Shown here: piece by piece, positions 1-64,000 of the stretch
Position numbering within the stretch: the stretch's first letter is position 1
How the letters are laid out: each line of letters begins with the position of its first letter
Assembly (NCBI GenBank): GCA_009840625.1
Contig: VXNJ01000010.1
Coordinates: forward strand, 248,001 to 312,000
Length of the DNA: 64,000 bases
DNA from: Chloroflexota bacterium
GTDB lineage: Bacteria > Chloroflexota > UBA11872 > VXNJ01
Reading direction: 5' to 3'
Notes under the pieces: generated by a model
The model's database searches: none
Seen by the model: the letters and a program-made list of their open reading frames with translations, nothing else
Told to the model about the DNA's origin: nothing
Made by a program: the position numbers and the translations under genes

Positions 1-100
1 CCATCGCGTCGACATTGGGGGTGACCGCGGCATTGTCCGGGTACGGGCCCATGTAGGCGCCGATATCGTGGCAATGCACCAGCAGAATGTTTGGGCGCAC
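1..100 (-). CDS. Sulfatase, N-terminal fragment (runs off left edge)
   Basis: Translating the minus strand from a GTG at 100-98 gives a sulfatase N-terminus: PNILLVHCHDIGAYMG, then a TPNVDAM segment, matching the usual PNILLI..DD.G....TPN.D.L opening of the arylsulfatase/alkaline phosphatase superfamily. A good Shine-Dalgarno (GGAGGG at 115-110) precedes the GTG by nine bases. One usual metal-binding Asp position reads His (CHD instead of CDD). Only about 33 residues are inside the window, so the formylglycine Cys/Ser motif and the substrate cannot be judged. It is divergent from the GH127 gene, which suggests a shared role in breaking down sulfated glycans; that role is inference. Confidence 0.8.
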   Translation of the reverse strand, partial: MRPNILLVHCHDIGAYMGPYPDNAAVTPNVDAM

Positions 101-225
101 GGGGCAAGGCCCTCCGGTGTTGGGTGGCGGCTTTCTCAGACCAAAAACATTTTGGACCCGGATGCCAGGAAAGGAACGCGGATGGAACTGCCTCGAGCGG
201 AGCGCTTGGCAAGCGGCGGCGCGAC

Positions 226-2115
226 TTGACCGCCGGTCGGCCCGGACCGCTGCTCGAACTGACCCGAACCAAGCGCGCGGTGCAACGCCCGCTCGCCCTC
301 GGAGAAGTCGAACTCGAGGGCGGGTTCCTTGACGACTGGCGGGCGCCGATGCTCGCAGAGGGTATCGATCACCAGTGGCGGCAGCTGCAGCGCGAAGGGA
401 TGCTCGATCGGCTGCGGCTGGCCGGCGAGGGCCGCGCGCCGGACGAGCGGGGCCGGATATTTGCCGGTGAGGCGCGCCTCTACAAGTGGTTGGAGGCCGC
501 CTGCCTGAAGCAAGCCGAGAATCCGGACCGTCGGACCGCGCGGCGCATCGAGGAAGCGGTCGCGGGGATCCTGGCGATCGCCGCCGACGACGGCTATCTT
601 GGCCTGACCTACCCGGCCGACCTGGCCGGTTTACGCTGGCGCGAGAGGCCGCGCGGTCACGAACTATTTGCGGCCGGGCACCTGATCCAGGCCGGGCTGA
701 CCATGGAGTCGGCGCTGCAGGACGACCGGCTGCTGCGGGCCGCCGAGGCGATGGCCGACCTGGTGGGTGAGAAAGCCCGGGCCGGTGAGTTAGGCGATTA
801 CCGCGATCATCCGTGCTGCGAGATGGCCTTGATCGAGCTCTGGCGGCGGACCGGAGGTCGCCGCCATCTTGAAACCGCCGAGTACCTGATCTCGCTGCAT
901 GCGGGCACCGCTGAATGGCCGGTCCGCGGGCATGCCGTCTGTCTGACCTACTTCGCCGCGGCCCTGGCCGATGCCTACCTGGAGACCGGGCGCGAGTCCT
1001 ACCTGGAGTGGTCGCGGGGCTGGTGGACGGACGTGCTGGCCCGCAACTCCTACCTAACCGGCGCGGTTGGGGGACGTCCCTCGACCGAGTCCTTTGGACG
1101 GCCCTACGAACTCCCCCACGAGGGGGCCTACGCCGAGTCCTGTGCGGCGATCGGGATGGTCATGTGGGCGCAGCGAATGCTGGCGGCCACCGGGCGCGCC
1201 GAGTACGCTGACCAGCTGGAAACCTGCCTCTACAACGCCGTCCTGGCGGGAGTCAGCCTCGACGGCGGTTCCTACTTCTACGACTGTCCGCAGGCCCGCT
1301 TCGAACCCGAGACCGATCCGCCCTGGCAGGAGCCGGCCGGCGAGCGCGTCGGCAGCGGACGGAGGCGCAGCGACTGGTTCTTCGAACGGGTGGCCTGCTG
1401 CCCGCCCAACCTGGCCCGATTCCTGGCCCAGCTGCCCGGTTACATCTACGGATTCGACGGCCGCGACCTCTGGTTCAACCTGTATGCCCCTTCCCGGATC
1501 GACCTGCCGACCGGCGGCCCAGGGTTGCGCGCTCGCGTCGAAACCGGCTATCCGTATGAGGAAAGCGTCCGGATAATGATCGAGACGGCCCCGCCGGAGT
1601 GCGGATTGCGTTTGCGCCTGCCGGGTTGGTGTCGCGGGGCCGGCTTGACCCGCAACGGGGCCACCCTGTCCCCGGCGGTTGGAGAGGGATTCCTGGTTGT
1701 TCCCGGGCCGCTGGCGGCGGGCGACCGGTTCGATCTCTGCCTGGACATGCCGGTGGAGCTGGCCCGGGCCGGACCGCAACTGCTTGAAGCGCGCGGTCAG
1801 GCTGCGGTAGTGCGCGGCCCGCTGGTCTACTGCCTGGAAAGCTCCGATCAAGCCGACGTCGACCTGCGCGAACTCCAGCTGCGGCCCGATGCCGCCCGGA
1901 CCGCCCGGTTAGAGCTCGGGCCGCTGGGCTGCCGGGCTATTCGGATCGCCGGCGCCCAGGCCCAGGCCCTGCCGCAGCTATACCAACGCGGTGGCCCCCC
2001 GTCCGCCGCGTTGCGGCCGCGCGAACTGCTTGCCGTACCCTTTGCCCTCTGGGACAACCGCGAGTCCGGGCAGATGGCGATCTGGACCGCCTTGGCCCCG
2101 GAATTGGCAGACTGA
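226..2115 (+). CDS. GH127-family glycoside hydrolase (beta-L-arabinofuranosidase-like, DUF1680)
   Basis: Retaining glycosidase of the family typified by Bifidobacterium HypBA1, which uses a zinc-bound cysteine nucleophile. Counting from TTG 226 (629 aa), Glu304-Ser-Cys306 and Cys391-Cys392 match the zinc ligands and nucleophile (HypBA1 E338, C340, C417, C418), and Glu288 has the right spacing to be the acid/base (E322). An (alpha/alpha)6 barrel is followed by beta domains. No signal peptide is evident, so it is probably cytoplasmic. The start is uncertain. The family-like opening LLELTRTKRAVQRP lies just after TTG 226, which has no clear ribosome site. A well-placed AGGAAAGG and ATG at 182 sit in another frame that stops at 227-229, so a frameshift or sequence error near 220 is possible. 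Further upstream the frame overlaps the sulfatase. Confidence 0.88.
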   Translation: MTAGRPGPLLELTRTKRAVQRPLALGEVELEGGFLDDWRAPMLAEGIDHQWRQLQREGMLDRLRLAGEGRAPDERGRIFAGEARLYKWLEAACLKQAENPDRRTARRIEEAVAGILAIAADDGYLGLTYPADLAGLRWRERPRGHELFAAGHLIQAGLTMESALQDDRLLRAAEAMADLVGEKARAGELGDYRDHPCCEMALIELWRRTGGRRHLETAEYLISLHAGTAEWPVRGHAVCLTYFAAALADAYLETGRESYLEWSRGWWTDVLARNSYLTGAVGGRPSTESFGRPYELPHEGAYAESCAAIGMVMWAQRMLAATGRAEYADQLETCLYNAVLAGVSLDGGSYFYDCPQARFEPETDPPWQEPAGERVGSGRRRSDWFFERVACCPPNLARFLAQLPGYIYGFDGRDLWFNLYAPSRIDLPTGGPGLRARVETGYPYEESVRIMIETAPPECGLRLRLPGWCRGAGLTRNGATLSPAVGEGFLVVPGPLAAGDRFDLCLDMPVELARAGPQLLEARGQAAVVRGPLVYCLESSDQADVDLRELQLRPDAARTARLELGPLGCRAIRIAGAQAQALPQLYQRGGPPSAALRPRELLAVPFALWDNRESGQMAIWTALAPELAD

Positions 2116-2162
2116 CTTTGCACCTTCAAACTGATTCCGCAACCTCCCGAGGGGAGCACTAA

Positions 2163-2735
2163 ATGCAGGTAACTGAAGCCATTGCCGCCCGGCGCAGCGT
2201 CAACCGGCTCACCGACCAGATTCCCGGCCGGACAGAAGTCGAAAAAATGATCGAGGCGGCCATCTGGGCGCCAAACCATCGTTTCACCGAGCCGTGGCGA
2301 TTCCACGTAATCGCCGGCGAGGACCGTCAGCGTTTCGGCCAGCACCTGGCGGACGCCAAGCGGCGGCGCTGTCCGCCGCGGACCGACGCCGACCGGGCCG
2401 CCCTGAAAAAAACCGCCGGCCTGTTCCTGCGGGCTCCGCTGGTGATCGCAGTCTCGGTGGCGCGGTCCACGGACCGGGTGCAGGACCTGGAGGACTACGG
2501 GGCCTGTTGCGCCGCGATCCAGAACATGCTGTTGGCGGCTTGGGAGATGGGAATCGTCTCCAAATGGCGCACCGGCGATGCGGCCCAGGACCCGGCCGCG
2601 CGTGAATACCTCGGCACCGGTCCGGACGACCGCATCGCCGGATTCATCTACCTGGGCTACCCGTCCCGCGGACCGATCCCGCCGCCGCGCGACCGCGACC
2701 GCGGCGTCATTGATTGGCGGTCGATGCCCGAATAA
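2163..2735 (+). CDS. Nitroreductase family protein
   Basis: A 190-residue FMN-dependent nitroreductase-fold protein. The N-terminal ARRSVNRLT, the APNHRFTEPWRF segment (family APS..N.QPW.F) and the GACCAAIQNMLLAAWEMG helix are the FMN-binding and dimer-interface elements. The closing IAGFIYLGYP strand is also typical. These enzymes reduce nitro groups, quinones or flavins with NAD(P)H; the substrate here is unknown. The ATG is preceded by GAGGGGAG at good spacing. It follows the GH127 gene by 47 bases and is probably cotranscribed, ending at the strong hairpin at 2808-2838. Confidence 0.88.
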   Translation: MQVTEAIAARRSVNRLTDQIPGRTEVEKMIEAAIWAPNHRFTEPWRFHVIAGEDRQRFGQHLADAKRRRCPPRTDADRAALKKTAGLFLRAPLVIAVSVARSTDRVQDLEDYGACCAAIQNMLLAAWEMGIVSKWRTGDAAQDPAAREYLGTGPDDRIAGFIYLGYPSRGPIPPPRDRDRGVIDWRSMPE

Positions 2736-2807
2736 ACCCAGGTTCCCGCGCCCGCGCCGCACTGTCGAATCGACCCGGGCGGCGTGCGGAACCTGGCCGC
2801 AGATGTG

Positions 2808-2838
2808 GCAAAGGGCCCTCCACCGGAGGGCCCTTTGC
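2808..2838. terminator. Perfect 14-bp hairpin between convergent genes
   Basis: GCAAAGGGCCCTCC and GGAGGGCCCTTTGC flank a three-base ACC loop. It lies between the nitroreductase (plus) and amtB (minus), so it can end transcription from both sides. It lacks a long T tract; the terminal A/T pairs of the stem supply a short one on each strand. Confidence 0.75.
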
Positions 2839-2886
2839 GGGATACCGAATGGTTTGGCCAGCGGTGCTGGCGCCATGATTGGTTTC

Positions 2887-4260
2887 CTAGAAGTTTGACT
2901 CCCCGTATCCGAACACGCCGTGCTCGTGGATGTCGAGGCCGTCAAGCTCTTCGACCGGCTCGGCGCGCAGGCCGACGGTGTACTTGATCCCCAGGAAGAG
3001 GACCAGGCAGGTGGCGCCGACCCAGACTATCGAGGCCGCCGAGCCCAGCGCCTGGATGGCGAACTGTTCGATGTCGCCGTTGATGAACAGGCTGCCTTCC
3101 GGCCCGCCGAACTTGGGATCGGCGAACAGGCCCACGGCCAGAGTTCCCCAGATGCCGACCACGCCGTGCACGGCGATGGCGCCGACCGGGTCGTCGACCT
3201 TGAGGACCTTGTCGATGACGGTCACGCCGACCACCACCAGGCCGCCGCCGACCAGGCCGATGATGACCGCGGCCCAGGCGTCGACCCAGCCGCACGGGGC
3301 GGTTATGGCGACTAGGCCGGCCAGAGCACCGTTACCGATCATGCCGACGTCGGGCTTGCCGTTATAGAGCCATGAGACCGCCATGGCGGCGATCGCACCG
3401 GCGGCGGCGGCGAGGTTGGTCACCACAATGACGCTGGCGAAGTCCTGACCGACCGCGGTCAGCGTCGATCCGCCGTTGAATCCGAACCAGCCGAACCAAA
3501 GGATGATCACACCGGCGATCGCGAGCGGGATGGAGTGTCCCGGGATCACGTTCACCGAACCGTCCTCGGAGTACTTGCCCAGGCGCGGGCCCAGGATCGC
3601 CGCTCCGACCAGGGCGGCGACGCCGCCGGTGGTGTGGACGACGGTTGATCCGGCAAAGTCCCAGAATCCGAGTTCGGCCAGCCAGCCTCCGCCCCAGACC
3701 CAGTGGCCGACCACCGGGTAGATGAACCCGGTTAGGACGACCGCGTAAATCAGATAGGCGCGGAAGTGGGTGCGCTCGGCCATCGCCCCGGAGACGATGG
3801 TGGCGGCGGTTGCCGCGAACACGACCTGGAAGAACCAGTCGGTCGAGAACTGCGAGTCGCCGACCGCGATCAGGAAATTGGAAGTGCCGATGACCCCGCC
3901 GGCGGTGTCGCCGTACATGAACGCCCAGCCGATGGCCCAGTACGAGATCAGGCCGACCGACATGTTCATCAGGTTCTTGGCACAGATGTTGGCCGCGTTC
4001 TTGGTGCGCGTAAACCCGGTCTCCACCAGCGTGAATCCGCCGTGCATGAAGAAGACCAGCGCACCGGCCATGACTATCCAGAGCTGGTCGACGGTGGCGG
4101 TCAGGGTGACTATCGCTTCTTCTTCCGAAGCCAGGGCCAGGGCCGGCAGCAGCAAAGCGGCCAGGATCGCCCCGGCCAGGGCGAACAGGTAGCGTGACGA
4201 GAAAAGGAAGCTGAGCGGCGGGCGCATTGCAACCGCGCGCGCCGCGGCTACGGCGGTCAT
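2887..4260 (-). CDS. amtB: Ammonium transporter
   Basis: A 457-residue Amt/Rh/MEP-family channel with about eleven membrane helices after an N-terminal signal-like helix (LFALAGAILAALLLPALALA). Diagnostic segments include FMHGGFTLVETGFTRTKN, the FAGSTVVHTTGGVAALVGA signature carrying the first pore histidine, and AVHGVVGIWGTLAVG with the second. It carries ammonium across the inner membrane and is gated by PII binding to its cytoplasmic face. It is translationally coupled to glnB: the amtB ATG overlaps the glnB TGA in an ATGA. The C-terminal tail (ELDGLDIHEHGVFGYGE) is the conserved regulatory tail. Confidence 0.96.
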   Translation of the reverse strand: MTAVAAARAVAMRPPLSFLFSSRYLFALAGAILAALLLPALALASEEEAIVTLTATVDQLWIVMAGALVFFMHGGFTLVETGFTRTKNAANICAKNLMNMSVGLISYWAIGWAFMYGDTAGGVIGTSNFLIAVGDSQFSTDWFFQVVFAATAATIVSGAMAERTHFRAYLIYAVVLTGFIYPVVGHWVWGGGWLAELGFWDFAGSTVVHTTGGVAALVGAAILGPRLGKYSEDGSVNVIPGHSIPLAIAGVIILWFGWFGFNGGSTLTAVGQDFASVIVVTNLAAAAGAIAAMAVSWLYNGKPDVGMIGNGALAGLVAITAPCGWVDAWAAVIIGLVGGGLVVVGVTVIDKVLKVDDPVGAIAVHGVVGIWGTLAVGLFADPKFGGPEGSLFINGDIEQFAIQALGSAASIVWVGATCLVLFLGIKYTVGLRAEPVEELDGLDIHEHGVFGYGESNF

Positions 4261-4595
4261 AGGGCGTCCCTTCCCCGTTGCTGGGTGCGAATGCGGACGA
4301 CATCTTCGATCGGATAGATGAAGATCTTGCCGTCGCCCACCTCGCCGGTGTAGGCGTGTTCGCAGATCAGCGCCACCAGCTGGTCGACGCTTTCCTCGTG
4401 GATGATCATCTCGACCTTGATCTTGGGTCGGAACACGATCGACGCCCGCACGCCGCGGTATGTCTCGGTGTATCCGCGTTGGGATCCGGCGCCGCGCACT
4501 TCGCTCACGCTCATGCCGTGGAATCCGGCCTTGTCGAGCGCGTCACGAAGCGGCTCGAGCACTTCGTGGCGGATGATGGCCTCAATTTTTTTCAT
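4257..4595 (-). CDS. glnB: Nitrogen regulatory protein PII (GlnB/GlnK type)
   Basis: A 112-residue PII protein with full-length ferredoxin-like fold. The B-loop TGEVGDGKIF and the C-loop VVRIRT are intact, as expected for ATP/ADP and 2-oxoglutarate binding. In the T-loop (GSQRGYTETYRGVRASIVF), Tyr46 is kept but the usual modified Tyr51 is Ala51, followed by Ser52. Classical uridylylation or adenylylation at Tyr51 is therefore impossible. It sits first in an operon with amtB, the normal GlnK arrangement, and probably gates AmtB directly through metabolite binding. The plain role in nitrogen sensing is safe; lack of modification is inference from the sequence. Confidence 0.95.
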   Translation of the reverse strand: MKKIEAIIRHEVLEPLRDALDKAGFHGMSVSEVRGAGSQRGYTETYRGVRASIVFRPKIKVEMIIHEESVDQLVALICEHAYTGEVGDGKIFIYPIEDVVRIRTQQRGRDAL

Positions 4596-5033
4596 TCGTC
4601 TCCTCTCAAACTTCGAAGACTCCGCGGCAATGGTTGCCGCGGCGGATGCGGTCGCCGGTCAGAGATGAGTCGGAGCCGGCGGTCGCGATTGTGCCGGGCA
4701 GTTGGCGGGGTGCCGTCGCGCTGTGGCGAGCTGCCGGGCATCGGTTGAAAAATGGCCGAACTTGGCCTGTGAACCGCTTGCGACGGTTCTCCCCGGAAGG
4801 GATTGGGGCTTCGGGTCGTCTTGACCCGATCTACACCGGCTGGGCGTGTAGACGGCGGCGTTCCGATTCGTCAACGGAAGAGGGCGGGACTGCTTCGTCC
4901 GGCGCGCCCTGTCGCTGCCGTTTGTGCTAAGTGGCCAAATGTTAGCAGCCCGGCCGCCCGGCCCGGTAGGCATTAAAGTTGTTTACCGGACGGCCGACGT
5001 CGTCCCTACGCCGTGCAAAGACCGGTAATCGAC
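4596..5033. promoter_or_regulatory. glnB leader/intergenic region with tandem hairpins
   Basis: There is no convincing gene in this 438-base gap between divergent glnB and the zinc-ribbon gene. It holds two adjacent inverted repeats: CGGGTC/GACCCG (4812-4817 and 4823-4828, loop GTCTT) and TCTACAC/GTGTAGA (4830-4836 and 4846-4852). They lie 220-260 bases upstream of the glnB start, so they may be operators or a structured leader. A weak minus-strand reading frame in 4659-4973 has no family features and is not accepted as a gene. Confidence 0.4.
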
Positions 5034-5384
5034 ATGCGATGTCCTGACTGCGAACACGAAAACACGAGCGGCGCCTGGCTCTGCATCAATTGCGGTGCCA
5101 AGCTTCCGCGCGAGGGCCAGGCCGCGCCAGCGTCCGAGGAAGGCGAAGAGCCCGCCGCCGACGAACCGAGCCGCTTCGAGCCGGCGATATCGGAAAACCT
5201 GCGGCGACTGCGTGAACGCGCCCAGCGCCCGACGCGCCCCTCCCGGAGCGGCGGTCGGCGCCCTTCTCCGCGCGGCGTGCCGCAGTTGTCCCAGGGCACG
5301 GTTCTGGGCCTGCACTGGACTTTCTGGGCGGTGGCGATCTTCGTGTTCGTCGTGATCGCCATGGTGCTCTCCAACCTGCAGTAA
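5034..5384 (+). CDS. Zinc-ribbon protein with C-terminal membrane anchor
   Basis: A 116-residue protein that opens with MRCPDCEHENTSGAWLCINCG, a CxxC...CxxC zinc ribbon. A charged, Pro/Arg-rich linker follows (to about residue 90), then one C-terminal hydrophobic helix (WTFWAVAIFVFVVIAMVL). This is a tail-anchored design with the ribbon in the cytoplasm. ATG 5034 was preferred because it begins right at the ribbon; GTG 5013 would add seven residues. No function is known. It lies upstream of glnA, separated by a terminator. Confidence 0.7.
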   Translation: MRCPDCEHENTSGAWLCINCGAKLPREGQAAPASEEGEEPAADEPSRFEPAISENLRRLRERAQRPTRPSRSGGRRPSPRGVPQLSQGTVLGLHWTFWAVAIFVFVVIAMVLSNLQ

Positions 5385-5486
5385 CAACAGGCCCCGGGGG
5401 CCGGATATGGCGTAGACTTTAGCCGGAAAGAACCAAACCAGCCGCGCCTTCAGTGACGAATGCCGGTCGGGCTCAACCGTTTCGAG

Positions 5487-5517
5487 CCTCGCGACATGGA
5501 CGGTCGCGAGGTTTTTT
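5487..5517 (+). terminator. Intrinsic terminator in the glnA leader (possible attenuator)
   Basis: CCTCGCGAC (5487-5495) and GTCGCGAGG (5503-5511) form a 9-bp stem with a seven-base loop, followed at once by TTTTTTC. This is a textbook intrinsic terminator 42 bases before the glnA start. It may simply end the zinc-ribbon transcript, or act as an attenuator of glnA. I recognise no riboswitch class in the 5400-5486 sequence. Confidence 0.85.
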
Positions 5518-5558
5518 CTTTTGGCGCCGGCAAAGGCGATAAGAAAGGCATGCAATTC

Positions 5559-6989
5559 ATGAGCGATCGTTCCGAGCAGATCCAAAGGGTATTGCGCATG
5601 GCGCGCGATGCCGACTGTCGGTTTGTCGACCTGCGCTTCACCGACCTGCCGGGGACCTGGCAGCACTTTTCGATGCCGATCAGCTATCTGGACGAGGATC
5701 TCTTCGCCGACGGCGCCGGCTTCGACGGCTCCAGCGTGCGCGGCTTCCAGGCGATCAACGAGTCCGACATGCTGGTCATCCCGGATCCCTCGACCGCGTT
5801 CGTGGACCCGATCCTTGAGGTCCCGACGCTGGTGATGACCTGCGACATCGAAGACCCGTTGACTCGCGAGCGCTACTCGCGCGACCCGCGCAACATCGCC
5901 GCCAAGGCGGTCCAACACCTTGCCGGCTCCGGCATCGCCGACTCCAGTTTCTGGGGTCCGGAAGCCGAATTCTTCATCTTCGACCACGTCAGCTACGATG
6001 AGTCCGCCAACGGATCCTTCTTCACCGTCGATTCGGACGAAGGCATCTGGAATTCGGGCCGTCCGGACGAGAACCTAGGCCACCGGCCGCGCCACAAAGA
6101 GGGCTATTTTCCGGTCCCGCCCAACGACTCGCAGCAGGACCTGCGCTCCGAGATGGTGACCGCGCTGCTGGACATCGGCATCGACGTCGAGGTCCATCAC
6201 CACGAGGTCGCCACCGCCGGCCAGGCCGAGATCGACCTCAAGTACGCGCCGCTGATCGAGCAGGCCGACAACATGATGATTTACAAATACATCATCAAGA
6301 ACGTCGCCCGCCGCAATGGCCACACGGTCACCTTCATGCCCAAGCCGGTGCTGGGCGACAACGGCTCCGGGATGCACTGCCACCAGAGCCTTTGGAAAGA
6401 CGGCGAACCGCTCTTCTACGGCGGGCCCGAAAAGTACGGCATGCTCTCTGACACCGCCCGCTGGTACGTCGGCGGACTGCTCAAGCACGCCGCCTCGCTG
6501 CTGGCTTTCTGCGCCCCCACGACCAACTCCTACAAGCGCTTGGTGCCCGGATTCGAGGCGCCGGTGAACCTGGTCTACTCGCAGCGCAATCGGTCCGCCT
6601 GCGTGCGGATTCCGACCTATTCGCCCTCGCCGGCGGCGCGCCGGGTTGAGTTCCGCTCGCCCGACCCCACCGCCAATCCGTACCTAGCGTTCTCGGCCAT
6701 GCTGATGGCCGGACTCGATGGGGTGATCAACAAGATCGAGCCGCCCGACCCGGTGGACGAGGACATCTACGAAATGTCGGCTGATGAGCTGGCCAAGATT
6801 GCCTCGGTTCCGGGATCGTTGGAGGAATCGCTCAACGCCCTTGAGGCAGATCACGACTACCTCCTGGTCGGCGACGTGTTCACGCCCGATGTGATCGAGA
6901 CGTGGCTCGAGTACAAGCGCAGCGAGGAAGTCGACGAGCACCGCCTGCGGCCGACCCCGTGGGAGTTCTTCAAGTACTACGACGCTTAG
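5559..6989 (+). CDS. glnA: Glutamine synthetase, type I
   Basis: GSI, which makes glutamine from glutamate, ammonia and ATP as a cytoplasmic dodecamer. At 476 residues it has the N-terminal beta-grasp with the Asp-loop region (FADGAGFDGSSVRGF), the metal-site WGPEAEFFIF, the HHHEVATAGQAEID block, the ATP segment MPKPVLGDNGSGMHCHQS and the Arg-rich RRVEFRSPDPTANPYLA. The C-terminal DEDIYEMSADEL contains a Tyr at the position of the beta-type adenylylation site. ATG 5559 is preferred: AAGAAAGG at 5541-5548 is well spaced, and homologous sequence begins there (MSDRSEQIQRVL). Its neighbours glnB-amtB complete an ammonium assimilation block. Confidence 0.96.
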   Translation: MSDRSEQIQRVLRMARDADCRFVDLRFTDLPGTWQHFSMPISYLDEDLFADGAGFDGSSVRGFQAINESDMLVIPDPSTAFVDPILEVPTLVMTCDIEDPLTRERYSRDPRNIAAKAVQHLAGSGIADSSFWGPEAEFFIFDHVSYDESANGSFFTVDSDEGIWNSGRPDENLGHRPRHKEGYFPVPPNDSQQDLRSEMVTALLDIGIDVEVHHHEVATAGQAEIDLKYAPLIEQADNMMIYKYIIKNVARRNGHTVTFMPKPVLGDNGSGMHCHQSLWKDGEPLFYGGPEKYGMLSDTARWYVGGLLKHAASLLAFCAPTTNSYKRLVPGFEAPVNLVYSQRNRSACVRIPTYSPSPAARRVEFRSPDPTANPYLAFSAMLMAGLDGVINKIEPPDPVDEDIYEMSADELAKIASVPGSLEESLNALEADHDYLLVGDVFTPDVIETWLEYKRSEEVDEHRLRPTPWEFFKYYDA

Positions 6990-7043
6990 GTTGCGATAGC
7001 CCGGTCAACCCGGGCCGGTAGGCGCGGGCATCGAGGGTTCAGG

Positions 7044-7081
7044 ACCCCGTCGGTCCGGACGAGGATCGGCGGGGTTCTTCT
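7044..7081 (+). terminator. Terminator after glnA
   Basis: A 13-bp stem, with G-U pairs, forms between 7044-7056 (ACCCCGTCGGTCC) and 7063-7075 (GGATCGGCGGGGT). It has a six-base loop and is followed by TCTTCT. It lies 55 bases past the glnA stop. Confidence 0.75.
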
Positions 7082-7209
7082 ATTGACCCCGTACGCCACT
7101 TATACGGATATAGCATCGTTCTAACAATCGGGGCTAAGCTCGATGGCCTGACGCGTGGTTCGCGCGGACGGCGTGATTTGTAATCCTCCGTGCAGCGAGC
7201 GGGTGCGCT

Positions 7210-8349
7210 TTGGACGAATTGAAGATTTCCCTGGGTGTCGAAGAAGAGTTTTTCCTCGTCGATCCCGAATCCCGCGACCTGCTGGCCGATCCCGACGTCC
7301 GCATATTCGAGGCTTGCGACGCCAACCGCGGACCGCACAAGATCGTGCGCGAATTCCTGCGTGCCCAGATCGAGACCAATTCGCGTGTTTGCACGACCGT
7401 CGAGGACACCCGAACCGCGCTGCTGGAGACCCGCCGGATCGTGATTGAAGCGGCCGAAGCCCACGGCGCCGCCGTCATGGCCGCCTCCACCCACCCCTTC
7501 GCCGACTGGCGCGAACAGGCCCCCACGCCGCGCGAGCGCTACGAACGGTTCACGATCACTTACCAGGAAAGCGTCCGGCGGTTCCTGATCGGCGGGATGC
7601 ACATCCATGCCGGATTCGGGGATTCCGACTCGCGTATCCGGATCATGACCGCGATGCGGCGCTACCTGCCGATCCTGCACGCGCTATCGGCCACTTCGCC
7701 CTTTATCGAAGGCCACGAGACCGGGTTCAAGTCGTACCGCCTGAACCTCCTGGGCAATTTGCCGCGCACCAGCCTGCCCGGCCCGTTGCGGTCCCGCGCC
7801 GAGTACGACCGGCTCGTGGCCGACTACCGGCGCATGGACTTCATATCCGACGGCAGCGAGCTGTGGTGGGACATTCGCCCTTCGCACGCGTTCCCGACCA
7901 TCGAAATGCGGATCTGCGACACCTGCACGCGCCTCGAGGATGCCATGTGCATGGTGGCGATGTACGCTTCCCTGATCCGCTGGCTGCTGCGCCAAGACCA
8001 GGCCGGCGCGCTGCCCCCGGAACCGCCGACCGAGATCATCGCCGAGAACCGCTGGCTCGCCCAGCGTTATGGGGTGCTGGCGTTTTTCGGCGATGAGGGC
8101 GGCGGAGGGCGCAAGGACATATTGGAATGCGTCCAGGAGCTGGTGGACATGCTCGCCGACGATGCCCGCGAACTGGGCTGCGAGGCCGAGGTGCGCCACG
8201 CGTTGGAAATCATCCGCGAAGGGACCGGCGCCGATCGGCAGGTGGACCTGTACCGGCTGCGGCGGCTGGAGGGCGACTCGCACGAGACCGCACTGCTCAG
8301 GGTGGTTGACCTGGTCCTTGACGAGACCCGCGCGAGCGCAAACGTCTAG
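7210..8349 (+). CDS. Carboxylate-amine ligase, YbdK/GCS2 family
   Basis: A 379-residue glutamate-cysteine ligase type 2 (YbdK) family protein. It opens with the family signature LGVEEEFFLVDPESRDL, continues with the GGMHIHAGF glycine/histidine metal segment, and has the conserved ELWWDIRPSHAFPTIEMRICDTC block. Relatives have weak glutamate-cysteine ligase activity in vitro, and their true substrates are mostly unknown. The start is TTG 7210, which places the signature at residues 8-25 as in relatives. It stands alone behind the glnA terminator, and upstream bases 7082-7209 probably hold its own promoter. Confidence 0.87.
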   Translation: MDELKISLGVEEEFFLVDPESRDLLADPDVRIFEACDANRGPHKIVREFLRAQIETNSRVCTTVEDTRTALLETRRIVIEAAEAHGAAVMAASTHPFADWREQAPTPRERYERFTITYQESVRRFLIGGMHIHAGFGDSDSRIRIMTAMRRYLPILHALSATSPFIEGHETGFKSYRLNLLGNLPRTSLPGPLRSRAEYDRLVADYRRMDFISDGSELWWDIRPSHAFPTIEMRICDTCTRLEDAMCMVAMYASLIRWLLRQDQAGALPPEPPTEIIAENRWLAQRYGVLAFFGDEGGGGRKDILECVQELVDMLADDARELGCEAEVRHALEIIREGTGADRQVDLYRLRRLEGDSHETALLRVVDLVLDETRASANV

Positions 8350-8452
8350 CCCAGCAGCGGCCCGACCGGTATGGCGGGCGCCGACCGGCGGTGCTAGATG
8401 TCGCGTACCGGATGCGCCGGTCTGGGCGGCAGTTCCTCCCGAGCCTTAAGTA

Positions 8453-11400
8453 CTAGGCGGGGGACTGTCGCTCCAACTCGATGGCGTACGCGCTGTCGCC
8501 GATCCGGATTTCACCGCGGGCCTCGGCGCCCTCCAGGCTGCCGACGCGCACGTTCTCGGCCAGCACCTCGCCGGCGATTTCCTCGGCGTGCGCGGCCAGC
8601 AGATCGGGCAGGTCCGGTCCCGCGATCGCCAGCGATATCCGATCCGCAATCTCGAATCCGGCGTCGCGCCGCAGTCCCTGAATGGCGTGCACCAGCTCGC
8701 GGGCCAGGCCTTCGAGTTCAAGCGCTGAGTCCAGTTCGGTGGAAATGCCCACCGCGAGCAGCGAGTCGACTGCCACGGCCAGGCCGGCGATTCCCTCGTA
8801 GCGAACGATCAGATCCTGGTCACTGAGCGCCTCCGGGCGTCCGTCCAACTGGATTGCGACGCTCTCCCCGGACTCCAGGCGCGCCGCCACTTCGGCGGCG
8901 TCCAGTTCGGCGATCGCCCGGGCCGCCGAATTGACCGAGCGCCCGAAACGCGGACCGAGGCTGCGGAAATTGGGTTTGAGCGAAAAGCTCAGCATGGAGG
9001 AACTGGCTTCGGTCAGCCGCAGGGACTTCACGTTCACCTCGGCCAGGATCAGGTCGCGGTGCCGCTGCACCGCCCGGCGGCGGGCGGGATCGGCGGTGCC
9101 CACCACCAGTTCGGCGAGGGGCTGGCGGTTTTTGAGACCGGACTGGGCGCGCGCCGCTCGACCGAGCGAAATCACCGCCCGAACGATCTCGAATTCGGAT
9201 TCCAGTTCGGCGTCTATGACCGCTTCGTCGGCGGTCGGCCAGGGGCACAGGAACAGGCTTTCGGGGGCTTCCGGGGCATGGGCCTCCAGGTTCTGGTAAA
9301 GCTCCTCGGCCAGGAAAGGGGCCAGCGGCCCCATCAACCTCGCGATGCCGCCTAGCACCTGGTAAAGGGTTGCGTAAGCGGCCGCCTTGTCCGCGTCGGC
9401 CTGCGACTTCCAGTAGCGGCGCCGGCATAGGCGTACGTACCAGTTGGATACGTCGTCCCAGAAATGTTCAAGCTGGTCAACCAACGGGTACACCCAGTAG
9501 CCCTCGTAGGCCTGCTTGGCCTGGTTCTGCAGGGAGCCCAGGCGCGAGAGGATCCAGCGGTCCAGGACCGGGCGCTCGGCGACGGGCGGCGCCGGCGAAG
9601 CCGGATCGAACCCGTCCAGCTCGGCGTAGGTGAGGAAGAACGCGTATATGTTCCAAAGGGTCAGGAAGCGGCGCACCACCGCGCGCCCGGGCCCGTACCC
9701 GAAGCGGACGTTGGAATTGGGATTGGTGCCGACGTACATCCAGCGCATCACGTCGGCGCCCATCCGATCGACCGCTTCGTCGAAACCGATCGCGTTGCCG
9801 AACGAGCGGTGCATCGCCTGACCCTTGTCGTCCATGACCTTCTCGTAGACGAAGCAGGTCTCGTAGGGGGCGCGATCGCGGATCGCCACGCTCATGAAAA
9901 GCATCGAGTAGAACCACAACCGGATCTGCTCGCGCATCTCGGTGATGAAATTGGCCGGGTACCAGCGGTTCCAGTTCGAATCCGGATCTTCCTGGTCGTT
10001 GCCCAGGTAGTCAAGGGTCGAAAACGGGACGATCCCGGCGTCCAGCCAGCAGTCGCCAACTTCCGGAACCCGCGCCGCCGCCTGGCCGCAATGGCAGCTG
10101 ATCTCGACCTCATCGATCCAGGGCCGGTGCAGCTCCGGCAGGCTATCGACCTTCTCGGGATCGACCGCCCGCTCGCGCAGCTCGGCGACCGAACCGATCA
10201 CGGTCGTCTCCTGGCAGGCCGGGCACTGGTAGAAGGGCAGCGGCAGGCCCCAGTAGCGCTTGCGCGAGATTGCCCAGTCACCCATGTTCTCGAGCCAGTC
10301 GCGCATCCGCAGGCCGGCCGAATCGGGTATCCAGTGGACTTGCTCGGCGGCCCTGATCATGCGCGGCCGGATCTGGTCGCAGGCGATGAACCACTCGTCG
10401 ACCAGGTTGAAAACGATTTCCTGCTTGCAGCGCCAGCAGACTGGATACCGATGGGTGTGCTCGGCCGACTCCAGCAATAGCCCCTTGGCGCGCAGGCTCG
10501 CGAGGATGAAATCGTTGGCGTCGGCAACCGCGCGACCGGCCAGCTCGCCGTATTCGGGGCGGTATATGCCCTCGCCGTCGATGATTTGCAGGGCCGGCAG
10601 GCCCTCGCTCTGGCCCAGTTCGTAGTCCTCGGCGCCGGAGCCGGGCGCAATGTGCACGATCCCGGTACCCTCGGCCTCGGCGACCTCTTCCCAGGCCACG
10701 ATCCGGCGCGGCACGTCGTGCTGCGGAGGCAGTTCGTCCCAGGGGCCCTCGTACTTGAGACCCAGCAGCCGGCTGCCGGGGAAGGACTCGAGCACCTCCG
10801 AGTGGGAGCCCAGAACCCGGTCCAGGGTCCCTCGCGAGAGGATGTAAACGTCGTCCCCGGGGCCGCGCACGCGGACGTATTCAAGATCCGGCGACACCGC
10901 GCAGGCTACGTTGCCGGCCAGCGTCCAGGGTGTCGTCGTCCACACCAGCAGGTGTTCGCGGGGTTTGCCCACCAGCGGCAGGCGCAGGGTTACCGCGGTG
11001 TGCGTCAGCTCCTGGTAGGTGTCGGTGCCAAGCAACTCATGCTGGGACAGGGAGGTTCCGCAGCGCGTGCACCAGGGCATGACCCGATGGCCGCGCCGCA
11101 GCCAGCCGTTCTCGTGGCAGGTCTTTAGGAAATGCCAGATGTGCTCGATGTTGCTGTCCGAGTGCGTGTAATACGAATCGGACCAGTCCATCCACATGCC
11201 CAGCCGCTTGGACTGCTCGGTGATCCGCTGCCCGAACCGGCGAACCCGGTCGGCGCAGGCGCGCGAGAAGTTGTCGAGCCCGTATTCCTCGATTTCGCGC
11301 TTGGAATTGAGGCCCAGGTCCCGTTCGACCTCCACCTCGACCCAGAGGCCCTGGCAGTCGAAACCGTTCTGGTAACGCTGGTCAAACCCGCGCATCGCCC

Positions 11401-11623
11401 GATAGCGGGTGTAGACGTCCTTGTAGGTGCGTCCCCAGGCGTGATGGACGCCCATCGGGTTGTTGGCCGTTATCGGGCCGTCGATAAACGAGTGGCGCGG
11501 GCCGCCGCGGTTCTTCGCGCGCAGCTTTTCAAAGATCCCGTTCTTCTCCCAGAAGCCCAGGATGCTTTCCTCAATTGCCGGAAGGTCGGGCTGGGCCGGC
11601 GGGCGCTTGAAAGGTGTGGCCAT
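8453..11623 (-). CDS. ileS: Isoleucyl-tRNA synthetase (variant signature motifs)
   Basis: A 1056-residue class Ia synthetase charging tRNA-Ile. The Rossmann core contains FIDGPITANNPMGVHHAWGR in place of the usual HIGH block, with HHAW at residues 60-63. The CP1 editing domain has LLVWTTTPWTLAGNVA. The catalytic LPLPFYQCP region and a Cys-rich segment follow. The KMSKS equivalent reads AMHRSFGN at residues 603-610. The anticodon-binding domain carries WFWDDVSNWYVRLCRRRYW-like sequence. Both nucleotide-binding signatures are therefore non-canonical although the rest is well conserved. It begins one base after the alaX stop, so the two are cotranscribed. Confidence 0.93.
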   Translation of the reverse strand: MATPFKRPPAQPDLPAIEESILGFWEKNGIFEKLRAKNRGGPRHSFIDGPITANNPMGVHHAWGRTYKDVYTRYRAMRGFDQRYQNGFDCQGLWVEVEVERDLGLNSKREIEEYGLDNFSRACADRVRRFGQRITEQSKRLGMWMDWSDSYYTHSDSNIEHIWHFLKTCHENGWLRRGHRVMPWCTRCGTSLSQHELLGTDTYQELTHTAVTLRLPLVGKPREHLLVWTTTPWTLAGNVACAVSPDLEYVRVRGPGDDVYILSRGTLDRVLGSHSEVLESFPGSRLLGLKYEGPWDELPPQHDVPRRIVAWEEVAEAEGTGIVHIAPGSGAEDYELGQSEGLPALQIIDGEGIYRPEYGELAGRAVADANDFILASLRAKGLLLESAEHTHRYPVCWRCKQEIVFNLVDEWFIACDQIRPRMIRAAEQVHWIPDSAGLRMRDWLENMGDWAISRKRYWGLPLPFYQCPACQETTVIGSVAELRERAVDPEKVDSLPELHRPWIDEVEISCHCGQAAARVPEVGDCWLDAGIVPFSTLDYLGNDQEDPDSNWNRWYPANFITEMREQIRLWFYSMLFMSVAIRDRAPYETCFVYEKVMDDKGQAMHRSFGNAIGFDEAVDRMGADVMRWMYVGTNPNSNVRFGYGPGRAVVRRFLTLWNIYAFFLTYAELDGFDPASPAPPVAERPVLDRWILSRLGSLQNQAKQAYEGYWVYPLVDQLEHFWDDVSNWYVRLCRRRYWKSQADADKAAAYATLYQVLGGIARLMGPLAPFLAEELYQNLEAHAPEAPESLFLCPWPTADEAVIDAELESEFEIVRAVISLGRAARAQSGLKNRQPLAELVVGTADPARRRAVQRHRDLILAEVNVKSLRLTEASSSMLSFSLKPNFRSLGPRFGRSVNSAARAIAELDAAEVAARLESGESVAIQLDGRPEALSDQDLIVRYEGIAGLAVAVDSLLAVGISTELDSALELEGLARELVHAIQGLRRDAGFEIADRISLAIAGPDLPDLLAAHAEEIAGEVLAENVRVGSLEGAEARGEIRIGDSAYAIELERQSPA

Positions 11624-11624
11624 T

Positions 11625-12347
11625 TCAGTCGGCCACGGCGATTTCGACGCGCCGGTTGATGCGGCCCTTGTTGGCTCCGCCGATCATCTTCACGGTCCCG
11701 ATCTGGTCGGTCGAGGCTACGTGGGTGCCGCCGTCGGCCTGCAGGTCGACGCCTACGATTTCGACGATTCGGACCTGGGTAATCGATTCAGGCAGGAGGT
11801 TGATGTGGCTGCGGATCAGGTCTGGAATCTGGAATGCTTCGGCGCGTGGCAGCTCGTATGTCTTTACCGCCGCGCCCTGGCCGATCAGGTCGTTGGTGGC
11901 CTTTTCCAGGTCCCCGAGGATTTCGGCGATGCGCATACCCTCGAGCGCGAAGTCCATCCGCGCCTTGGCGCCGTCGTCGGCGATGTTGGCCCCGGTAACC
12001 TGAGCACCGTACTCGGAAAAGACCACCTGCGAAAGCACATGCAGGGCAGTGTGCAGGCGCATCAGGCGGAACCGGCGGTCCCAGTCGATCCGGCCGCGCA
12101 GTCGGGTGCCGGCCGCGGGGATCTCGCCGTCAACTATGTGGGCGATCTGGCCCTTGATCCGGCGGGCCGGCGCGACCGGGCGCCAGACGCCGTCGATTTC
12201 CAGTTCGCCGCTGTCTCCGGGCTGGCCGCCGCCGCGCGGATAAAAGCAGGTCTGATCCAGAAAGATCGCCTGCTCCTCGGAGCCAACGACCGCACCTGCA
12301 AATTCGCGCCGATAGGCGTCATCGTAATAGAGCGGGCGGGAAGACAT
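11625..12347 (-). CDS. Alanyl-tRNA editing protein, AlaX type
   Basis: A 240-residue free-standing editing domain related to the AlaRS C-terminal half, which hydrolyses Ser-tRNA(Ala) or Gly-tRNA(Ala). FYPRGGGQPGDSG and the HxxxH zinc site in RLHTALHVLSQ are present. The second zinc half-site, usually CxGTHV, reads DGGTHVASTDQIG, so the Cys ligand is replaced by Asp. It ends one base before ileS and probably forms an operon with it. Function is assigned by family; whether zinc is bound normally is open. Confidence 0.88.
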   Translation of the reverse strand: MSSRPLYYDDAYRREFAGAVVGSEEQAIFLDQTCFYPRGGGQPGDSGELEIDGVWRPVAPARRIKGQIAHIVDGEIPAAGTRLRGRIDWDRRFRLMRLHTALHVLSQVVFSEYGAQVTGANIADDGAKARMDFALEGMRIAEILGDLEKATNDLIGQGAAVKTYELPRAEAFQIPDLIRSHINLLPESITQVRIVEIVGVDLQADGGTHVASTDQIGTVKMIGGANKGRINRRVEIAVAD

Positions 12348-12446
12348 GGCGTCAGACGGCAGGGGCGGGGGTGGAGGGGATCCGGGATCGAACCGCCGGT
12401 GCAGTCGTGGCGGCCCGGATCGACCGGCGCCAAAAGTTTATTCCGA

Positions 12447-13016
12447 TTACCCGGTTTCGGAGTCGGCAGCGGCTTCCGGAGGAAACAGCAGATAGGTGCC
12501 CAATACCCAGCCGCCGCCCTCCTCGGCCAATTCGTACCAGGTGCCGGCCGAATCGTCCTGGGAAAGCCCCGTGAGGGCGACTACGGTCCGGTCCGGCAAC
12601 ACTCGCAGCACCTCCCCGTCGAAGCCGGCGATGGAACGGACGTTAAGGCCGACATCGGCGTCGACCGCTGCATGTCCGGGCGGGATCTGCAACGGCTCCG
12701 GGGTCGGAGTGGGCTCGGGTGGAGCGGGACTGGGAGTCGAGGCAGGGGTAGCGGTGGGTTCCGGTGTGGGTTCCGGCGTGGGCGTCGGTGTCGGCGCGGG
12801 AGTCGGGGTCCGGGTTGGAACGGGCGCCGGCGCGAGCGTCTGCACTGGCTCGATTGGGGTGCTAGCGGCGGGTTCGTCGGGTGGTTGGCGAAGCAGAAAT
12901 ATGAGCAGGGCTATTCCGAATCCGGCCGCAATCGCAAATGCCAGTGTCTGGCGTCGACTGGTTTGCTGCCTGGTCCGCCGCAGGGCGCGCGATTGGAGCG
13001 GGGACTGGTCGCGCAC
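12447..13016 (-). CDS. Membrane-anchored SH3b-domain protein with Pro/Thr stalk
   Basis: A 189-residue protein. A basic N-terminus leads into one membrane helix (LAFAIAAGFGIALLIFLL, about residues 25-42), then a long low-complexity Pro/Thr/Glu stalk of PTPTPEPT type (about 55-110), and a C-terminal bacterial SH3 domain (DVGLNVRSIAGF...GGGWVLGTYL). The design suits an outward-facing protein that spans or binds the cell wall. Translation starts at GTG 13016, 24 bases after ricT ends. No specific function is recognised. Confidence 0.75.
   Translation of the reverse strand: MRDQSPLQSRALRRTRQQTSRRQTLAFAIAAGFGIALLIFLLRQPPDEPAASTPIEPVQTLAPAPVPTRTPTPAPTPTPTPEPTPEPTATPASTPSPAPPEPTPTPEPLQIPPGHAAVDADVGLNVRSIAGFDGEVLRVLPDRTVVALTGLSQDDSAGTWYELAEEGGGWVLGTYLLFPPEAAADSETG
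12700..12842 (-). repeat. Low-complexity Pro/Thr-coding repeat
   Basis: Degenerate short repeats coding for PT, PE and PA dipeptides in the SH3b protein stalk. They are coding repeats and not an intergenic array. Confidence 0.8.
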
Positions 13017-13039
13017 GTTCTGGCCCGCCCGGAGCGGCC

Positions 13040-13885
13040 CTAGCGCGGTCGCTGGCCGCGCCGGCGGCTCCGGCGGGAGCGCCGCCGTCGACCCGGGCGC
13101 CGGCGCCGCCGCGTCGGCGCAGGCTGATCGGATGGTTCCGGCTCAGGTTCCTCCGCCACCGGGATTTCGGACAGCGGCGTTCCGCCGAGGAACAGGTCCG
13201 GAATCCCTACCCGGTCGGGCGGTTCGCGCTGCGGAACCGTACCGGCTACGTACATCTCGTGCTCGTACCGAAGGCAGCAGAGCAGTCGCCCGCAAACGCC
13301 GGAGATCTTGGCCGGATTGAGCGGCAGGTTCTGGTTCTTGGCCATGCGCACGGTGACGTTGCCCGGCTCGGTCAACCAGGACGAGCAGCAGAGCGACAGC
13401 CCGCAGCGGCCGAGGCCGTCGACCAGGGCGGCGCGCTCGCGGGATCCGACTTGGCGCAACTCGATCCGGGCGTGGAATCGACCGGCGAGTTCGGCGGCCA
13501 GATCCGAATAGGCGACCGGGCCGCTGGTCGCGATATTGAAGGTCAGAGTGCTGTTGTCCATGCTCCAGCCGGCTTTGATCGGCTTGATCGGCAGATCGCG
13601 TTCCTTGATCAGGTCCGAAAACTCGGCCATGGCCCGTTCGGCGCGCTCGCTCAACTGCTCGGCCTGGGCGCGGTCCTCGGCGGTCGCGCGGCGGACCACC
13701 TTCTTTAAGGACCCGCGCAACTCGCTGGAGTCGATTTCGGTGGGGGCCAGGATTACCCGGCCCAATTCCCGGCGGTTCCCGGCGTCTACCAGGGCCAGAT
13801 CGTCGGCCTGGAATTCGATCCCGTCCGGGTCGTAGTAGTAAAGCCGGCCGGCGGTCCGAAAACGCACGCCGATTACGGTCGGCAT
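13040..13885 (-). CDS. ricT: PSP1-family protein RicT (YaaT)
   Basis: A 281-residue PSP1 domain protein. The hallmark Cys cluster is clear: CGLSLCCSSW, then SGVCGRLLCCLRYEH. In Bacillus subtilis RicT (YaaT) is part of the Ric (Y) complex, which binds Fe-S clusters and helps RNase Y process certain mRNAs; the gene also lies beside holB there, as here. The C-terminus is unusual: after about residue 250 it becomes a strongly basic tail (PTRRRRRPGRRRRSRRSRRR) that could bind RNA. It lies 110 bases downstream of holB. Confidence 0.9.
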   Translation of the reverse strand: MPTVIGVRFRTAGRLYYYDPDGIEFQADDLALVDAGNRRELGRVILAPTEIDSSELRGSLKKVVRRATAEDRAQAEQLSERAERAMAEFSDLIKERDLPIKPIKAGWSMDNSTLTFNIATSGPVAYSDLAAELAGRFHARIELRQVGSRERAALVDGLGRCGLSLCCSSWLTEPGNVTVRMAKNQNLPLNPAKISGVCGRLLCCLRYEHEMYVAGTVPQREPPDRVGIPDLFLGGTPLSEIPVAEEPEPEPSDQPAPTRRRRRPGRRRRSRRSRRRGQRPR

Positions 13886-13995
13886 AGCAGCCGCCGTCTA
13901 TCTGTTATTTGCACTGAAACTGAGAGTCGGATTTTCTCCCGGGCGCGCGGCGCCGGCGGCGCGGCTCCCGGAGGGTTATGGTCTTGGCTTTGAGT

Positions 13996-14976
13996 TTAGG
14001 TCTTTGCGCTGGACTGCCCAGCGATCGGCTGACCGCGGCCGAGGGCCAGGAATACCGCCTCGACGGCGGGCCGGACCATGGTGTTGCCGTGCAGTCGCGT
14101 CAACCCACTGCGGACGGTAGCCGCATCGGCCGCCCAGCGTTCCAGCCGGTCCGGCAGGCGCCGCGCAGCCAGCGCCAACTCCAGCCATTCCAGCATCCCG
14201 ATGGCGTTGCGGCGTCGCTCGGCTGCGCTGCGTCCGCTGGTGGCCACGTCGGCGGCGGTCTGCAGGCGATCGGCATCCGAGCAGTCGGGACCGATGGCGG
14301 CCAGCATCGTTTCAACCTGGCGCGCGAATTCGTTGATCTGGCCGGGCTTGGACAGGATGTCGATTGCCCAGCCGGGCCTTCCGAACGCGTGCTCGAGGGC
14401 GAGTTCGAGATCCGGTCCGGACGCGTCGGTTCGCTCGACGACCAGGGCGCGCAGCTCTCCGGCCGCAAGCGGGTAAAGACGCAGGTGCGAGCAGCGCGAT
14501 GCGACGGTGGTCAGGATGGCGTCGCGGGTGGGTGCCGCCAGCATGATCAGGGTGTGCGGCGGAGGCTGCTCGAGCGTCTTTAGGAGGGCGTTGGCGGCAT
14601 TCTCGGTAAGCAGATGGGCGCTGGGGAACATGGCGATCTTGAAAAGTCCGCCGACCGCGGTGAGGGCGACGCGCCGCTCGAATTCGCGGACCTGTTCGAT
14701 CTGGATCCGTCCGTGCCCCTCCTGGACTTCGATGCTGCGCACGTCGAAATCGACGCCGTCGGCAATCCTGCGACAGCTGGGGCAGTGCCAGCACGGCCCG
14801 CTGGGCCCGGCCGCGGCGCAATTCAGGTAGGCGGCCAGACCCCGCATCAGGGTCGATTTGCCGGAATGCGGGGGCCCGGTAAACAGCAGCGCGTGCGGCA
14901 GACGGCGGCTGGCGAGCATGACTTCCACGAGCCGCATCGCGGCCGGCTGGCCACGCACGCCGAGGTCCAGCGTCAC
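13996..14976 (-). CDS. holB: DNA polymerase III delta-prime subunit
   Basis: A 326-residue AAA+ clamp-loader subunit. Walker A is FTGPPHSGKST, a cysteine cluster for the zinc module follows (CWHCPSCRRI), and the SRC motif with sensor region appears as VASRCSHL. The segment NALLKTLEQPPPHTLIML is the typical delta-prime/gamma helix. It starts at GTG 14976, whose GTGA overlaps the stop of the upstream permease gene; ATG 14937 is an alternative. The longer open frame extending upstream into the permease is a shadow. It works with DnaX and HolA to load the sliding clamp. Confidence 0.9.
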   Translation of the reverse strand: MTLDLGVRGQPAAMRLVEVMLASRRLPHALLFTGPPHSGKSTLMRGLAAYLNCAAAGPSGPCWHCPSCRRIADGVDFDVRSIEVQEGHGRIQIEQVREFERRVALTAVGGLFKIAMFPSAHLLTENAANALLKTLEQPPPHTLIMLAAPTRDAILTTVASRCSHLRLYPLAAGELRALVVERTDASGPDLELALEHAFGRPGWAIDILSKPGQINEFARQVETMLAAIGPDCSDADRLQTAADVATSGRSAAERRRNAIGMLEWLELALAARRLPDRLERWAADAATVRSGLTRLHGNTMVRPAVEAVFLALGRGQPIAGQSSAKT

Positions 14977-16760
14977 GCCGGCCAGACCCACTGCACCATC
15001 AGGACCGTTACCACCATCACCAGCAGCGTAAGCGGCAGACCGACGCGGGTGAATTCGAGATACCGGTACCCACCGGCGTTGTAAACGAGCAGGTTCGCTT
15101 GGTGACCGAACGGGGTGATGAACGCGGTCGAGGCCGAGACCGCCACCGTTACCATCAAACCGGTCGCCGACACCCCGAGCCCCGGGGTGGCGAGTTCGAG
15201 CGCGATCGGGGCCATGATCACGACCGCGGCGGGGTTTGCGACCGCCTGGGTCAACAAGGCGGTGGTCAGGAACACGACCACCAGCAGCACGGAGTCTCCG
15301 GATCCGGCGGCGAGGCCGGAGAGTTGATCGGCCACGACCGATGCCACGCCTGTGGATTGCATCGCCCCGCCGATGGGGATCATGGCCCCGATTAGCACCG
15401 GCAGGCGCCAGTCGATGGCTGAATAGAGCCGTTGCGAGGAGATCACCCGCAGGGCGAGCAGGGCAAGGATTCCGCCGAGCACCGCGACCGCGATGTGGGC
15501 AAGGCCGGTGGCGGCGACTGCGACCACCCCCACCAGAACCGCCAGCGCGCGCAGCGCGCTGGGGTTGACTTTTTCCAGATGATCGGTGCGTTGCCGCATC
15601 AAAAGGAAATGGTCGTCGGCAGCCAGCGCCCCCAGGCCATCGCGCGGAAGTTGGACCAGCAGCACGTCCCCGGTGCGGATACGGGTGCGAGCCAGATTGG
15701 TGGTCAGGCGCCGGCCGTGTCGCCAGATTCCCAGCACCTGGCCGCCGTAGCGGGCGCCGAAAGCGTAGTCGGTTAGCGAATTGGGGTTTGATTCGAACCA
15801 CGGCGTCGCCACCATTTCGGTGACGATCGTGTTTTCTCCGCTTCCCAGCGAATCCTCGGCCGGCCGGGCGTGTTCGATCCCTTCGGTCCGCGCCAGGCGC
15901 ATCACGTCGTCGTACTCGCCCGAGATGATCAGGCGGTCGCCGATGAAAACCTGCTCGCGTGCGGAGACGGTACGCATTCGCTGCTTGCGGCGTCGGATTT
16001 CAAGCACCGATACGTTGTAGCGTCCCCGCCAGCCAAGCTCCATGAGAGTTGCGCCTGGATCCTTGAACTCCCCAGTGACCTGCAGCTCGAACATGAAATC
16101 GCGCTCCTGCTCGACGCGCGCGATTTCACCCTGGGCCGGACGGTCGGGCAGCAGGCGGCGCCCCACCAGCAGGAAATAGACGATGCCGGTGGCCATGGCC
16201 GCCAGACCGGTCGGGGCGAAATCGAACATGCGCAGTTGGCCGGCGCCGGATTCGGCCAAGAGGTCGGCCGCGATGATGTTGGGCGGCGTGCCGACCAGGG
16301 TGGCCAGACCGCCCAGGAGCGACCCGAACGATAGCGGCATCATCAGCTTCAAGGCCGAGATTTTGGCGGTACGGGCCAGCCGATTGACCGCCGGCAGGAG
16401 TATCAGGCTGGCGGCGATGTTGTTCATGAATGCCGACATTCCTCCGACGGTGGACATGGTCAGCACGGTAAGCGCGCTCTGCGAGGAGCCGGTTACCCGG
16501 AACAGGCCGCGCGCGATCGCCTGCGGTATGCCAGCGTCGGATATGGCCGAGGAAAGGACGAAGAACGCCACCACCGTGACCACGGCCGGATGCGCGAAAC
16601 CGGTCAGCGCCGTGGTTACGTCCACGACCTCCGCCCCGGCCAGCACCACCAGGCCAAGTACCGCCAGCACGTCGGGCCGGAATTTCTCGGTCGCAAAAAG
16701 CACCACCAGGCCGGCCAGTACTCCAGTCGTGATCCAGGCCGGGGTCCCGAGTTCAGCCAT
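14973..16760 (-). CDS. SLC13/DASS-type anion permease with TrkA-C domains
   Basis: A 595-residue inner-membrane transporter. N-terminal helices carry the SNNA-like loop MSAFMNNIAASLILLP and GTPPNIIAADLL, both typical of the divalent anion:Na+ symporter family. Two cytoplasmic TrkA-C (RCK_C) domains lie in the middle (about residues 205-375, with FIGDRLIISGEYDDV), and the second helical half follows. Relatives with this layout carry sulfate, phosphate or dicarboxylates; the substrate cannot be told here. It ends in a GTGA overlap with holB. Confidence 0.87.
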   Translation of the reverse strand: MAELGTPAWITTGVLAGLVVLFATEKFRPDVLAVLGLVVLAGAEVVDVTTALTGFAHPAVVTVVAFFVLSSAISDAGIPQAIARGLFRVTGSSQSALTVLTMSTVGGMSAFMNNIAASLILLPAVNRLARTAKISALKLMMPLSFGSLLGGLATLVGTPPNIIAADLLAESGAGQLRMFDFAPTGLAAMATGIVYFLLVGRRLLPDRPAQGEIARVEQERDFMFELQVTGEFKDPGATLMELGWRGRYNVSVLEIRRRKQRMRTVSAREQVFIGDRLIISGEYDDVMRLARTEGIEHARPAEDSLGSGENTIVTEMVATPWFESNPNSLTDYAFGARYGGQVLGIWRHGRRLTTNLARTRIRTGDVLLVQLPRDGLGALAADDHFLLMRQRTDHLEKVNPSALRALAVLVGVVAVAATGLAHIAVAVLGGILALLALRVISSQRLYSAIDWRLPVLIGAMIPIGGAMQSTGVASVVADQLSGLAAGSGDSVLLVVVFLTTALLTQAVANPAAVVIMAPIALELATPGLGVSATGLMVTVAVSASTAFITPFGHQANLLVYNAGGYRYLEFTRVGLPLTLLVMVVTVLMVQWVWPA

Positions 16761-16783
16761 GGACCCCCGGCGGCCGCGCCGCT

Positions 16784-17410
16784 TTAGCCGTTGCCATCCA
16801 CTTCGGCCCCTGCCCAGGCGGTGATGAACTCACGCACCAGTTCGGCATCGACCTGGTTCATTCGCAGCCGGGCTCCCCAGGCGGTCAGGTGGATGTGGGC
16901 GGTGGCGGCGGCCCGGTTGGGTGCCAGGATGACGGGGTAGTCGGAGGTCTGATCGACGATCTCTTCCAGCTGCCCGATCATCTGCGCGCATATCGCCGAT
17001 GTCGGCGGGCAGCTGTACTGGACCAGGACAGTGCCCTCGGCGAGCGCCGCCACTTGCTCAAGATTGGCAATCTCGGTCGTGTAAACCCCGGGCGGCGGGG
17101 CGGTCTCGGCGCGGGCGCCCGAGGTGGGCGGCACGGTCAGATACGGGTCGTGCAGACTCCCGGCCGGAACCACGACCGCCGGAACGGTGTCGGGGCGGTC
17201 TCCCGGCGGGCCCTCAAGCAGGGAGTTGATGGCCATGAACTCGAACGGTATGAGGACCACCATTAGCACCGCCAGAACGACGATCCGCTTCTGCTTGAAC
17301 GGATTGAACCCGCCGCCGCTGGGTTTGGGCGCTTGACGGGGCGGCGCCTGCCGGGGCGCCTGGGGAGGCGCGTCCGAAGCGGCGCGGCGACGGCGACGAC
17401 GCGAGCTCAT
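16784..17410 (-). CDS. DUF3105-like membrane-anchored protein
   Basis: A 208-residue protein. A basic N-terminus (SSRRRRRRAASDAPP) precedes one membrane helix (IVVLAVLMVVLIPFEFMAI). An extracytoplasmic domain follows with a PPTSGA segment, LVQYSCPP and a C-terminal LTAWGARLRMNQVDAELVREF that resemble DUF3105. The usual VHNLEHG histidines are absent (VAALAEG), so any metal site is changed. ATG 17408-17410 was chosen because it starts right before the basic segment; sequence further upstream is non-coding in style. Function unknown. Confidence 0.72.
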   Translation of the reverse strand: MSSRRRRRRAASDAPPQAPRQAPPRQAPKPSGGGFNPFKQKRIVVLAVLMVVLIPFEFMAINSLLEGPPGDRPDTVPAVVVPAGSLHDPYLTVPPTSGARAETAPPPGVYTTEIANLEQVAALAEGTVLVQYSCPPTSAICAQMIGQLEEIVDQTSDYPVILAPNRAAATAHIHLTAWGARLRMNQVDAELVREFITAWAGAEVDGNG

Positions 17411-17486
17411 CTGGGCGGTCCGGTTACCTCTTATAAGAACGGAATGGGCCGGCGACTGGGGGCCGGGGCAATTCTGGCAGCACCCG

Positions 17487-17532
17487 CCCGGATTGATCCA
17501 CAATCCGGGGTGCCCGCACCGCTTTCTATAAT
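17487..17532 (+). promoter_or_regulatory. Putative rpsO promoter with dyad
   Basis: A consensus TATAAT sits at 17527-17532, about 117 bases before rpsO. Just upstream, CCCGGATTG (17487-17495) and CAATCCGGG (17501-17509) form a perfect 9-bp dyad with five bases between. It covers the place expected for a -35 box, and I see no good -35 hexamer, so an operator or activator site is possible. Confidence 0.5.
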
Positions 17533-17648
17533 TTGCCCAGAACGGTCGTAGGACCGTAACCGCCCGAAGCAACTTAGGAAAATCAAGACGATTCCGGGCG
17601 GAGCCCAATAGCGGCCAAGCATCACAGCACGCATTCAGAGGAACTGGC

Positions 17649-17915
17649 TTGCCATACACCGGCAGCAAGCAGGAAGCAATCGAAACCCTGCAAAACCACG
17701 AGTTCGACACCGGTTCGACCGAGGTCCAGATCGGCGTCCTGACCACCCGCATCGTGCATCTGACCGAACATCTGCGCGAGCACAAGCACGATCACCACTC
17801 GCGGCGCGGCCTGCTCAAGCTGGTCGGCAAGCGCGGATCGCTGCTCAGATACCTGCGCGAGAAAAATCCGGATCGCTACAGCCAAGTCGTGACCACGCTG
17901 GAGTTGCGCAGATAG
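17649..17915 (+). CDS. rpsO: 30S ribosomal protein S15
   Basis: An 88-residue uS15, full length. Conserved blocks are [36 protein letters not shown] and [13 protein letters not shown]. It binds 16S rRNA early in assembly of the platform. The start is TTG 17649 with GAGGAA at 17638-17643. It precedes pnp, the classic rpsO-pnp order. Confidence 0.97.
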
Positions 17916-18284
17916 AAGCGTCCCGCCGGGACGAGTGTTTTACCCAGATTAGAAGTTGGAATCGCCAAGCCCGAAGCCGCGTCGGCGCACGTTTATGCCG
18001 ACCACACCCGAAGGTCACAACCGCCTGGACGAAGCGCCTTGCCATGTTCAGGCCGCGAACCCACACCCCTCCTGACCGCCAAATCAGGCGGCCCATACCG
18101 AAAGCCAGAGGCAAACCCGGACAGTAATTAGCAAACGAAGCCCACCGCACCACTACGGATCCCAAAGCGACCGAATCGGCCCGACCATTTTGAAAGCAGG
18201 CAAGCGTGCGGACCTGGAGGCTGATCCCCACGGGGACGGTCTGGATCCGATCCATTTACGAAGCAACGTATCCATTCAATTGAG
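17916..18284 (+). promoter_or_regulatory. rpsO-pnp intergenic leader, 369 bases
   Basis: There is no gene here. Directly after rpsO, CGTCCC/GGGACG (17919-17924 and 17928-17933) with GTGTTTTA behind it looks like a weak terminator. The rest up to pnp is poor in T and rich in C and A, with a CCGCC...GGCGG hairpin near 18076-18092. In other bacteria this spot carries the RNase III site used in pnp autoregulation; a similar role here is inference. Confidence 0.45.
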
Positions 18285-20753
18285 ATGAATGCCTTGAAAC
18301 ACGAAATTGCAATCAATCTAGGCGGAGAAGAACTCCGTTTAGAGAACGGCCAGTTGGCTCTTCAAGCCGACGGCGCGATCCTGCTCAGCTACGGCGATCT
18401 ACGCCTGCTCTGCACGGTCTGCATGAAAGACAGCCCGCGCGAGGGCCTCGACTTCTTCCCGCTCTCGTGCGACTTTGAAGAAAAGTCCTACTCGGTAGGG
18501 CACATCCCGGGATCGGTCCTGCGCCGCGAGGGGCGACCGCCCGACAGCGCGACCCTGACCGCCCGCCTCACCGACCGTCCCTTGCGCCCGCTATTTCCAA
18601 AGGGCATGCGCAACGACGTCCAGGTCATTAACACCCTGCTGGCCTCGGACAAGGACAACGAGGCCGACGTGCTGGGGATCGTCGGCGCAAGCGCCGCCCT
18701 GCACATTTCCCGTATCCCGTTCAACGGGCCGATCGGGGCGGTGAGGGTCGGCTACGACGGAGAGAACTTCGTCGTTAACCCGACGCGATCGTTCCTGGCT
18801 GAGAACCCGAGCCTGGACCTGGTGGTGGCCTCCACCGCCAAGGGAGTGGTGATGATCGAAGCCGGCGCCTCGCAGCTTCCGGAGGACGATGTCGAAGCCG
18901 CAATCGAATTCGGCCACGAGCACAACCAGGAGCTGATCGGACTCCAGGAAGAATTGCGCGAGCTCTGCGGGGTTGAAAAGGCCGAGCCGATCATCGCCGG
19001 CGTTTACGAAGGCGCCGAAGAGGCGGTCACGGCGGCAGTCGGATCTGATCTGGCGGCGGCGGTGCGAGTCACCACCGAGCCCGATCGGAGCGAGGCGGTT
19101 GCCGCGGCGCGCGAAGTCGCGAATGCCGCGCTCGAGGATTCGGGCCTTGAACCCGAAGCGGTAGCGGCCGGTTTTGAATCCGCGCTCAAGGCTGCCACCC
19201 GGGCTGCCATCCTGGACGACCAGCTGCGCCCCGACGGACGGGCCCCCGGCCAGTTGCGGGAACTCTCCGCCGATGTCGGAATCCTGCCGCGGGTGCACGG
19301 CACCGGACTGTTCCAGCGCGGCCTCACCCAGTGCCTGAACATAGTTACCCTGGGCAATGCCCGCTCGGTGCAGCGCATCGGCTTGGACAACCTCGACTGG
19401 GAAGAGTCCAAGCGCTACATGCACCACTACTACATGCCACCATTTGCGTCCGGCGAAGCGTACCCGCTGCGCGGCCCGCGGCGGCGTGAGATCGGACATG
19501 GCTACCTGGCCGAGCGCGCCATCACTCCGGTTCTGCCGGACGAATCCGAATTCCCGTACGTGATTCGCACCGTGTCCGAGATCCTTTCATCGAACGGCTC
19601 AACGTCGATGGCCGCCACCACCGCTTCGGCGTTGGCGCTGATGGATGCCGGCGTGCCGCTGAAGGCCCCGGTGACCGGAATCTCGATCGGGCTCATCTCC
19701 GACGGCGACGGCCGGCACGAGATCCTCACCGACATCCAAGGCGCCGAGGATCACTTCGGCGACATGGACTTTAAAGTCGCCGGATCGGCCGAAGGCGTAA
19801 CCGCGATCCAGCTGGACATCAAACTCGATCACATTCCGCTCTCGATCATCGGGCCGGTGCTGGCGCGCGGGCGCGAGGCGAGGATGGAAATTCTTGAGGT
19901 GATGCAGGCGGCGATCGACCAGCCACGCGACTCGGTAAACACCTGGGCGCCCAAGATCGAGATCCACAAGATCGATCCGGCCAAGATCGGCGAGGTGATC
20001 GGGCCCGGCGGCAAGGTGATCCGCAAGCTCGAAGAACTCACCGGCGCTTCGATCGACATCGCCGAGGACGGCACCCTGACGGTCGCCGCCCCGGACCGCG
20101 AACAGGCCGAAAAGACGATCGCGATGATTCGCGACATCATCGGCGACATCGAACTCGGGCGGGTGGTGTCCGGCCCGGTGGAACGCATCCTGCCGTTCGG
20201 CGCATTTATTGAATTCGCGCCCGGCAAGCAGGGCATGATCCACATCTCCGAACTTGCCGATTACCGAGTCGAAGAAGTCGAGGACGAGGTTTCGGTCGGT
20301 GACGTGATCGAGGCCAAAGTAATCGAAATCGACGACCTGGGGCGGATAAACCTCTCCCGCAAGGCAGTCCTGATGGGCGACGACTACACCGGTTATCGCC
20401 CGCGCCGCGGCGGCGGCGGCGGAGGCCGGCGCAACGGCGGCCGTGAGCGAGGCGGATTCCGCGACCGCGGCGGCGACCGCGGCGGCGACCGTGGTGGCTT
20501 CCGGCGCGGGGGACGCGGCGGCGGACGTCGTGACCGCGACTTTGACCGCGGTGGCTTCCGTGACGACTACGGCGACCGGGGCGACCGGGGCGACCGGAGC
20601 GACCGAGGCGACCGAGGACGCGGACGCGGACGCGGCCGGAGTTTCGACCGCAACCGTCCGCAACGGCGCCGCAACTGGGACGATGACCGCGGACGCGGCC
20701 GGGACCGCGATCGCAGCCGCGGCCGCGAGCCCGACTGGGAATTCATGGACTAA
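18285..20753 (+). CDS. pnp: Polyribonucleotide nucleotidyltransferase (PNPase) with RG-rich tail
   Basis: An 822-residue phosphorolytic 3'-5' exoribonuclease. Two RNase PH domains are clear (first: GDLRLLCTVCMKDSPREG; second: ATTASALALMDAGVPLKAPV, DHFGDMDFKVAG). They are followed by a KH domain with GPGGKVIRK and an S1 domain (PFGAFIEFAPGKQGMIHISE). From about residue 705 a 118-residue disordered tail begins, dominated by RGG, RG, DRG and GDRG repeats, much longer than the usual short PNPase end. ATG 18285 starts the family N-terminus. dapB follows after three bases, so the mRNA continues into the lysine genes. Confidence 0.96.
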   Translation: MNALKHEIAINLGGEELRLENGQLALQADGAILLSYGDLRLLCTVCMKDSPREGLDFFPLSCDFEEKSYSVGHIPGSVLRREGRPPDSATLTARLTDRPLRPLFPKGMRNDVQVINTLLASDKDNEADVLGIVGASAALHISRIPFNGPIGAVRVGYDGENFVVNPTRSFLAENPSLDLVVASTAKGVVMIEAGASQLPEDDVEAAIEFGHEHNQELIGLQEELRELCGVEKAEPIIAGVYEGAEEAVTAAVGSDLAAAVRVTTEPDRSEAVAAAREVANAALEDSGLEPEAVAAGFESALKAATRAAILDDQLRPDGRAPGQLRELSADVGILPRVHGTGLFQRGLTQCLNIVTLGNARSVQRIGLDNLDWEESKRYMHHYYMPPFASGEAYPLRGPRRREIGHGYLAERAITPVLPDESEFPYVIRTVSEILSSNGSTSMAATTASALALMDAGVPLKAPVTGISIGLISDGDGRHEILTDIQGAEDHFGDMDFKVAGSAEGVTAIQLDIKLDHIPLSIIGPVLARGREARMEILEVMQAAIDQPRDSVNTWAPKIEIHKIDPAKIGEVIGPGGKVIRKLEELTGASIDIAEDGTLTVAAPDREQAEKTIAMIRDIIGDIELGRVVSGPVERILPFGAFIEFAPGKQGMIHISELADYRVEEVEDEVSVGDVIEAKVIEIDDLGRINLSRKAVLMGDDYTGYRPRRGGGGGGRRNGGRERGGFRDRGGDRGGDRGGFRRGGRGGGRRDRDFDRGGFRDDYGDRGDRGDRSDRGDRGRGRGRGRSFDRNRPQRRRNWDDDRGRGRDRDRSRGREPDWEFMD
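20398..20750 (+). repeat. RGG/DRG-coding repeats in pnp tail
   Basis: Degenerate GGCGACCGGGGCGACC-type short repeats, in frame with pnp, code for Arg/Gly/Asp-rich peptide units. They explain the very long minus-strand open frame opposite and are not a CRISPR array. Confidence 0.85.
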
Positions 20754-20756
20754 CCG

Positions 20757-21539
20757 ATGACCAGAGTCGCCGTATCCGGGGCTGCCGGAAAAGTCGGTCG
20801 AGAGGTGGTCGCCGCGGTTGCGGCGGCCCCCGACCTGGAACTGGTGGGACTCTGTGATCTTGGGCCGATCCCGGAAGAGACCGCCCCCGAGGTCGGCGCC
20901 GACTGCCGGGGTCGCGAACTGGACCGGGTACTGGCTGAGTCCGGTGCCGCGGTGGTGGTGGATTTCACCAACGCCGCCGCCGGTCCCGACCATCTGCTCG
21001 CCGCCGCCGCCGCCGGGGTCTGCCCGGTGGTGGGCACGACCGGTTTCTCCGACCAACAGGTGAGCGCCCTCGGCGCAGCCGTTGCCGCAGCCGGGATCGG
21101 GGGCTTTCTGGCGCCGAATTTTGCGATTGGCGCGGTCCTGCAGATGCAGATGTGCCAGTTGGCGGCGCGTCACTTCGACACCGTAGAGGTGATCGAGCTG
21201 CACCACGACCAGAAAATCGACGCCCCCTCGGGCACCGCGCTGGCGACCGCGCGCCGAATCGCTGAGGCGGCCGGCGGCGGCACGCGCGACGTGGGAACCG
21301 AGAAATTCGCCGTCGAGGGCGTGCGCGGCGGCAACGTGGACGGGGTGAAGGTTCATTCGGTCCGGTTGCCGGGACTGGTCGCCCACCAGGAGGTGATCTT
21401 CGGCGGGACCGGCCAGACGCTCACCCTGCGGCACGATTCAATCAGCCGTGAATCCTTCATGCCCGGAGTGCTGCTCGCCGTGCGCCGGGTCCAATCACTG
21501 AACGGGCTGGTAATCGGCCTGGACAACCTGCTGGACTAG
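20757..21539 (+). CDS. dapB: 4-hydroxy-tetrahydrodipicolinate reductase
   Basis: A 260-residue enzyme of the diaminopimelate/lysine pathway, NAD(P)H-dependent. It has the N-terminal GAAGKVGREV nucleotide loop, the FAIGAVLQMQM region and the catalytic ELHHDQKIDAPSGTAL motif. The C-terminal GGTGQTLTLRHDS strand is standard. It starts three bases after the pnp stop and is the first of a dapB-asd-dapA run that acts on sequential or adjacent steps. Confidence 0.95.
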   Translation: MTRVAVSGAAGKVGREVVAAVAAAPDLELVGLCDLGPIPEETAPEVGADCRGRELDRVLAESGAAVVVDFTNAAAGPDHLLAAAAAGVCPVVGTTGFSDQQVSALGAAVAAAGIGGFLAPNFAIGAVLQMQMCQLAARHFDTVEVIELHHDQKIDAPSGTALATARRIAEAAGGGTRDVGTEKFAVEGVRGGNVDGVKVHSVRLPGLVAHQEVIFGGTGQTLTLRHDSISRESFMPGVLLAVRRVQSLNGLVIGLDNLLD

Positions 21540-21622
21540 GCCTGGCCGGACATGACCGATTGCGCGCTCCGTGATCCGCCGTCCGGACGGCGGCACCAGT
21601 ACCAGCGAGGACCGAGAGGGCT

Positions 21623-22681
21623 ATGAGAGCACCTAACGTGGCCGTGGTCGGCGCTACCGGCGCGGTGGGCGGAGTATTGCTGGGGATCCTGGCCGAGCGC
21701 GGATTCCCGATCGCGAACCTGAGGCTTTTGGCCAGCAAGCGGTCGGTCGGCCGAACAATCACCTTTACCGGCCGCGACTACCAGGTCGAGGAACTTCGCG
21801 AGGACTCGTTCGTTGGAATCGACCTGGTGTTTTCGGCCGCCGGCGGCAGCATAGCGCGCTGGTTCGCACCGCACGCGGTGGCCGCCGGGGCGATCGTGAT
21901 CGACAAGAGTTCGGCCTGGCGCTACGAGCCCGAGGTACCGCTGGTGGTCCCCGAGGTGAACAGCGACGAACTGTCCCGCCACCGCGGGATCATCGCCTGC
22001 CCGAACTGCTCAACGATCCAGATGGTGATGGCCCTGGCGCCGATAGACAAGGCGTTTCCGATAAGCCGGGTCGTGGCCTCGACCTACCAGGCCGTATCCG
22101 GCGCCGGTGCGGCCGCCATGGCAGAGCTCGCCCAGCAGATCTCCGACATAGGCGGCGGGCGCACGCCACAGGCATCCGTGCTACCGCGCCAGATAGCCCA
22201 TAACGTGGTCCCGGAGGTTGAGACCTTCCGGCCCGAGGACGGCTACACCAGCGAGGAATGGAAAATGGCGGCCGAGACGCGCAAGATCATGGCCCGGCCG
22301 GAGCTCAGGATCTCGGCCACCTGCGTGCGGGTACCGGTGGCGCGCGGGCACTCCGAATCGATAAACCTCGAATTCGACCAACCGGTCGATGTCGACGCGG
22401 TCCGCGAATTGCTGGCCAATGCCTCCGGGATCCAGGTGATCGACGCGCCAATGGATAAGCCGCCTCGCTACCCGACGGCGCTGGACGCCGACGGCAATGA
22501 CAACGTCTGGGTGGGCCGCATCCGGCGCGACGTCTCGACCGAAAACGGACTCTGTCTGTGGGTGGTCTCGGACAACCTGCGCAAAGGCGCGGCAACCAAC
22601 TCGGTCCAGATTGCCGAGCAGTTGCTGGCACGCGATCTGCTGGCCCCCGCGGCCCCCGACGCCGAGCTGGCCAGAACTTAA
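21623..22681 (+). CDS. asd: Aspartate-semialdehyde dehydrogenase
   Basis: A 352-residue NADP-dependent enzyme that converts aspartyl phosphate to aspartate semialdehyde, the branch precursor of lysine/DAP, threonine and methionine. VVGATGAVGGVL is the dinucleotide loop, CPNCSTIQMVMAL holds the active-site Cys, and RVPVARGHSESINLE holds the catalytic His. An ATG with AGAGGG upstream gives the start. It supplies the substrate of the next gene, dapA. Confidence 0.95.
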   Translation: MRAPNVAVVGATGAVGGVLLGILAERGFPIANLRLLASKRSVGRTITFTGRDYQVEELREDSFVGIDLVFSAAGGSIARWFAPHAVAAGAIVIDKSSAWRYEPEVPLVVPEVNSDELSRHRGIIACPNCSTIQMVMALAPIDKAFPISRVVASTYQAVSGAGAAAMAELAQQISDIGGGRTPQASVLPRQIAHNVVPEVETFRPEDGYTSEEWKMAAETRKIMARPELRISATCVRVPVARGHSESINLEFDQPVDVDAVRELLANASGIQVIDAPMDKPPRYPTALDADGNDNVWVGRIRRDVSTENGLCLWVVSDNLRKGAATNSVQIAEQLLARDLLAPAAPDAELART

Positions 22682-22728
22682 AATCTGCCCATTCGGCCGG
22701 AAGTAACGAACGTGTTGGGAGGCAGGCA

Positions 22729-23643
22729 GTGAAGTTGGAATTCGGGCGGTTGATCACCGCCATGATCACCCCGTTCGGCGATGACGGCGCGATCGACATC
22801 GACACCTTCGCAGTCCTGGCCGACGGCCTCATCGAGGCTGGCAACGACACCCTGCTGGTGACCGGTACTACAGGCGAGTCGCCGGTGCTCTCCGAGTCCG
22901 AGCGCGCCGACCTGTATCGCGAAGCGGTCCGGGTCGCCAACGGGCGGGCCAAGATCATGGCCGGTACCGGCGGTTACAACACTGCCGAGAGCATCCATCT
23001 TTCGCAGATGGCGGCCGAATGCGGAGTGGACGCTTTGTTGCAGGTGGCGCCCTACTACAACAAGCCACCTCAGGAAGGCCTGTACCAGCACTTTGCGGCA
23101 ATTGCCGCCAGCACCGACCTTCCGAACATGCTCTACAACGTGCCCTCGCGCACCGTCACCAACATTGACGCTGCCACGGTCGCGCGCTGCTCGCAGATTG
23201 AGAACATTTTTGCGGTCAAGGAAGCCAGCGGCGATTTCGATCAAATTGCCGAAATCATCCGCACCGCCGAACCCGGCTTCCTGGTTTATTCGGGCAACGA
23301 CGGCGACACGCTGCCGATGATGGCGCTGGGCGGCGTCGGCGTCGTGTCGGTCGCATCGCACCTGGTATCCGGCCAGATAAAGGCGATGATGAACGCGACT
23401 GTTGACGGCGACCTGTCGACCGCCGCATCCCTGCACATGGAAATACTCCCGCTGGTAAGGGCGCTCTTCCCGGCCGGGTGGAGCAGCCCGATAGCGCTAA
23501 AGTCGGCGCTGAACTCGGTCGGCTTCAACGTCGGGCTGCCGCGCTTGCCGCTGGTCGAGCACGAGCCATCGCTGGCGGCCGAACTGGCCGCGATCACGCG
23601 CGGCCAGACGCTCGACCAGTACCTGTTCGCCCGGGTGAGCTAG
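22729..23643 (+). CDS. dapA: 4-hydroxy-tetrahydrodipicolinate synthase
   Basis: A 304-residue TIM-barrel aldolase that condenses pyruvate with aspartate semialdehyde. ITAMITPFGDDG opens the barrel; TGTTGESPVLSESE, the APYYNKPPQEGLYQHF block and YNVPSRT with the catalytic Tyr follow. The Schiff-base Lys is in FAVKEASGDF. The start is GTG 22729 behind GGGAGG at 22717-22722, matching the family N-terminus. It overlaps or abuts the uracil-DNA glycosylase frame at its 3' end. Confidence 0.95.
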   Translation: MKLEFGRLITAMITPFGDDGAIDIDTFAVLADGLIEAGNDTLLVTGTTGESPVLSESERADLYREAVRVANGRAKIMAGTGGYNTAESIHLSQMAAECGVDALLQVAPYYNKPPQEGLYQHFAAIAASTDLPNMLYNVPSRTVTNIDAATVARCSQIENIFAVKEASGDFDQIAEIIRTAEPGFLVYSGNDGDTLPMMALGGVGVVSVASHLVSGQIKAMMNATVDGDLSTAASLHMEILPLVRALFPAGWSSPIALKSALNSVGFNVGLPRLPLVEHEPSLAAELAAITRGQTLDQYLFARVS

Positions 23644-23645
23644 AC

Positions 23646-24278
23646 CTGGCCGAATCCGGCCCGGCGGCCACCGTAGAAGGCCTTGCCGCGGCCATTGCCG
23701 AATGCACCTCATGCGAATTGGCCAAGACGCGCCGCAACGCCGTGCCGGGAGAGGGGAGCCGCGCTGCCGACATCATGTTCATTGGCGAGGGGCCGGGCCA
23801 GCGCGAGGATGAATCGGGGCGCCCGTTTGTAGGGCCGGCCGGTAAATTTCTGACCGAGATGCTGGCCGACATCGGCCTGCAGCGCGGCGACGTGTTCATC
23901 ACCAACGTGGTCAAGTGCCGCCCGCCGGGCAATCGCGATCCGCTGCCGCAGGAGGTGACCGCGTGCTCCGGCTGGCTGAAAGCCCAGATCGCCGCGATCG
24001 GGCCGCGCGTCCTGGTCCTGCTTGGCCGACACGCCCTGCAGCGCTTCATTCCGGGCGCCCGGATCTCGGCCGAGCACGGCCAGATCCGGCGTTTCGGCTC
24101 AATCAGCGTCATGCCGATGTACCATCCGGCGGCGGCATTGCACAATCCGGGCCTGCGCGGCGCCTGCCTGGACGACTTCCGACGGCTCAGGCAGTTTCTG
24201 GAGAAGCCCCCCGAACCGGCCGAGTCGCCCCCCGAACCTGACACCGCGCCCACGCCAATCCAGCGGTCGCTTTTCTGA
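23646..24278 (+). CDS. Uracil-DNA glycosylase, Fe-S family 4
   Basis: A base-excision enzyme that removes uracil from DNA. ECTSCELAKTR gives the first Fe-S Cys pair, GEGPGQREDESGRPFVG the active-site loop, NVVKCRPPGNRDP and TACSGW the further Cys ligands, and MYHPAAALHNP the second catalytic motif. The start is unusual. The family N-terminus maps to about 23646-23700, where there is no in-frame ATG, GTG or TTG. CTG 23646, three bases after the dapA stop, is my best guess (210 aa). The only standard start, GTG 23478, lies 166 bases inside dapA. Confidence 0.87.
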   Translation: MAESGPAATVEGLAAAIAECTSCELAKTRRNAVPGEGSRAADIMFIGEGPGQREDESGRPFVGPAGKFLTEMLADIGLQRGDVFITNVVKCRPPGNRDPLPQEVTACSGWLKAQIAAIGPRVLVLLGRHALQRFIPGARISAEHGQIRRFGSISVMPMYHPAAALHNPGLRGACLDDFRRLRQFLEKPPEPAESPPEPDTAPTPIQRSLF

Positions 24279-24359
24279 TTTAACCGCTCGGCCCGTCAAA
24301 CCGGGCCCCGGCGTGGCGCGCCCAAACACAAGAACTATTCGCATCAAGGAATCAATCAT

Positions 24360-26024
24360 TTGAAATCAAATTCGCACAGCGTGCGCGCCACCTTTCTAGG
24401 CGGCCTGGGCGACGTAGGCCGGAATTGCCTGCTGCTCGAGTGCCAGAACGACGCGATCCTGATCGACTGCGGTGTGCTCTTCCCCGACGAACGCGCGCCC
24501 GGAGTGGATCTGATCCTGCCCGATCTGGACCTGCTCGATGATTTATCCACCAACCTTCGCGCGGCATTCTTCACCCACGGTCATGAGGACCACATCGGGG
24601 CCGCTCCTTATCTGTTGCGGCGTCACGAACTGCCGCTCTACGGGTCTCCATTGACCCTGGCCCTGCTCAACGCGCGGCTTGAGGAAGCCGGTCTGGCCAA
24701 AGATGCCGACATGCGGCGGCTGCGGGTCCACGCGACCGTTCGCCAGGGCTGCTTCGAGGTCACTCCGTTCCATGTCTGCCATTCAATTCCGGACGCGCTC
24801 GGATTTGCCATCCGGACACCGGCCGGGATGCTGATTCACACCGGCGACTACATGCTGGACAACCGGCCGCTGGACGGAAACCTGACCGACCTGCAGATGC
24901 TCGGTGAACTTGGCAGCGAAGGGGTGCTGGCCCTGTTTGCCGATTCGACCAACGCCGACGTGCCCGGGCACACGCCCTCGCAGAAGTCAATCTACGACGG
25001 TCTGGCGAAGGTCTTCGCGCAGGCCGAATACGGGCGCGTGATCGTGGCCAGCTTTGCATCCAATCTGGCCCGTGTGCAGCAGATCGCCGACCTGGCCCAC
25101 CAATACGGGCGGCGGGTGTGCCTGCTGGGTCGTTCACTGGAGCGCAACCTGCCCCTGGCGGCCGACCTGGCACTGCTCGATATCGACCCCACCGACCTGC
25201 TGCCGACCAGGCTTATCGATCAGGTCCCGCACGAGGAGTTGGCGATCGTCTGCACCGGCAGCCAGGCCGAACCGGGTTCGGCCCTGGCCCGCCTGGCCGA
25301 AGGCCGGCACCCGCTCCTGGAAATCGACCAGGGCGATACGGTGATTATTTCGGCCTCGACCGTACCCGGCAACGAGCGGCCCGTGCAGCGCATGGTCGGC
25401 GAACTGTTCCGCCGCGGCGCGAACGTGATTTTTGGGCAGCTCGGCGACGTGCACGTCAGCGGTCACGCGGCCCGCGAGGACACCCGCACCCTCCTGTCGG
25501 TGGTCCGTCCGCAATTCTTCGTCCCGGTGCACGGCAGCCATCACCACCTCGCGCTGCAGGGCCAGGTCGCGATCGAGGCCGGTCTTCCGGAGGATGCCGT
25601 CATGGTGGTGGGCGACGGGGCGGCGCTGGAGATCGGCCCGGATCGCATCGCCCAGGTCGGCCAGCGCCAGGCCCGGTACATTCACGTGAATCGCGGCGCC
25701 CCACGGGCGTTCATCAGCGAGCGGATTCTGAGCCAACGCCGCCAGCTTGCCCGAGCCGGCATAGTCGTCGTCACCGCCCGAGTGGATCTGCGCCGGGAAC
25801 GGCTGGCGGGGAAACCGCAGGTGCGCGGCGTGGGCCTGTTTGACGAAGCCGACGACGTCCTCGCGGACATCGCTGACGAACTCGGCCAGCGGCTGGCGAG
25901 CGATCCCGAGCCCCTGGCCGATCTGGAAGAAGCCGAATCAAGAGTTAAAATGCTCGTCGGGAGGCAGCTGAAAGCCGAAACTGGCTTGCGGCCACGGATC
26001 GTTGCGATCGTGACCGCAGGCTGA
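24360..26024 (+). CDS. rnj: Ribonuclease J
   Basis: A 554-residue metallo-beta-lactamase/beta-CASP nuclease with 5'-3' exo- and endonuclease activity in mRNA decay and rRNA maturation. FFTHGHEDHIGAAPYLL is the HxHxDH zinc motif; FHVCHSIPDALGFAI and LIHTGDY supply further ligands; FVPVHGSHHHLAL is the beta-CASP C-terminal histidine motif. The C-terminal domain includes ARVDLRRERLAGKP. The start is TTG 24360 with AAGGA upstream. With PNPase upstream, two major RNA-decay enzymes are close together. Confidence 0.94.
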   Translation: MKSNSHSVRATFLGGLGDVGRNCLLLECQNDAILIDCGVLFPDERAPGVDLILPDLDLLDDLSTNLRAAFFTHGHEDHIGAAPYLLRRHELPLYGSPLTLALLNARLEEAGLAKDADMRRLRVHATVRQGCFEVTPFHVCHSIPDALGFAIRTPAGMLIHTGDYMLDNRPLDGNLTDLQMLGELGSEGVLALFADSTNADVPGHTPSQKSIYDGLAKVFAQAEYGRVIVASFASNLARVQQIADLAHQYGRRVCLLGRSLERNLPLAADLALLDIDPTDLLPTRLIDQVPHEELAIVCTGSQAEPGSALARLAEGRHPLLEIDQGDTVIISASTVPGNERPVQRMVGELFRRGANVIFGQLGDVHVSGHAAREDTRTLLSVVRPQFFVPVHGSHHHLALQGQVAIEAGLPEDAVMVVGDGAALEIGPDRIAQVGQRQARYIHVNRGAPRAFISERILSQRRQLARAGIVVVTARVDLRRERLAGKPQVRGVGLFDEADDVLADIADELGQRLASDPEPLADLEEAESRVKMLVGRQLKAETGLRPRIVAIVTAG

Positions 26025-26058
26025 CGGCGTATGACCCGCCCAACCGGAGAACGAAGCT

Positions 26059-28248
26059 TTGGCCAGAGCCAAGCTGGCTGCCCGCCGCCGCCATCCCGAC
26101 CGCACCGGTGCTTGGTTCGCGATTGCCTCCGCCGCATCGACGGTGCTGATAATCGCCGCCCTGGCACTCCCGATCCTGCCCGACCACCCGCTGGCCCGAT
26201 TCCCGGCTGACGTATTCGTCCTGACTCTGGGTCGGGCCTCGGTCCCGGCCATGCTCCTGCTTTTGCTCCTTAGCGCGGCAGGAACCGCGGCCGTGATTCT
26301 GCAGCGCCACCTCGTCGGGGCGCTGCAGGTCTCGCTGGCGCTGGGCCTGATAGTCGCCCTTGCCACTTTTGAAGCGGTAGCCGACCTCTCTTCCGGCGGC
26401 AGCGGCGCCGGTGGCCTGGTCGGGAACTGGTTTGGCGGCCGTCTGACGGCTCTTTTGCCGGACGTGATCGCCGGGCCGTTGACCGGCTTGGCCGCGTTGG
26501 CGCTGGCCGGCGGGGCACTGCTGGCTTCCACCTGGGCCCGCGGCCAGCTGGGCCGCCTGGGTGCGCTGACTATCGACGCCGGGCGCTCCGCCGGACAGCG
26601 GAGCACATCGCTCGCCGACTGGCTCAACGCCAGATTCGGGGTCAAGCTCGATGACGGGGACTTCGATCCGGGCGAGGCCGAACCGATCGATGCTGCGCCA
26701 CCGGCGGCACCGGCCGAGACCGAGGACGCGCCCGAGCTTGTAATCAAGCAACCGGCGTTCGAGAAGCAGGCAGTCGTGGCGGCGGACACCGATTCGGTCG
26801 ATGAGCAGGCCGGCTGGGTCTGTCCGGGACCGGAGCAACTCGAGGCCCCGATGCGGCGCGAGCGGGTCTCGCACGGCGAGATCACCGAAAACGCATCGAT
26901 CATTGAAAAGACGCTTGCCAACTTCAAGGTCGACGTGCGGGTCGTCGAGGCTATCCCGGGCCCGGTCGTCACCCAGTACTGCATCGCGCCCGCTGCGGGC
27001 GTGCGCGTGACCCACATAACCCGTCATGCCGACGACCTGGCGCTGGCGCTTTCGGCCCGCAGCGTGCGGATCGAATCCCCGATCCCGGGACGTCCGTTCG
27101 TGGGGCTTGAGATCCCCAACCGCGACCCCAGCGTGGTCACGATCCGCGAACTTCTTGAATCACCCCAATTCAGCGACAACCCCGAACCGCTCAAGATCGC
27201 GCTGGGCAAGGACGTTGCCGACCACGCCCAGGTGCGCTCATTGGCCCGCATGCCGCACCTCCTGATCGCCGGTTCGACCGGTTCGGGGAAATCGGTTTTC
27301 CTCAATTCGCTGCTGGTTTCGCTGCTCTCCCAGTACACCCCGGACGACCTGCGCATGGTCCTGATTGACCCCAAGATGGTTGAATTGGTTCCGTACAACC
27401 ACGTCCCGCACCTTCTGATGCCGGTGGTCTCAACCCCGGCCGAAGCGGTCCCGGTGCTGGCCTGGGTGCAGCAGGAAATGACCCGTCGCTATCGGCTGCT
27501 GCGCGATTCCGGGCGCCGCAACATCGCCGCCTACAACTCCGATCCGGACCGCCCCGAATCCGAGCGTGTCCCCTACCTGGTCGTGGTCGTCGATGAGATG
27601 GCCGACCTGATGATGACCGCTCCGGCTGAAATCGAGCATTCGATCTGTCGACTGGCGCAACTGGCGCGCGCGGTCGGGATTCACCTGGTGATCGCCACGC
27701 AGCGCCCGTCGGTTGACGTGATTACCGGTCTGATCAAGGCCAATTTCCCCTCGCGGGTGGCGTTTGCCGTCTCAAGTCAGGTCGATTCGCGCACCATCCT
27801 GGACCAGTCGGGCGCGGAGAAGCTGATGGGCCGCGGTGACATGCTGTTCAATTCGGTCGAACACGGCAAGAGCGTGCGCGTGCAGGGGGCGTTCTCATCC
27901 GATGACGACATAACCCAGATCATCAATTTCTGGGCCAACCAGGGCAGCAGCGAGCACGTTTCCCAGGAAGAGATTTCACAGGCGCCGCTGGTCGGGACGC
28001 CGGTCGACGACGCCAGCCTCTACCACGAGGCGGTCAACGTGGTCACGCAGTTCAATTACGCTTCGCCGGCCCTGCTGCAACGCGAGCTCAAACTGGGCGC
28101 CGGCAAGGCCGCCGACCTGATCGACAAGCTCGCTGCGAACGGGATAATCGGGCCACGCGAAGGTGACAGCGCCTCGCGACCGGTTCTGGCGGACCGCGAT
28201 TCGGCCGCGGTCGCCGCCAAGCCCGCAGATCAGCCCGCTAATGCTTGA
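26059..28248 (+). CDS. ftsK: DNA translocase FtsK/SpoIIIE
   Basis: A 729-residue DNA pump that clears chromosome ends from the division septum. About four membrane helices lie in residues 15-160, then a short acidic linker, the alpha domain (IEKTLANFKVDVRVVEAIPG), and the RecA-like motor with Walker A IAGSTGSGKSVFLNS and Walker B VVVVDEMADLMM. The C-terminal winged-helix gamma domain (ALLQRELKLGAGKAADLIDKL) recognises orienting sequences. It starts at TTG 26059 with GGAG upstream. The last eight bases overlap the next gene. Confidence 0.95.
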   Translation: MARAKLAARRRHPDRTGAWFAIASAASTVLIIAALALPILPDHPLARFPADVFVLTLGRASVPAMLLLLLLSAAGTAAVILQRHLVGALQVSLALGLIVALATFEAVADLSSGGSGAGGLVGNWFGGRLTALLPDVIAGPLTGLAALALAGGALLASTWARGQLGRLGALTIDAGRSAGQRSTSLADWLNARFGVKLDDGDFDPGEAEPIDAAPPAAPAETEDAPELVIKQPAFEKQAVVAADTDSVDEQAGWVCPGPEQLEAPMRRERVSHGEITENASIIEKTLANFKVDVRVVEAIPGPVVTQYCIAPAAGVRVTHITRHADDLALALSARSVRIESPIPGRPFVGLEIPNRDPSVVTIRELLESPQFSDNPEPLKIALGKDVADHAQVRSLARMPHLLIAGSTGSGKSVFLNSLLVSLLSQYTPDDLRMVLIDPKMVELVPYNHVPHLLMPVVSTPAEAVPVLAWVQQEMTRRYRLLRDSGRRNIAAYNSDPDRPESERVPYLVVVVDEMADLMMTAPAEIEHSICRLAQLARAVGIHLVIATQRPSVDVITGLIKANFPSRVAFAVSSQVDSRTILDQSGAEKLMGRGDMLFNSVEHGKSVRVQGAFSSDDDITQIINFWANQGSSEHVSQEEISQAPLVGTPVDDASLYHEAVNVVTQFNYASPALLQRELKLGAGKAADLIDKLAANGIIGPREGDSASRPVLADRDSAAVAAKPADQPANA

Positions 28249-29392
28249 CCCCCAGGACCTGCGCCGGGATTTCCCGGCGCTGTCCGAGATGACTTTCCTA
28301 AATAACGGCGCGGTCGGAATAACCCCGGCCCCGGTGGTGGAGAAGATGCTGGCGGCGTTGCGCTTTTCGGAGCAATCCGGCCAGGCCGCTTACGCCCACT
28401 TCGCCGACGAACGGGACCGCGCCCGGGCGGCGGTTGCCCGATTGATCGGCGCCGAACCCTCCGAGGTGGCGTTCGGCAACAACGCCACCGAGGCGATCAA
28501 CTGGGTCTTGGCGTCATTCCAGTTCCAATCCGGCGATGAGATTCTGATCTCCGACTACGAGCACCCGGCGCTGATCTATCCGTCCAGCTGGCAGCGCCAG
28601 CAGGGCAAGGCGCGGGTGACGCACTTTTCGGTCGACGCCGACCCGGCCCTTACCCTGGCGGCGGTCGAGGCCGCAATCGGACCCAGGACCCGGATGGTGG
28701 CGATCTCGCACGTCGAACGTCACAACGGTGTCCGCCTTCCGGTCGCCGAGATCTGCAAGCTGGCCGCCCGGCGTGGAGTCCTCACTCTGGTGGACGGGGC
28801 CCAATCGCTGGGGATGTTCCCGGTGGACGTGCAGCAGCTGGGATCCGATTTCTACATCGGCAACCTGCACAAATGGCTCTGCGGGCCCAACGGGACCGGG
28901 GTGCTGCAGGTTCGCTCCGACCGGTTGGGGCTGCTGCGCCAACAGCATGTCGGACCCTCCGGCCGCTGGGGCGAGACCACTTGGGACCTGGCCGGCGGCG
29001 TCAACCTTCCCGATGCCGCCTACCGTTTTGAATACGGAACCTCGACCCCGGCCCGCTACACGGGTACGGCCGAGGCCGTCGCCTACCTCGAGAATCTCGG
29101 TTGGGAAGCGATCGAGGCCCGCCTGCGCGGGCTCAAACAGGTGGCCCAGCAGGCAATTGCGGAACGCGGCTGGCGCCTGCTCTCCCCGCCCGATTGGGAA
29201 GATTCTTCGGCGCTGGTGGCGTTTGCGCCCCCCGATGGTCGGGGCGGGCGGCAAATCTGTGAGGAATTGGCCGAAAGCAAGATTTATCTGTCGCCGACGC
29301 AGGACGATGGGGTCCGGCTCTCGCCGCACATATACAACACCGCCGAAGAGATCGAAATCGCCCTGGATGCGGTGGCCGCCGCGAACGGGTAG
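28241..29392 (+). CDS. PLP-dependent aminotransferase, class V
   Basis: A 383-residue fold-type I PLP enzyme close to the isopenicillin N epimerase/cysteine desulfurase-like group. FGNNATEAINWVL binds the cofactor phosphate, LVDGAQSLGMFPVDV supplies the Asp-Gln pair to the ring, and FYIGNLHKWLCGPNG carries the Schiff-base Lys. There is no obvious catalytic Cys loop of a cysteine desulfurase. The reaction is therefore unassigned. ATG 28241 overlaps the ftsK stop by eight bases and fits the family start (DFPALSEMTFLNNGAVG). Confidence 0.86.
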   Translation: MLDPQDLRRDFPALSEMTFLNNGAVGITPAPVVEKMLAALRFSEQSGQAAYAHFADERDRARAAVARLIGAEPSEVAFGNNATEAINWVLASFQFQSGDEILISDYEHPALIYPSSWQRQQGKARVTHFSVDADPALTLAAVEAAIGPRTRMVAISHVERHNGVRLPVAEICKLAARRGVLTLVDGAQSLGMFPVDVQQLGSDFYIGNLHKWLCGPNGTGVLQVRSDRLGLLRQQHVGPSGRWGETTWDLAGGVNLPDAAYRFEYGTSTPARYTGTAEAVAYLENLGWEAIEARLRGLKQVAQQAIAERGWRLLSPPDWEDSSALVAFAPPDGRGGRQICEELAESKIYLSPTQDDGVRLSPHIYNTAEEIEIALDAVAAANG

Positions 29393-29404
29393 CGGGCGTA
29401 GGCA

Positions 29405-29815
29405 ATGCGCACCGGCAAATCGGTTTCGGCCACGATCACCGAACTGGCGCTGGCGCTCATCATCATCGCCGTCCTCCTGGTCGCCCTGTGGTTCCTGCTG
29501 CTGCGCGACCGCGATCCCGGACCGCCAAACCAGACCCTGCAGGAGAGTGTCGGTCTTGTCGCGGCCAGCGAGGACACCGCCGAGAAAGCGGTGCGTGACC
29601 TACAGCTGAGCGAAACCCTGACCCCGGCGCCGACCCAGCCGCCGCCGGTCGCCAGCCCGCCCCCGCTGGAGCGCTATCACACGGTGGCTTCCGGCGACAC
29701 CCTAATCAGCATCGCCGCGGCCTATGAAGTGCCCTGGGAAGAATTGGCCGAGCTGAACGGGATCGACGATCCGCGGTCACTGCAGATCGGCCAAGAACTG
29801 CAGATACCCAGCTAG
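29405..29815 (+). CDS. Membrane-anchored LysM-domain protein
   Basis: A 136-residue protein with one N-terminal membrane helix (LALALIIIAVLLVALWFLLL), a Pro-rich linker and one C-terminal LysM domain (YHTVASGDTLISIAAAYEV, LAELNGIDDPRSLQIGQEL). LysM binds N-acetylglucosamine polymers such as peptidoglycan, so it is probably a wall-binding envelope protein. It lies 12 bases after the aminotransferase gene. Confidence 0.85.
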   Translation: MRTGKSVSATITELALALIIIAVLLVALWFLLLRDRDPGPPNQTLQESVGLVAASEDTAEKAVRDLQLSETLTPAPTQPPPVASPPPLERYHTVASGDTLISIAAAYEVPWEELAELNGIDDPRSLQIGQELQIPS

Positions 29816-29868
29816 GTCCTGCACCCGCCGATGCGGGAGTCCGGGCCTAAGATTCGTGACCGCCGGCA

Positions 29869-31023
29869 ATGAACGCCTCGAAATTGCAGATGAGCGCGTT
29901 CCTGGCCTCGGCCATCGGGATGTGGGGCAGCCTTTACCTTTACGTCCCCGCGTTCGCGGTATTTGCCGAAGAGCAGGGTGCCTCGCTGGCGATGGTGGGC
30001 TTGATCTGGTCGGCCTACGGCGTCGTACAGGGGATCCTGCGGGTTCCGACCGGGTACTTTTCGGACCGCTTCGGCAGGCGCCTGCCATTCCTCGTCATCG
30101 GTGTCGGCATGACCGCGCTGGGTTCGCTGCTGATGGCCCTGTCGCCCCATCCGGCGGTGCTGATGCTGGGGCGCGGGCTGCACGGCTTCGGCGCGGCCGC
30201 GTTCGTGGTCCAATCGGTCTATTTCGCCAGCTTTTTCCCGCCCGAAAAAGTCACCCGCGCGCTCCTGGGGATCAGCTCCCTAATCGCGCTGACCCAGTTG
30301 GCGGTTTCCCTCTTGGGCGGACAGATGGCCCTGCACTGGGGCCAGTCATCAACGTTCTGGGGTTCGGCGGCGCTCGGCGCGATTTCGGTGGCGGCGATCA
30401 TGGTTGCCGGCGAGCAGCACGTTGCCCGCCGGATCGAATTCGACTGGAGCCGATTCCGGACGGTCCTGGCCGATCCCGTCCTGCTGCTGGTTTCGGCCAC
30501 CGCCGCGCTGCTGGTTTTCGGCGAATTCGGGATCACCCAGACGACCATGCTGCTGCTGGCCGACCGGCTCGGCGCCGATTCGGCCTATCTGGGCCTACTC
30601 ACGGCGATCAATTACCTGGCAATCGGCTCGGCCGGACTGTTGCTGGCGACCCTCGGTTCGTACCCGGAACGGTGGGTGGTGATCGCGGGTCTGGTGATCA
30701 GCGGGGTCGCGCTGCTGCTGATGCCCCTGGCGGGCGGGTTGGCCGGCCTGACGGTGCTGGCATTCGTGAAGGGCGCCATGCGCGGGTCGATGATGCCCTC
30801 GCTGATGGGCCTGGGATTGAAGGTGGTCGCGCCCGATGCGCGCGCCAGCGCGATGGGCTTGTTTCAGGCCATTTATGCGATCGGCATGTTCGCGGGCCCG
30901 GTCTCTACCGGAATCATCAGCCAAGTCGCCGGGCTCGAGGCCCCCTTCTATGCGATTGGGGCATTCACGACGCTGGCCGCGGGCCTCGTATTTGTCCTGT
31001 TCAGGCGCTGGCAGGCCGGTTGA
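29869..31023 (+). CDS. MFS transporter
   Basis: A 384-residue major facilitator with about twelve membrane helices. The loop 2-3 motif is GYFSDRFGRRLPFL, a good motif A. The second half has the related ALLLMPLAGGLAGLTVL and GLFQAIYAIGMFAGP stretches. Substrate unknown; the general shape fits a drug or metabolite exporter. It is the fifth gene of a rightward run that begins at rnj. Confidence 0.87.
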   Translation: MNASKLQMSAFLASAIGMWGSLYLYVPAFAVFAEEQGASLAMVGLIWSAYGVVQGILRVPTGYFSDRFGRRLPFLVIGVGMTALGSLLMALSPHPAVLMLGRGLHGFGAAAFVVQSVYFASFFPPEKVTRALLGISSLIALTQLAVSLLGGQMALHWGQSSTFWGSAALGAISVAAIMVAGEQHVARRIEFDWSRFRTVLADPVLLLVSATAALLVFGEFGITQTTMLLLADRLGADSAYLGLLTAINYLAIGSAGLLLATLGSYPERWVVIAGLVISGVALLLMPLAGGLAGLTVLAFVKGAMRGSMMPSLMGLGLKVVAPDARASAMGLFQAIYAIGMFAGPVSTGIISQVAGLEAPFYAIGAFTTLAAGLVFVLFRRWQAG

Positions 31024-31133
31024 TTGGCGAGCGCGGCAGAGCGGGGAATTAAACTGATTTTTTGAACCAGCAGGGGTCGCGCTGAGGCGGCCGAGCAGCG
31101 GGTGGCAGACCACCCTGATAGGCGCGACACAGC

Positions 31134-31586
31134 TTGAGAAAACGCAAATTCGCCGAGATCGATCGCGGGCCGCTGGGGACGGCGGTATTCCAGACTCGCA
31201 AGCAACGGCGGCTGACCCAGGGCGAGCTGGCCAACCGCCTGGGCCGCAACCGGCCCTGGATCTCAAACGTGGAGACCGGCAAGGTCACAAACCTGCAGGA
31301 AGAGGACCTGGTGGGGCTGGCGGCGGTTTTAAATATCTCGATATCCTCGCTGCGCTCGGCCCACGAAATGTCGGCCGCGCCTTCGGTCATGGGCCTCCCC
31401 GGTTACACCGTCCTGCAGTCGAACCGGCACTGCGGGGCCTGCCACCACCTGGTAGAGCCCGACGCCAATTACTGCACGCACTGCGGGGCGGCGCAACCGA
31501 TGCTGGTGAACTGTCCGGCCTGCGCGAAGCCCAACAATCCGGGCGCGCGCTTCTGCGGGCGCTGCGGCGCGCAGCTACAGAGCTAG
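31134..31586 (+). CDS. XRE-type HTH protein with double zinc ribbon
   Basis: A 150-residue protein. The N-terminal half is a helix-turn-helix of the Cro/CI-XRE type (LTQGELANRLGRNRPWISNV). The C-terminal half holds two zinc ribbons: CGACHHLVEPDANYCTHCG and CPACAKPNNPGARFCGRCG. Such ribbons usually bind partners or nucleic acid. The start is TTG 31134. It may be a DNA-binding regulator; its target is not evident. The last C-rich unit resembles the ribbon of the protein at 5034-5384. Confidence 0.82.
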   Translation: MRKRKFAEIDRGPLGTAVFQTRKQRRLTQGELANRLGRNRPWISNVETGKVTNLQEEDLVGLAAVLNISISSLRSAHEMSAAPSVMGLPGYTVLQSNRHCGACHHLVEPDANYCTHCGAAQPMLVNCPACAKPNNPGARFCGRCGAQLQS

Positions 31587-31596
31587 GCTAGGCGCC

Positions 31597-31630
31597 GAAG
31601 AAAAGTTTCCGGCCGGGATTGCAACCCGGC
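31597..31630 (-). terminator. Terminator-like hairpin after trxA
   Basis: GCCGGG (31612-31617) and CCCGGC (31625-31630) form a stem with a seven-base loop. On the minus strand this is followed by CGGAAACTTTTCTT. It lies between the convergent XRE gene and trxA. Confidence 0.5.
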
Positions 31631-31642
31631 GGCGGGGTGCGC

Positions 31643-31966
31643 TTAGGCGACCTGGTCCAGGCTGGACTTGATCCGCGACTCGGGAACGTAGCCGACTATT
31701 CGGTCTACTTCGGACCCGCCTTTGACGAACAGCAGGGTCGGGATCCCGCGCACGCCGAATTGGGTCGCGTATTCCTTGTTGGCGTCGGTGTCGACCTTTA
31801 CGAACTTGACTTTGCCGGAGTATTCGTCGGCTAGCTTTTCGAATACCGGCGCCATCATCTTGCAGGGGCCGCACCATTCGGCCCAGAAGTCCACTATCAC
31901 CGGTTGCTCGGAATCGAGCACCTCGGCCTGAAACTCGGTGTCTGCTACGTGCGAATAGGCTGCCAT
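31643..31966 (-). CDS. trxA: Thioredoxin
   Basis: A 107-residue thioredoxin with the active site FWAEWCGPCKMMAP and the cis-Pro loop RGIPTLLFV. It reduces protein disulfides in the cytoplasm. ATG 31964-31966 (MAAYSHV) gives a normal-sized protein and has AAAGGCG upstream. A TTG at 32011 would add 15 residues and lies six bases after leuS. It is cotranscribed with leuS. Confidence 0.95.
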   Translation of the reverse strand: MAAYSHVADTEFQAEVLDSEQPVIVDFWAEWCGPCKMMAPVFEKLADEYSGKVKFVKVDTDANKEYATQFGVRGIPTLLFVKGGSEVDRIVGYVPESRIKSSLDQVA

Positions 31967-32017
31967 GTCTATGTGCGCCTTTGCGATTTCTGCGGTCTGA
32001 TCCGGTGTCAACGGATG

Positions 32018-34684
32018 TTAGCCCACCACCAGGTTCAGCAGCCGCTCGGGCACGTAGATGACCTTGCGGACCGCCTTGCCGTCAAGGTGGACCTTGACGT
32101 TGGGGAGCTCCAGCGCCGCAGCCAGGGCTTCATCTTCGGCCAATCCGGCCGGGGCATCCATCCGGTCGCGGACGCGGCCGTTAACCTGCACCACCACGGT
32201 CACGCTTTCCGAACGCAGCAGCGCCGGGTCGGCTTCCGGCCAGCTGGCGCCTACCACGCTTGCGGAGTTGCCCAGCATCTCCCAAAGTTCCTCAGCCAGG
32301 TGCGGGGCGACCGGTGCCAGCAGCCGCACCAGGATGTCCTTGACCTCCGCTCCGGCGGGCGAATCGGCAAGCTCCTGCGACCAGATCGCCAGCAGCTCGT
32401 TGACCGGTTCCATCAGGCCGTTGGCGAGCATGGTGTTAAAGCGCAGCTGCTCGATGTCCTCGCTGCACTTGGCGATCGCGCGGTGGGCGATACGGCGCGC
32501 CTGGCCGCTGGCTCGATCCAGCGGCTGCGGGCCGCGTTCCGGGAATTCCGGTTCGCCGGAAATTAACCGCAGGAGGCGCCGGTAAAACCGGGTGATGCCG
32601 TTCAGGCCGCTTTCGCTCCATGGCAGCGTGCCCTCGAGGGGGGCCATGAACATCTCGTAGCCGCGCAGGCTGTCGGCGCCATAGCGCTCCACCACGCTGT
32701 CGGGCGTGACCACGTTGCCCAGCGATTTGGACATCTTGCCGGAGCGGATCGGGGCCCAGTCGCCGACCGGGTCACCGCGCAGCTCGAATTCGGCCTTGGC
32801 CGGGGCGTGATAGAGAAAGTCCCGCTCCTCGCCGCTCGGGTTGGAGTAGACGTCGAAACCTTCACTCACGCGCGCCGAGATCCGCCCGCCCGCCAGCTTG
32901 GCCTGTTCGAGATTGACCCAGCCGTCCTCGGCCAGCATCATCCCCTGGTGGCGCAGCGCTTTGAACGGTTCCGGGGATGAAACGTGCCCGGCGTCGTAGA
33001 GGACCTTGTTCCAGAACCGCGCGTAGAGCAGGTGCATCACCGAGTGCTCGGCGCCGCCGACGTAGAGATCGACCGGCATCCAGCGCTTCTCGGCGTTCGG
33101 CTCGACCGGACCGGACTCGAAATCGGGGGTTATGAAACGCAGGAAGTACCAGGACGAGCAGGCGAACCCGCCCAGGGTGTCGGTCTCGCGGCGGGCCGGG
33201 CCGCCGCATTGCGGGCAGCTGGTTGCGACCCAGTCGCGGGCGCGCTCGAGCGGCGATCCCAGTTCGGGGTCGGGCCGGAAGTCTTCGAGCGGCGGCAGGA
33301 GCACCGGCAGCTCCTCTTCCGGCACCGGCACCTGGCCGCATTCCTCGCAGTGAACGATCGGAATCGGGCAGCCCCAGTAGCGCTGGCGCGAAATCAGCCA
33401 GTCGCGCAGGCGGTAGTTGACGGCCGCGCTGCCGCGCCCGCGGGCCTCAAGGTCGGCGGTCACCGCCGCGATCGCCGAATCCGAATCGAGCCCGGAGTGG
33501 GAACCGGAGTTGATCAGGCGCCCTTCGCCCACGTAGGCTTCCGCCAGGGGCTGCCCATCCCAGCCGGGCGGCTCGATCACCACCGGGATCGGCAGGTCGA
33601 AGCGCTCGGCGAAATCAAAGTCGCGCTGATCGTGGGCGGGGACCGCCATGATCGCTCCGGATCCGTAGCTGGCCAGCACGTAGTCGGCTACCCAGATCGG
33701 GATCTTCTCGTCGTTGACCGGGTTTATCGCAAAACTTCCGGTAAACACCCCGGTCTTTTCGCGCTCGGCGGTGGCGCGTTCGATTTCCGAAGTCCGCAGG
33801 GCGCGATCCACGTACTCGCCGACGGCCTGCGACTGCGCGGGCGCGGTCAACTCTTCCAACAGCGGGTGCTCGGGCGCCAGCACCATGAAGGTGGCCCCGT
33901 AAAGGGTGTCGGGCCGGGTCGTATAGACGCTCAGCTGGTGGCCGGCCTCGGTCTCGAAAATCACGTCGGCGCCGGTCGAGCGCCCAATCCAGTTGACCTG
34001 CATCCGTTTGGTGGATTCGGGCCAGTCGACCTGATCCAGATCTTCGAGCAGGCGGTCGGCGTAGGCGCGGATGCGGAAGAACCACTGCCGCAGCGGCTTG
34101 CGGTAAACGTTGGAGTGGCCGCGCCAGCATTTCCCGTCGGCCAGGACTTCCTCGTCGGCCAGGGCGCCGCAGGTGTCGCACCACCACTGGCGTTTCTCGG
34201 CCCGATAAGCCAGACCGCGGCGGAATAGCTGCAGGAATATCCACTGGGTCCAGCGGTAATAGTCCGGGTGCGAGGAATTGATCTCGCGGTCCCAGTCATA
34301 ACCGCAGCCGACCAGTTTCAGCTGGCGCCGGTAGTTGGCCGCGTATTCGATGATCGACTCGGCCGGGTGCCGGCCCTTGTCGATCGCGTCCTGTTCGGCG
34401 GGCAATCCAAACGCGTCCCAACCCATCGGGTGCAGGACTTCGAATCCGCGCATCCGCTTGTAACGCGCGAATGCGTCGACCGGAATGTAGTTGCGGAAAT
34501 GTCCTACCGAGAGACCGTCGCCGGACGGGTAGGGGAAGAACTCGAGCGCGTAGTAGGGCGGTTTATCCGAGTACGTGGCGGTGCGGTAGGGTTGGTCCTC
34601 GTCCCAGCGCCGCTGCCATTTGGATTCGATCCGGGCAAAGTCGTACCCGCCCTGATCGGGCCGGCCGGGGGTTTGATCTGGCAT
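32018..34684 (-). CDS. leuS: Leucyl-tRNA synthetase
   Basis: An 888-residue class Ia synthetase charging tRNA-Leu. The HIGH equivalent lies in YPSGDGLSVGHFRNYIPVD; the CP1 editing domain has SVYTTRPDTLYGATFMVLAP; a zinc-like Cys region (CGQVPVPEEELP) and RYWGCPIPIVHCEECG follow; KMSKSLGNVVTPD is canonical. The C-terminal domain ends with FVNGRVRD-like VQVNGRVRDRMD. ATG 34682-34684 is the family start. No features are missing. Confidence 0.97.
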   Translation of the reverse strand: MPDQTPGRPDQGGYDFARIESKWQRRWDEDQPYRTATYSDKPPYYALEFFPYPSGDGLSVGHFRNYIPVDAFARYKRMRGFEVLHPMGWDAFGLPAEQDAIDKGRHPAESIIEYAANYRRQLKLVGCGYDWDREINSSHPDYYRWTQWIFLQLFRRGLAYRAEKRQWWCDTCGALADEEVLADGKCWRGHSNVYRKPLRQWFFRIRAYADRLLEDLDQVDWPESTKRMQVNWIGRSTGADVIFETEAGHQLSVYTTRPDTLYGATFMVLAPEHPLLEELTAPAQSQAVGEYVDRALRTSEIERATAEREKTGVFTGSFAINPVNDEKIPIWVADYVLASYGSGAIMAVPAHDQRDFDFAERFDLPIPVVIEPPGWDGQPLAEAYVGEGRLINSGSHSGLDSDSAIAAVTADLEARGRGSAAVNYRLRDWLISRQRYWGCPIPIVHCEECGQVPVPEEELPVLLPPLEDFRPDPELGSPLERARDWVATSCPQCGGPARRETDTLGGFACSSWYFLRFITPDFESGPVEPNAEKRWMPVDLYVGGAEHSVMHLLYARFWNKVLYDAGHVSSPEPFKALRHQGMMLAEDGWVNLEQAKLAGGRISARVSEGFDVYSNPSGEERDFLYHAPAKAEFELRGDPVGDWAPIRSGKMSKSLGNVVTPDSVVERYGADSLRGYEMFMAPLEGTLPWSESGLNGITRFYRRLLRLISGEPEFPERGPQPLDRASGQARRIAHRAIAKCSEDIEQLRFNTMLANGLMEPVNELLAIWSQELADSPAGAEVKDILVRLLAPVAPHLAEELWEMLGNSASVVGASWPEADPALLRSESVTVVVQVNGRVRDRMDAPAGLAEDEALAAALELPNVKVHLDGKAVRKVIYVPERLLNLVVG

Positions 34685-34767
34685 CGGTTAAGTCGTGGTC
34701 GGATTGAAACTGGCACCACGAACCGCGGTCGGATCGGGTGGGCACACAGATTTTGACAGCTAGGCGG

Positions 34768-34823
34768 GGGATCCGGCTTCCGGACTCCCCGATCTTGAAC
34801 CCAGGCTCGTTGGATCCTGGTTC
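34768..34823. terminator. Two hairpins in the leuS upstream gap
   Basis: GGGGATCCGG/CCGGACTCCCC near 34768-34791 and GAACCCAGG/CCTGGTTC at 34797-34805 and 34816-34823. They lie between the NTF2-like gene and leuS, both on the minus strand. There is no T tract on the minus strand, so termination is only possible. Confidence 0.35.
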
Positions 34824-34850
34824 TTTGCTCCGCTCCCGCGATCCGGGTGG

Positions 34851-35639
34851 CTAGGCCAGCAAGGTGATCGCCAGCGTCTTCCAGGTTCCTTCGCGCCGGG
34901 CCACGAGCGCCGCCCCCCGGCCCTCGCCGGAACGCCCCTCCGGGTGCAGGGCGAGCAGCGCGCCGGTGGTGCCGGCCGCGATCACCTGCAAACGGTCGGA
35001 CTGGGCTTCGCCTTCCCAAATTCGGGTTTGGGCGCGCAGTTGATCCGGATCCGCCAGGACTTCCACGCAACCCGGCGCGACCACCGCGGTCAGCGGATAG
35101 TGAAAGCAGCTCAGCCAGCCTTCCCTATCGCCGGCCTGGCGGGCCGCCTGCCGCAGAAAAGCCGATTGGATCGCCGGTTCCGCCAAAGCTTGCTGGTCGC
35201 CGTCGGGCTCGAAGCTGTCGACCCCGAATCGGGCCTGGATGCCCCAGCCCCCGTCCAGGCGGGTGAGGGTGTAGAGGACCCGGTTGGAGACGATCGGCGA
35301 ATCGTCGGCCCGCCGGCGGGTCCATCCGCCGGCCAGCAGCACCGCGTCTTCCGACGCGTGAATTCGTTTTGGTTCCAGTCCCTGGGTGCGTACCCAGCCG
35401 GTGGAGATGAAGCGCTGCCAGCCCATCGATTCGGCGGTGCCCGCGTAGTCGGCGTGGTCGGGGTAAATCCGGGCGGTGGTTCGAGGATGAAAAAACCGGC
35501 CTCGCTTGCTGCTCGGCGGGCCGGCCGAAACCCGCACGTGCGGGTAAGACATGACCCCGGCCCAGCCCGCGGGATCCTGAGCGTTGAATCGCTCAAAGAA
35601 CGCCCAGTAAGCCGCTTCGGGAGTCTTGTAATTTGCGAT
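34851..35639 (-). CDS. Tandem NTF2-like (SnoaL-type) domain protein, non-standard start
   Basis: The protein has two similar halves. The first contains AAYWAFFERFNAQDPAGWAG then VMSYPHVRV; the second contains FLRQAARQAGDREGWLSCFHYPLTAVV, a recurring helix-then-strand pattern of NTF2-like domains. The first standard start, ATG 35552, would cut away the first helix. Reading upstream in frame gives MANYKTPEAAYWAFF if ATC 35639 is the start, with AAGG nine bases before it (35652-35649). No ATG, GTG or TTG exists between 35552 and the upstream stop. Total 262 aa. Function unknown. Confidence 0.7.
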   Translation of the reverse strand: MANYKTPEAAYWAFFERFNAQDPAGWAGVMSYPHVRVSAGPPSSKRGRFFHPRTTARIYPDHADYAGTAESMGWQRFISTGWVRTQGLEPKRIHASEDAVLLAGGWTRRRADDSPIVSNRVLYTLTRLDGGWGIQARFGVDSFEPDGDQQALAEPAIQSAFLRQAARQAGDREGWLSCFHYPLTAVVAPGCVEVLADPDQLRAQTRIWEGEAQSDRLQVIAAGTTGALLALHPEGRSGEGRGAALVARREGTWKTLAITLLA

Positions 35640-35836
35640 CGCGAGCCGCCTTTTCGGAATTGACCGGGGATCGAATCTGCGTCTGATTCTGACGGGCGGC
35701 GGTGACCCTAGCTGCCGCGCCCCGACTTCCCTGGCGACGGCCCTGGCGGATCGTGCGAACGAAAATACTGAGGCGAATGGGCACGTCGGATCGGTTTCCC
35801 ATCACCGACCGGCGACACGGAAGGGAATGTGCGCAG

Positions 35837-36253
35837 ATGGCAATTGCAGCCCGAATCTTGGCCGCCTACCTTGTACTGCTGGCCGTGGTTGTCGCGGTCA
35901 ATTTCATAGCCACGCCGCTCTACCACCCCGGCGGCGACGAACCTTTCACCGTCTGGAAAATACTCAACTGGTTCATGGCGGTCGGCATCGTCATCAATAC
36001 CCTCATCACCTTTCGGGCCATGCGAGTTGTCGACGCGGACGAGTCGGCCGATTTGCGATCGTTTCTGCGCACAAGGACTCTCTTTTACGTCAGCGCGCTG
36101 GTCCTTTTGGCGTTTTTCTGGAACTGGTTCTCCGACCTTTCGCCCAACCATGACCCCGACGGCCTGGTCTGGGTGTTCGTCGATACCGTGATGCCGCTGG
36201 TGATGGGCGCCACCGGCGGCCGTCTCTGGCAATTGGCGGCCGACCTGAACTGA
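35837..36253 (+). CDS. Small integral membrane protein
   Basis: A 138-residue protein with about four membrane helices (ILAAYLVLLAVVVAVNFIA, ILNWFMAVGIVINTLITF, TLFYVSALVLLAFFWNWF, and the segment around VDTVMPLVMGATGG). No known domain is recognised. ATG 35837 is preceded by AAGGGA eleven bases away. It is divergent from the NTF2-like gene and convergent with a lipoprotein gene. Confidence 0.72.
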   Translation: MAIAARILAAYLVLLAVVVAVNFIATPLYHPGGDEPFTVWKILNWFMAVGIVINTLITFRAMRVVDADESADLRSFLRTRTLFYVSALVLLAFFWNWFSDLSPNHDPDGLVWVFVDTVMPLVMGATGGRLWQLAADLN

Positions 36254-36269
36254 CCCGGCGACCGCCGGG
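36254..36269. terminator. Short hairpin between convergent genes
   Basis: CCCGGC GACC GCCGGG, a 6-bp stem just past the membrane-protein stop and before the lipoprotein stop. No T tract. Confidence 0.35.
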
Positions 36270-36276
36270 CCGGCAA

Positions 36277-36924
36277 TCAGGAAGGGCTCGGGCCGGGCAG
36301 CCGCCAGCGCCGGCGCTGCGCGGGTACCGTTTCGCAGTCTTGCAGTCCCAAATCCCGGCGCACGTGGCTAGGCCCGCCGGTCGCCTCCCCGGCGCCCGGG
36401 GCGATTGCCAGGCACAGCATCGAGTCGGCCAGCCGCAGCGATCCCTCGGCGTCCAGCGCGAACCGCTGCAAGGGCGAATCCGAGCAATCCTCTAGGAAGA
36501 GATTGGCCGCATCCTCGGCCGCCGCCGCCGACATGCACAGCTGGTAGGCCGGCATCTGCAGGTTGCCCGGCAGCGGGGTTCCGGACCGGAAAAGCTCGTC
36601 GTCGGCGCCGGGCTTGCAGGTATGGGCGCTCAGTGCCGCGGCGAGGTCGAGACTGGCGCCAAAACCGGGGACGTCTACGCAGTAGAACTCGGGCTCGTCC
36701 AAAGGATCGATCAGCTGCACCAGCGTCGCCCCGCCACCGCGGGAGCCGAGCAGCGGAGCGGGCGACGACGTCGTCAATTGATCGGACTCGACACGGTCCT
36801 GCCCGGACGGATCGACCGCGGAAACGACGGGGATTGGAGACGGCCCGGCGGCCGGACCGGAACTCGTGCTCGCTGCGTCCTCGGTACACCCGGCTAGCGA
36901 CATTGCAAAGAGCGGCAGCAGCAC
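36277..36924 (-). CDS. Lipoprotein with ricin-B-like C-terminus
   Basis: A 215-residue exported protein. The N-terminus is a short lipoprotein signal, LLPLFAMSLAGC, with the lipobox Cys at residue 13. A Ser/Pro-rich linker follows. The C-terminal part (LRLADSMLCLAIAPG, LGLQDCETVPAQRRRWRL) resembles a ricin-type beta-trefoil repeat, with the Q.W position near the end as RRW. It may bind carbohydrate at the cell surface; that is inference. It lies 73 bases after the Cache protein gene on the same strand. Confidence 0.65.
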   Translation of the reverse strand: MLLPLFAMSLAGCTEDAASTSSGPAAGPSPIPVVSAVDPSGQDRVESDQLTTSSPAPLLGSRGGGATLVQLIDPLDEPEFYCVDVPGFGASLDLAAALSAHTCKPGADDELFRSGTPLPGNLQMPAYQLCMSAAAAEDAANLFLEDCSDSPLQRFALDAEGSLRLADSMLCLAIAPGAGEATGGPSHVRRDLGLQDCETVPAQRRRWRLPGPSPS

Positions 36925-36997
36925 AAAGCGCGCCAGGCCGCCGGCGAGCTTGGGTGCCGGACCGAAACTCCCCAGGGTTATGTGGTTGGCCGGGCTT

Positions 36998-37528
36998 CTA
37001 TTCCCACCATCCGGACCCGAAATAGAGTTCGTCGTGGCGGACTACCCAAGTGTGTTTGAGCGTATCCATTGCGGTCTGGGGATTTTCGAAGTGGTAGCTG
37101 ACCCAGACGCCGGTCTCGGTGGCGGCGCCCATTTCCGGCCCGTAATCGTACCCGGTTGAATCGACTCGGGCCTCCCGGCCGGTGCCGATGCGGTCCTTGC
37201 GCAGGGGGTGCGAGATCATGATTTCGTTCTCGTCCATGATGAACACGTACCAATGCCCGTTTACGCTCTCTGTGGTGTTGTAGAACGCAACCGTGTCCAC
37301 GCGGCCGTGCGAGTCGTAATAGTCGATCGCCTGTTGCACGAATTCTTGAGTGAACGCGTTCGGATCGGCGACGTTCGAGGGGTGGGCCGGTGCCGGCGCT
37401 GACTTTGGCTGCCCGCCGGTGAATGCCAGCAACGAGAAGACCAACGCGAGGATGGCGATCGCCAGCGCGACAACGCTGAGCAACGCGACCGGGACGGCGA
37501 GGCTATCACCGCCGTTTCCTGATGTCAT
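36998..37528 (-). CDS. Single-pass protein with Cache-like sensor domain
   Basis: A 176-residue protein with one N-terminal membrane helix (VALLSVVALAIAILALVFSLLAF) and an extracytoplasmic domain containing DYYDSHGRVDTVAFYN, WYVFIMDENEIMISHPLRKD and GVWVSYHFENPQTAM. These are features of sCache-type small-molecule sensors. There is no cytoplasmic signalling domain, so a partner is needed or it acts as a binding protein. ATG 37528 follows AAGGAG at ideal spacing. Confidence 0.75.
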   Translation of the reverse strand: MTSGNGGDSLAVPVALLSVVALAIAILALVFSLLAFTGGQPKSAPAPAHPSNVADPNAFTQEFVQQAIDYYDSHGRVDTVAFYNTTESVNGHWYVFIMDENEIMISHPLRKDRIGTGREARVDSTGYDYGPEMGAATETGVWVSYHFENPQTAMDTLKHTWVVRHDELYFGSGWWE

Positions 37529-37698
37529 CAACGACTCCTTGTTGATTCCGCGCGGCCGCCCTTAACCGCCGTCAATTGGGATGCGGGCCCGGCCACTCGG
37601 AACAATGTGCTGGCCTTGATTCGGCAGCCAAAACCTGCCGCCTGCCCGCTAATTTTCGCCGAACCCGGGCCCTTTCAGCAATCGCGGGATGTGCTATG

Positions 37699-37726
37699 GT
37701 TTGTCATACAAACTAGTTTGTGAACC
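37699..37726 (+). promoter_or_regulatory. Operator-like dyad before membrane protein/wHTH operon
   Basis: ACAAACTAGTTTGT at 37708-37721 is a perfect 14-base palindrome. A third half-site, TTTGT at 37700-37704, pairs with ACAAA at 37708-37712. The cluster is strikingly A/T-rich in this GC-rich DNA and lies 62-84 bases before the operon start. It is a strong candidate site for the winged-helix regulator encoded downstream. Confidence 0.6.
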
Positions 37727-37782
37727 AATAGATTCAGCTTCCGGCCGATCATCCGGGGGCGCGGGAGAAGTGGCGACTAGCA

Positions 37783-38415
37783 ATGCGATCGGGACAACAA
37801 GATGCCCCCGAATTGGCGGCGGGTGAAAGCTGGGATGCGATCCACCAGACCCTTGAGCGATCGCACCGCTCCCTTTATCTGGCGGGCACGGCATCGATCC
37901 TGCTGCTCTGGGGCGTGCTGACGTCGGGGTACTTTCTGGTGAGTTTTGCCCTCGGCGAACTGGCTCCAGAATTCGTCGCCGACTACCCCTGGTACCATGG
38001 GCCGATTTGGGCCGTGTTGGGTCCGGTGGGGATGGTCGGCAGCATGGTCATCGGGCACCGTGCGAGCGAGCGCAACGCCGGTGGGAGGGCGGCCCGCAAC
38101 GCCGGCATCCGGGTGTTTTTGTACTGGTTGGCGATCGCAATGGCGGCAGGTGTGATTCCCGGTGTCGCCGGCATGTGGAATTCGGTGCAGGCCGAAAACA
38201 TCCCCTCGACAATCCTCAGCATCATCTTCCTGGGTTACCTGCTGTTTGGCATCCTTTTCCGGCCTGCCCTTGCCGTGGTCGGGGTTGCGCTTGCGGCCGC
38301 GGTCATTGCCCCCCACCACCTCGCCGGAGACTGGGCCGACTTGGTATCCGGCTTGGCGGTGCTGACGATCTGCGGGCTGGGGGTGGTCTGGATCCGCCGG
38401 AGCGGCCATCCGTGA
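37783..38415 (+). CDS. Integral membrane protein paired with a regulator
   Basis: A 210-residue protein with about six membrane helices, for example LYLAGTASILLLWGVLTSG and IPSTILSIIFLGYLLFGILF. The N-terminal 30 residues are hydrophilic. No transport or enzyme motif is visible. It shares a GTGA overlap with the winged-helix gene, so the two are translated together. This pairing suggests that the regulator controls its own operon and the membrane protein is either the output or a sensor. Confidence 0.75.
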   Translation: MRSGQQDAPELAAGESWDAIHQTLERSHRSLYLAGTASILLLWGVLTSGYFLVSFALGELAPEFVADYPWYHGPIWAVLGPVGMVGSMVIGHRASERNAGGRAARNAGIRVFLYWLAIAMAAGVIPGVAGMWNSVQAENIPSTILSIIFLGYLLFGILFRPALAVVGVALAAAVIAPHHLAGDWADLVSGLAVLTICGLGVVWIRRSGHP

Positions 38416-38726
38416 GCACGGAGGAGATCGTCCTGGACGAGACCATTCACCAGCCGACGCGACTCCGCATCATGACCATGCTGGTCGCCCAGGCCGAGGA
38501 TGGGAGGCTCGCCTACGGGTTCATTCAGCAGGCGCTGGAACTTACCGGCGGCAACCTGACGACTCACCTGCGCAGGCTTGAGGATGCGGGGTTTCTCGAG
38601 ACGTGCAAGGTGTTTGAGAACTCCAAGCCGCGCACCTGGATTAGCGCCACCGAATCGGGCCGCCGCGCCTACGCCAGTTACCTGACCAATCTCAGAAAAG
38701 CCCTCGACTGGTCGCCGCCGCCCTGA
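38412..38726 (+). CDS. Winged-helix transcriptional regulator
   Basis: A 104-residue single-domain wHTH of the small HTH_34 type. IHQPTRLRIMTMLV, LTGGNLTTHLRRLEDAGFLE and a wing with SKPRTWISATESGRRAYASY are the family landmarks. There is no ligand-binding domain. GTG 38412 overlaps the upstream stop (GTGA). It probably binds the TTTGT dyad at 37699-37726; this is inferred from context. Confidence 0.87.
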   Translation: MSTEEIVLDETIHQPTRLRIMTMLVAQAEDGRLAYGFIQQALELTGGNLTTHLRRLEDAGFLETCKVFENSKPRTWISATESGRRAYASYLTNLRKALDWSPPP

Positions 38727-38834
38727 TTGACCCGCCGAATTCGTGGCCGACCGGCGGCTAAAGTCAGGTACGATTGGAACCAAAATCGCACGCTAGCTGC
38801 CGCGCCCGGCAGGGGCGGGCCGACCGCTGGAGGG

Positions 38835-40598
38835 ATGCCGACGGCCACCTCTGAATCCAGGCATCCCCGCTACGAGGCCGATGAGAACCCGCCGCTGCTG
38901 GCCAGCGTCGGCCTGGGTCTGCAATTCAGCCTCATAGCCTCCGCCACGCTCCTGGTGACGCCGGTCATCGTCGCCCAGGCCTCGGGCCGCGGCGACGCCT
39001 ACCTGGACTGGATGGTTTTCGCGTCCCTGGTCGTCGTCGGCCTCTCGACCATGCTGCAGGTGCGGCGGCTGGGGATCGTGGGCGCCGGCGCGGTCCTGCC
39101 GATGTTCACGGCCGCGTTTTCGATCCCGTTCTGCATCACCGCGGTGGTCGACGGCGGACCGGGCACGCTGACCACGCTCATGCTGGTCTCGGCCGCGCTG
39201 CAGGTCGTGATTTCGCGCTGGCTGTTCATCCTGCGCCGGATAGTGACCCCGACGGTGGGCGGCACGATCATGATGATCCTCTCGATCACCCTGGCCTACG
39301 TCGTCTTCGGTCTGCTCGACGAGGCCTCGGCCGAAGAACCGGTGGCGGCCCCGGTGACGGCGCTCGTGACCCTGATCTTCGTCGGCGCGCTGACCATGCG
39401 CGGCAACGCCGTGCTGCGGCTCTGGGCGCCGGTGATCGGTATCGTCATCGGCTGTCTGGTGGCGGCCGGCTTTGGGATCTACGACCCAGATAGGGTGCTC
39501 GCGGCCCCGTGGGTCGGCATCCCCGGATCCTGGCCGGGCCTTACCTTTTCATTCGGGGTCCCCTTCTGGACCCTGCTGCCGGCGTTCCTATTTCTGGGAG
39601 TGATCATCTCGATCCAGGTCAACGGGGCGGCAATCGCCCAGCAGCGGGTCGCCTGGCGCAAATCGCAGGCGGTGGATTTCCGCGCCGTCCAGGGGGCATT
39701 GGCCGGCGCCGGCGCCAGCAACTTCGCCGCCGGCCTGGCCGGAGCGGTCCCCAACATCGTCAACCCCGGGATTATTGGATTCACCCAGATAACCGGCGTC
39801 GCCGCCAGGCGGGTTGGATACGTGATGGGCTTGATCCTGATCGCGGTCGCGTTCCTGCCCAAGGTCTCCGGATTCCTGAGCTCCATTCCGGGACCGGTAA
39901 TGACCGGCTACCTGGTGATGATCACCGGGCTGCTGTTCGTCGACGGCGCCCGCACCGTGATCCAGACCGAGCGGGACCGTCAAAAGCTGCTGGTAGCGGG
40001 GGTTTCGTTCTGGATCGGCGCCGCCTTCCAGTTCGGGCTGTTCAACTTGCCCAACCTCGGTTCAGTCCTGGGGACGGTGCTCAAAAGCGGGGTTACGACC
40101 GGCGGCCTCACCGCGATGGCGGCGGTCATATTCCTGGAACTTACCAGCCAGCGCCGGATGCGATTCGAATCGCGGCTGCACATAGATTCGCTGCCCGAAC
40201 TGAACGAGTTCATCGAGGAGTTCGTGCGCCGCCGCAAATGGGGTGATCCGATGCGGGAGCGTTTGCTGGCGGTGGCCGAGGAGACCCTGCTCACCCTGGC
40301 GCCGCTGGACCTTGAAGCGGAACTGTCACTTGATCCCGAACCGGCGGATGAGGAAATCAGGCGCCTGGTGGTGCTGGCCAACAGCGAGGGCAGCATCGCC
40401 GACCTGGAGTTCATAGGGGGAGGCAACGAGGAAAACCTGGAAGATCAGATCAGCCAACTGCAGTTGCACGACGAAGAGACGCCGCTGGACAATGAAATCT
40501 CATTGCGCCTGCTGCGGCGCTATGCCACATCGGTACAGCACCAGCAGTACCACGACAAGGATGTAATCACCGTACAGGTGGATGACCCCAGCCCGTAG
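38835..40598 (+). CDS. NCS2-type permease fused to a C-terminal ATPase-like domain
   Basis: A 587-residue protein. Residues 1-430 form a nucleobase:cation symporter-2 type membrane domain of about 14 helices (GLGLQFSLIASATLLVTPVIV, GAVPNIVNPGIIGFTQITGVA, PGPVMTGYLVMITGLLFVDG). Residues about 450-587 are a soluble domain with LPELNEFIEEFVRRRKW, RLLAVAEETLLTL and ISLRLLRRYATSVQHQQYH. Its layout resembles an anti-sigma/histidine-kinase ATPase (HATPase_c_2), but the N-box Asn and the glycine boxes are not evident. It may sense or regulate transport. The paralogue at 48276-50057 has the same architecture. ATG 38835 was chosen just before the helices; TTG 38727 is possible. Confidence 0.84.
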   Translation: MPTATSESRHPRYEADENPPLLASVGLGLQFSLIASATLLVTPVIVAQASGRGDAYLDWMVFASLVVVGLSTMLQVRRLGIVGAGAVLPMFTAAFSIPFCITAVVDGGPGTLTTLMLVSAALQVVISRWLFILRRIVTPTVGGTIMMILSITLAYVVFGLLDEASAEEPVAAPVTALVTLIFVGALTMRGNAVLRLWAPVIGIVIGCLVAAGFGIYDPDRVLAAPWVGIPGSWPGLTFSFGVPFWTLLPAFLFLGVIISIQVNGAAIAQQRVAWRKSQAVDFRAVQGALAGAGASNFAAGLAGAVPNIVNPGIIGFTQITGVAARRVGYVMGLILIAVAFLPKVSGFLSSIPGPVMTGYLVMITGLLFVDGARTVIQTERDRQKLLVAGVSFWIGAAFQFGLFNLPNLGSVLGTVLKSGVTTGGLTAMAAVIFLELTSQRRMRFESRLHIDSLPELNEFIEEFVRRRKWGDPMRERLLAVAEETLLTLAPLDLEAELSLDPEPADEEIRRLVVLANSEGSIADLEFIGGGNEENLEDQISQLQLHDEETPLDNEISLRLLRRYATSVQHQQYHDKDVITVQVDDPSP

Positions 40599-40667
40599 TC
40601 GCGTATCGGCACCGAACCGGAAGCACGAGCCGTTAACGGGGCTGCGACCTCTCGGCAGGAGATAAGC

Positions 40668-41540
40668 ATGGAATTCGAAAATCCCCAATACCTGGTCTCG
40701 ACCAACTGGTTGGGCGAGCACCTGCATGACGAAGACGTCCGCGTCTTTGAGTCGACCGTCTTCCTGGGATTTCGTGACGGCGGCGGGTACCTGATCGAGT
40801 CCGGGCGGGCGGCGTATGATGCCGGGCACATTCCCGGGGCGGGATTCCTCGACCTGCAGGAGGACTTCTCGGACAACTCGCAAGAGCTGCGCTTCATGAT
40901 GCCGCCGGCCGCCGAATTCGCCGCCGCCGCCGCCCGACACGGGATCTCGGAGCAATCGAAGCTGATCCTCTACGACCGGGTCGGCACGCAGTGGGCGGCC
41001 CGCCTGTGGTGGATGTTCCGATCCATGGGTTGTGCGGACGCCGCGGTCCTGGACGGGGGTTGGGTGCGTTGGGAGGCCGAGGGACGGCCGGTGTCGACCG
41101 ACGCGGCGAATTACCCCCCGACGACCTTCAATCCGACCCCCGATCCGGGCCGGTTCGCCGACCTCGAGGAAATCAAGGAGTATCTGGCCGCCGATGGCGG
41201 CTGCCTGATCAACGCGCTGGCACCCGAGCAGCACAGCGGCGCCGACCAGGGCCGCCGCTACGGGCGCGCCGGGCACATTCCGGGGTCGACCAACGTGCCG
41301 TCAATTGCGCTTATCGATCGCGAGACCGCGCTGTTTCGCCCGCCCGCGGAGCTGGCGTCGATGTTTGCCGAGGCCGGCGCCGAACGCGACGAACGGGTGC
41401 TGCTCTACTGCGGCGGCGGAATTGCGGCTTCCAACGACGCTCTCGTCCTGACCCTTCTCGGGTACGAGAATGTTGCGGTGTACGACGGGTCAATGTCGGA
41501 ATACACCAAGGATCCTTCGTTGCCGCTTGAGATCGGTTAA
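40668..41540 (+). CDS. Two-domain rhodanese (sulfurtransferase)
   Basis: A 290-residue protein of the thiosulfate/3-mercaptopyruvate sulfurtransferase type. The inactive N-terminal domain has AGHIPGAGFLDLQ and AVLDGGWVRW; the catalytic C-terminal domain has AGHIPGSTNVPS and the active-site loop LLYCGGGIAAS with the persulfide Cys. It moves sulfur to thiol or cyanide acceptors. The ATG has AGGAGA upstream at good spacing. A c-type cytochrome gene follows. Confidence 0.9.
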   Translation: MEFENPQYLVSTNWLGEHLHDEDVRVFESTVFLGFRDGGGYLIESGRAAYDAGHIPGAGFLDLQEDFSDNSQELRFMMPPAAEFAAAAARHGISEQSKLILYDRVGTQWAARLWWMFRSMGCADAAVLDGGWVRWEAEGRPVSTDAANYPPTTFNPTPDPGRFADLEEIKEYLAADGGCLINALAPEQHSGADQGRRYGRAGHIPGSTNVPSIALIDRETALFRPPAELASMFAEAGAERDERVLLYCGGGIAASNDALVLTLLGYENVAVYDGSMSEYTKDPSLPLEIG

Positions 41541-41590
41541 TCGACCGCATCTGAGCCTTGGACAGGGCTAGGGTTCACGGAATTGACGCG

Positions 41591-42064
41591 ATGAACCGAA
41601 TCAGACACGGTAGGCGCATCGGCCGGCTGTCGATTCTGGGCGCAATTGTCTTTGCGATCGCCGGGATTCTGATTGCGTGCGGCCAGCAGGCCGCCGATCC
41701 GAGCGAATATGGCGGGGCCGCCGTCGACCTGACCGTGGTAACGGACATCGAACTTTCCCCGGGGGCCAAGGCCGGCGAGGCGGTGTTCGCCGGGAATTGC
41801 GCAGCGTGCCACGGGGCCGGAGCCGCCGGAACCTACGCCGGACCAACCCTCATCCATCAGCTCTACCACCCCAATCACCATTCAGATGGGAGCATTCGCG
41901 TCGCGGCCGCTGCCGGAGTTCGACAACACCACTGGAATTTCGGCGACATGCCTCCCGTCGCCGGCATTTCCCCGGTCCAGATCGAGCAAGTGATCTGCTA
42001 CGTCCGGGAAATCCAGTTCGCCAACGGGGTTTTCGAGGACCCATCGCTGCTGCCCGCCTGCTGA
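41591..42064 (+). CDS. Cytochrome c lipoprotein
   Basis: A 157-residue exported haem protein. The signal ends in the lipobox ILIACGQ, so it is probably lipid-anchored on the outer face of the membrane. The haem site is CAACHG and the likely axial Met lies in FGDMPPV. It probably carries electrons. It starts 50 bases after the rhodanese gene and may be cotranscribed, hinting at a sulfur- or thiosulfate-linked redox step; this is inference. Confidence 0.85.
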   Translation: MNRIRHGRRIGRLSILGAIVFAIAGILIACGQQAADPSEYGGAAVDLTVVTDIELSPGAKAGEAVFAGNCAACHGAGAAGTYAGPTLIHQLYHPNHHSDGSIRVAAAAGVRQHHWNFGDMPPVAGISPVQIEQVICYVREIQFANGVFEDPSLLPAC

Positions 42065-42157
42065 ATGTGCGGCAGGCTCAAATTTGGCCGGCAGCGCACC
42101 CACCCGGACCGGTTCCGCCGATCACGGCGCCAAGTTTGCCCCCAGTAGGCGACAGCT

Positions 42158-42889
42158 TCACGAGCGCCGCACGGTCAGCGCGGCCAGCACCAGCAGCAAT
42201 AGGGCAAATCCCCCAAGCACGGTCAATTCCCAGCCGATCCCGGCAAGGCTTTCGCCTTCCGACATCAGCCCCCTCAGTCCCTCCACCGCGTAGGTGAGCG
42301 GCAGGAATCGGCCCACCGCCTGGAAATACCAGGGGAGTTGCTCGAACGGCAGCACCGCGCCGGAGAGAAAAATCTGCGGCATCAGGATGACCGGGATGAA
42401 TTGGACAACCTGGAATTCGTTGCGGGCGAACGTCGAGATGAAGATGCCGAGGTTCACCGCCACCAGGGTGACCAACGCCAGGAGCACGAATATCTGCCAC
42501 AACGAGCCCTGGTATTGGATCTGCAGGGCAAATATCGTGAAGAGCAGGATGACGACCGCCTGGATTGCGGCAAAAAGCAGGAATCCGAGCAGGTAGCCGA
42601 CCAGTATGTCGGCCCGCCCGACCGGGGTGGTCAGGAGCCTTTCGATCGTCCCCTGAGCCCGTTCCCGCAAGAAACTCACCCCGGTCAGGAGGAACACGAA
42701 AAAGAGCACGAACGTGCCGATGAGTCCCGGAGCGACCAGGTCGAGAATCTCGCGGCGATCGGCGAATGAGAACCCGACCAGCGACATCACCACCACCGGC
42801 GCGACGATGATCAGCGCCAGGGAGCGGTGGTCGCGGGTGATCTGGTGGATGATCCGGGTGGAAATCGCCAGGGTGCGGTCGACGGTCAT
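42158..42889 (-). CDS. ABC-2 type exporter permease
   Basis: A 243-residue membrane protein with six helices of the ABC-2 family (RERAQGTIERLLTTPVGR is the typical cytoplasmic loop; PLTYAVEGLRGLM the late motif). It overlaps the ATPase gene by four bases (ATGA). The pair forms an exporter of unknown substrate, in the style of drug or glycan exporters. Confidence 0.9.
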   Translation of the reverse strand: MTVDRTLAISTRIIHQITRDHRSLALIIVAPVVVMSLVGFSFADRREILDLVAPGLIGTFVLFFVFLLTGVSFLRERAQGTIERLLTTPVGRADILVGYLLGFLLFAAIQAVVILLFTIFALQIQYQGSLWQIFVLLALVTLVAVNLGIFISTFARNEFQVVQFIPVILMPQIFLSGAVLPFEQLPWYFQAVGRFLPLTYAVEGLRGLMSEGESLAGIGWELTVLGGFALLLLVLAALTVRRS

Positions 42890-43620
42890 GTTCGACCGCC
42901 CTGCCGGACAAAGTGCAGGAAAGCGTCCTCCAGGCTGGGATCGTCGCCGCCGGCGGCGGCCCGCAATTCTTCCGGGGCCCCCAGCGCCACTGTCTTGCCA
43001 TCCTGGATAAAGGCAAGCCGATGGCAGTGGGCCGCGTCATCCATCGTGTGGCTTGAAATGATCAACGTGGTTCCTGAAGAGGCCATCTCGCAAAAATTGG
43101 CCCAGAACGTGGCCCGCAGCTCAGGGTCCAACCCGACGGTCGGTTCGTCCAGGATCAGCAGTTCCGGCTCGTGCACCAGCGCGACCGCCAGACTCACGCG
43201 CTGGCGCATGCCCCCGCTGAGGCGGGTAAGCGGGTCGTCCTGGCGCTGGCTCAGCTCCACCCAATCGAGTGCCCGGTCGACGGCTGCGCGGCGCCCGGCA
43301 GCGCGGGCAAGCCCGTACATCCGGGCGAAGAAGTCAACATTTTGACGGGCGGTCAACTCCTGGTACAGGGCGCTCTGCTGCGGCATGTAGCCGATCCGGG
43401 CGTTGTTGCGCGCCGACGGTGCCTCGCCGAACACCCGGATAGAGCCCGAAGCAGGCTTGAGCAGCCCGACCGGCATTCGTAGCAGAGTGGTCTTGCCGGC
43501 GCCGTTGGCCCCCAGGATTCCGAATATCTCGGATTTGTCCACACCCAGGGAGAGGCCGCGCAGTACGCTCAACGCGCCATAGCTGAATTCGACCCGATCT
43601 GCTTCAAAGACGTGGCTCAT
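42886..43620 (-). CDS. ABC transporter ATP-binding protein
   Basis: A 244-residue ATPase. Walker A is GANGAGKTTLL, the Q-loop IGYMPQQSALY, the signature LSGGMRQR, and Walker B LLILDEPTVGLDPE; the H-loop His is in IISSHTMDD. It powers the permease encoded directly downstream. ATG 43618-43620 gives the normal N-terminus (MSHVFEADRVEF); a longer frame upstream lacks homology. Confidence 0.93.
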   Translation of the reverse strand: MSHVFEADRVEFSYGALSVLRGLSLGVDKSEIFGILGANGAGKTTLLRMPVGLLKPASGSIRVFGEAPSARNNARIGYMPQQSALYQELTARQNVDFFARMYGLARAAGRRAAVDRALDWVELSQRQDDPLTRLSGGMRQRVSLAVALVHEPELLILDEPTVGLDPELRATFWANFCEMASSGTTLIISSHTMDDAAHCHRLAFIQDGKTVALGAPEELRAAAGGDDPSLEDAFLHFVRQGGRT

Positions 43621-43944
43621 CGCTTCCGTCCAGGCGTCGCTCGCGACCCGGGCAGGTCGAATGACACGCCCCAATGACGGACTATCAGCCCGCCCCTCAA
43701 TGACCGGACCGGCCGGGGTCCCGATGGCCTCCGGACCAATCCCGGCGGCGGACCAATGCGCGTTCGGATGGGTTGTCGAATGCTGCCGCGGCCGGGTAAG
43801 CGGCCGCGGGCGCGGCAGGTTGACTTCGACACGCGGGATCCCCGCCGGCCCGCCCGATGCTTCCGGCCGGCAACCGGCCTGGCGGAGAGTTTCATGGCGT
43901 TGCCGCCGTTTGGGCCATCGTGACGCATCCGCCTGGCAGTCTTC
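43621..43944. other. Gene-free stretch with GC hairpin
   Basis: I see no gene in these 324 bases between the VOC gene and the ABC operon, both on the minus strand. CCGCGGCCG (43786-43794) and CGGCCGCGG (43801-43809) form a 9-bp stem around GGTAAG, which could act as a terminator or mRNA stabiliser. Confidence 0.4.
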
Positions 43945-44307
43945 TTATGACTCGGGTTCCCAAAGCTCGATCGGATTCCCCTCGGGGTCGTGGATCCGGG
44001 CGAAGCGTCCGATGCCGGCCATTTCGCTTTCGTGGCTGACATCGATTCCCGCCGATTTGAGTTGGCCTATCATCGCCGCCAAATCGACCACCCGGAAATT
44101 GAGCATGAAAGCCTTGTCGGCTGCGAAGTAGTCCGTGTCCGCGGCAAATGGCGCGAAGACCGTGACCCCGGAATCGGTGACCCAGGGCTGCATCTCCATG
44201 TCCTGCGGGGCGGGGTCGATGCCAAGGTGATCCCGATACCACTTGGCAAGCTTGTCGGGGTCCCTGGCCCGGAAAAAGAATCCGCCAAATCCCTGAACGC
44301 GATTGAT
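43945..44307 (-). CDS. VOC-family (glyoxalase-like) protein, probable ATC start
   Basis: A 120-residue vicinal-oxygen-chelate protein. VQGFGGFFFRARDPDKLAKW, YRDHLGI and the closing HDPEGNPIELWEP are typical of single-module glyoxalase/bleomycin-resistance folds. The family N-terminus begins where the codon is ATC (44305-44307), with AAGGAG at 44322-44317, exactly nine bases upstream. The nearest standard in-frame start is much further upstream and would add about 40 unrelated residues. An out-of-frame ATG at 44312-44314 lies only two bases after the AAGGAG. Substrate unknown. Confidence 0.82.
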   Translation of the reverse strand: MNRVQGFGGFFFRARDPDKLAKWYRDHLGIDPAPQDMEMQPWVTDSGVTVFAPFAADTDYFAADKAFMLNFRVVDLAAMIGQLKSAGIDVSHESEMAGIGRFARIHDPEGNPIELWEPES

Positions 44308-44621
44308 GTCGCATCGCTCCTTTTCGCGGAGTGTAGTGTGCCGCGGGGGAATTCCGTGAAGGAATTCACAGTTGTTGGAGCGTGTAGTTCGGTCCCAAAA
44401 GACCGGTGTCGCACCTGCCGGGAAATAATCCATCGCAGACGGGACCGGAGCTCGCGTTCGCAGCGGGCCGGATCCCTGGCCGCCGCCGCCGCCCCTGGGG
44501 AGGGGGTGCGGCCGGGGCCGAGAGCAGACCTGCTAGAAACGTCCGGTTGGTTGCGGATTTAGCGTTCTATCCGGAAAGCGGCCGGCCGGTTACCGCGTCA
44601 GTGCGGCCAGGGAGAGAACAC
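44308..44621. promoter_or_regulatory. Divergent intergenic region with GAATTCC inverted repeat
   Basis: A 314-base gap between the divergent VOC and GNAT genes, with no gene. GAATTCC (44349-44355) and GGAATTC (44361-44367) form a perfect inverted repeat with five bases between. It lies about 42 bases upstream of the VOC start and could be an operator for one or both genes. Confidence 0.4.
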
Positions 44622-45065
44622 TTGACGCAAGAAAGCAAAAAGCGACTGGCCATCCGGCCTTACCGGGAATCCGACCAGCGGGCCGTGGTGGAACTCTGGC
44701 GCGAGTGCGGGTTGGTTGTGGCCTGGAACGACCCGGAATCGGATATCCGGCGCAAGCTGCAGGTTCAGCCGGACATGTTCCTGGTCGGATTGCTAGGTTC
44801 CAGACTGGTTGCGACCGTGATGGCCGGTTACGAGGGCCACCGGGGCTGGATCAATTACCTGGCGGTCAAGTCTGAGTTCCGAAAACAGGGTCTGGGCCGC
44901 CGTTTGATGGAGGAGGCCGAAGCACGTTTGATTGAGGCCGGCTGCCCCAAAATCAATCTGCAGGTAAGGAAATCGAACGCCGCCGCCGTTGCTTTCTACG
45001 AACGCATCGGTTATTCGTCCGATGACGTCGTGAGCATGGGCAAGCGGCTGGAGGAAGACTCCTGA
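44622..45065 (+). CDS. GNAT-family acetyltransferase
   Basis: A 147-residue acetyl-CoA-dependent N-acetyltransferase of the YpeA/RimI-like group. AIRPYRESDQRAVVELW opens the fold, VKSEFRKQGLGRRLMEEAE is the acetyl-CoA loop (Q/R-x-x-G-x-G/A), and NAAAVAFYERIGYSSDDV ends the fold. TTG 44622 with GGAGAG upstream matches the family start. Target unknown. Confidence 0.9.
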   Translation: MTQESKKRLAIRPYRESDQRAVVELWRECGLVVAWNDPESDIRRKLQVQPDMFLVGLLGSRLVATVMAGYEGHRGWINYLAVKSEFRKQGLGRRLMEEAEARLIEAGCPKINLQVRKSNAAAVAFYERIGYSSDDVVSMGKRLEEDS

Positions 45066-45107
45066 ATCGACCGGGCGCGTACCCCGAGCAGACGGTCTAC
45101 CGGTTGC

Positions 45108-45563
45108 TCAAAATCGATCGGCGACGATGTTCAGGGCTACACCGTGCTCAAGGTACGCCTTGGCTGCCGCGAGAACGAGAGCGAAGCCGCCAGTCGCATC
45201 TACAACTCGGCCGATTAGGTCATCGGCGTCACCATCGAAGCCGCTATTTACGACACTGACATACGTCCCGTCGGCCCCACGATCTTCGAAAGTCCACTCA
45301 ACCCGCGACGGATTTTCCGAACCGACATCCCATTCAATATGAATCCGCTTGTCTTGCTCCAATGCCAGCACGCGAACTGTCGTCGAAGCCCCGTACAGAT
45401 CCCAATACCAGTTCACTGAGCCATCAGCTACCAACGGTCCAGAGGTGCGGTTAAACCAGAACTTCGTAATCACATCTGGATTCACGAAGGCGTCAAACAC
45501 TTGCGCCACAGGCCGGCGAATGAGCAACTCGATATTCGCAGCAATCCGGTCGTCTACGGACAT
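45108..45563 (-). CDS. SRPBCC/AHSA1-family protein
   Basis: A 151-residue START-like fold of the activator-of-Hsp90-homologue type. RPVAQVFDAFVNPDVITKFWF, VRVLALEQDKRIHIEW and RVEWTFEDRGADGTYV are typical. Such proteins bind small hydrophobic ligands; the role here is unknown. Base composition is clearly lower in GC than neighbouring genes and codon choice differs (many A/T third positions), which hints at transfer. The tRNA-Ala gene lies just upstream. Confidence 0.87.
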   Translation of the reverse strand: MSVDDRIAANIELLIRRPVAQVFDAFVNPDVITKFWFNRTSGPLVADGSVNWYWDLYGASTTVRVLALEQDKRIHIEWDVGSENPSRVEWTFEDRGADGTYVSVVNSGFDGDADDLIGRVVDATGGFALVLAAAKAYLEHGVALNIVADRF

Positions 45564-45657
45564 CTGCGTATGGGTCTTTCGTTCGGCACCCAGTGGCCTG
45601 GCACATGCCTGCGTCTGAGTACTACAGGTACTTGCGCGTTGCTGCCTATCGATTGCT

Positions 45658-45733
45658 TGGTGGAGCGAAAGGGATTCGAACCCTCGACCTCTACAATGCG
45701 AGTGTAGCGCTCTTCCGGCTGAGCTATCGCCCC
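45658..45733 (-). tRNA. tRNA-Ala (CGC)
   Basis: The minus strand folds as a full cloverleaf: acceptor GGGGCGA/TCGCTCC with the G3-U70 pair that identifies alanine tRNA; a D arm; anticodon stem CTACA/TGTAG around the loop CTCGCAT (anticodon CGC); T arm GAGGG-TTCGAAT-CCCTT; and an encoded CCA end. Confidence 0.96.
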
Positions 45734-45758
45734 TTGTAGCGCCCCGGGGGGACGGGTT

Positions 45759-46016
45759 TTATTCGGCTGCGACTACGTTTACGTAGCGTCGCCGATCGTG
45801 GCGCTTTTCGAACTTTACATGGCCCGGTTGGAGCGCAAAAAGCGTGTGGTCGCGCCCCATTCCGACGTTGCGACCGGGATGGATGCGGGTGCCGCGCTGC
45901 CGGCAGATTATGTGTCCGATCTTGACCAGCTCGCCGTCGTAGCGCTTCACGCCGAGCATTTTCGGGTTCGAATCGCGGCCGTTGCGCGAAGTTCCACCCG
46001 ATTTCTTCTTGGCCAT
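45759..46016 (-). CDS. rpmA: 50S ribosomal protein L27
   Basis: An 85-residue bL27. The N-terminus is [20 protein letters not shown] without the long Firmicute-type cleaved leader. [21 protein letters not shown] and GRDHTLFAL are standard. L27 reaches the peptidyl-transferase centre. It follows rplU in the usual rplU-rpmA order. Confidence 0.97.
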
Positions 46017-46044
46017 TTGGATCAGGTCCTAGGTCTGGAGCGGT

Positions 46045-46389
46045 TTATTCGTCGTCGTAGGCGACTCGGCGTGAGCGGCCAATCTTGATTCCAGTCACCT
46101 GCAGGACGGTCTGGTCCTGACGATGCCCGGCCCGGCGCTCGTAGTGTTTCTTGGCCTTGTAGCGCTGGACCCGGATCTTGGGGCCACGGGTATGTCGAAC
46201 GACCTTGCAGCGGACTTCGGCCCCCTTCACTACCGGAGACCCGACTTTCACGCCCTTGTCGTCGGCGATGAGCAGCACGTCAGAAAGGACGAGCTCGCTG
46301 TCGGGGTCGGCGGAGACGCGATCGACGACAAAGGAGTCGCCGATGCGGACCAGGTTTTGGCGCGAAGAGGCGTTGACTACGGCAAACAT
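46045..46389 (-). CDS. rplU: 50S ribosomal protein L21
   Basis: A 114-residue bL21: MFAVVNASSRQNLVRIGDSF, then VLLIADDKGVKVGSPVV and KIRVQRYKAKKHYERRAGHR, the typical L21 C-terminal block with KKHYERR. ATG 46387-46389 is the family start. The C-terminal ten residues (GRSRRVAYDDE) extend slightly beyond many homologues. Confidence 0.96.
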   Translation of the reverse strand: MFAVVNASSRQNLVRIGDSFVVDRVSADPDSELVLSDVLLIADDKGVKVGSPVVKGAEVRCKVVRHTRGPKIRVQRYKAKKHYERRAGHRQDQTVLQVTGIKIGRSRRVAYDDE

Positions 46390-46488
46390 GACTGTTTCGG
46401 GGAATAGGCGCTGCGGGGCATTGAGCGCCGCCAAATCTAGCAAATTAGGCCGGGGTGGTCAATCCCGGCCCCGGTTTCCCGCCGCTGT

Positions 46489-46761
46489 CTAGCGCCGCCG
46501 CCGTTTCCCGCCGCCGCGTCCGCGCCTGCGCCGAACCCGGGCGCCCTGGTTGGCAGGCGGGAGGCGGGTTCGCCAGATTAGGTACGCGGCCGGCCCCACG
46601 ACCCAGACCACCAGGATCAGCAGACCCCAGACCGCGCGCCACCAAAGCGGAATCTGCCAGGCCGGCCGCCTGGTCACATCCAGCAGGGCAATCACCACTA
46701 GGACGAAATTCAGCGGGATTACCAGGAAATAGAGGATTGCGCCGAACGTCTGGTCGGGCAC
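46489..46761 (-). CDS. Small membrane protein, PLDc_N-like, with Arg-rich tail
   Basis: A 90-residue protein with two membrane helices (AILYFLVIPLNFVLVVIALL and VWGLLILVVWVVGPAAYLIW) in the PLDc_N (cardiolipin synthase N-terminal-like) pattern, ending with WRTRLPP. The final 18 residues are nearly all Arg, Gly and Lys. GTG 46761 is favoured because GGAGGGAG lies six bases before it. Function unknown. Confidence 0.68.
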   Translation of the reverse strand: MPDQTFGAILYFLVIPLNFVLVVIALLDVTRRPAWQIPLWWRAVWGLLILVVWVVGPAAYLIWRTRLPPANQGARVRRRRGRGGGKRRRR

Positions 46762-46934
46762 CTGCAACTCCCTCCGCATGCCGAATGCCATTCGAACCCG
46801 GGCCGCCTTGCAATTTACACCTGAAACCCGGCGACGGGCAGTGCGAATCTGTCCGCTTACTACAATTGCGGCCAACAAGACCGTGCCCTTGGGGCACCCG
46901 GCAATTGACAGGCTGAGGGACCGGGAGGCGATAT

Positions 46935-48002
<1,068 letters not shown>

Positions 48003-48275
48003 GAGCCCGCGCCGCAGCAAGCCCAGTCGGGGCTGGTTTCACCTTTATAGAGCGAGATCCGGATTGCCGCCGGGATCCATCGGATCCGCCCCGTCCGTCG
48101 CGGCCAGCATCCCGGTCGACAAATCGTGATTCCGCCCAAACTCGATCGGTCCCGGGGCCAAGCCGGTTGAGCCGATTGAGCCGCGCGTGGCCACCGCGGC
48201 GATCCGCACGCTAGCTGTCCCGGGCGACGCCGTCCGCCTCCCCGCCGCCGGCAGCCCGAGGGCCGCGGATACCAT

Positions 48276-50057
48276 ATGCGCGAAGATTTGTGCGCGAGAA
48301 ATGCACGGCCGAAAATGGCGCGGGTCAACGAGTACATCAGGTTCGGGCCTGACGATCGGTGCCCTCCGCTCATCGCGATCGGCGTCGCGACCCAGGGGGT
48401 AATGCTCACCCTGGCGAACGTGGTGGTCTTTGTGACCATCACCGCCCGGGCGGCCGGGGAAGGCGAAGACTATCTCGCGTGGGCCGTTTTTTCGGCGCTG
48501 ATCATTGCCGGTGTGATAACTGCCCTGCAGGCCGCTAAAGCGAAACGGCTGGGGGCCGGACATCTGTTGATGAGCGGCGCCGGACCGCATTTCATCGCCC
48601 TCTCGATCGCGGTTCTCACAGTGTCGGAAGCCGGACTCGCCACACTGGCGAGCCTCTTCGTCGCGGCTTCGATCGTGCAGTTTGCGCTGGCCGCCTGGCT
48701 CCCGCTGTTGCGTCGAATCATCACGCCGGTCGTCAGCGGGATCGCCCTGATGTTGATTGCGGTGATGGTGATGTCGATCGGATTCGAGCGCCTGACCGCG
48801 GTACCGGAAGGGTCGGCTCCCGGTGCGGGAATCGTGGTCGCCACGGTCACCTTGGCGGTTTCGGTGATGCTGGCCATGCGGGCAACCGGGGTCTGGCGGT
48901 TTTGGGCGCCGCTGATCGGCATCGCGACCGGATGCCTGATCGCTGCCGCACTTGGCCTCTACGACCCGCAACCCCTCGCCGCCGCCAGCTGGATCGACTT
49001 TCCGGGCCTTGCCGCCTGGCCCGGTCTCGACCTGACTCCCGGGGTGGAATTCTGGACTTTCTTGCCGGCGTTCCTGATCGTTAGCTTGGTATCGGCGGTC
49101 AAATTCAGCGGTGACGGGGTGGTAATCCAGCAGGTTTCGCGACGCCGCCCCCCGGCGACCGACTACCGACTGGTCCAGGCCGCGGTGTCCACGAATGGTT
49201 TGGGCACCCTGCTTTCGGGCATTGCTGGGACATTGCCGACCGTCATCTTTTCGCCCTCGACGGTCTCGCTCATAACCTTCACCGGGGTGGCGGCCCGCAG
49301 CGTCGGGTACGCGATGGGCGCGATCCTGATCGGACTGGCCTTCATCCCCAAGCTCACCGCCGTCCTGCTGACGGTGCCAAGTTCCGTCATGGGGGCCTTC
49401 GTGCTGATGATCATGGGCCTGCTATTCGTGGAGGGCATGCGCACGGTCATCGGCGACGGCCTTGACTACCGCAAGGCTCTGGTGGTGGCCGTTTCACTCG
49501 CGATTGGCGTCGGCCTGGAGAGTCAGAACCAGATCGCCGAACTGCTGGGCGTGCCATGGGGGGCTTCGCTCGGAAACGGGATAACGGGCGGCATCGCGGC
49601 CGCAGTGCTTTTGACCCTGTTCCTCGAATTCACCGGCCGGCGGAGGCGCCGGCTGGAGGCTCCTCTGAGCCCTGAGGCGCTACCCCGGATCGATGCTTTT
49701 CTGGGCGAATTGGCGTCCGCGATCGGGTGGAACGAGCCCTCGACACAACGCCTGCGCGCCGCCGGCGAGGAAACGCTGGCGAGCCTGCTCCAGGCGGACG
49801 ATGAATACGGGGCCGACGGCAATTCGCGCCTGATCGTGGTAGCCAGGCCCGGCGACGGCGTCGAGTTGGAATTCCTGGCGGTCTTCGACGAGGAGAACGT
49901 GGAGGACCGCATAGCCTTCTTGAGCGATCAACCCGAAATCCCCGATGAAGCCGAGATTTCATTCCGGCTGCTTCGGCACTATGCATCTTCCGTGCATCAC
50001 CGCAAATATCACGGCATCGATGTGGTTACGGTGCGCGTCGAAGGCTCGCGTCAATAA
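48276..50057 (+). CDS. NCS2-type permease fused to ATPase-like domain (paralogue)
   Basis: A 593-residue protein with the same layout as the 38835-40598 gene. An NCS2-like membrane domain (LLMSGAGPHFIALSIAVL, GTLPTVIFSPSTVSLITFTG, PSSVMGAFVLMIMGLLFVEG) is followed from about residue 465 by a soluble domain: LPRIDAFLGELASAIGW, RLRAAGEETLASLL, then ISFRLLRHYASSVHHRKYH and DVVTVRV. The sequences line up along the whole extra domain, so fusion predates duplication. ATG 48276 or 48315 may be the start; neither has a strong ribosome site. Substrate probably a purine or related compound, by family. Confidence 0.84.
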   Translation: MREDLCARNARPKMARVNEYIRFGPDDRCPPLIAIGVATQGVMLTLANVVVFVTITARAAGEGEDYLAWAVFSALIIAGVITALQAAKAKRLGAGHLLMSGAGPHFIALSIAVLTVSEAGLATLASLFVAASIVQFALAAWLPLLRRIITPVVSGIALMLIAVMVMSIGFERLTAVPEGSAPGAGIVVATVTLAVSVMLAMRATGVWRFWAPLIGIATGCLIAAALGLYDPQPLAAASWIDFPGLAAWPGLDLTPGVEFWTFLPAFLIVSLVSAVKFSGDGVVIQQVSRRRPPATDYRLVQAAVSTNGLGTLLSGIAGTLPTVIFSPSTVSLITFTGVAARSVGYAMGAILIGLAFIPKLTAVLLTVPSSVMGAFVLMIMGLLFVEGMRTVIGDGLDYRKALVVAVSLAIGVGLESQNQIAELLGVPWGASLGNGITGGIAAAVLLTLFLEFTGRRRRRLEAPLSPEALPRIDAFLGELASAIGWNEPSTQRLRAAGEETLASLLQADDEYGADGNSRLIVVARPGDGVELEFLAVFDEENVEDRIAFLSDQPEIPDEAEISFRLLRHYASSVHHRKYHGIDVVTVRVEGSRQ

Positions 50058-50123
50058 GCTGTATGCAAACAAGTTGCGCCCGGCAGGGCCGGTCCTTGCC
50101 AGACGTGGAATAGAGAGGCCCAA

Positions 50124-50411
50124 ATGGCCGCATACGTGATCGTGCACAACGAGATATTCGACGCGACGCTGTTCGAAGAGTTCCGCAGACAGGTCGGCGC
50201 CACTATCGAGGCCAGCGGCGGCCGGTATCTCGTTCGTGGCGGCGACACCGAGGTGATTGACGGCGATTGGAACCCGGAACGGATCATCATCGTGGAGTTC
50301 GACAGCGCCGAGCAGGCCAAGTCGTGGTTGACTTCGCCCGAATACCTGGCGATCCGGGAGATTCGCGTAAAGTCGGCCGACGCCAACGTGGTGATCGTCG
50401 AAGGGGTATGA
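50124..50411 (+). CDS. DUF1330 family protein
   Basis: A 95-residue dimeric ferredoxin-like (dabb-type) protein. AAYVIVHNEIFDATLFEEF, GGRYLVRGGDTEVIDGDW and the IIIVEFDSAEQAKSWLTSPE segment match DUF1330. Biochemical role unknown. GAGAGG lies upstream of the ATG. Confidence 0.9.
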   Translation: MAAYVIVHNEIFDATLFEEFRRQVGATIEASGGRYLVRGGDTEVIDGDWNPERIIIVEFDSAEQAKSWLTSPEYLAIREIRVKSADANVVIVEGV

Positions 50412-50423
50412 CGCTGCCCGTTG

Positions 50424-50443
50424 CTGCGACCATTGGGTCGCAG
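50424..50443 (+). terminator. Hairpin after the DUF1330 gene
   Basis: CTGCGACC ATTG GGTCGCAG, an 8-bp perfect stem 12 bases past the stop. A second hairpin, CGGCGCC/GGCGCCG at 50471-50491, lies between the convergent genes. Neither has a long T tract. Confidence 0.5.
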
Positions 50444-50570
50444 AATTCCTCGGCCAGTTAACCGTCCGGGCGGCGCCGAGAGAAGGCGCCGTCGCGAGGG
50501 CCGCCGGATCTGATCCCGGCCATGATCGGCGGTCCGGGCCGAAAAACTAAGTTCGGCGCCCGTATTCCAA

Positions 50571-51587
50571 TCACGCTACCGGTGTGAGCCGCACTCCCGA
50601 ATTGTCGGCCCGCGTACATACGACCTTTCCGGCAACGGCCTCCTGCCTGCTCAACGCGCTTTGCAGTTTCGCAGTCGCTTCGTCGTCGGATAACTTCCTC
50701 GTGTCGAAGAATCCGAATAGAGTTGTGCCCGTCGATGAGAGTCCGCAGCCGTGGATCTCCGTCGTCGCCGCGAACGCGGACCTGGCGCCGCACAGCGGGT
50801 CGATATCGGGCCGGTTCCAGTGACGCCGCTTCCAGCCCACGTCCTGGAGCGCGTTGACACAGGAGCCAAAAGTAGACAGATCGAGCTCCCGCAACGCAGG
50901 CAAGAGGCGCATCAAAATGATGTGCGATGTTGTTCTTACTTCATCAAGCGGTATCGGCGTATTCGCAAGCATGAAATCTAGCTCGTCCCGACCCGACAGA
51001 CCGTGGTGCTGGCTCGGGACAAAGAGCGCAACCCCCCAGGTTTCCGGGAAGTCAGTACGGAGGAGAAGCGGCGGCTGACCGGCCTTGGCGGCGAATCGAG
51101 AAGGCGCGAACGATTCCTTCTGCACCCGCACGGCGTGCCCGCCGTCGAGTAGGAAGCCCCCGCTCCGAAAGGCGTTGATTCCGATTCCCGAGGTTCCGCC
51201 GCGGCCGGACATGGCTGCGAGTCTCGATGGAGAGTGCCCCAGCCCGAAACGGTGATTCAACGCGCTGAGCACCGCGAGCCTGGATTGGGTGCCGGACCCC
51301 AGTCCCCGGTGCGCAGGGATCATTTGCCGGATCACGATCTCGATGCCGGGTTCCACGCCGAGGATCTGGCTGCATGCGGCCAATTCCGCCAGAACCGCCT
51401 CGCGCTCGGCCGGGGCGCCGCCGCGCACCAGCGCCTCCCCGCGCGGGCCAAATTCCAGCGTCACGCCCGGCCGTTGGATCGAGAGGCCGAGACTGCCGTC
51501 GATCCGGCCCGTCTCGCCATTCATGTCGATCAGCGTGAAATGCAGCCGCGAGGGGGTGCCGATTCGATGAGTCAAGGCCGAGCGCAT
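50571..51587 (-). CDS. Beta-ribofuranosylaminobenzene 5'-phosphate synthase-like GHMP enzyme
   Basis: A 338-residue GHMP-superfamily protein. PSRLHFTLIDMNGETGRIDG matches the signature opening of beta-RFAP synthase, the first committed enzyme of tetrahydromethanopterin synthesis. IPAHRGLGSGTQSRLAVLSA is the GHMP phosphate-binding loop, and GRGGTSGIGINAF and GHAV follow as in that family. Archaea and some C1-oxidising bacteria carry it. The rest of the pathway is not in the window. Base composition is somewhat less GC-rich than neighbours. It could have another pABA- or benzoate-ribosylating role. Confidence 0.82.
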   Translation of the reverse strand: MRSALTHRIGTPSRLHFTLIDMNGETGRIDGSLGLSIQRPGVTLEFGPRGEALVRGGAPAEREAVLAELAACSQILGVEPGIEIVIRQMIPAHRGLGSGTQSRLAVLSALNHRFGLGHSPSRLAAMSGRGGTSGIGINAFRSGGFLLDGGHAVRVQKESFAPSRFAAKAGQPPLLLRTDFPETWGVALFVPSQHHGLSGRDELDFMLANTPIPLDEVRTTSHIILMRLLPALRELDLSTFGSCVNALQDVGWKRRHWNRPDIDPLCGARSAFAATTEIHGCGLSSTGTTLFGFFDTRKLSDDEATAKLQSALSRQEAVAGKVVCTRADNSGVRLTPVA

Positions 51588-51847
51588 CCTAGAAGACTTT
51601 CAGGTCCGGATTGCCGCGGCCCGGCAGGCAAGACCCGATTACCGCCCCCTTCATGGATTCACAAGCAATTCTTGTGGCCGGTCCATACAACCGGGTATCG
51701 CCCCGCTTGTGAGTCTGCGGCCGGCGGGCGGGTCCGGCTCAGCATTCGTCCGCGCACCCGCCAATTGAAGCGATCCGGGCCGGAATGTCGGCGAGATTGC
51801 CCCTCCCGCGTCCGATTCCGGCGCCGGGGGGCTTTTTGGCCGGGCTG

Positions 51848-52843
<996 letters not shown>

Positions 52844-53258
52844 TTCCAGTCTCACTCTTGAAATTGGCGATTTGATGGGGAGTTTGAAGTCAAATTTCGG
52901 GTTCGCTGCTTAATACGCGCAGCCGCACAGTTCGGATCATTGGCAGTGCCCATCGCGGGTTTCGCTGGCGATGAGAATTGCGGCGCTGTCATTTCAGCGC
53001 GCGATCGCGCTTCCCTTTAAGCGGAGAGGCGATCTGTGCCGCATCGCGGCGGTCTTTCGGATCTTCTTGCTGTGGCTGGCGAGTACTTCGACTAGGCGTT
53101 TGAAATTTGATTTGGTCACACTTACGGAGAGTCCAATATAACAGAAGGTGTCCGGTTTTGCAGAATGGGTCAGTAAAGTGGGCCCGACCGGGCTGCGGAT
53201 TAGCTACCGCTAATCGGGCCGGCGCGAACTGAGGTCAGAATTATTCGACCGGGATCGG
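52844..53258. promoter_or_regulatory. Divergent promoter region between sigma and sufR
   Basis: There is no gene in this gap of about 415 bases, which is A/T-rich for this genome, notably 53086-53160. A promoter candidate pointing toward sufR has TGGTCA at 53113-53118 and TATAAC at 53137-53142, 18 bases apart. TTTGA...TCAAA half-sites occur near 52880-52891. The minus-strand sigma promoter is not obvious. Confidence 0.45.
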
Positions 53259-53933
53259 ATGGTTAGCGAGCGGATGGAGCGGGAATTGAAAGACACCGCA
53301 TCTCCGCGGGAATTCGTGGTCCAGATCCTGCGCCGCCACGGGCCGCTGGGACTGGCTGAAATCGCCGAGCACTACGGGGCTCGGGTCCAATCGGTGCGCC
53401 CGCAGTTGAACTGGCTGCTCGCCAACGGCTACGTCGAAGTGGAATCGGTCCGCTCCGGCGTCGGACGACCGCGCCACAGTTATCGGCTCACCGACCTGGC
53501 CGACGAGATGTTCCCCAAGGACTACCGCGATCTGGCGGTTGAGCTGATCGAGTCGGCCGCGACCCAGGGCGAGGTCGCCCTGGTCCACTCGGTCTTCATG
53601 CGGCGCGAAGTCGAAATTGAATCGGAGATCCGTCCCCAACTGCTGGGGCGCAGTCTGGAGCAGAAACTCGACGTCATCTGCAGGGTCCTGAGCGAGCGCG
53701 GCTACATGGCGCGGTACTATCCCGGCGAAGGCGGATTCGTGATTGAAGCGCGCAACTGCCCGGTATCGGCGGTTGTTGAGGTGACCGACATGCCGTGCAC
53801 CTGCGAGCGCGACATGATCGCCCGGCTGCTGGCGGGGGATGCCACGGTCGAGTCGTCCAAGCGCCTGCCGCTCGACGACGACATCTGCTCGTACAACGTC
53901 CGTCCGGCCACGGTTTCGGCACCCGGGCCCTGA
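53259..53933 (+). CDS. sufR: SufR-like Fe-S cluster regulator
   Basis: A 224-residue repressor with N-terminal winged helix (FVVQILRRHGPLGLAEIAEH, SGVGRPRHSYRLTD) and a C-terminal Fe-S ligand set: NCPVSAVV, then MPCTCERDMIARLLAGD, then DDICSYNV. SufR senses cluster supply and represses Fe-S assembly genes. The downstream genes here are a cysteine desulfurase and an A-type carrier, which supports the assignment. Its stop overlaps the next reading frame. Confidence 0.88.
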   Translation: MVSERMERELKDTASPREFVVQILRRHGPLGLAEIAEHYGARVQSVRPQLNWLLANGYVEVESVRSGVGRPRHSYRLTDLADEMFPKDYRDLAVELIESAATQGEVALVHSVFMRREVEIESEIRPQLLGRSLEQKLDVICRVLSERGYMARYYPGEGGFVIEARNCPVSAVVEVTDMPCTCERDMIARLLAGDATVESSKRLPLDDDICSYNVRPATVSAPGP

Positions 53934-55141
53934 CTGAGCCAGGGGCGAGAGCAGTCGCGCCCGAGTCCGCCGCCGAGCGGCGAATCTATCTCGATCACGC
54001 CTCGACCACGCCGGTCAGCGACGCGGTGCTGGAAAAAATGCTCCCCTACTTTGGCGCCGACGGATACAACCCGTCGGGCCTTTACCGCGAATCGAGGCGC
54101 GCCCGCGCCGCGCTCGACGGCGCCCGCCAGCAGGTCGCCGAAGCCCTCGACTGCGAACCGCCGGACGTTGTCTTTACCGGTTCGGGTTCGGAAGGAGCCA
54201 ATCTGGCCGTCAAGGGTGCCGGGCTGGCCGCCCGGGCGCGCGGGCGACCGGTAGTCCTCACTACTGCGATCGAGCACCACTGCGTGCTCGGCGCCGGCGA
54301 ATACCTGGAGCGGTTCTGCGGCTGCGAACTGCGCGTAATGCCGGTTGAACCATCGGGCCTCGTTGACCCCGACCGATTGGCCGCCGAGCTGAACGACCGG
54401 GTGGGTCTGGTTTCGGTCATTTACGCCAACAATGAAATCGGGGTCATCCAGGACATCCCGCGGCTGGCCCGGTTGGCGCACCAGGCCGGCGCCGTATTCC
54501 ACACCGATGCGGTCCAGGCGATCGCCAGCTGCCCGGCCGGAGTTGAAGAGCTCGGCGTCGACCTGCTGTCGATCGCGGCCCACAAGTTCTACGGTCCCAA
54601 GGGCGTCGGGGCCCTGTACGTCCGCCCCGGGACCAGGGTGATTCCACAGGTGCAGGGCGGCGACCAGGAGAACCGGCGCCGCGCCGGTACGGAAAACGTG
54701 GCTCTGGCGGTGGGATTGGCCGAGGGTCTGGCGCTGGCCCGCCGAGACCGGGAACGCAACCGGGCCCACGCACTCCTACTGCGCCAGCGCCTCCAGGAAG
54801 GATTGGCCCGCATCGAGGGGGTGGTCTTCAACGGCGACCCCGACCACCGCCTGGCCAACAACACCAACATATGCATCAGTGGCGTGTCGGCCGAAAAAAT
54901 CCTGCTCGAACTCGACCGCGCCGGATTCTCCGCGTCCTCGGGCTCGGCCTGCACGGTTGCCTCGGCCGAGCCCTCGCACGTGCTGCTGGCGCTGGGTCGG
55001 CCGCCGGAACTGGCCCGCGGCAGCCTGCGGATCACCACCGGTCCCGAAAACACGGTCGCCGACATCGGAAGCTTCCTGGATGCGCTGGCGAACATCATCA
55101 GGAAAGTTCGTGGCGGTGCGCTGTCCGCCCATGCCCCATAA
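53930..55141 (+). CDS. iscS: Cysteine desulfurase (NifS/IscS type), non-standard start
   Basis: A fold-type I PLP enzyme that supplies sulfur for Fe-S clusters. RRIYLDHASTTPVSDAVLEK opens the fold, VFTGSGSEGANLAVKG binds the cofactor phosphate, VFHTDAVQAIAS the ring, and LLSIAAHKFYGPKGVG holds the Schiff-base Lys. The catalytic Cys is in ASSGSACTVASAEPSHV. No ATG, GTG or TTG exists in frame near the family N-terminus. CTG 53930 overlaps the sufR stop as CTGA (403 aa); ATC 53984, directly before YLDHAS, is the other option. Confidence 0.92.
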   Translation: MTEPGARAVAPESAAERRIYLDHASTTPVSDAVLEKMLPYFGADGYNPSGLYRESRRARAALDGARQQVAEALDCEPPDVVFTGSGSEGANLAVKGAGLAARARGRPVVLTTAIEHHCVLGAGEYLERFCGCELRVMPVEPSGLVDPDRLAAELNDRVGLVSVIYANNEIGVIQDIPRLARLAHQAGAVFHTDAVQAIASCPAGVEELGVDLLSIAAHKFYGPKGVGALYVRPGTRVIPQVQGGDQENRRRAGTENVALAVGLAEGLALARRDRERNRAHALLLRQRLQEGLARIEGVVFNGDPDHRLANNTNICISGVSAEKILLELDRAGFSASSGSACTVASAEPSHVLLALGRPPELARGSLRITTGPENTVADIGSFLDALANIIRKVRGGALSAHAP

Positions 55142-55190
55142 TCACTGGCAGGGAAGCTAAACCGAACTGGACGCTGCTGGACAGACCGGG

Positions 55191-55577
55191 ATGATCACCG
55201 TAAGCAGGCTGGCCGCCGATTACATCAGCCAGACGCTGGAATTACCCGACAACGCGGGCAAATTCATCCGGATCCGCGTAAACAAGGGCGGCTGCGCCGG
55301 GTACGAATACGACTTGGCGCTGGACAATCGGCTCGCCGCCGACGACCTGGTGCACGAGCACGGTCAGCACCGGATCGTATACGACCGCGTCACCGGTACC
55401 CTGATCGAGGGATCGCAGCTGGACTTCAACGAGAACCTGATCGGTCGCGGGTTCCTGCTGCGCAATCCCAATGCCGAGATCACCTGCGGCTGCGGGACCT
55501 CGTTCAACATCAAGCCGCGCCGCTCGCCGATGAAACACATGCGCGCCAAGCGCGAAGACCGCCCCCAGCCGGAGTGA
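55191..55577 (+). CDS. A-type Fe-S cluster carrier (IscA/ErpA/HesB)
   Basis: A 128-residue carrier that passes clusters to apo-enzymes. The three ligand cysteines are present: NKGGCAGYEYDLAL and ITCGCGTSFNIKP. The C-terminus has a basic extension of about 20 residues. It is the third gene of the sufR operon and overlaps moaA by GTGA, so cluster supply is tied to a radical-SAM client. Confidence 0.93.
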   Translation: MITVSRLAADYISQTLELPDNAGKFIRIRVNKGGCAGYEYDLALDNRLAADDLVHEHGQHRIVYDRVTGTLIEGSQLDFNENLIGRGFLLRNPNAEITCGCGTSFNIKPRRSPMKHMRAKREDRPQPE

Positions 55578-56620
55578 CTGTCGCCGGACCCCGGCAGACC
55601 CCGACCGACCGATTTGACCGGCCGGTTCGCGACCTGCGGATTTCGCTGACCGATCGCTGCAACTTTCGCTGCAGCTACTGCATGCCGGCCGAAGTCTTCG
55701 GAGAGCACTACGAGTACCTGCCGCGGTCCGAGATCCTCACGTTTGAAGAAATCGAGCGCCTGACCGCGATCTTCTACGACCTGGGCGTTTCGAAACTCCG
55801 CCTCACCGGCGGCGAGCCGCTGCTGCGGCGCGATCTGCCCGATCTGGTCGCCAGGCTGCGCCGCGCCGCCCCGCGGGCCGACTTGACCCTGACCACCAAC
55901 GGCTATCTGCTGGAGCGTTGCGCGCAGGAACTCAAATCGGCCGGCTTGGACCGGGTGACGATAAGCCTAGACGCGCTCGACGATGAGACCTTCAAGCGGT
56001 TGAACGGTCGCGGATTCGCGGTCGGGCCGGTCCTGACCGGAGTCGAAGCGGCCCAGCGCGCCGGCCTCGAGCCGCTGAAGATCAACTGCGTTGTCATCAA
56101 AGGCGTTAACGAACACGCCCTCGAGGACCTGACCGGGTACTTCAGAGGCCGCGGCGCGATCGTCCGCTTCATTGAATACATGGACGTAGGCACGCGCAAC
56201 CACTGGGAGCTGGATCACGTCGTAACGGCTGCCGAGATGGCCGAACGGATCCGGGACAGTTTCGACCTGGTTCCCCTGCCGGCCAACTACCCGGGCGAGG
56301 TGGCGCGCCGGTTCGGTTACGCCGACGGCCGCGGCGAGATCGGCTTTATCACCTCGGTTAGCGCGCCTTTCTGCGGGGACTGCACGCGCGCCCGGCTGAC
56401 CCCCGACGGCCGGCTGGTCACCTGCCTGTTCGCCAGTGAGGGGTTCGACCTGCGCGGGCTGTTGCGCGGTGGGGCCAGCGACGACGAGGTCGCCGAAACG
56501 ATCTGCAGCATATGGGCGGGGCGCAGCGACCGCTATTCAGAACTGCGCTCGCAACTCTCTCCGGATGAAGCGATCCGATCGGCCAGCGAACGGATCGAGA
56601 TGTACCAGCTCGGGGGCTAG
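55574..56620 (+). CDS. moaA: GTP 3',8-cyclase (molybdenum cofactor synthesis)
   Basis: A 348-residue radical-SAM enzyme, the first step of molybdopterin synthesis. The N-terminal SAM cluster is CNFRCSYCMPAE with the CX3CX2C spacing; LTGGEPLLRRDLPDL follows; the C-terminal cluster is FCGDCTRARLTPDGRLVTCLF. The protein ends in the conserved Gly-Gly. It starts at GTG 55574 overlapping the carrier stop. moaC, moeA and others are not in the window. Confidence 0.95.
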   Translation: MTVAGPRQTPTDRFDRPVRDLRISLTDRCNFRCSYCMPAEVFGEHYEYLPRSEILTFEEIERLTAIFYDLGVSKLRLTGGEPLLRRDLPDLVARLRRAAPRADLTLTTNGYLLERCAQELKSAGLDRVTISLDALDDETFKRLNGRGFAVGPVLTGVEAAQRAGLEPLKINCVVIKGVNEHALEDLTGYFRGRGAIVRFIEYMDVGTRNHWELDHVVTAAEMAERIRDSFDLVPLPANYPGEVARRFGYADGRGEIGFITSVSAPFCGDCTRARLTPDGRLVTCLFASEGFDLRGLLRGGASDDEVAETICSIWAGRSDRYSELRSQLSPDEAIRSASERIEMYQLGG

Positions 56621-56635
56621 CGTCTCCGGGACCGG

Positions 56636-57265
56636 CTAGCTCTCTTCGGGCTCCACTTCGAGCTCTTCGAGCAGTTCTTCCTCGTCCAGCTCCTCGTCCT
56701 CGGTGGCTAGCCGCGATCGTTCGACGTGCGCCAGCAGCGCACCCGGATCGGTGATCAAGGTCACCCCTTCGGCCAGGTCCACGTCGCCGGCGTAAACCGC
56801 ATCGCCGGCGTCGACAAGGTTTTCAAGGCTTACCTGCACCACGGCGGGAATCTGCCGGGGCAGACCGTTCAAGCTCAAGCTGTCGAGCATGCGCACCACG
56901 AACAGGTCGGAACGGGCGTCCGCCGGAGAAGTATCCACGTATTCGAGCGGAACCTCGGCGGTGACCGCGGTGCCGGCATCCACGTGCCGGAACACCACGT
57001 GCAGGAGGCGCCGCGTCACCGGGTGAATGTCGACGTCGTCGACCAGGGCCAGTTGTCGTTCGCCCTCGATCTGCAATTCGACCAGCCCGGTCCGCCCGTG
57101 GTTGCGGACGTAGGCCGCCATCGAATGCTCGTCAACCTGCAGCGGTTGCGATTCGCCGCCGGGAACTACCAGGTTGACGGGAATGCGGGCGTTGCGGCGC
57201 AGGGACTTTACGCGGTTGCCGAAGCGCGCGCGCGGCTCGGCGGCTAATTGTTGTGGTTCGGGCAT
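56636..57265 (-). CDS. rplY: 50S ribosomal protein L25 (CTC type)
   Basis: A 209-residue bL25 with the C-terminal TL5/CTC domain. The N-terminal half has NRVKSLRRNARIPVNLVV; the second has VPLEYVDTSPADARSDLFVV and GDAVYAGDVDLAEGVTLITD. It binds 5S rRNA. The C-terminus is strongly acidic. ATG 57265 is the family start. Confidence 0.93.
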   Translation of the reverse strand: MPEPQQLAAEPRARFGNRVKSLRRNARIPVNLVVPGGESQPLQVDEHSMAAYVRNHGRTGLVELQIEGERQLALVDDVDIHPVTRRLLHVVFRHVDAGTAVTAEVPLEYVDTSPADARSDLFVVRMLDSLSLNGLPRQIPAVVQVSLENLVDAGDAVYAGDVDLAEGVTLITDPGALLAHVERSRLATEDEELDEEELLEELEVEPEES

Positions 57266-57484
57266 AGGGATTACCGTGTCAGTGGTCAGGGGCCGGGCGC
57301 GCAACGGCCGCGGCCGGGCCGGGCGCGAAAAACTGCAGCCTAAAAAGCCGCGCAGGATCGCAGCCAACCGCAGATTTTATGGGGATCGGAACCCCTCCGG
57401 GGCGGGAACAGCGGTACCGGCTGGCGCGGAGGTGCTGCAATAATCGGCACGACATTTCCCAAATTAGCGGGACATTAACCCCAA

Positions 57485-57706
57485 TTGGCTAATCGCAGGG
57501 CGGCATCGCTGAGTTCGCTTTTCTCCGATGCCTGCAAACGACAAGATATCGCGATCGAGGAAGCAGTCGGTTGCGAGCGGATCGAGGACACGCTCGTTTT
57601 GCATCTGGCCCCGAACGAGCAGATCGTGTTTCAGATCGAAATCGACGACGACGGGTTGCCGCGCGGACTTGGCCAAGTCATCGAAACCGACACCGCCGCC
57701 GGTTGA
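57485..57706 (+). CDS. Small hypothetical protein
   Basis: A 73-residue acidic, soluble protein (for example ERIEDTLVLHLAPNEQIVFQ). The composition looks like a folded beta-rich protein, and it does not overlap any better gene. The start is TTG 57485 with no clear ribosome site. No family recognised. Confidence 0.5.
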   Translation: MANRRAASLSSLFSDACKRQDIAIEEAVGCERIEDTLVLHLAPNEQIVFQIEIDDDGLPRGLGQVIETDTAAG

Positions 57707-57712
57707 ATCCGC

Positions 57713-58282
57713 CTATCCGGCGATGTATACGCGCGGCCAAACACCGCGATTGCGGGCCAGCGCCAGCGCCGCGGCGGCAAAGGCCGCGAGCAGTGCCAGG
57801 AGCGCGGCTGCCGGAAGGGCCGCGTCGTTGACCCGGGCCCAGCTGGCCAGGTTGTAGCACCCCCAGGCCAACGCCGGCGCGGCCAGCAGGACCTGCGGAA
57901 ATACAAGCAGGACGGCTACCGCCACGTAGCCGGGTGGTCGCCGGGTCTCAAGCGCCCCCGAATAGTCGAACTGGCGGCGGGCCAGGGCGTCGCAGATAAA
58001 GCCTGAAACCAGCAGATAGGCGCCGATCAGGAGGGGGGCCGAGACCCGGACGGCATTGCCAAACGTCGGTTCGGCCAGATCATCGCCGAGCGGATCGGGT
58101 ATGGGCGCAAAAGGGGCGTCGAGGGCCAGCACCGCGGCCACGAAGGGCGTCCGCAGGAGAACGATCGCGACCATGATCAGGGCCGCCAGCAGAACCGACG
58201 GGCCAAGCCAGCCCGGGACGGGCGGCGATCCCGGCGACTCCGGCCCAGGTGCGGAGGCCGACGGCGATGGGGGCTGCGACAT
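57713..58282 (-). CDS. Integral membrane protein
   Basis: A 189-residue protein with a Pro/Ser-rich N-terminus (about 24 residues) and four or five membrane helices, including LGPSVLLAALIMVAIVLL and VAVAVLLVFPQVLLAAPALAW. ATG 58282 is favoured because GGGAGA lies just upstream. No known domain. Confidence 0.7.
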   Translation of the reverse strand: MSQPPSPSASAPGPESPGSPPVPGWLGPSVLLAALIMVAIVLLRTPFVAAVLALDAPFAPIPDPLGDDLAEPTFGNAVRVSAPLLIGAYLLVSGFICDALARRQFDYSGALETRRPPGYVAVAVLLVFPQVLLAAPALAWGCYNLASWARVNDAALPAAALLALLAAFAAAALALARNRGVWPRVYIAG

Positions 58283-58498
58283 TTCTATCTCCCGCAAGGC
58301 GCGGACCTTAAAGGAAAACGGGCAAAGACGATCAGGGATTGGACCGCTGATCTGTCCTATACTCGATTTTGCTCGCATGCGGATGCGCACGCAATACCCC
58401 GATTCGGCCTTTCCCGGCAGGGGTCATGGCCACACAGTTGGCGCTGCCGCAGGAGTTTCCAGACACGTATTTAGTCCCTCATCCGGGAGTCGCTTGGT

Positions 58499-58903
58499 TT
58501 GCTAAGAATCCGCTTGCAGCGCCGCGGCGCCAAGAAGCGGCCCAGTTACCGGGTGGTCGTTATTCCGGCGCGCTCGGCACGAGACTCACGCTGCGTCGAC
58601 GATCTGGGTTACTACGACCCGGTTCCGGACCCGTCCACCGTCGCAATCGACGTCGACCGCGCGGCCGACTGGATCCGCAAGGGCGCCCAGCCAAGTGACC
58701 GCGTCGCCAAACTCCTGGAATCGATCCAGCCCAATTTTTCGGATTTCGTCCGTTCCGGGGTCACCCTCGAAGCGGCCCAGCAAGCCCAGGCCGCGGCCCT
58801 GCAGATTGCGCGTCAGCGCCGCGCCGAGGCCGAGGCCGAGGCTGGCGCCGCAGCCGAGAGCCCCGAGGCCAATGGGGAAGAAGAACCAGTCGCCGCCGAC
58901 TGA
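58499..58903 (+). CDS. rpsP: 30S ribosomal protein S16
   Basis: A 134-residue bS16. LRIRLQRRGAKKRPSYRVVV, then DDLGYYDPVPDPSTVAIDVD and AADWIRKGAQPSDRV are typical. An Ala/Glu-rich C-terminal extension of about 45 residues is longer than usual. The start is TTG 58499 with GGGAG upstream. Confidence 0.96.
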   Translation: MLRIRLQRRGAKKRPSYRVVVIPARSARDSRCVDDLGYYDPVPDPSTVAIDVDRAADWIRKGAQPSDRVAKLLESIQPNFSDFVRSGVTLEAAQQAQAAALQIARQRRAEAEAEAGAAAESPEANGEEEPVAAD

Positions 58904-58948
58904 CCAGCAAAACGGCCACGCCCCGCGCGGCCTGAAAGATAGTCACGC

Positions 58949-59185
58949 ATGGAAGATTTGATCCGGTTCATCGCCGAAAACCTGACCGGCGATCCCGATT
59001 CGATCGAGGTGGAGAGCTACGAGCGCTCCGGAACGACCGTCTACGAGCTGCGCGTTCCGGCCTCCGACATGGGCCGCGTGATCGGCCGCCACGGCCGCAT
59101 GGCCGCCGCCATTCGCCGGGTGATCAACGCCGCTCCGCTGGCGGCCGGCCAGCGCTGCATCCTGGACATCGAAGAGGCCGCCTAA
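58949..59185 (+). CDS. khpA: KH-domain RNA-binding protein KhpA
   Basis: A 78-residue single KH domain (YlqC). VYELRVPASDMGRVIGRHG includes the GRHG loop that grips RNA. KhpA acts with KhpB in RNA binding and cell-size control in Gram-positive bacteria. It lies in the usual rpsP-khpA-trmD cluster, but rimM is not between them. Confidence 0.93.
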   Translation: MEDLIRFIAENLTGDPDSIEVESYERSGTTVYELRVPASDMGRVIGRHGRMAAAIRRVINAAPLAAGQRCILDIEEAA

Positions 59186-59237
59186 CCCGGCTAGTCCGAC
59201 CCGGCCGCGCAGTCCGCCCCAGCCAGGCCGCCGGGCG

Positions 59238-59993
59238 ATGGAGATTGCGTTCATCACGATCTTCCCGGAGATGTTTCCGGGCCCGTTGGAATTCGGAGTG
59301 ATCGGGCGCGCGCTTTCCCGCGGCGACGCCCGGGTGGAAGTGATCGACCTGCGCGATTTCGCCGAAGGCCGTCAGCGCCAGATCGACGACTATCCGTTTG
59401 GCGGCGGCGGCGGCATGGTGATGACGGCCCCGCCGGCCGCGGCCGCGATCCAGCATGCGCGCGGGGACGGAGGCCACGTGATCTTCATGACCCCGCAGGG
59501 ACCCCGGCTCACCCACGCTGATTGCCAGCGGCTGGCCGGCCGCGCCCGTCTGGTGATTCTTTGCGGACGCTACGAAGGCCTCGATGAACGGGTTCGCCGG
59601 AGCATGGTTGACGAGGAGTTCTCGGTCGGCGACTTCGTCGTTACCGGCGGCGAACTGCCCGGCATGCTGCTGGCCGAAGCGGTGCTGCGGCTGCGGCCCG
59701 GGGTGGTCGGCAACGAGTCCGGCGTCCGCACCGATTCATTTGCCACCGGGCTCCTGGAGCATCCCCAGTTTTCGCGGCCGCGCGAATTCTCCGGCCTGGG
59801 CGTCCCGGAGGTCCTGCTCTCGGGCGATCACGCCGCGATCGCGGCGTGGAAGCGGTGCGAGTCGCTGCGGCGCACCCTGCTGCGGCGCCCCGAGCTGCTC
59901 GCTGAAGCCTCCCTTACACCCGGGGAGCGGAGCTGGCTGGCCAGTCAGCACCCGCTCGAATGGAGGCGGGCCGGACTGCCCGAACCCGAATAA
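59238..59993 (+). CDS. trmD: tRNA (guanine37-N1)-methyltransferase
   Basis: A 251-residue SPOUT enzyme that makes m1G37. MEIAFITIFPEMFPGPLEFG, PFGGGGGMVM, ILCGRYEGLDERV and the trefoil-knot segment FSVGDFVVTGGELP are conserved, as is the C-terminal LLRRPELLAEASL. It normally follows rimM; here rimM is missing from the cluster. Confidence 0.96.
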   Translation: MEIAFITIFPEMFPGPLEFGVIGRALSRGDARVEVIDLRDFAEGRQRQIDDYPFGGGGGMVMTAPPAAAAIQHARGDGGHVIFMTPQGPRLTHADCQRLAGRARLVILCGRYEGLDERVRRSMVDEEFSVGDFVVTGGELPGMLLAEAVLRLRPGVVGNESGVRTDSFATGLLEHPQFSRPREFSGLGVPEVLLSGDHAAIAAWKRCESLRRTLLRRPELLAEASLTPGERSWLASQHPLEWRRAGLPEPE

Positions 59994-60117
59994 TTGCGGA
60001 TCGCGCCCATTTGCAAGAAAATTCGTGGCGCCGCCGGCCCGCGATCCGAACCGGCGTGGCGGTGCGATCTCCCCAAAAACCTGACCATTTCCAGTCTGTC
60101 AACCTGAAGGCCACGCC

Positions 60118-61707
60118 ATGATTTCCCACAAAGAAGTGCTTCTCGGGGCCAGTGCGCGCGAACGCATCCGCACCGGCGTCGACCTGATCGGCGACGCGGT
60201 GCGCGTCACCATGGGCCCGCGCGGGCGCAACGTCGTCCTGGAGCGCAAGTACGCCCTGCCGGCAATTTCCAACGACGGATACACCGTCGCCAATTCGATA
60301 AATTCGCTGGCCGATCCGTTTGTCGACACCGGCGCCAAGCTCGCCTACCAGGCGGCCAAGAAGACCAACGAGGACGCCGGCGACGGCACCTCCACATCGG
60401 CGGTGCTGACCCAGGCGATGTATGCGGCCGCGCTGAAGCTGATATCGGCCGGATACAACCCGATGATCCTGCGTCGCGGCATGGAGCTGGCCGGGGCCGC
60501 GGTTACCGACCACCTCAAGGGCATGGCCCGCGACCTGGACGGCGACGAGGAGCTGACCTGGGTTGCCTCGCTGTCGGCCAATGACCCCGAGATCGGCGAG
60601 GTCGTCGCCGGGGTCTACACCAAGCTAGGCGCCGACGCGGGCGTGAACCTGGAAGATGGCTCGACCAGCGAGCTGACCGTCGAATACCTGGCCGGACTCA
60701 CCTTCGACCGAGGGCTGAAGTCCCCGTATTTCGGATCCGGGGAGGACATCAAGGCCGAGATCGATCAGCCCTACATCTTCATCACCGACCAGAAGCTGGA
60801 AGCGGCCAACGAGATCGTGCCGTTCTTGGAGAAGTTCGTCAGCAACGGCTTGCGCAACCTGCTGGTGATCGCCGAGGACATCGAGAAAGAGGCGCTGGCG
60901 GCCCTGGTGATCAACAAACTGCGCGGCAACCTAAACGTGGCCGCGGTGAAAGCCCCGGCGTTCGGCGACCGTCGCCGCGGGATGCTCGAGGACTACGCGA
61001 TCTTTACCGGCGGACGGCTGGTGGCCAAGGAACTGGGCATCGGCTGGGAAGACGTGACCCTGGACTACCTGGGCCGCGCCGAGAAGGCGATCGTCGGGCG
61101 CAACGAGTCCACCATCATCGGTGGTTCCGGCGAACCGCGTGCGATAAAGCAGCGCGTCGAGGAGCTCTGGGCATCCAGTCGCGCCGCGAAGAATGACTTC
61201 GACCGCGAAAAATTTGCCGAACGGGCCAACAATCTGGCCGGGACGGTAGCGGTGGTGAACATCGGCGCCCCGACCGAAGTCGAGCAGAAGGAAACCCGCG
61301 CCCGGGTGGAGGACGCGGTCTCAGCCGCCAAGGCGGCCTTGCAGGAAGGCGTCATACCCGGAGGCGGGGTATCGCTGGTTCGGGCCGCGGCCGCCATCGA
61401 CGATCTCGAGCTGACCGGCGACGCCGCGATAGGCGCCGAGGTCGTGCGGGCCGCATTGACCGCGCCGCTCGCCCAGATTGCCGAGAACGCCGGCTACGAA
61501 GGCGACGTGATCGTGCGCCGGGTGGGCGACCTGGAGGGAGCGCACGGCTTCAACGCCGCCACCGGCGAATACGAGGACCTGCTCAAGTCCGGCATCGTCG
61601 ACCCGGTGAAGGTAACCCGACTGGCGGTCACGAACGCGGTGTCGGCGGCGGTGATGCTGGTCACCACCGAGGCAATGGTGGTGGACCCGCCGCCCAAGTC
61701 GGGCTAA
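60118..61707 (+). CDS. groL: Divergent GroEL chaperonin, orphan
   Basis: A 529-residue Hsp60. The ATP-site residues are kept: RVTMGPRGRNVVLE, ISNDGYTVA (Asp52-like), EDAGDGTSTSAVL (Asp87-like) and EVEQKETRARVEDAV (Asp398-like). Several core positions differ from the standard ND-G-V-T-I and DGTTTATVL patterns, and the C-terminus (PPPKSG) lacks the Gly-Gly-Met repeats. No groES lies next to it and I see no CIRCE repeat upstream. It may be a second, specialised chaperonin; the main groESL could be elsewhere. Confidence 0.92.
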   Translation: MISHKEVLLGASARERIRTGVDLIGDAVRVTMGPRGRNVVLERKYALPAISNDGYTVANSINSLADPFVDTGAKLAYQAAKKTNEDAGDGTSTSAVLTQAMYAAALKLISAGYNPMILRRGMELAGAAVTDHLKGMARDLDGDEELTWVASLSANDPEIGEVVAGVYTKLGADAGVNLEDGSTSELTVEYLAGLTFDRGLKSPYFGSGEDIKAEIDQPYIFITDQKLEAANEIVPFLEKFVSNGLRNLLVIAEDIEKEALAALVINKLRGNLNVAAVKAPAFGDRRRGMLEDYAIFTGGRLVAKELGIGWEDVTLDYLGRAEKAIVGRNESTIIGGSGEPRAIKQRVEELWASSRAAKNDFDREKFAERANNLAGTVAVVNIGAPTEVEQKETRARVEDAVSAAKAALQEGVIPGGGVSLVRAAAAIDDLELTGDAAIGAEVVRAALTAPLAQIAENAGYEGDVIVRRVGDLEGAHGFNAATGEYEDLLKSGIVDPVKVTRLAVTNAVSAAVMLVTTEAMVVDPPPKSG

Positions 61708-61736
61708 AGCGGGCCGCGCGGCCGCGCGCCGGGAGG

Positions 61737-62135
61737 CTAGAAGACCGAGTCCGACCGCGACCAGTCGACCGACGAAATCTGGATCTGGATCGGTTCCTGC
61801 TGCGGGTCGAAAGGCTCGACGTCGGTGTCGTCGAAGATCGATTTGAGGTGGTTGTCGGACAGGAATTTCTGCTCGACTAGGGCATCGCAGAAGGTTTCGA
61901 TGACCTGGTACCGCGTGAACCACTCGTAGGGTTTTTCGTAATTGCCGGAACGGCGCGCGAAGTAGCAGACGACATCTCTGACCGAGATCGCATCGATCGT
62001 CCGCGCGGGCGGCACCGACCTGCAAAAGTCGTCGACCCAGGCGACGCGGCGTTCGATTTCCTCATTGGAATAGCGCTGCTTGGATGCAAGATATCCGCGA
62101 TACCATTTGGCAGCGCTGGCGGCGTTGATCGACAT
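61737..62135 (-). CDS. Hypothetical protein
   Basis: A 132-residue soluble, helical protein (SINAASAAKWYRGYLASKQR, RVAWVDDFCRSVPPARTID, EWFTRYQVIETFCDALVEQK). The helical, aromatic-rich pattern faintly recalls the N-terminal arm-binding domain of tyrosine recombinases, but no catalytic domain exists. ATG 62135 is preceded by GGGAGG at ideal spacing, so it is certainly translated-looking. No family recognised. Confidence 0.72.
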   Translation of the reverse strand: MSINAASAAKWYRGYLASKQRYSNEEIERRVAWVDDFCRSVPPARTIDAISVRDVVCYFARRSGNYEKPYEWFTRYQVIETFCDALVEQKFLSDNHLKSIFDDTDVEPFDPQQEPIQIQISSVDWSRSDSVF

Positions 62136-62335
62136 CTGGTCCTCCCGGCCAAACCGCTCCGCCGACCTGCCAGCGTTCGACAGCAGCGTTCCGACCACAA
62201 ACGTCTGAACGATATTTGGTTGGGGTGCCGGTTGCAGCGGCCGCGCCGCCGACTGGCACCGTTTTCATTTTAGATGCGGATTCGGCAATTTCCAGTCCCT
62301 CCCCCTCCGATTCGAGTGATCGCAGGGCACTCGGC

Positions 62336-63685
62336 ATGACCCCGATCGCGCTTGCCGGCCGCCGGGTGGTGGTGATGGGGCTGGGCCTGCACGGCGGCGG
62401 GGTGGCCATGGTCCGGTTTCTTTGCCAGCGCGGCGCGCGGGTGCTGGCAACCGACCTGCGCGATGCCGAAACTCTGGCCCCGAGCCTTGCCCAGCTGGCG
62501 GACCTTGACGTGGAATTCGTCCTCGGCGAGCACCGCCGCGCCGACTTTGCGGGCGCCGACCTGGTGATCCGCAATCCGGCGGTGCCGGAGGAATCGCCGT
62601 ATCTGGCAGCGGCCCGCGCGTCCGGGGTGCCGGTCGAAATGGAAATGGGGCTGTTTTTCGCCGAGTGCGAACCCGATCGGATCGTGGGCGTAACCGGAAC
62701 GCGCGGCAAGACCACGACCGCGACGTTTATCTGGCACGCGCTCCGCTCGGCCGGTCGCAAGGCGGAACTGGCCGGCAACATGCGGATTTCGGCGGTCGGT
62801 CTGCTGGCCGGGCTCGACCCCGAGGCGGTCGTCGTGCTCGAACTCTCCTCCTGGCAGCTGGAAGGGCTGGTGCAACACCAGATCTCGCCGGCCCGCGCAG
62901 TGGTCACAAATCTGCTGGACGACCATCTCGACCGCTACCCCAGCCGCGACGCATATGCGGCGGCCAAGCAGACGATCGTCGCTTTCCAGCGACCCGGCGA
63001 CCTGGCGGTTCTTAACTCCGAGAACGCGTACACGACCGCGTTCGCCGAGTCGGCCCCGGGACGGGTGGCATGGTTCTCGGCCGCCGACCCGGTCGCCGGC
63101 TGGAGCCGGGCCCAAATCGGTGGCGAGCACAACCGGGCCAACCTGGCGGCGGCGAGCCGGGTGCTGGTTGACCTTGGACTTTCCGAAAGGGAAATCGCGG
63201 TGGCGGTGGCCAGCTTCAAAGGCGTCCCCTATCGCCAGGAAACGGTGGCCCGAATCGACGGAGTCAGCTGGGTGAACGATACGACTTCGACCACTCCCGA
63301 CGCCGCGATCGCGGCGCTTGAGGGGCTTTCGCCGCCGTTCGTATGGATCGCCGGAGGATCGGAAAAACACCTGGATTTTGAGTCTCTGGCGGAGCTGGCG
63401 GGGCGGCGGCGGGAGCAGATTCGGGCGGTGGTGATGCTGCCGGGAGCGGCCAGCGAGCGCCTGGGCAGGAGCCTTGCGGGCCAGGAGCTGCATCCGGTGG
63501 CGACGATGCCCGATGCGGTACGGACCGCGGCCGCGCTGGCGCGCCCGGGAGATACCGTCCTGCTTTCGCCGGCGTGCGCGTCATTCGGCCTTTTTTTGAA
63601 CGAATTCGACCGCGGAGACCAGTTCAACGACGCGGTGCGGGCTATTGCTGAGCCCGCCGCCGGCGGCGATGCGGCGGGCGGTTGA
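62336..63685 (+). CDS. murD: UDP-N-acetylmuramoyl-L-alanine:D-glutamate ligase
   Basis: A 449-residue Mur ligase adding D-Glu to the peptidoglycan precursor in the cytoplasm. The N-terminal Rossmann fold has VVMGLGLHGGGVAMVRFL; the ATP loop is GVTGTRGKTTTATF (Asn of the usual GTNGKTT is Arg here); VVTNLLDDHLDRYPS and FKGVPYRQETVARIDGVSWV follow; SPACASFGLF marks the C-terminal domain. ATG 62336 gives normal family length. With the dap genes it indicates a peptidoglycan wall. Confidence 0.93.
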   Translation: MTPIALAGRRVVVMGLGLHGGGVAMVRFLCQRGARVLATDLRDAETLAPSLAQLADLDVEFVLGEHRRADFAGADLVIRNPAVPEESPYLAAARASGVPVEMEMGLFFAECEPDRIVGVTGTRGKTTTATFIWHALRSAGRKAELAGNMRISAVGLLAGLDPEAVVVLELSSWQLEGLVQHQISPARAVVTNLLDDHLDRYPSRDAYAAAKQTIVAFQRPGDLAVLNSENAYTTAFAESAPGRVAWFSAADPVAGWSRAQIGGEHNRANLAAASRVLVDLGLSEREIAVAVASFKGVPYRQETVARIDGVSWVNDTTSTTPDAAIAALEGLSPPFVWIAGGSEKHLDFESLAELAGRRREQIRAVVMLPGAASERLGRSLAGQELHPVATMPDAVRTAAALARPGDTVLLSPACASFGLFLNEFDRGDQFNDAVRAIAEPAAGGDAAGG

Positions 63686-63814
63686 AAATCGAGCACGCGG
63701 TCGTAAGGGAACGCGCGCACTGCGCGCAGGCCCGGCTCGGACTCCGCAAAACTCCGCGCCCGAATTCCAGACTGCGGCAATAGTCCTCACAACTCGATTA
63801 AGGGTCAGACCGAA

Positions 63815-64000
63815 ATGGCCGACATGTCCAGTGATCCCCGAATCGACCCGCGCATCAAGGCCGCCCTCGGGCACCTTCAGACGACCGACGGCCGCGACGT
63901 TAGCAGCAGAGAAGAAGCCATCGCACTCGAATCCTCGCCGCAGCGAATCGCGCGCGAGGCGGTGATGGGAATCCTGAAGGAGTCCTGCGACAGCGATGCG
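63815..64000 (+). CDS. Unidentified protein, N-terminal fragment (runs off right edge)
   Basis: An open frame from ATG 63815 (or 63824) to the window end, 62 codons: ADMSSDPRIDPRIKAALG, then SSREEAIALESSPQRIAREA. AAGGG lies about ten bases upstream. The style is that of a real, mostly helical, soluble N-terminus. It vaguely resembles the leader region of some alpha/beta-hydrolases, but the catalytic part is outside, so I do not assign a function. Confidence 0.6.
   Translation, partial: MADMSSDPRIDPRIKAALGHLQTTDGRDVSSREEAIALESSPQRIAREAVMGILKESCDSDA

Follow-up and report, generated by a model that had tools for sequence, protein, structure and literature searches.

Introduction

SLC26/SulP transporters have a membrane fold homologous to that of the NCS2/SLC23 family (UapA, UraA, SVCT1) and carry, directly after the last helix, a C-terminal cytoplasmic STAS domain with the fold of the anti-anti-sigma factor SpoIIAA. 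The natural partner of this SpoIIAA/STAS fold is SpoIIAB/RsbW, which together with UsfX and RsbA is covered by HATPase_c_2 (PF13581). Deletion of STAS impairs SLC26 transport, and in the same work SLC23 proteins are said to hold no carboxy-terminal domain (PMC6497670). A transporter domain and a GHKL-fold signalling domain occur in one chain in the transceptors CbrA and CrbS, in which a STAC domain joins the SLC5 transporter to a histidine kinase (PMC13022988, PMC7096432, PMC5715377).

Here, we analysed a stretch of 64,000 nucleotides from a Chloroflexota bacterium (the window), in which a sequence-only reading had noted an NCS2-type permease with a soluble C-terminal domain resembling HATPase_c_2. 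We found that the permease ends in a domain with the predicted SpoIIAB fold, that is, the opposite partner of the one carried by SLC26/SulP, so that in both cases the C-terminal domain belongs to the anti-sigma partner-switch set. The same reading knew of no described system of this design, and neither did our search of the literature, from which subscription journals were largely absent, return any report on NCS2–GHKL fusions.

Results

An NCS2 permease with an anti-sigma-like C-terminal domain

The gene starts with an ATG at 38835 and ends with the stop at 40598 (Table 1). Residues 26–397 of its product matched PF00860 (Xan_ur_permease) with E=2.2e-33 and 116 bits against a cut-off of 27, which assigns it to NCS2/SLC23 and upholds the first claim of the earlier reading. 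The AlphaFold model of the full-length monomer reached a pLDDT of 86 and a pTM of 0.83. In Foldseek searches with the membrane domain, UapA (5i6c, 1e-14) was the best match, followed by UraA, SVCT1 and SLC26, in agreement with a 7+7 inverted-repeat UraA fold. The final membrane helix comprises residues 419–437; after a few basic residues, and about four residues past the helix in the full-length model, a separate domain begins at around residue 442.

Table 1. Features of the permease locus in the window.
Feature	Coordinates	Strand	Basis
Complete fusion gene, NCS2/SLC23 permease plus pseudo-GHKL domain (P0001)	38835..40598	+	ORF, translation: 587 aa
Membrane domain, residues 20–437, 7+7 UraA-type fold	38892..40145	+	Foldseek, UapA and UraA profile match
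C-terminal pseudo-GHKL (HATPase_c_2-like) domain, residues 442–587	40158..40595	+	AlphaFold, Foldseek
N-box-like helix, residues 471–496: R476, E482, E483 kept; Mg-binding Asn replaced	40245..40322	+	Alignment with Chloroflexota RsbW-like proteins
G1/lid region, residues 521–537: DxG absent; E525, N534, E536, D537 conserved	40395..40445	+	88-domain alignment
G2 region and last strands, residues 554–576: S556-x-R558 for GxG; H569, Y572, H573, D576 conserved	40494..40562	+	88-domain alignment
Second copy of the permease–GHKL fusion, 593 aa	48276..50057	+	PF00860 match, domain match E=2.9e-61, ORF

This domain of about 145 residues was predicted with the element order E-H-H-E-E-H-H-E-E (AlphaFold, 71 sequences; pLDDT 82, pTM 0.78). 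When the model was compared with the PDB by Foldseek, each of the first 19 matches was an anti-sigma GHKL protein (chains of UsfX, RsbW or SpoIIAB, E 8.3e-7 to 5e-4) and histidine kinases came after them, which points to a Bergerat-type alpha/beta fold and bears out the proposed resemblance to RsbW and SpoIIAB. None of the 50 Foldseek matches listed was a STAS fold; a STAS identity was thereby ruled out, and the C-terminal arrangement of SLC26/SulP with it. Thus, neither of the outcomes that the sequence-only reading had named as contrary to it, a fold unrelated to GHKL proteins or a STAS-like domain, was observed.

Profile searches gave a more graded picture. The C-terminal domain of the window protein had no confident Pfam match of its own and no HATPase_c_2 match, and none of the Pfam or NCBIfam models in our scans exceeded its own cut-off for this domain; a divergent member scored 16 bits with PF13581, for which 27.4 bits are needed. 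HATPase_c_2 was nevertheless matched by 8 of 16 divergent relatives (best E 1.1e-5) and the NCBIfam anti-sigma model RsbA_anti_sig by five of the 16 (best 1.5e-5), and a search of the source genome with HATPase_c_2 reached an NCS2–GHKL paralog at 0.018. The comparison by hhalign with seven near-identical Chloroflexota RsbW-like proteins was weak (E 0.005, probability 7%); in the alignment, W469, R476, E482, E483 and E525 were common to both sides. Searching PDB sequences with the domain profile returned unrelated chains only, at E 0.2 or worse. At the level of sequence, the link to the anti-sigma GHKL proteins is therefore carried by the divergent members. Weak matches to TADA2A-like and other Pfam models occurred in one or two members each and were discarded as chance.

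The ATP-binding boxes are replaced by a new conserved signature

The absence of clear ATP-binding boxes, already suspected from the single sequence, extended to the whole family. In an alignment of 88 family domains, all 88 had Glu at the position of the N-box catalytic base, and the position of the Mg-binding Asn was Asn in only two. The DxG of the G1 box and the GxG of the G2 box were found in 0/88 each, and no copy with intact ATP boxes occurred in this set. Other polar positions were nearly fixed (N534, E536, D537, S556, R558, H569, Y572, H573 and D576, all present in the window protein), with S556 in 85, R558 in 87 and H569 in 88 of the 88 domains. The proportion of columns conserved to at least 95% was 21% in the domain and 18% in the membrane part.

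Since the boxes were lost while the N-box Glu remained invariant and a new polar set became nearly fixed, the domain is a conserved pseudo-kinase under selection and not a decaying one; kinase activity was presumably lost together with the ATP-binding boxes. Compared with RsbW, SpoIIAB, UsfX and RsbA, the domain shares the fold, the element order, the N-box Glu, W469, R476 and its length; unlike them, it is fused to a permease, lacks the Mg-binding Asn, the G1 Asp and the G2 glycines, has its own invariant polar set and comes without a conserved partner gene. The locus also differs from CbrA and CrbS in having an SLC23 instead of an SLC5 transporter, and neither a STAC domain, nor a HisKA match, nor ATP boxes were found behind the membrane part.

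The substrate site of the membrane domain is altered

We take the UapA/UraA substrate site, from established structures, to be formed by a Glu in TM8 and a Gln or Glu in TM10. The window protein does not have this combination, which marks known substrates and not membership in the fold family: by column counts, it has Q261 and A265 where the family has Glu and Asp in TM8. The TM8 Glu of UapA and UraA was kept in 35 of the 43 other fusion members, the window group having Gln, and unlike in UapA and UraA the TM10 position was Ser in most fusion members. The window copy sits on a long branch in the tree. Orthologs at 70–74% identity, from other families of the class and several genera, have the Q261/A265-type changes and also the domain; because of this, the sequences indicate that the window gene belongs to a stable ortholog group with an altered substrate site and is not a dying copy. 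As the substrate-site Glu has become Gln in this group, the window copy probably transports something other than the substrates of UraA and UapA. According to the TM8 residue, the NCS2–GHKL paralogs can be typed as Glu (most), Gln (the window group) and Lys (L007 and L174), which suggests different substrates.

The fusion is found in several phyla

The source genome contains seven NCS2 genes, six of which carry the GHKL-like domain; these six include the second copy in the window (Table 1). With a profile made from the six paralogs, the fusion was detected in 29 of 61 genomes (source genome and relatives), and the domain profile was positive in 31 of 400 genomes of the phylum. When 84,980 named species genomes were scanned, 471 loci emerged, which extends the fusion to several phyla: the best 80 of them were MAGs titled Chloroflexi or Chloroflexota (SAR202, Dehalococcoidia, Caldilineaceae), Acidimicrobiia, Actinomycetes, Opitutales, Gemmatimonadaceae, Latescibacteria and Immundisolibacterales. 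Many of the copies are likely to belong to sponge symbionts. One locus (L083) comes from jk18x7bins.13, an Opitutales MAG from the sponge Ircinia (PMC9531527), and, judging from their names, MAGs with the prefixes RHO, COS, IRC and APA fit the sponges sampled in PMC8163846. Divergent members were present in 13 of 337 genomes of a proteobacterial class, and 347 genomes of Actinomycetota gave two further matches besides the centre genome, one of them weak. Virus-borne relatives were not found, nor were plasmid-borne relatives of the divergent proteobacterial domain. The domain is not a chance extension, because six of the seven NCS2 genes carry it, hundreds of other genomes have it too, and its constraint equals that of the membrane part.

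In every domain copy with enough flanking sequence, an NCS2 domain precedes it. The short ORFs that we checked as candidates for a stand-alone domain were contig ends (L175–L177), a gene with an in-frame stop (L174) and a remnant (L097). The remnant, on a Latescibacteria chromosome (L097:4300-6423), consists of the last membrane helices and the domain only and lies directly behind an ORF for a Tsx-like nucleoside channel (PF03502 E=3.9e-5, below cut-off). In L174 (G008:C26), which is related to the L007 paralog and adjoins an aminotransferase-like ORF, a single in-frame stop leaves two pieces of 387 and 195 residues; this split is either a sequencing error or a pseudogene.

No partner gene is conserved next to the fusion

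Across the best 80 of the 471 loci, no neighbour was widely conserved, the commonest being another NCS2-type paralog (12 loci), and no sigma, STAS, kinase or phosphatase gene was a conserved neighbour in these loci or beside four orthologs. In the window, the permease gene closely follows that of an HTH_34 winged-helix regulator (38418–38723), which is itself preceded by a 210-aa ORF without a Pfam match (37783–38412). The window neighbours tested, these two included, were absent beside the four permease orthologs, and an operon with the upstream HTH_34 regulator or with the downstream rhodanese was rejected since neither is conserved there. Further upstream, a minus-strand ORF (36280–36924) with a weak Ricin_B_lectin (beta-trefoil) match just under the cut-off adjoins a Cache-domain protein (37001–37531).

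Elsewhere in the source genome, a gene for an RsbW-like protein lies close to one for an RsbV-like STAS protein. The genome also encodes another small STAS protein and has a longer STAS ORF of 567 aa, probably a SulP transporter. At G000:C1:522017-527404, genes for a STAS protein and an RsbW-like kinase cluster with a third, weak match to HATPase_c_2; this is a likely partner-switch module.

Discussion

We propose that one group of NCS2 (SLC23) elevator transporters has gained a GHKL-like domain as a fixed regulatory component. Because the linker to the last helix consists of just a few basic residues, the domain would lie immediately beneath the membrane part on the cytoplasmic side, where it could control or enable transport in cis by touching the gate domain, by dimer formation, or by binding a cytosolic ligand or protein in its remodelled pocket. 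Regulating transport in this way from the cytoplasmic side, much as STAS does in SLC26, is in our view its likeliest role. For the full proposal, namely that the domain derives from GHKL anti-sigma kinases of the RsbW/SpoIIAB/RsbA type and is an in-cis regulatory part of the permease, we see about an even chance.

The sequence-only reading had instead suggested that uptake is coupled to a sigma or two-component switch. The ATP boxes are lost family-wide and no sigma, STAS or kinase neighbour is conserved; an effect on transport in cis is at least as likely as such coupling. A variant that dispenses with ATP has the domain bind a STAS anti-anti-sigma factor or a sigma factor, with the transport state capturing or releasing this partner and thereby changing transcription. 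The domain has the fold of proteins that bind sigma factors and STAS proteins, the source genome has an RsbW-like protein near an RsbV-like one and a second STAS protein, six paralogs that differ at the substrate site could well make up a set of sensors, and CbrA is a known precedent of a transporter joined to a kinase (PMC13022988). Against this, a conserved STAS, sigma or phosphatase neighbour gene is absent and the usual switch cannot run without ATP, so that we regard the variant as rather unlikely; its more specific form, a nucleobase-type transceptor whose ATP-independent anti-sigma fold binds or lets go of a STAS or sigma partner as the transport state changes, appears less probable still. 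If true, it would be an RsbW equivalent anchored in the membrane and would mirror the SLC26–STAS arrangement.

The domain might also be structural only, aiding folding, dimer stability or membrane targeting and sensing nothing. The tails of other transporters behave so, the effect of STAS deletion on SLC26 transport can be read in this way, and the window group retains the domain despite its changed membrane substrate site; the polar set fixed across phyla, H569 and R558 above all, exceeds the needs of a scaffold, and we doubt this explanation. The invariant Glu at the position of the N-box catalytic base would fit an active kinase or ATPase with unusual boxes, which is very improbable given that the Mg-binding Asn is nearly always replaced and that the G1 Asp and the G2 GxG are missing from every aligned domain. 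As for a misfusion, an assembly artefact or a decayed gene, to which the long branch of the window copy could point, the orthologs that keep the architecture in several genera refute it, and the recurrence of the fusion among relatives and in named genomes also speaks against it; we assign it a negligible likelihood.

A large bacterial group of SLC23 proteins carries a C-terminal domain, though the family has been described as being without one (PMC6497670). Each of two related elevator families, SLC23 and SLC26, has thus taken up a different member of one partner-switch pair, which makes the NCS2–GHKL fusion a test of why 7+7 transporters recruit partner-switch domains. The fusion is also an example of a GHKL pseudo-enzyme whose conserved signature is new, and it provides, in sponge symbionts, a candidate control point for the uptake of nucleobase-like compounds.
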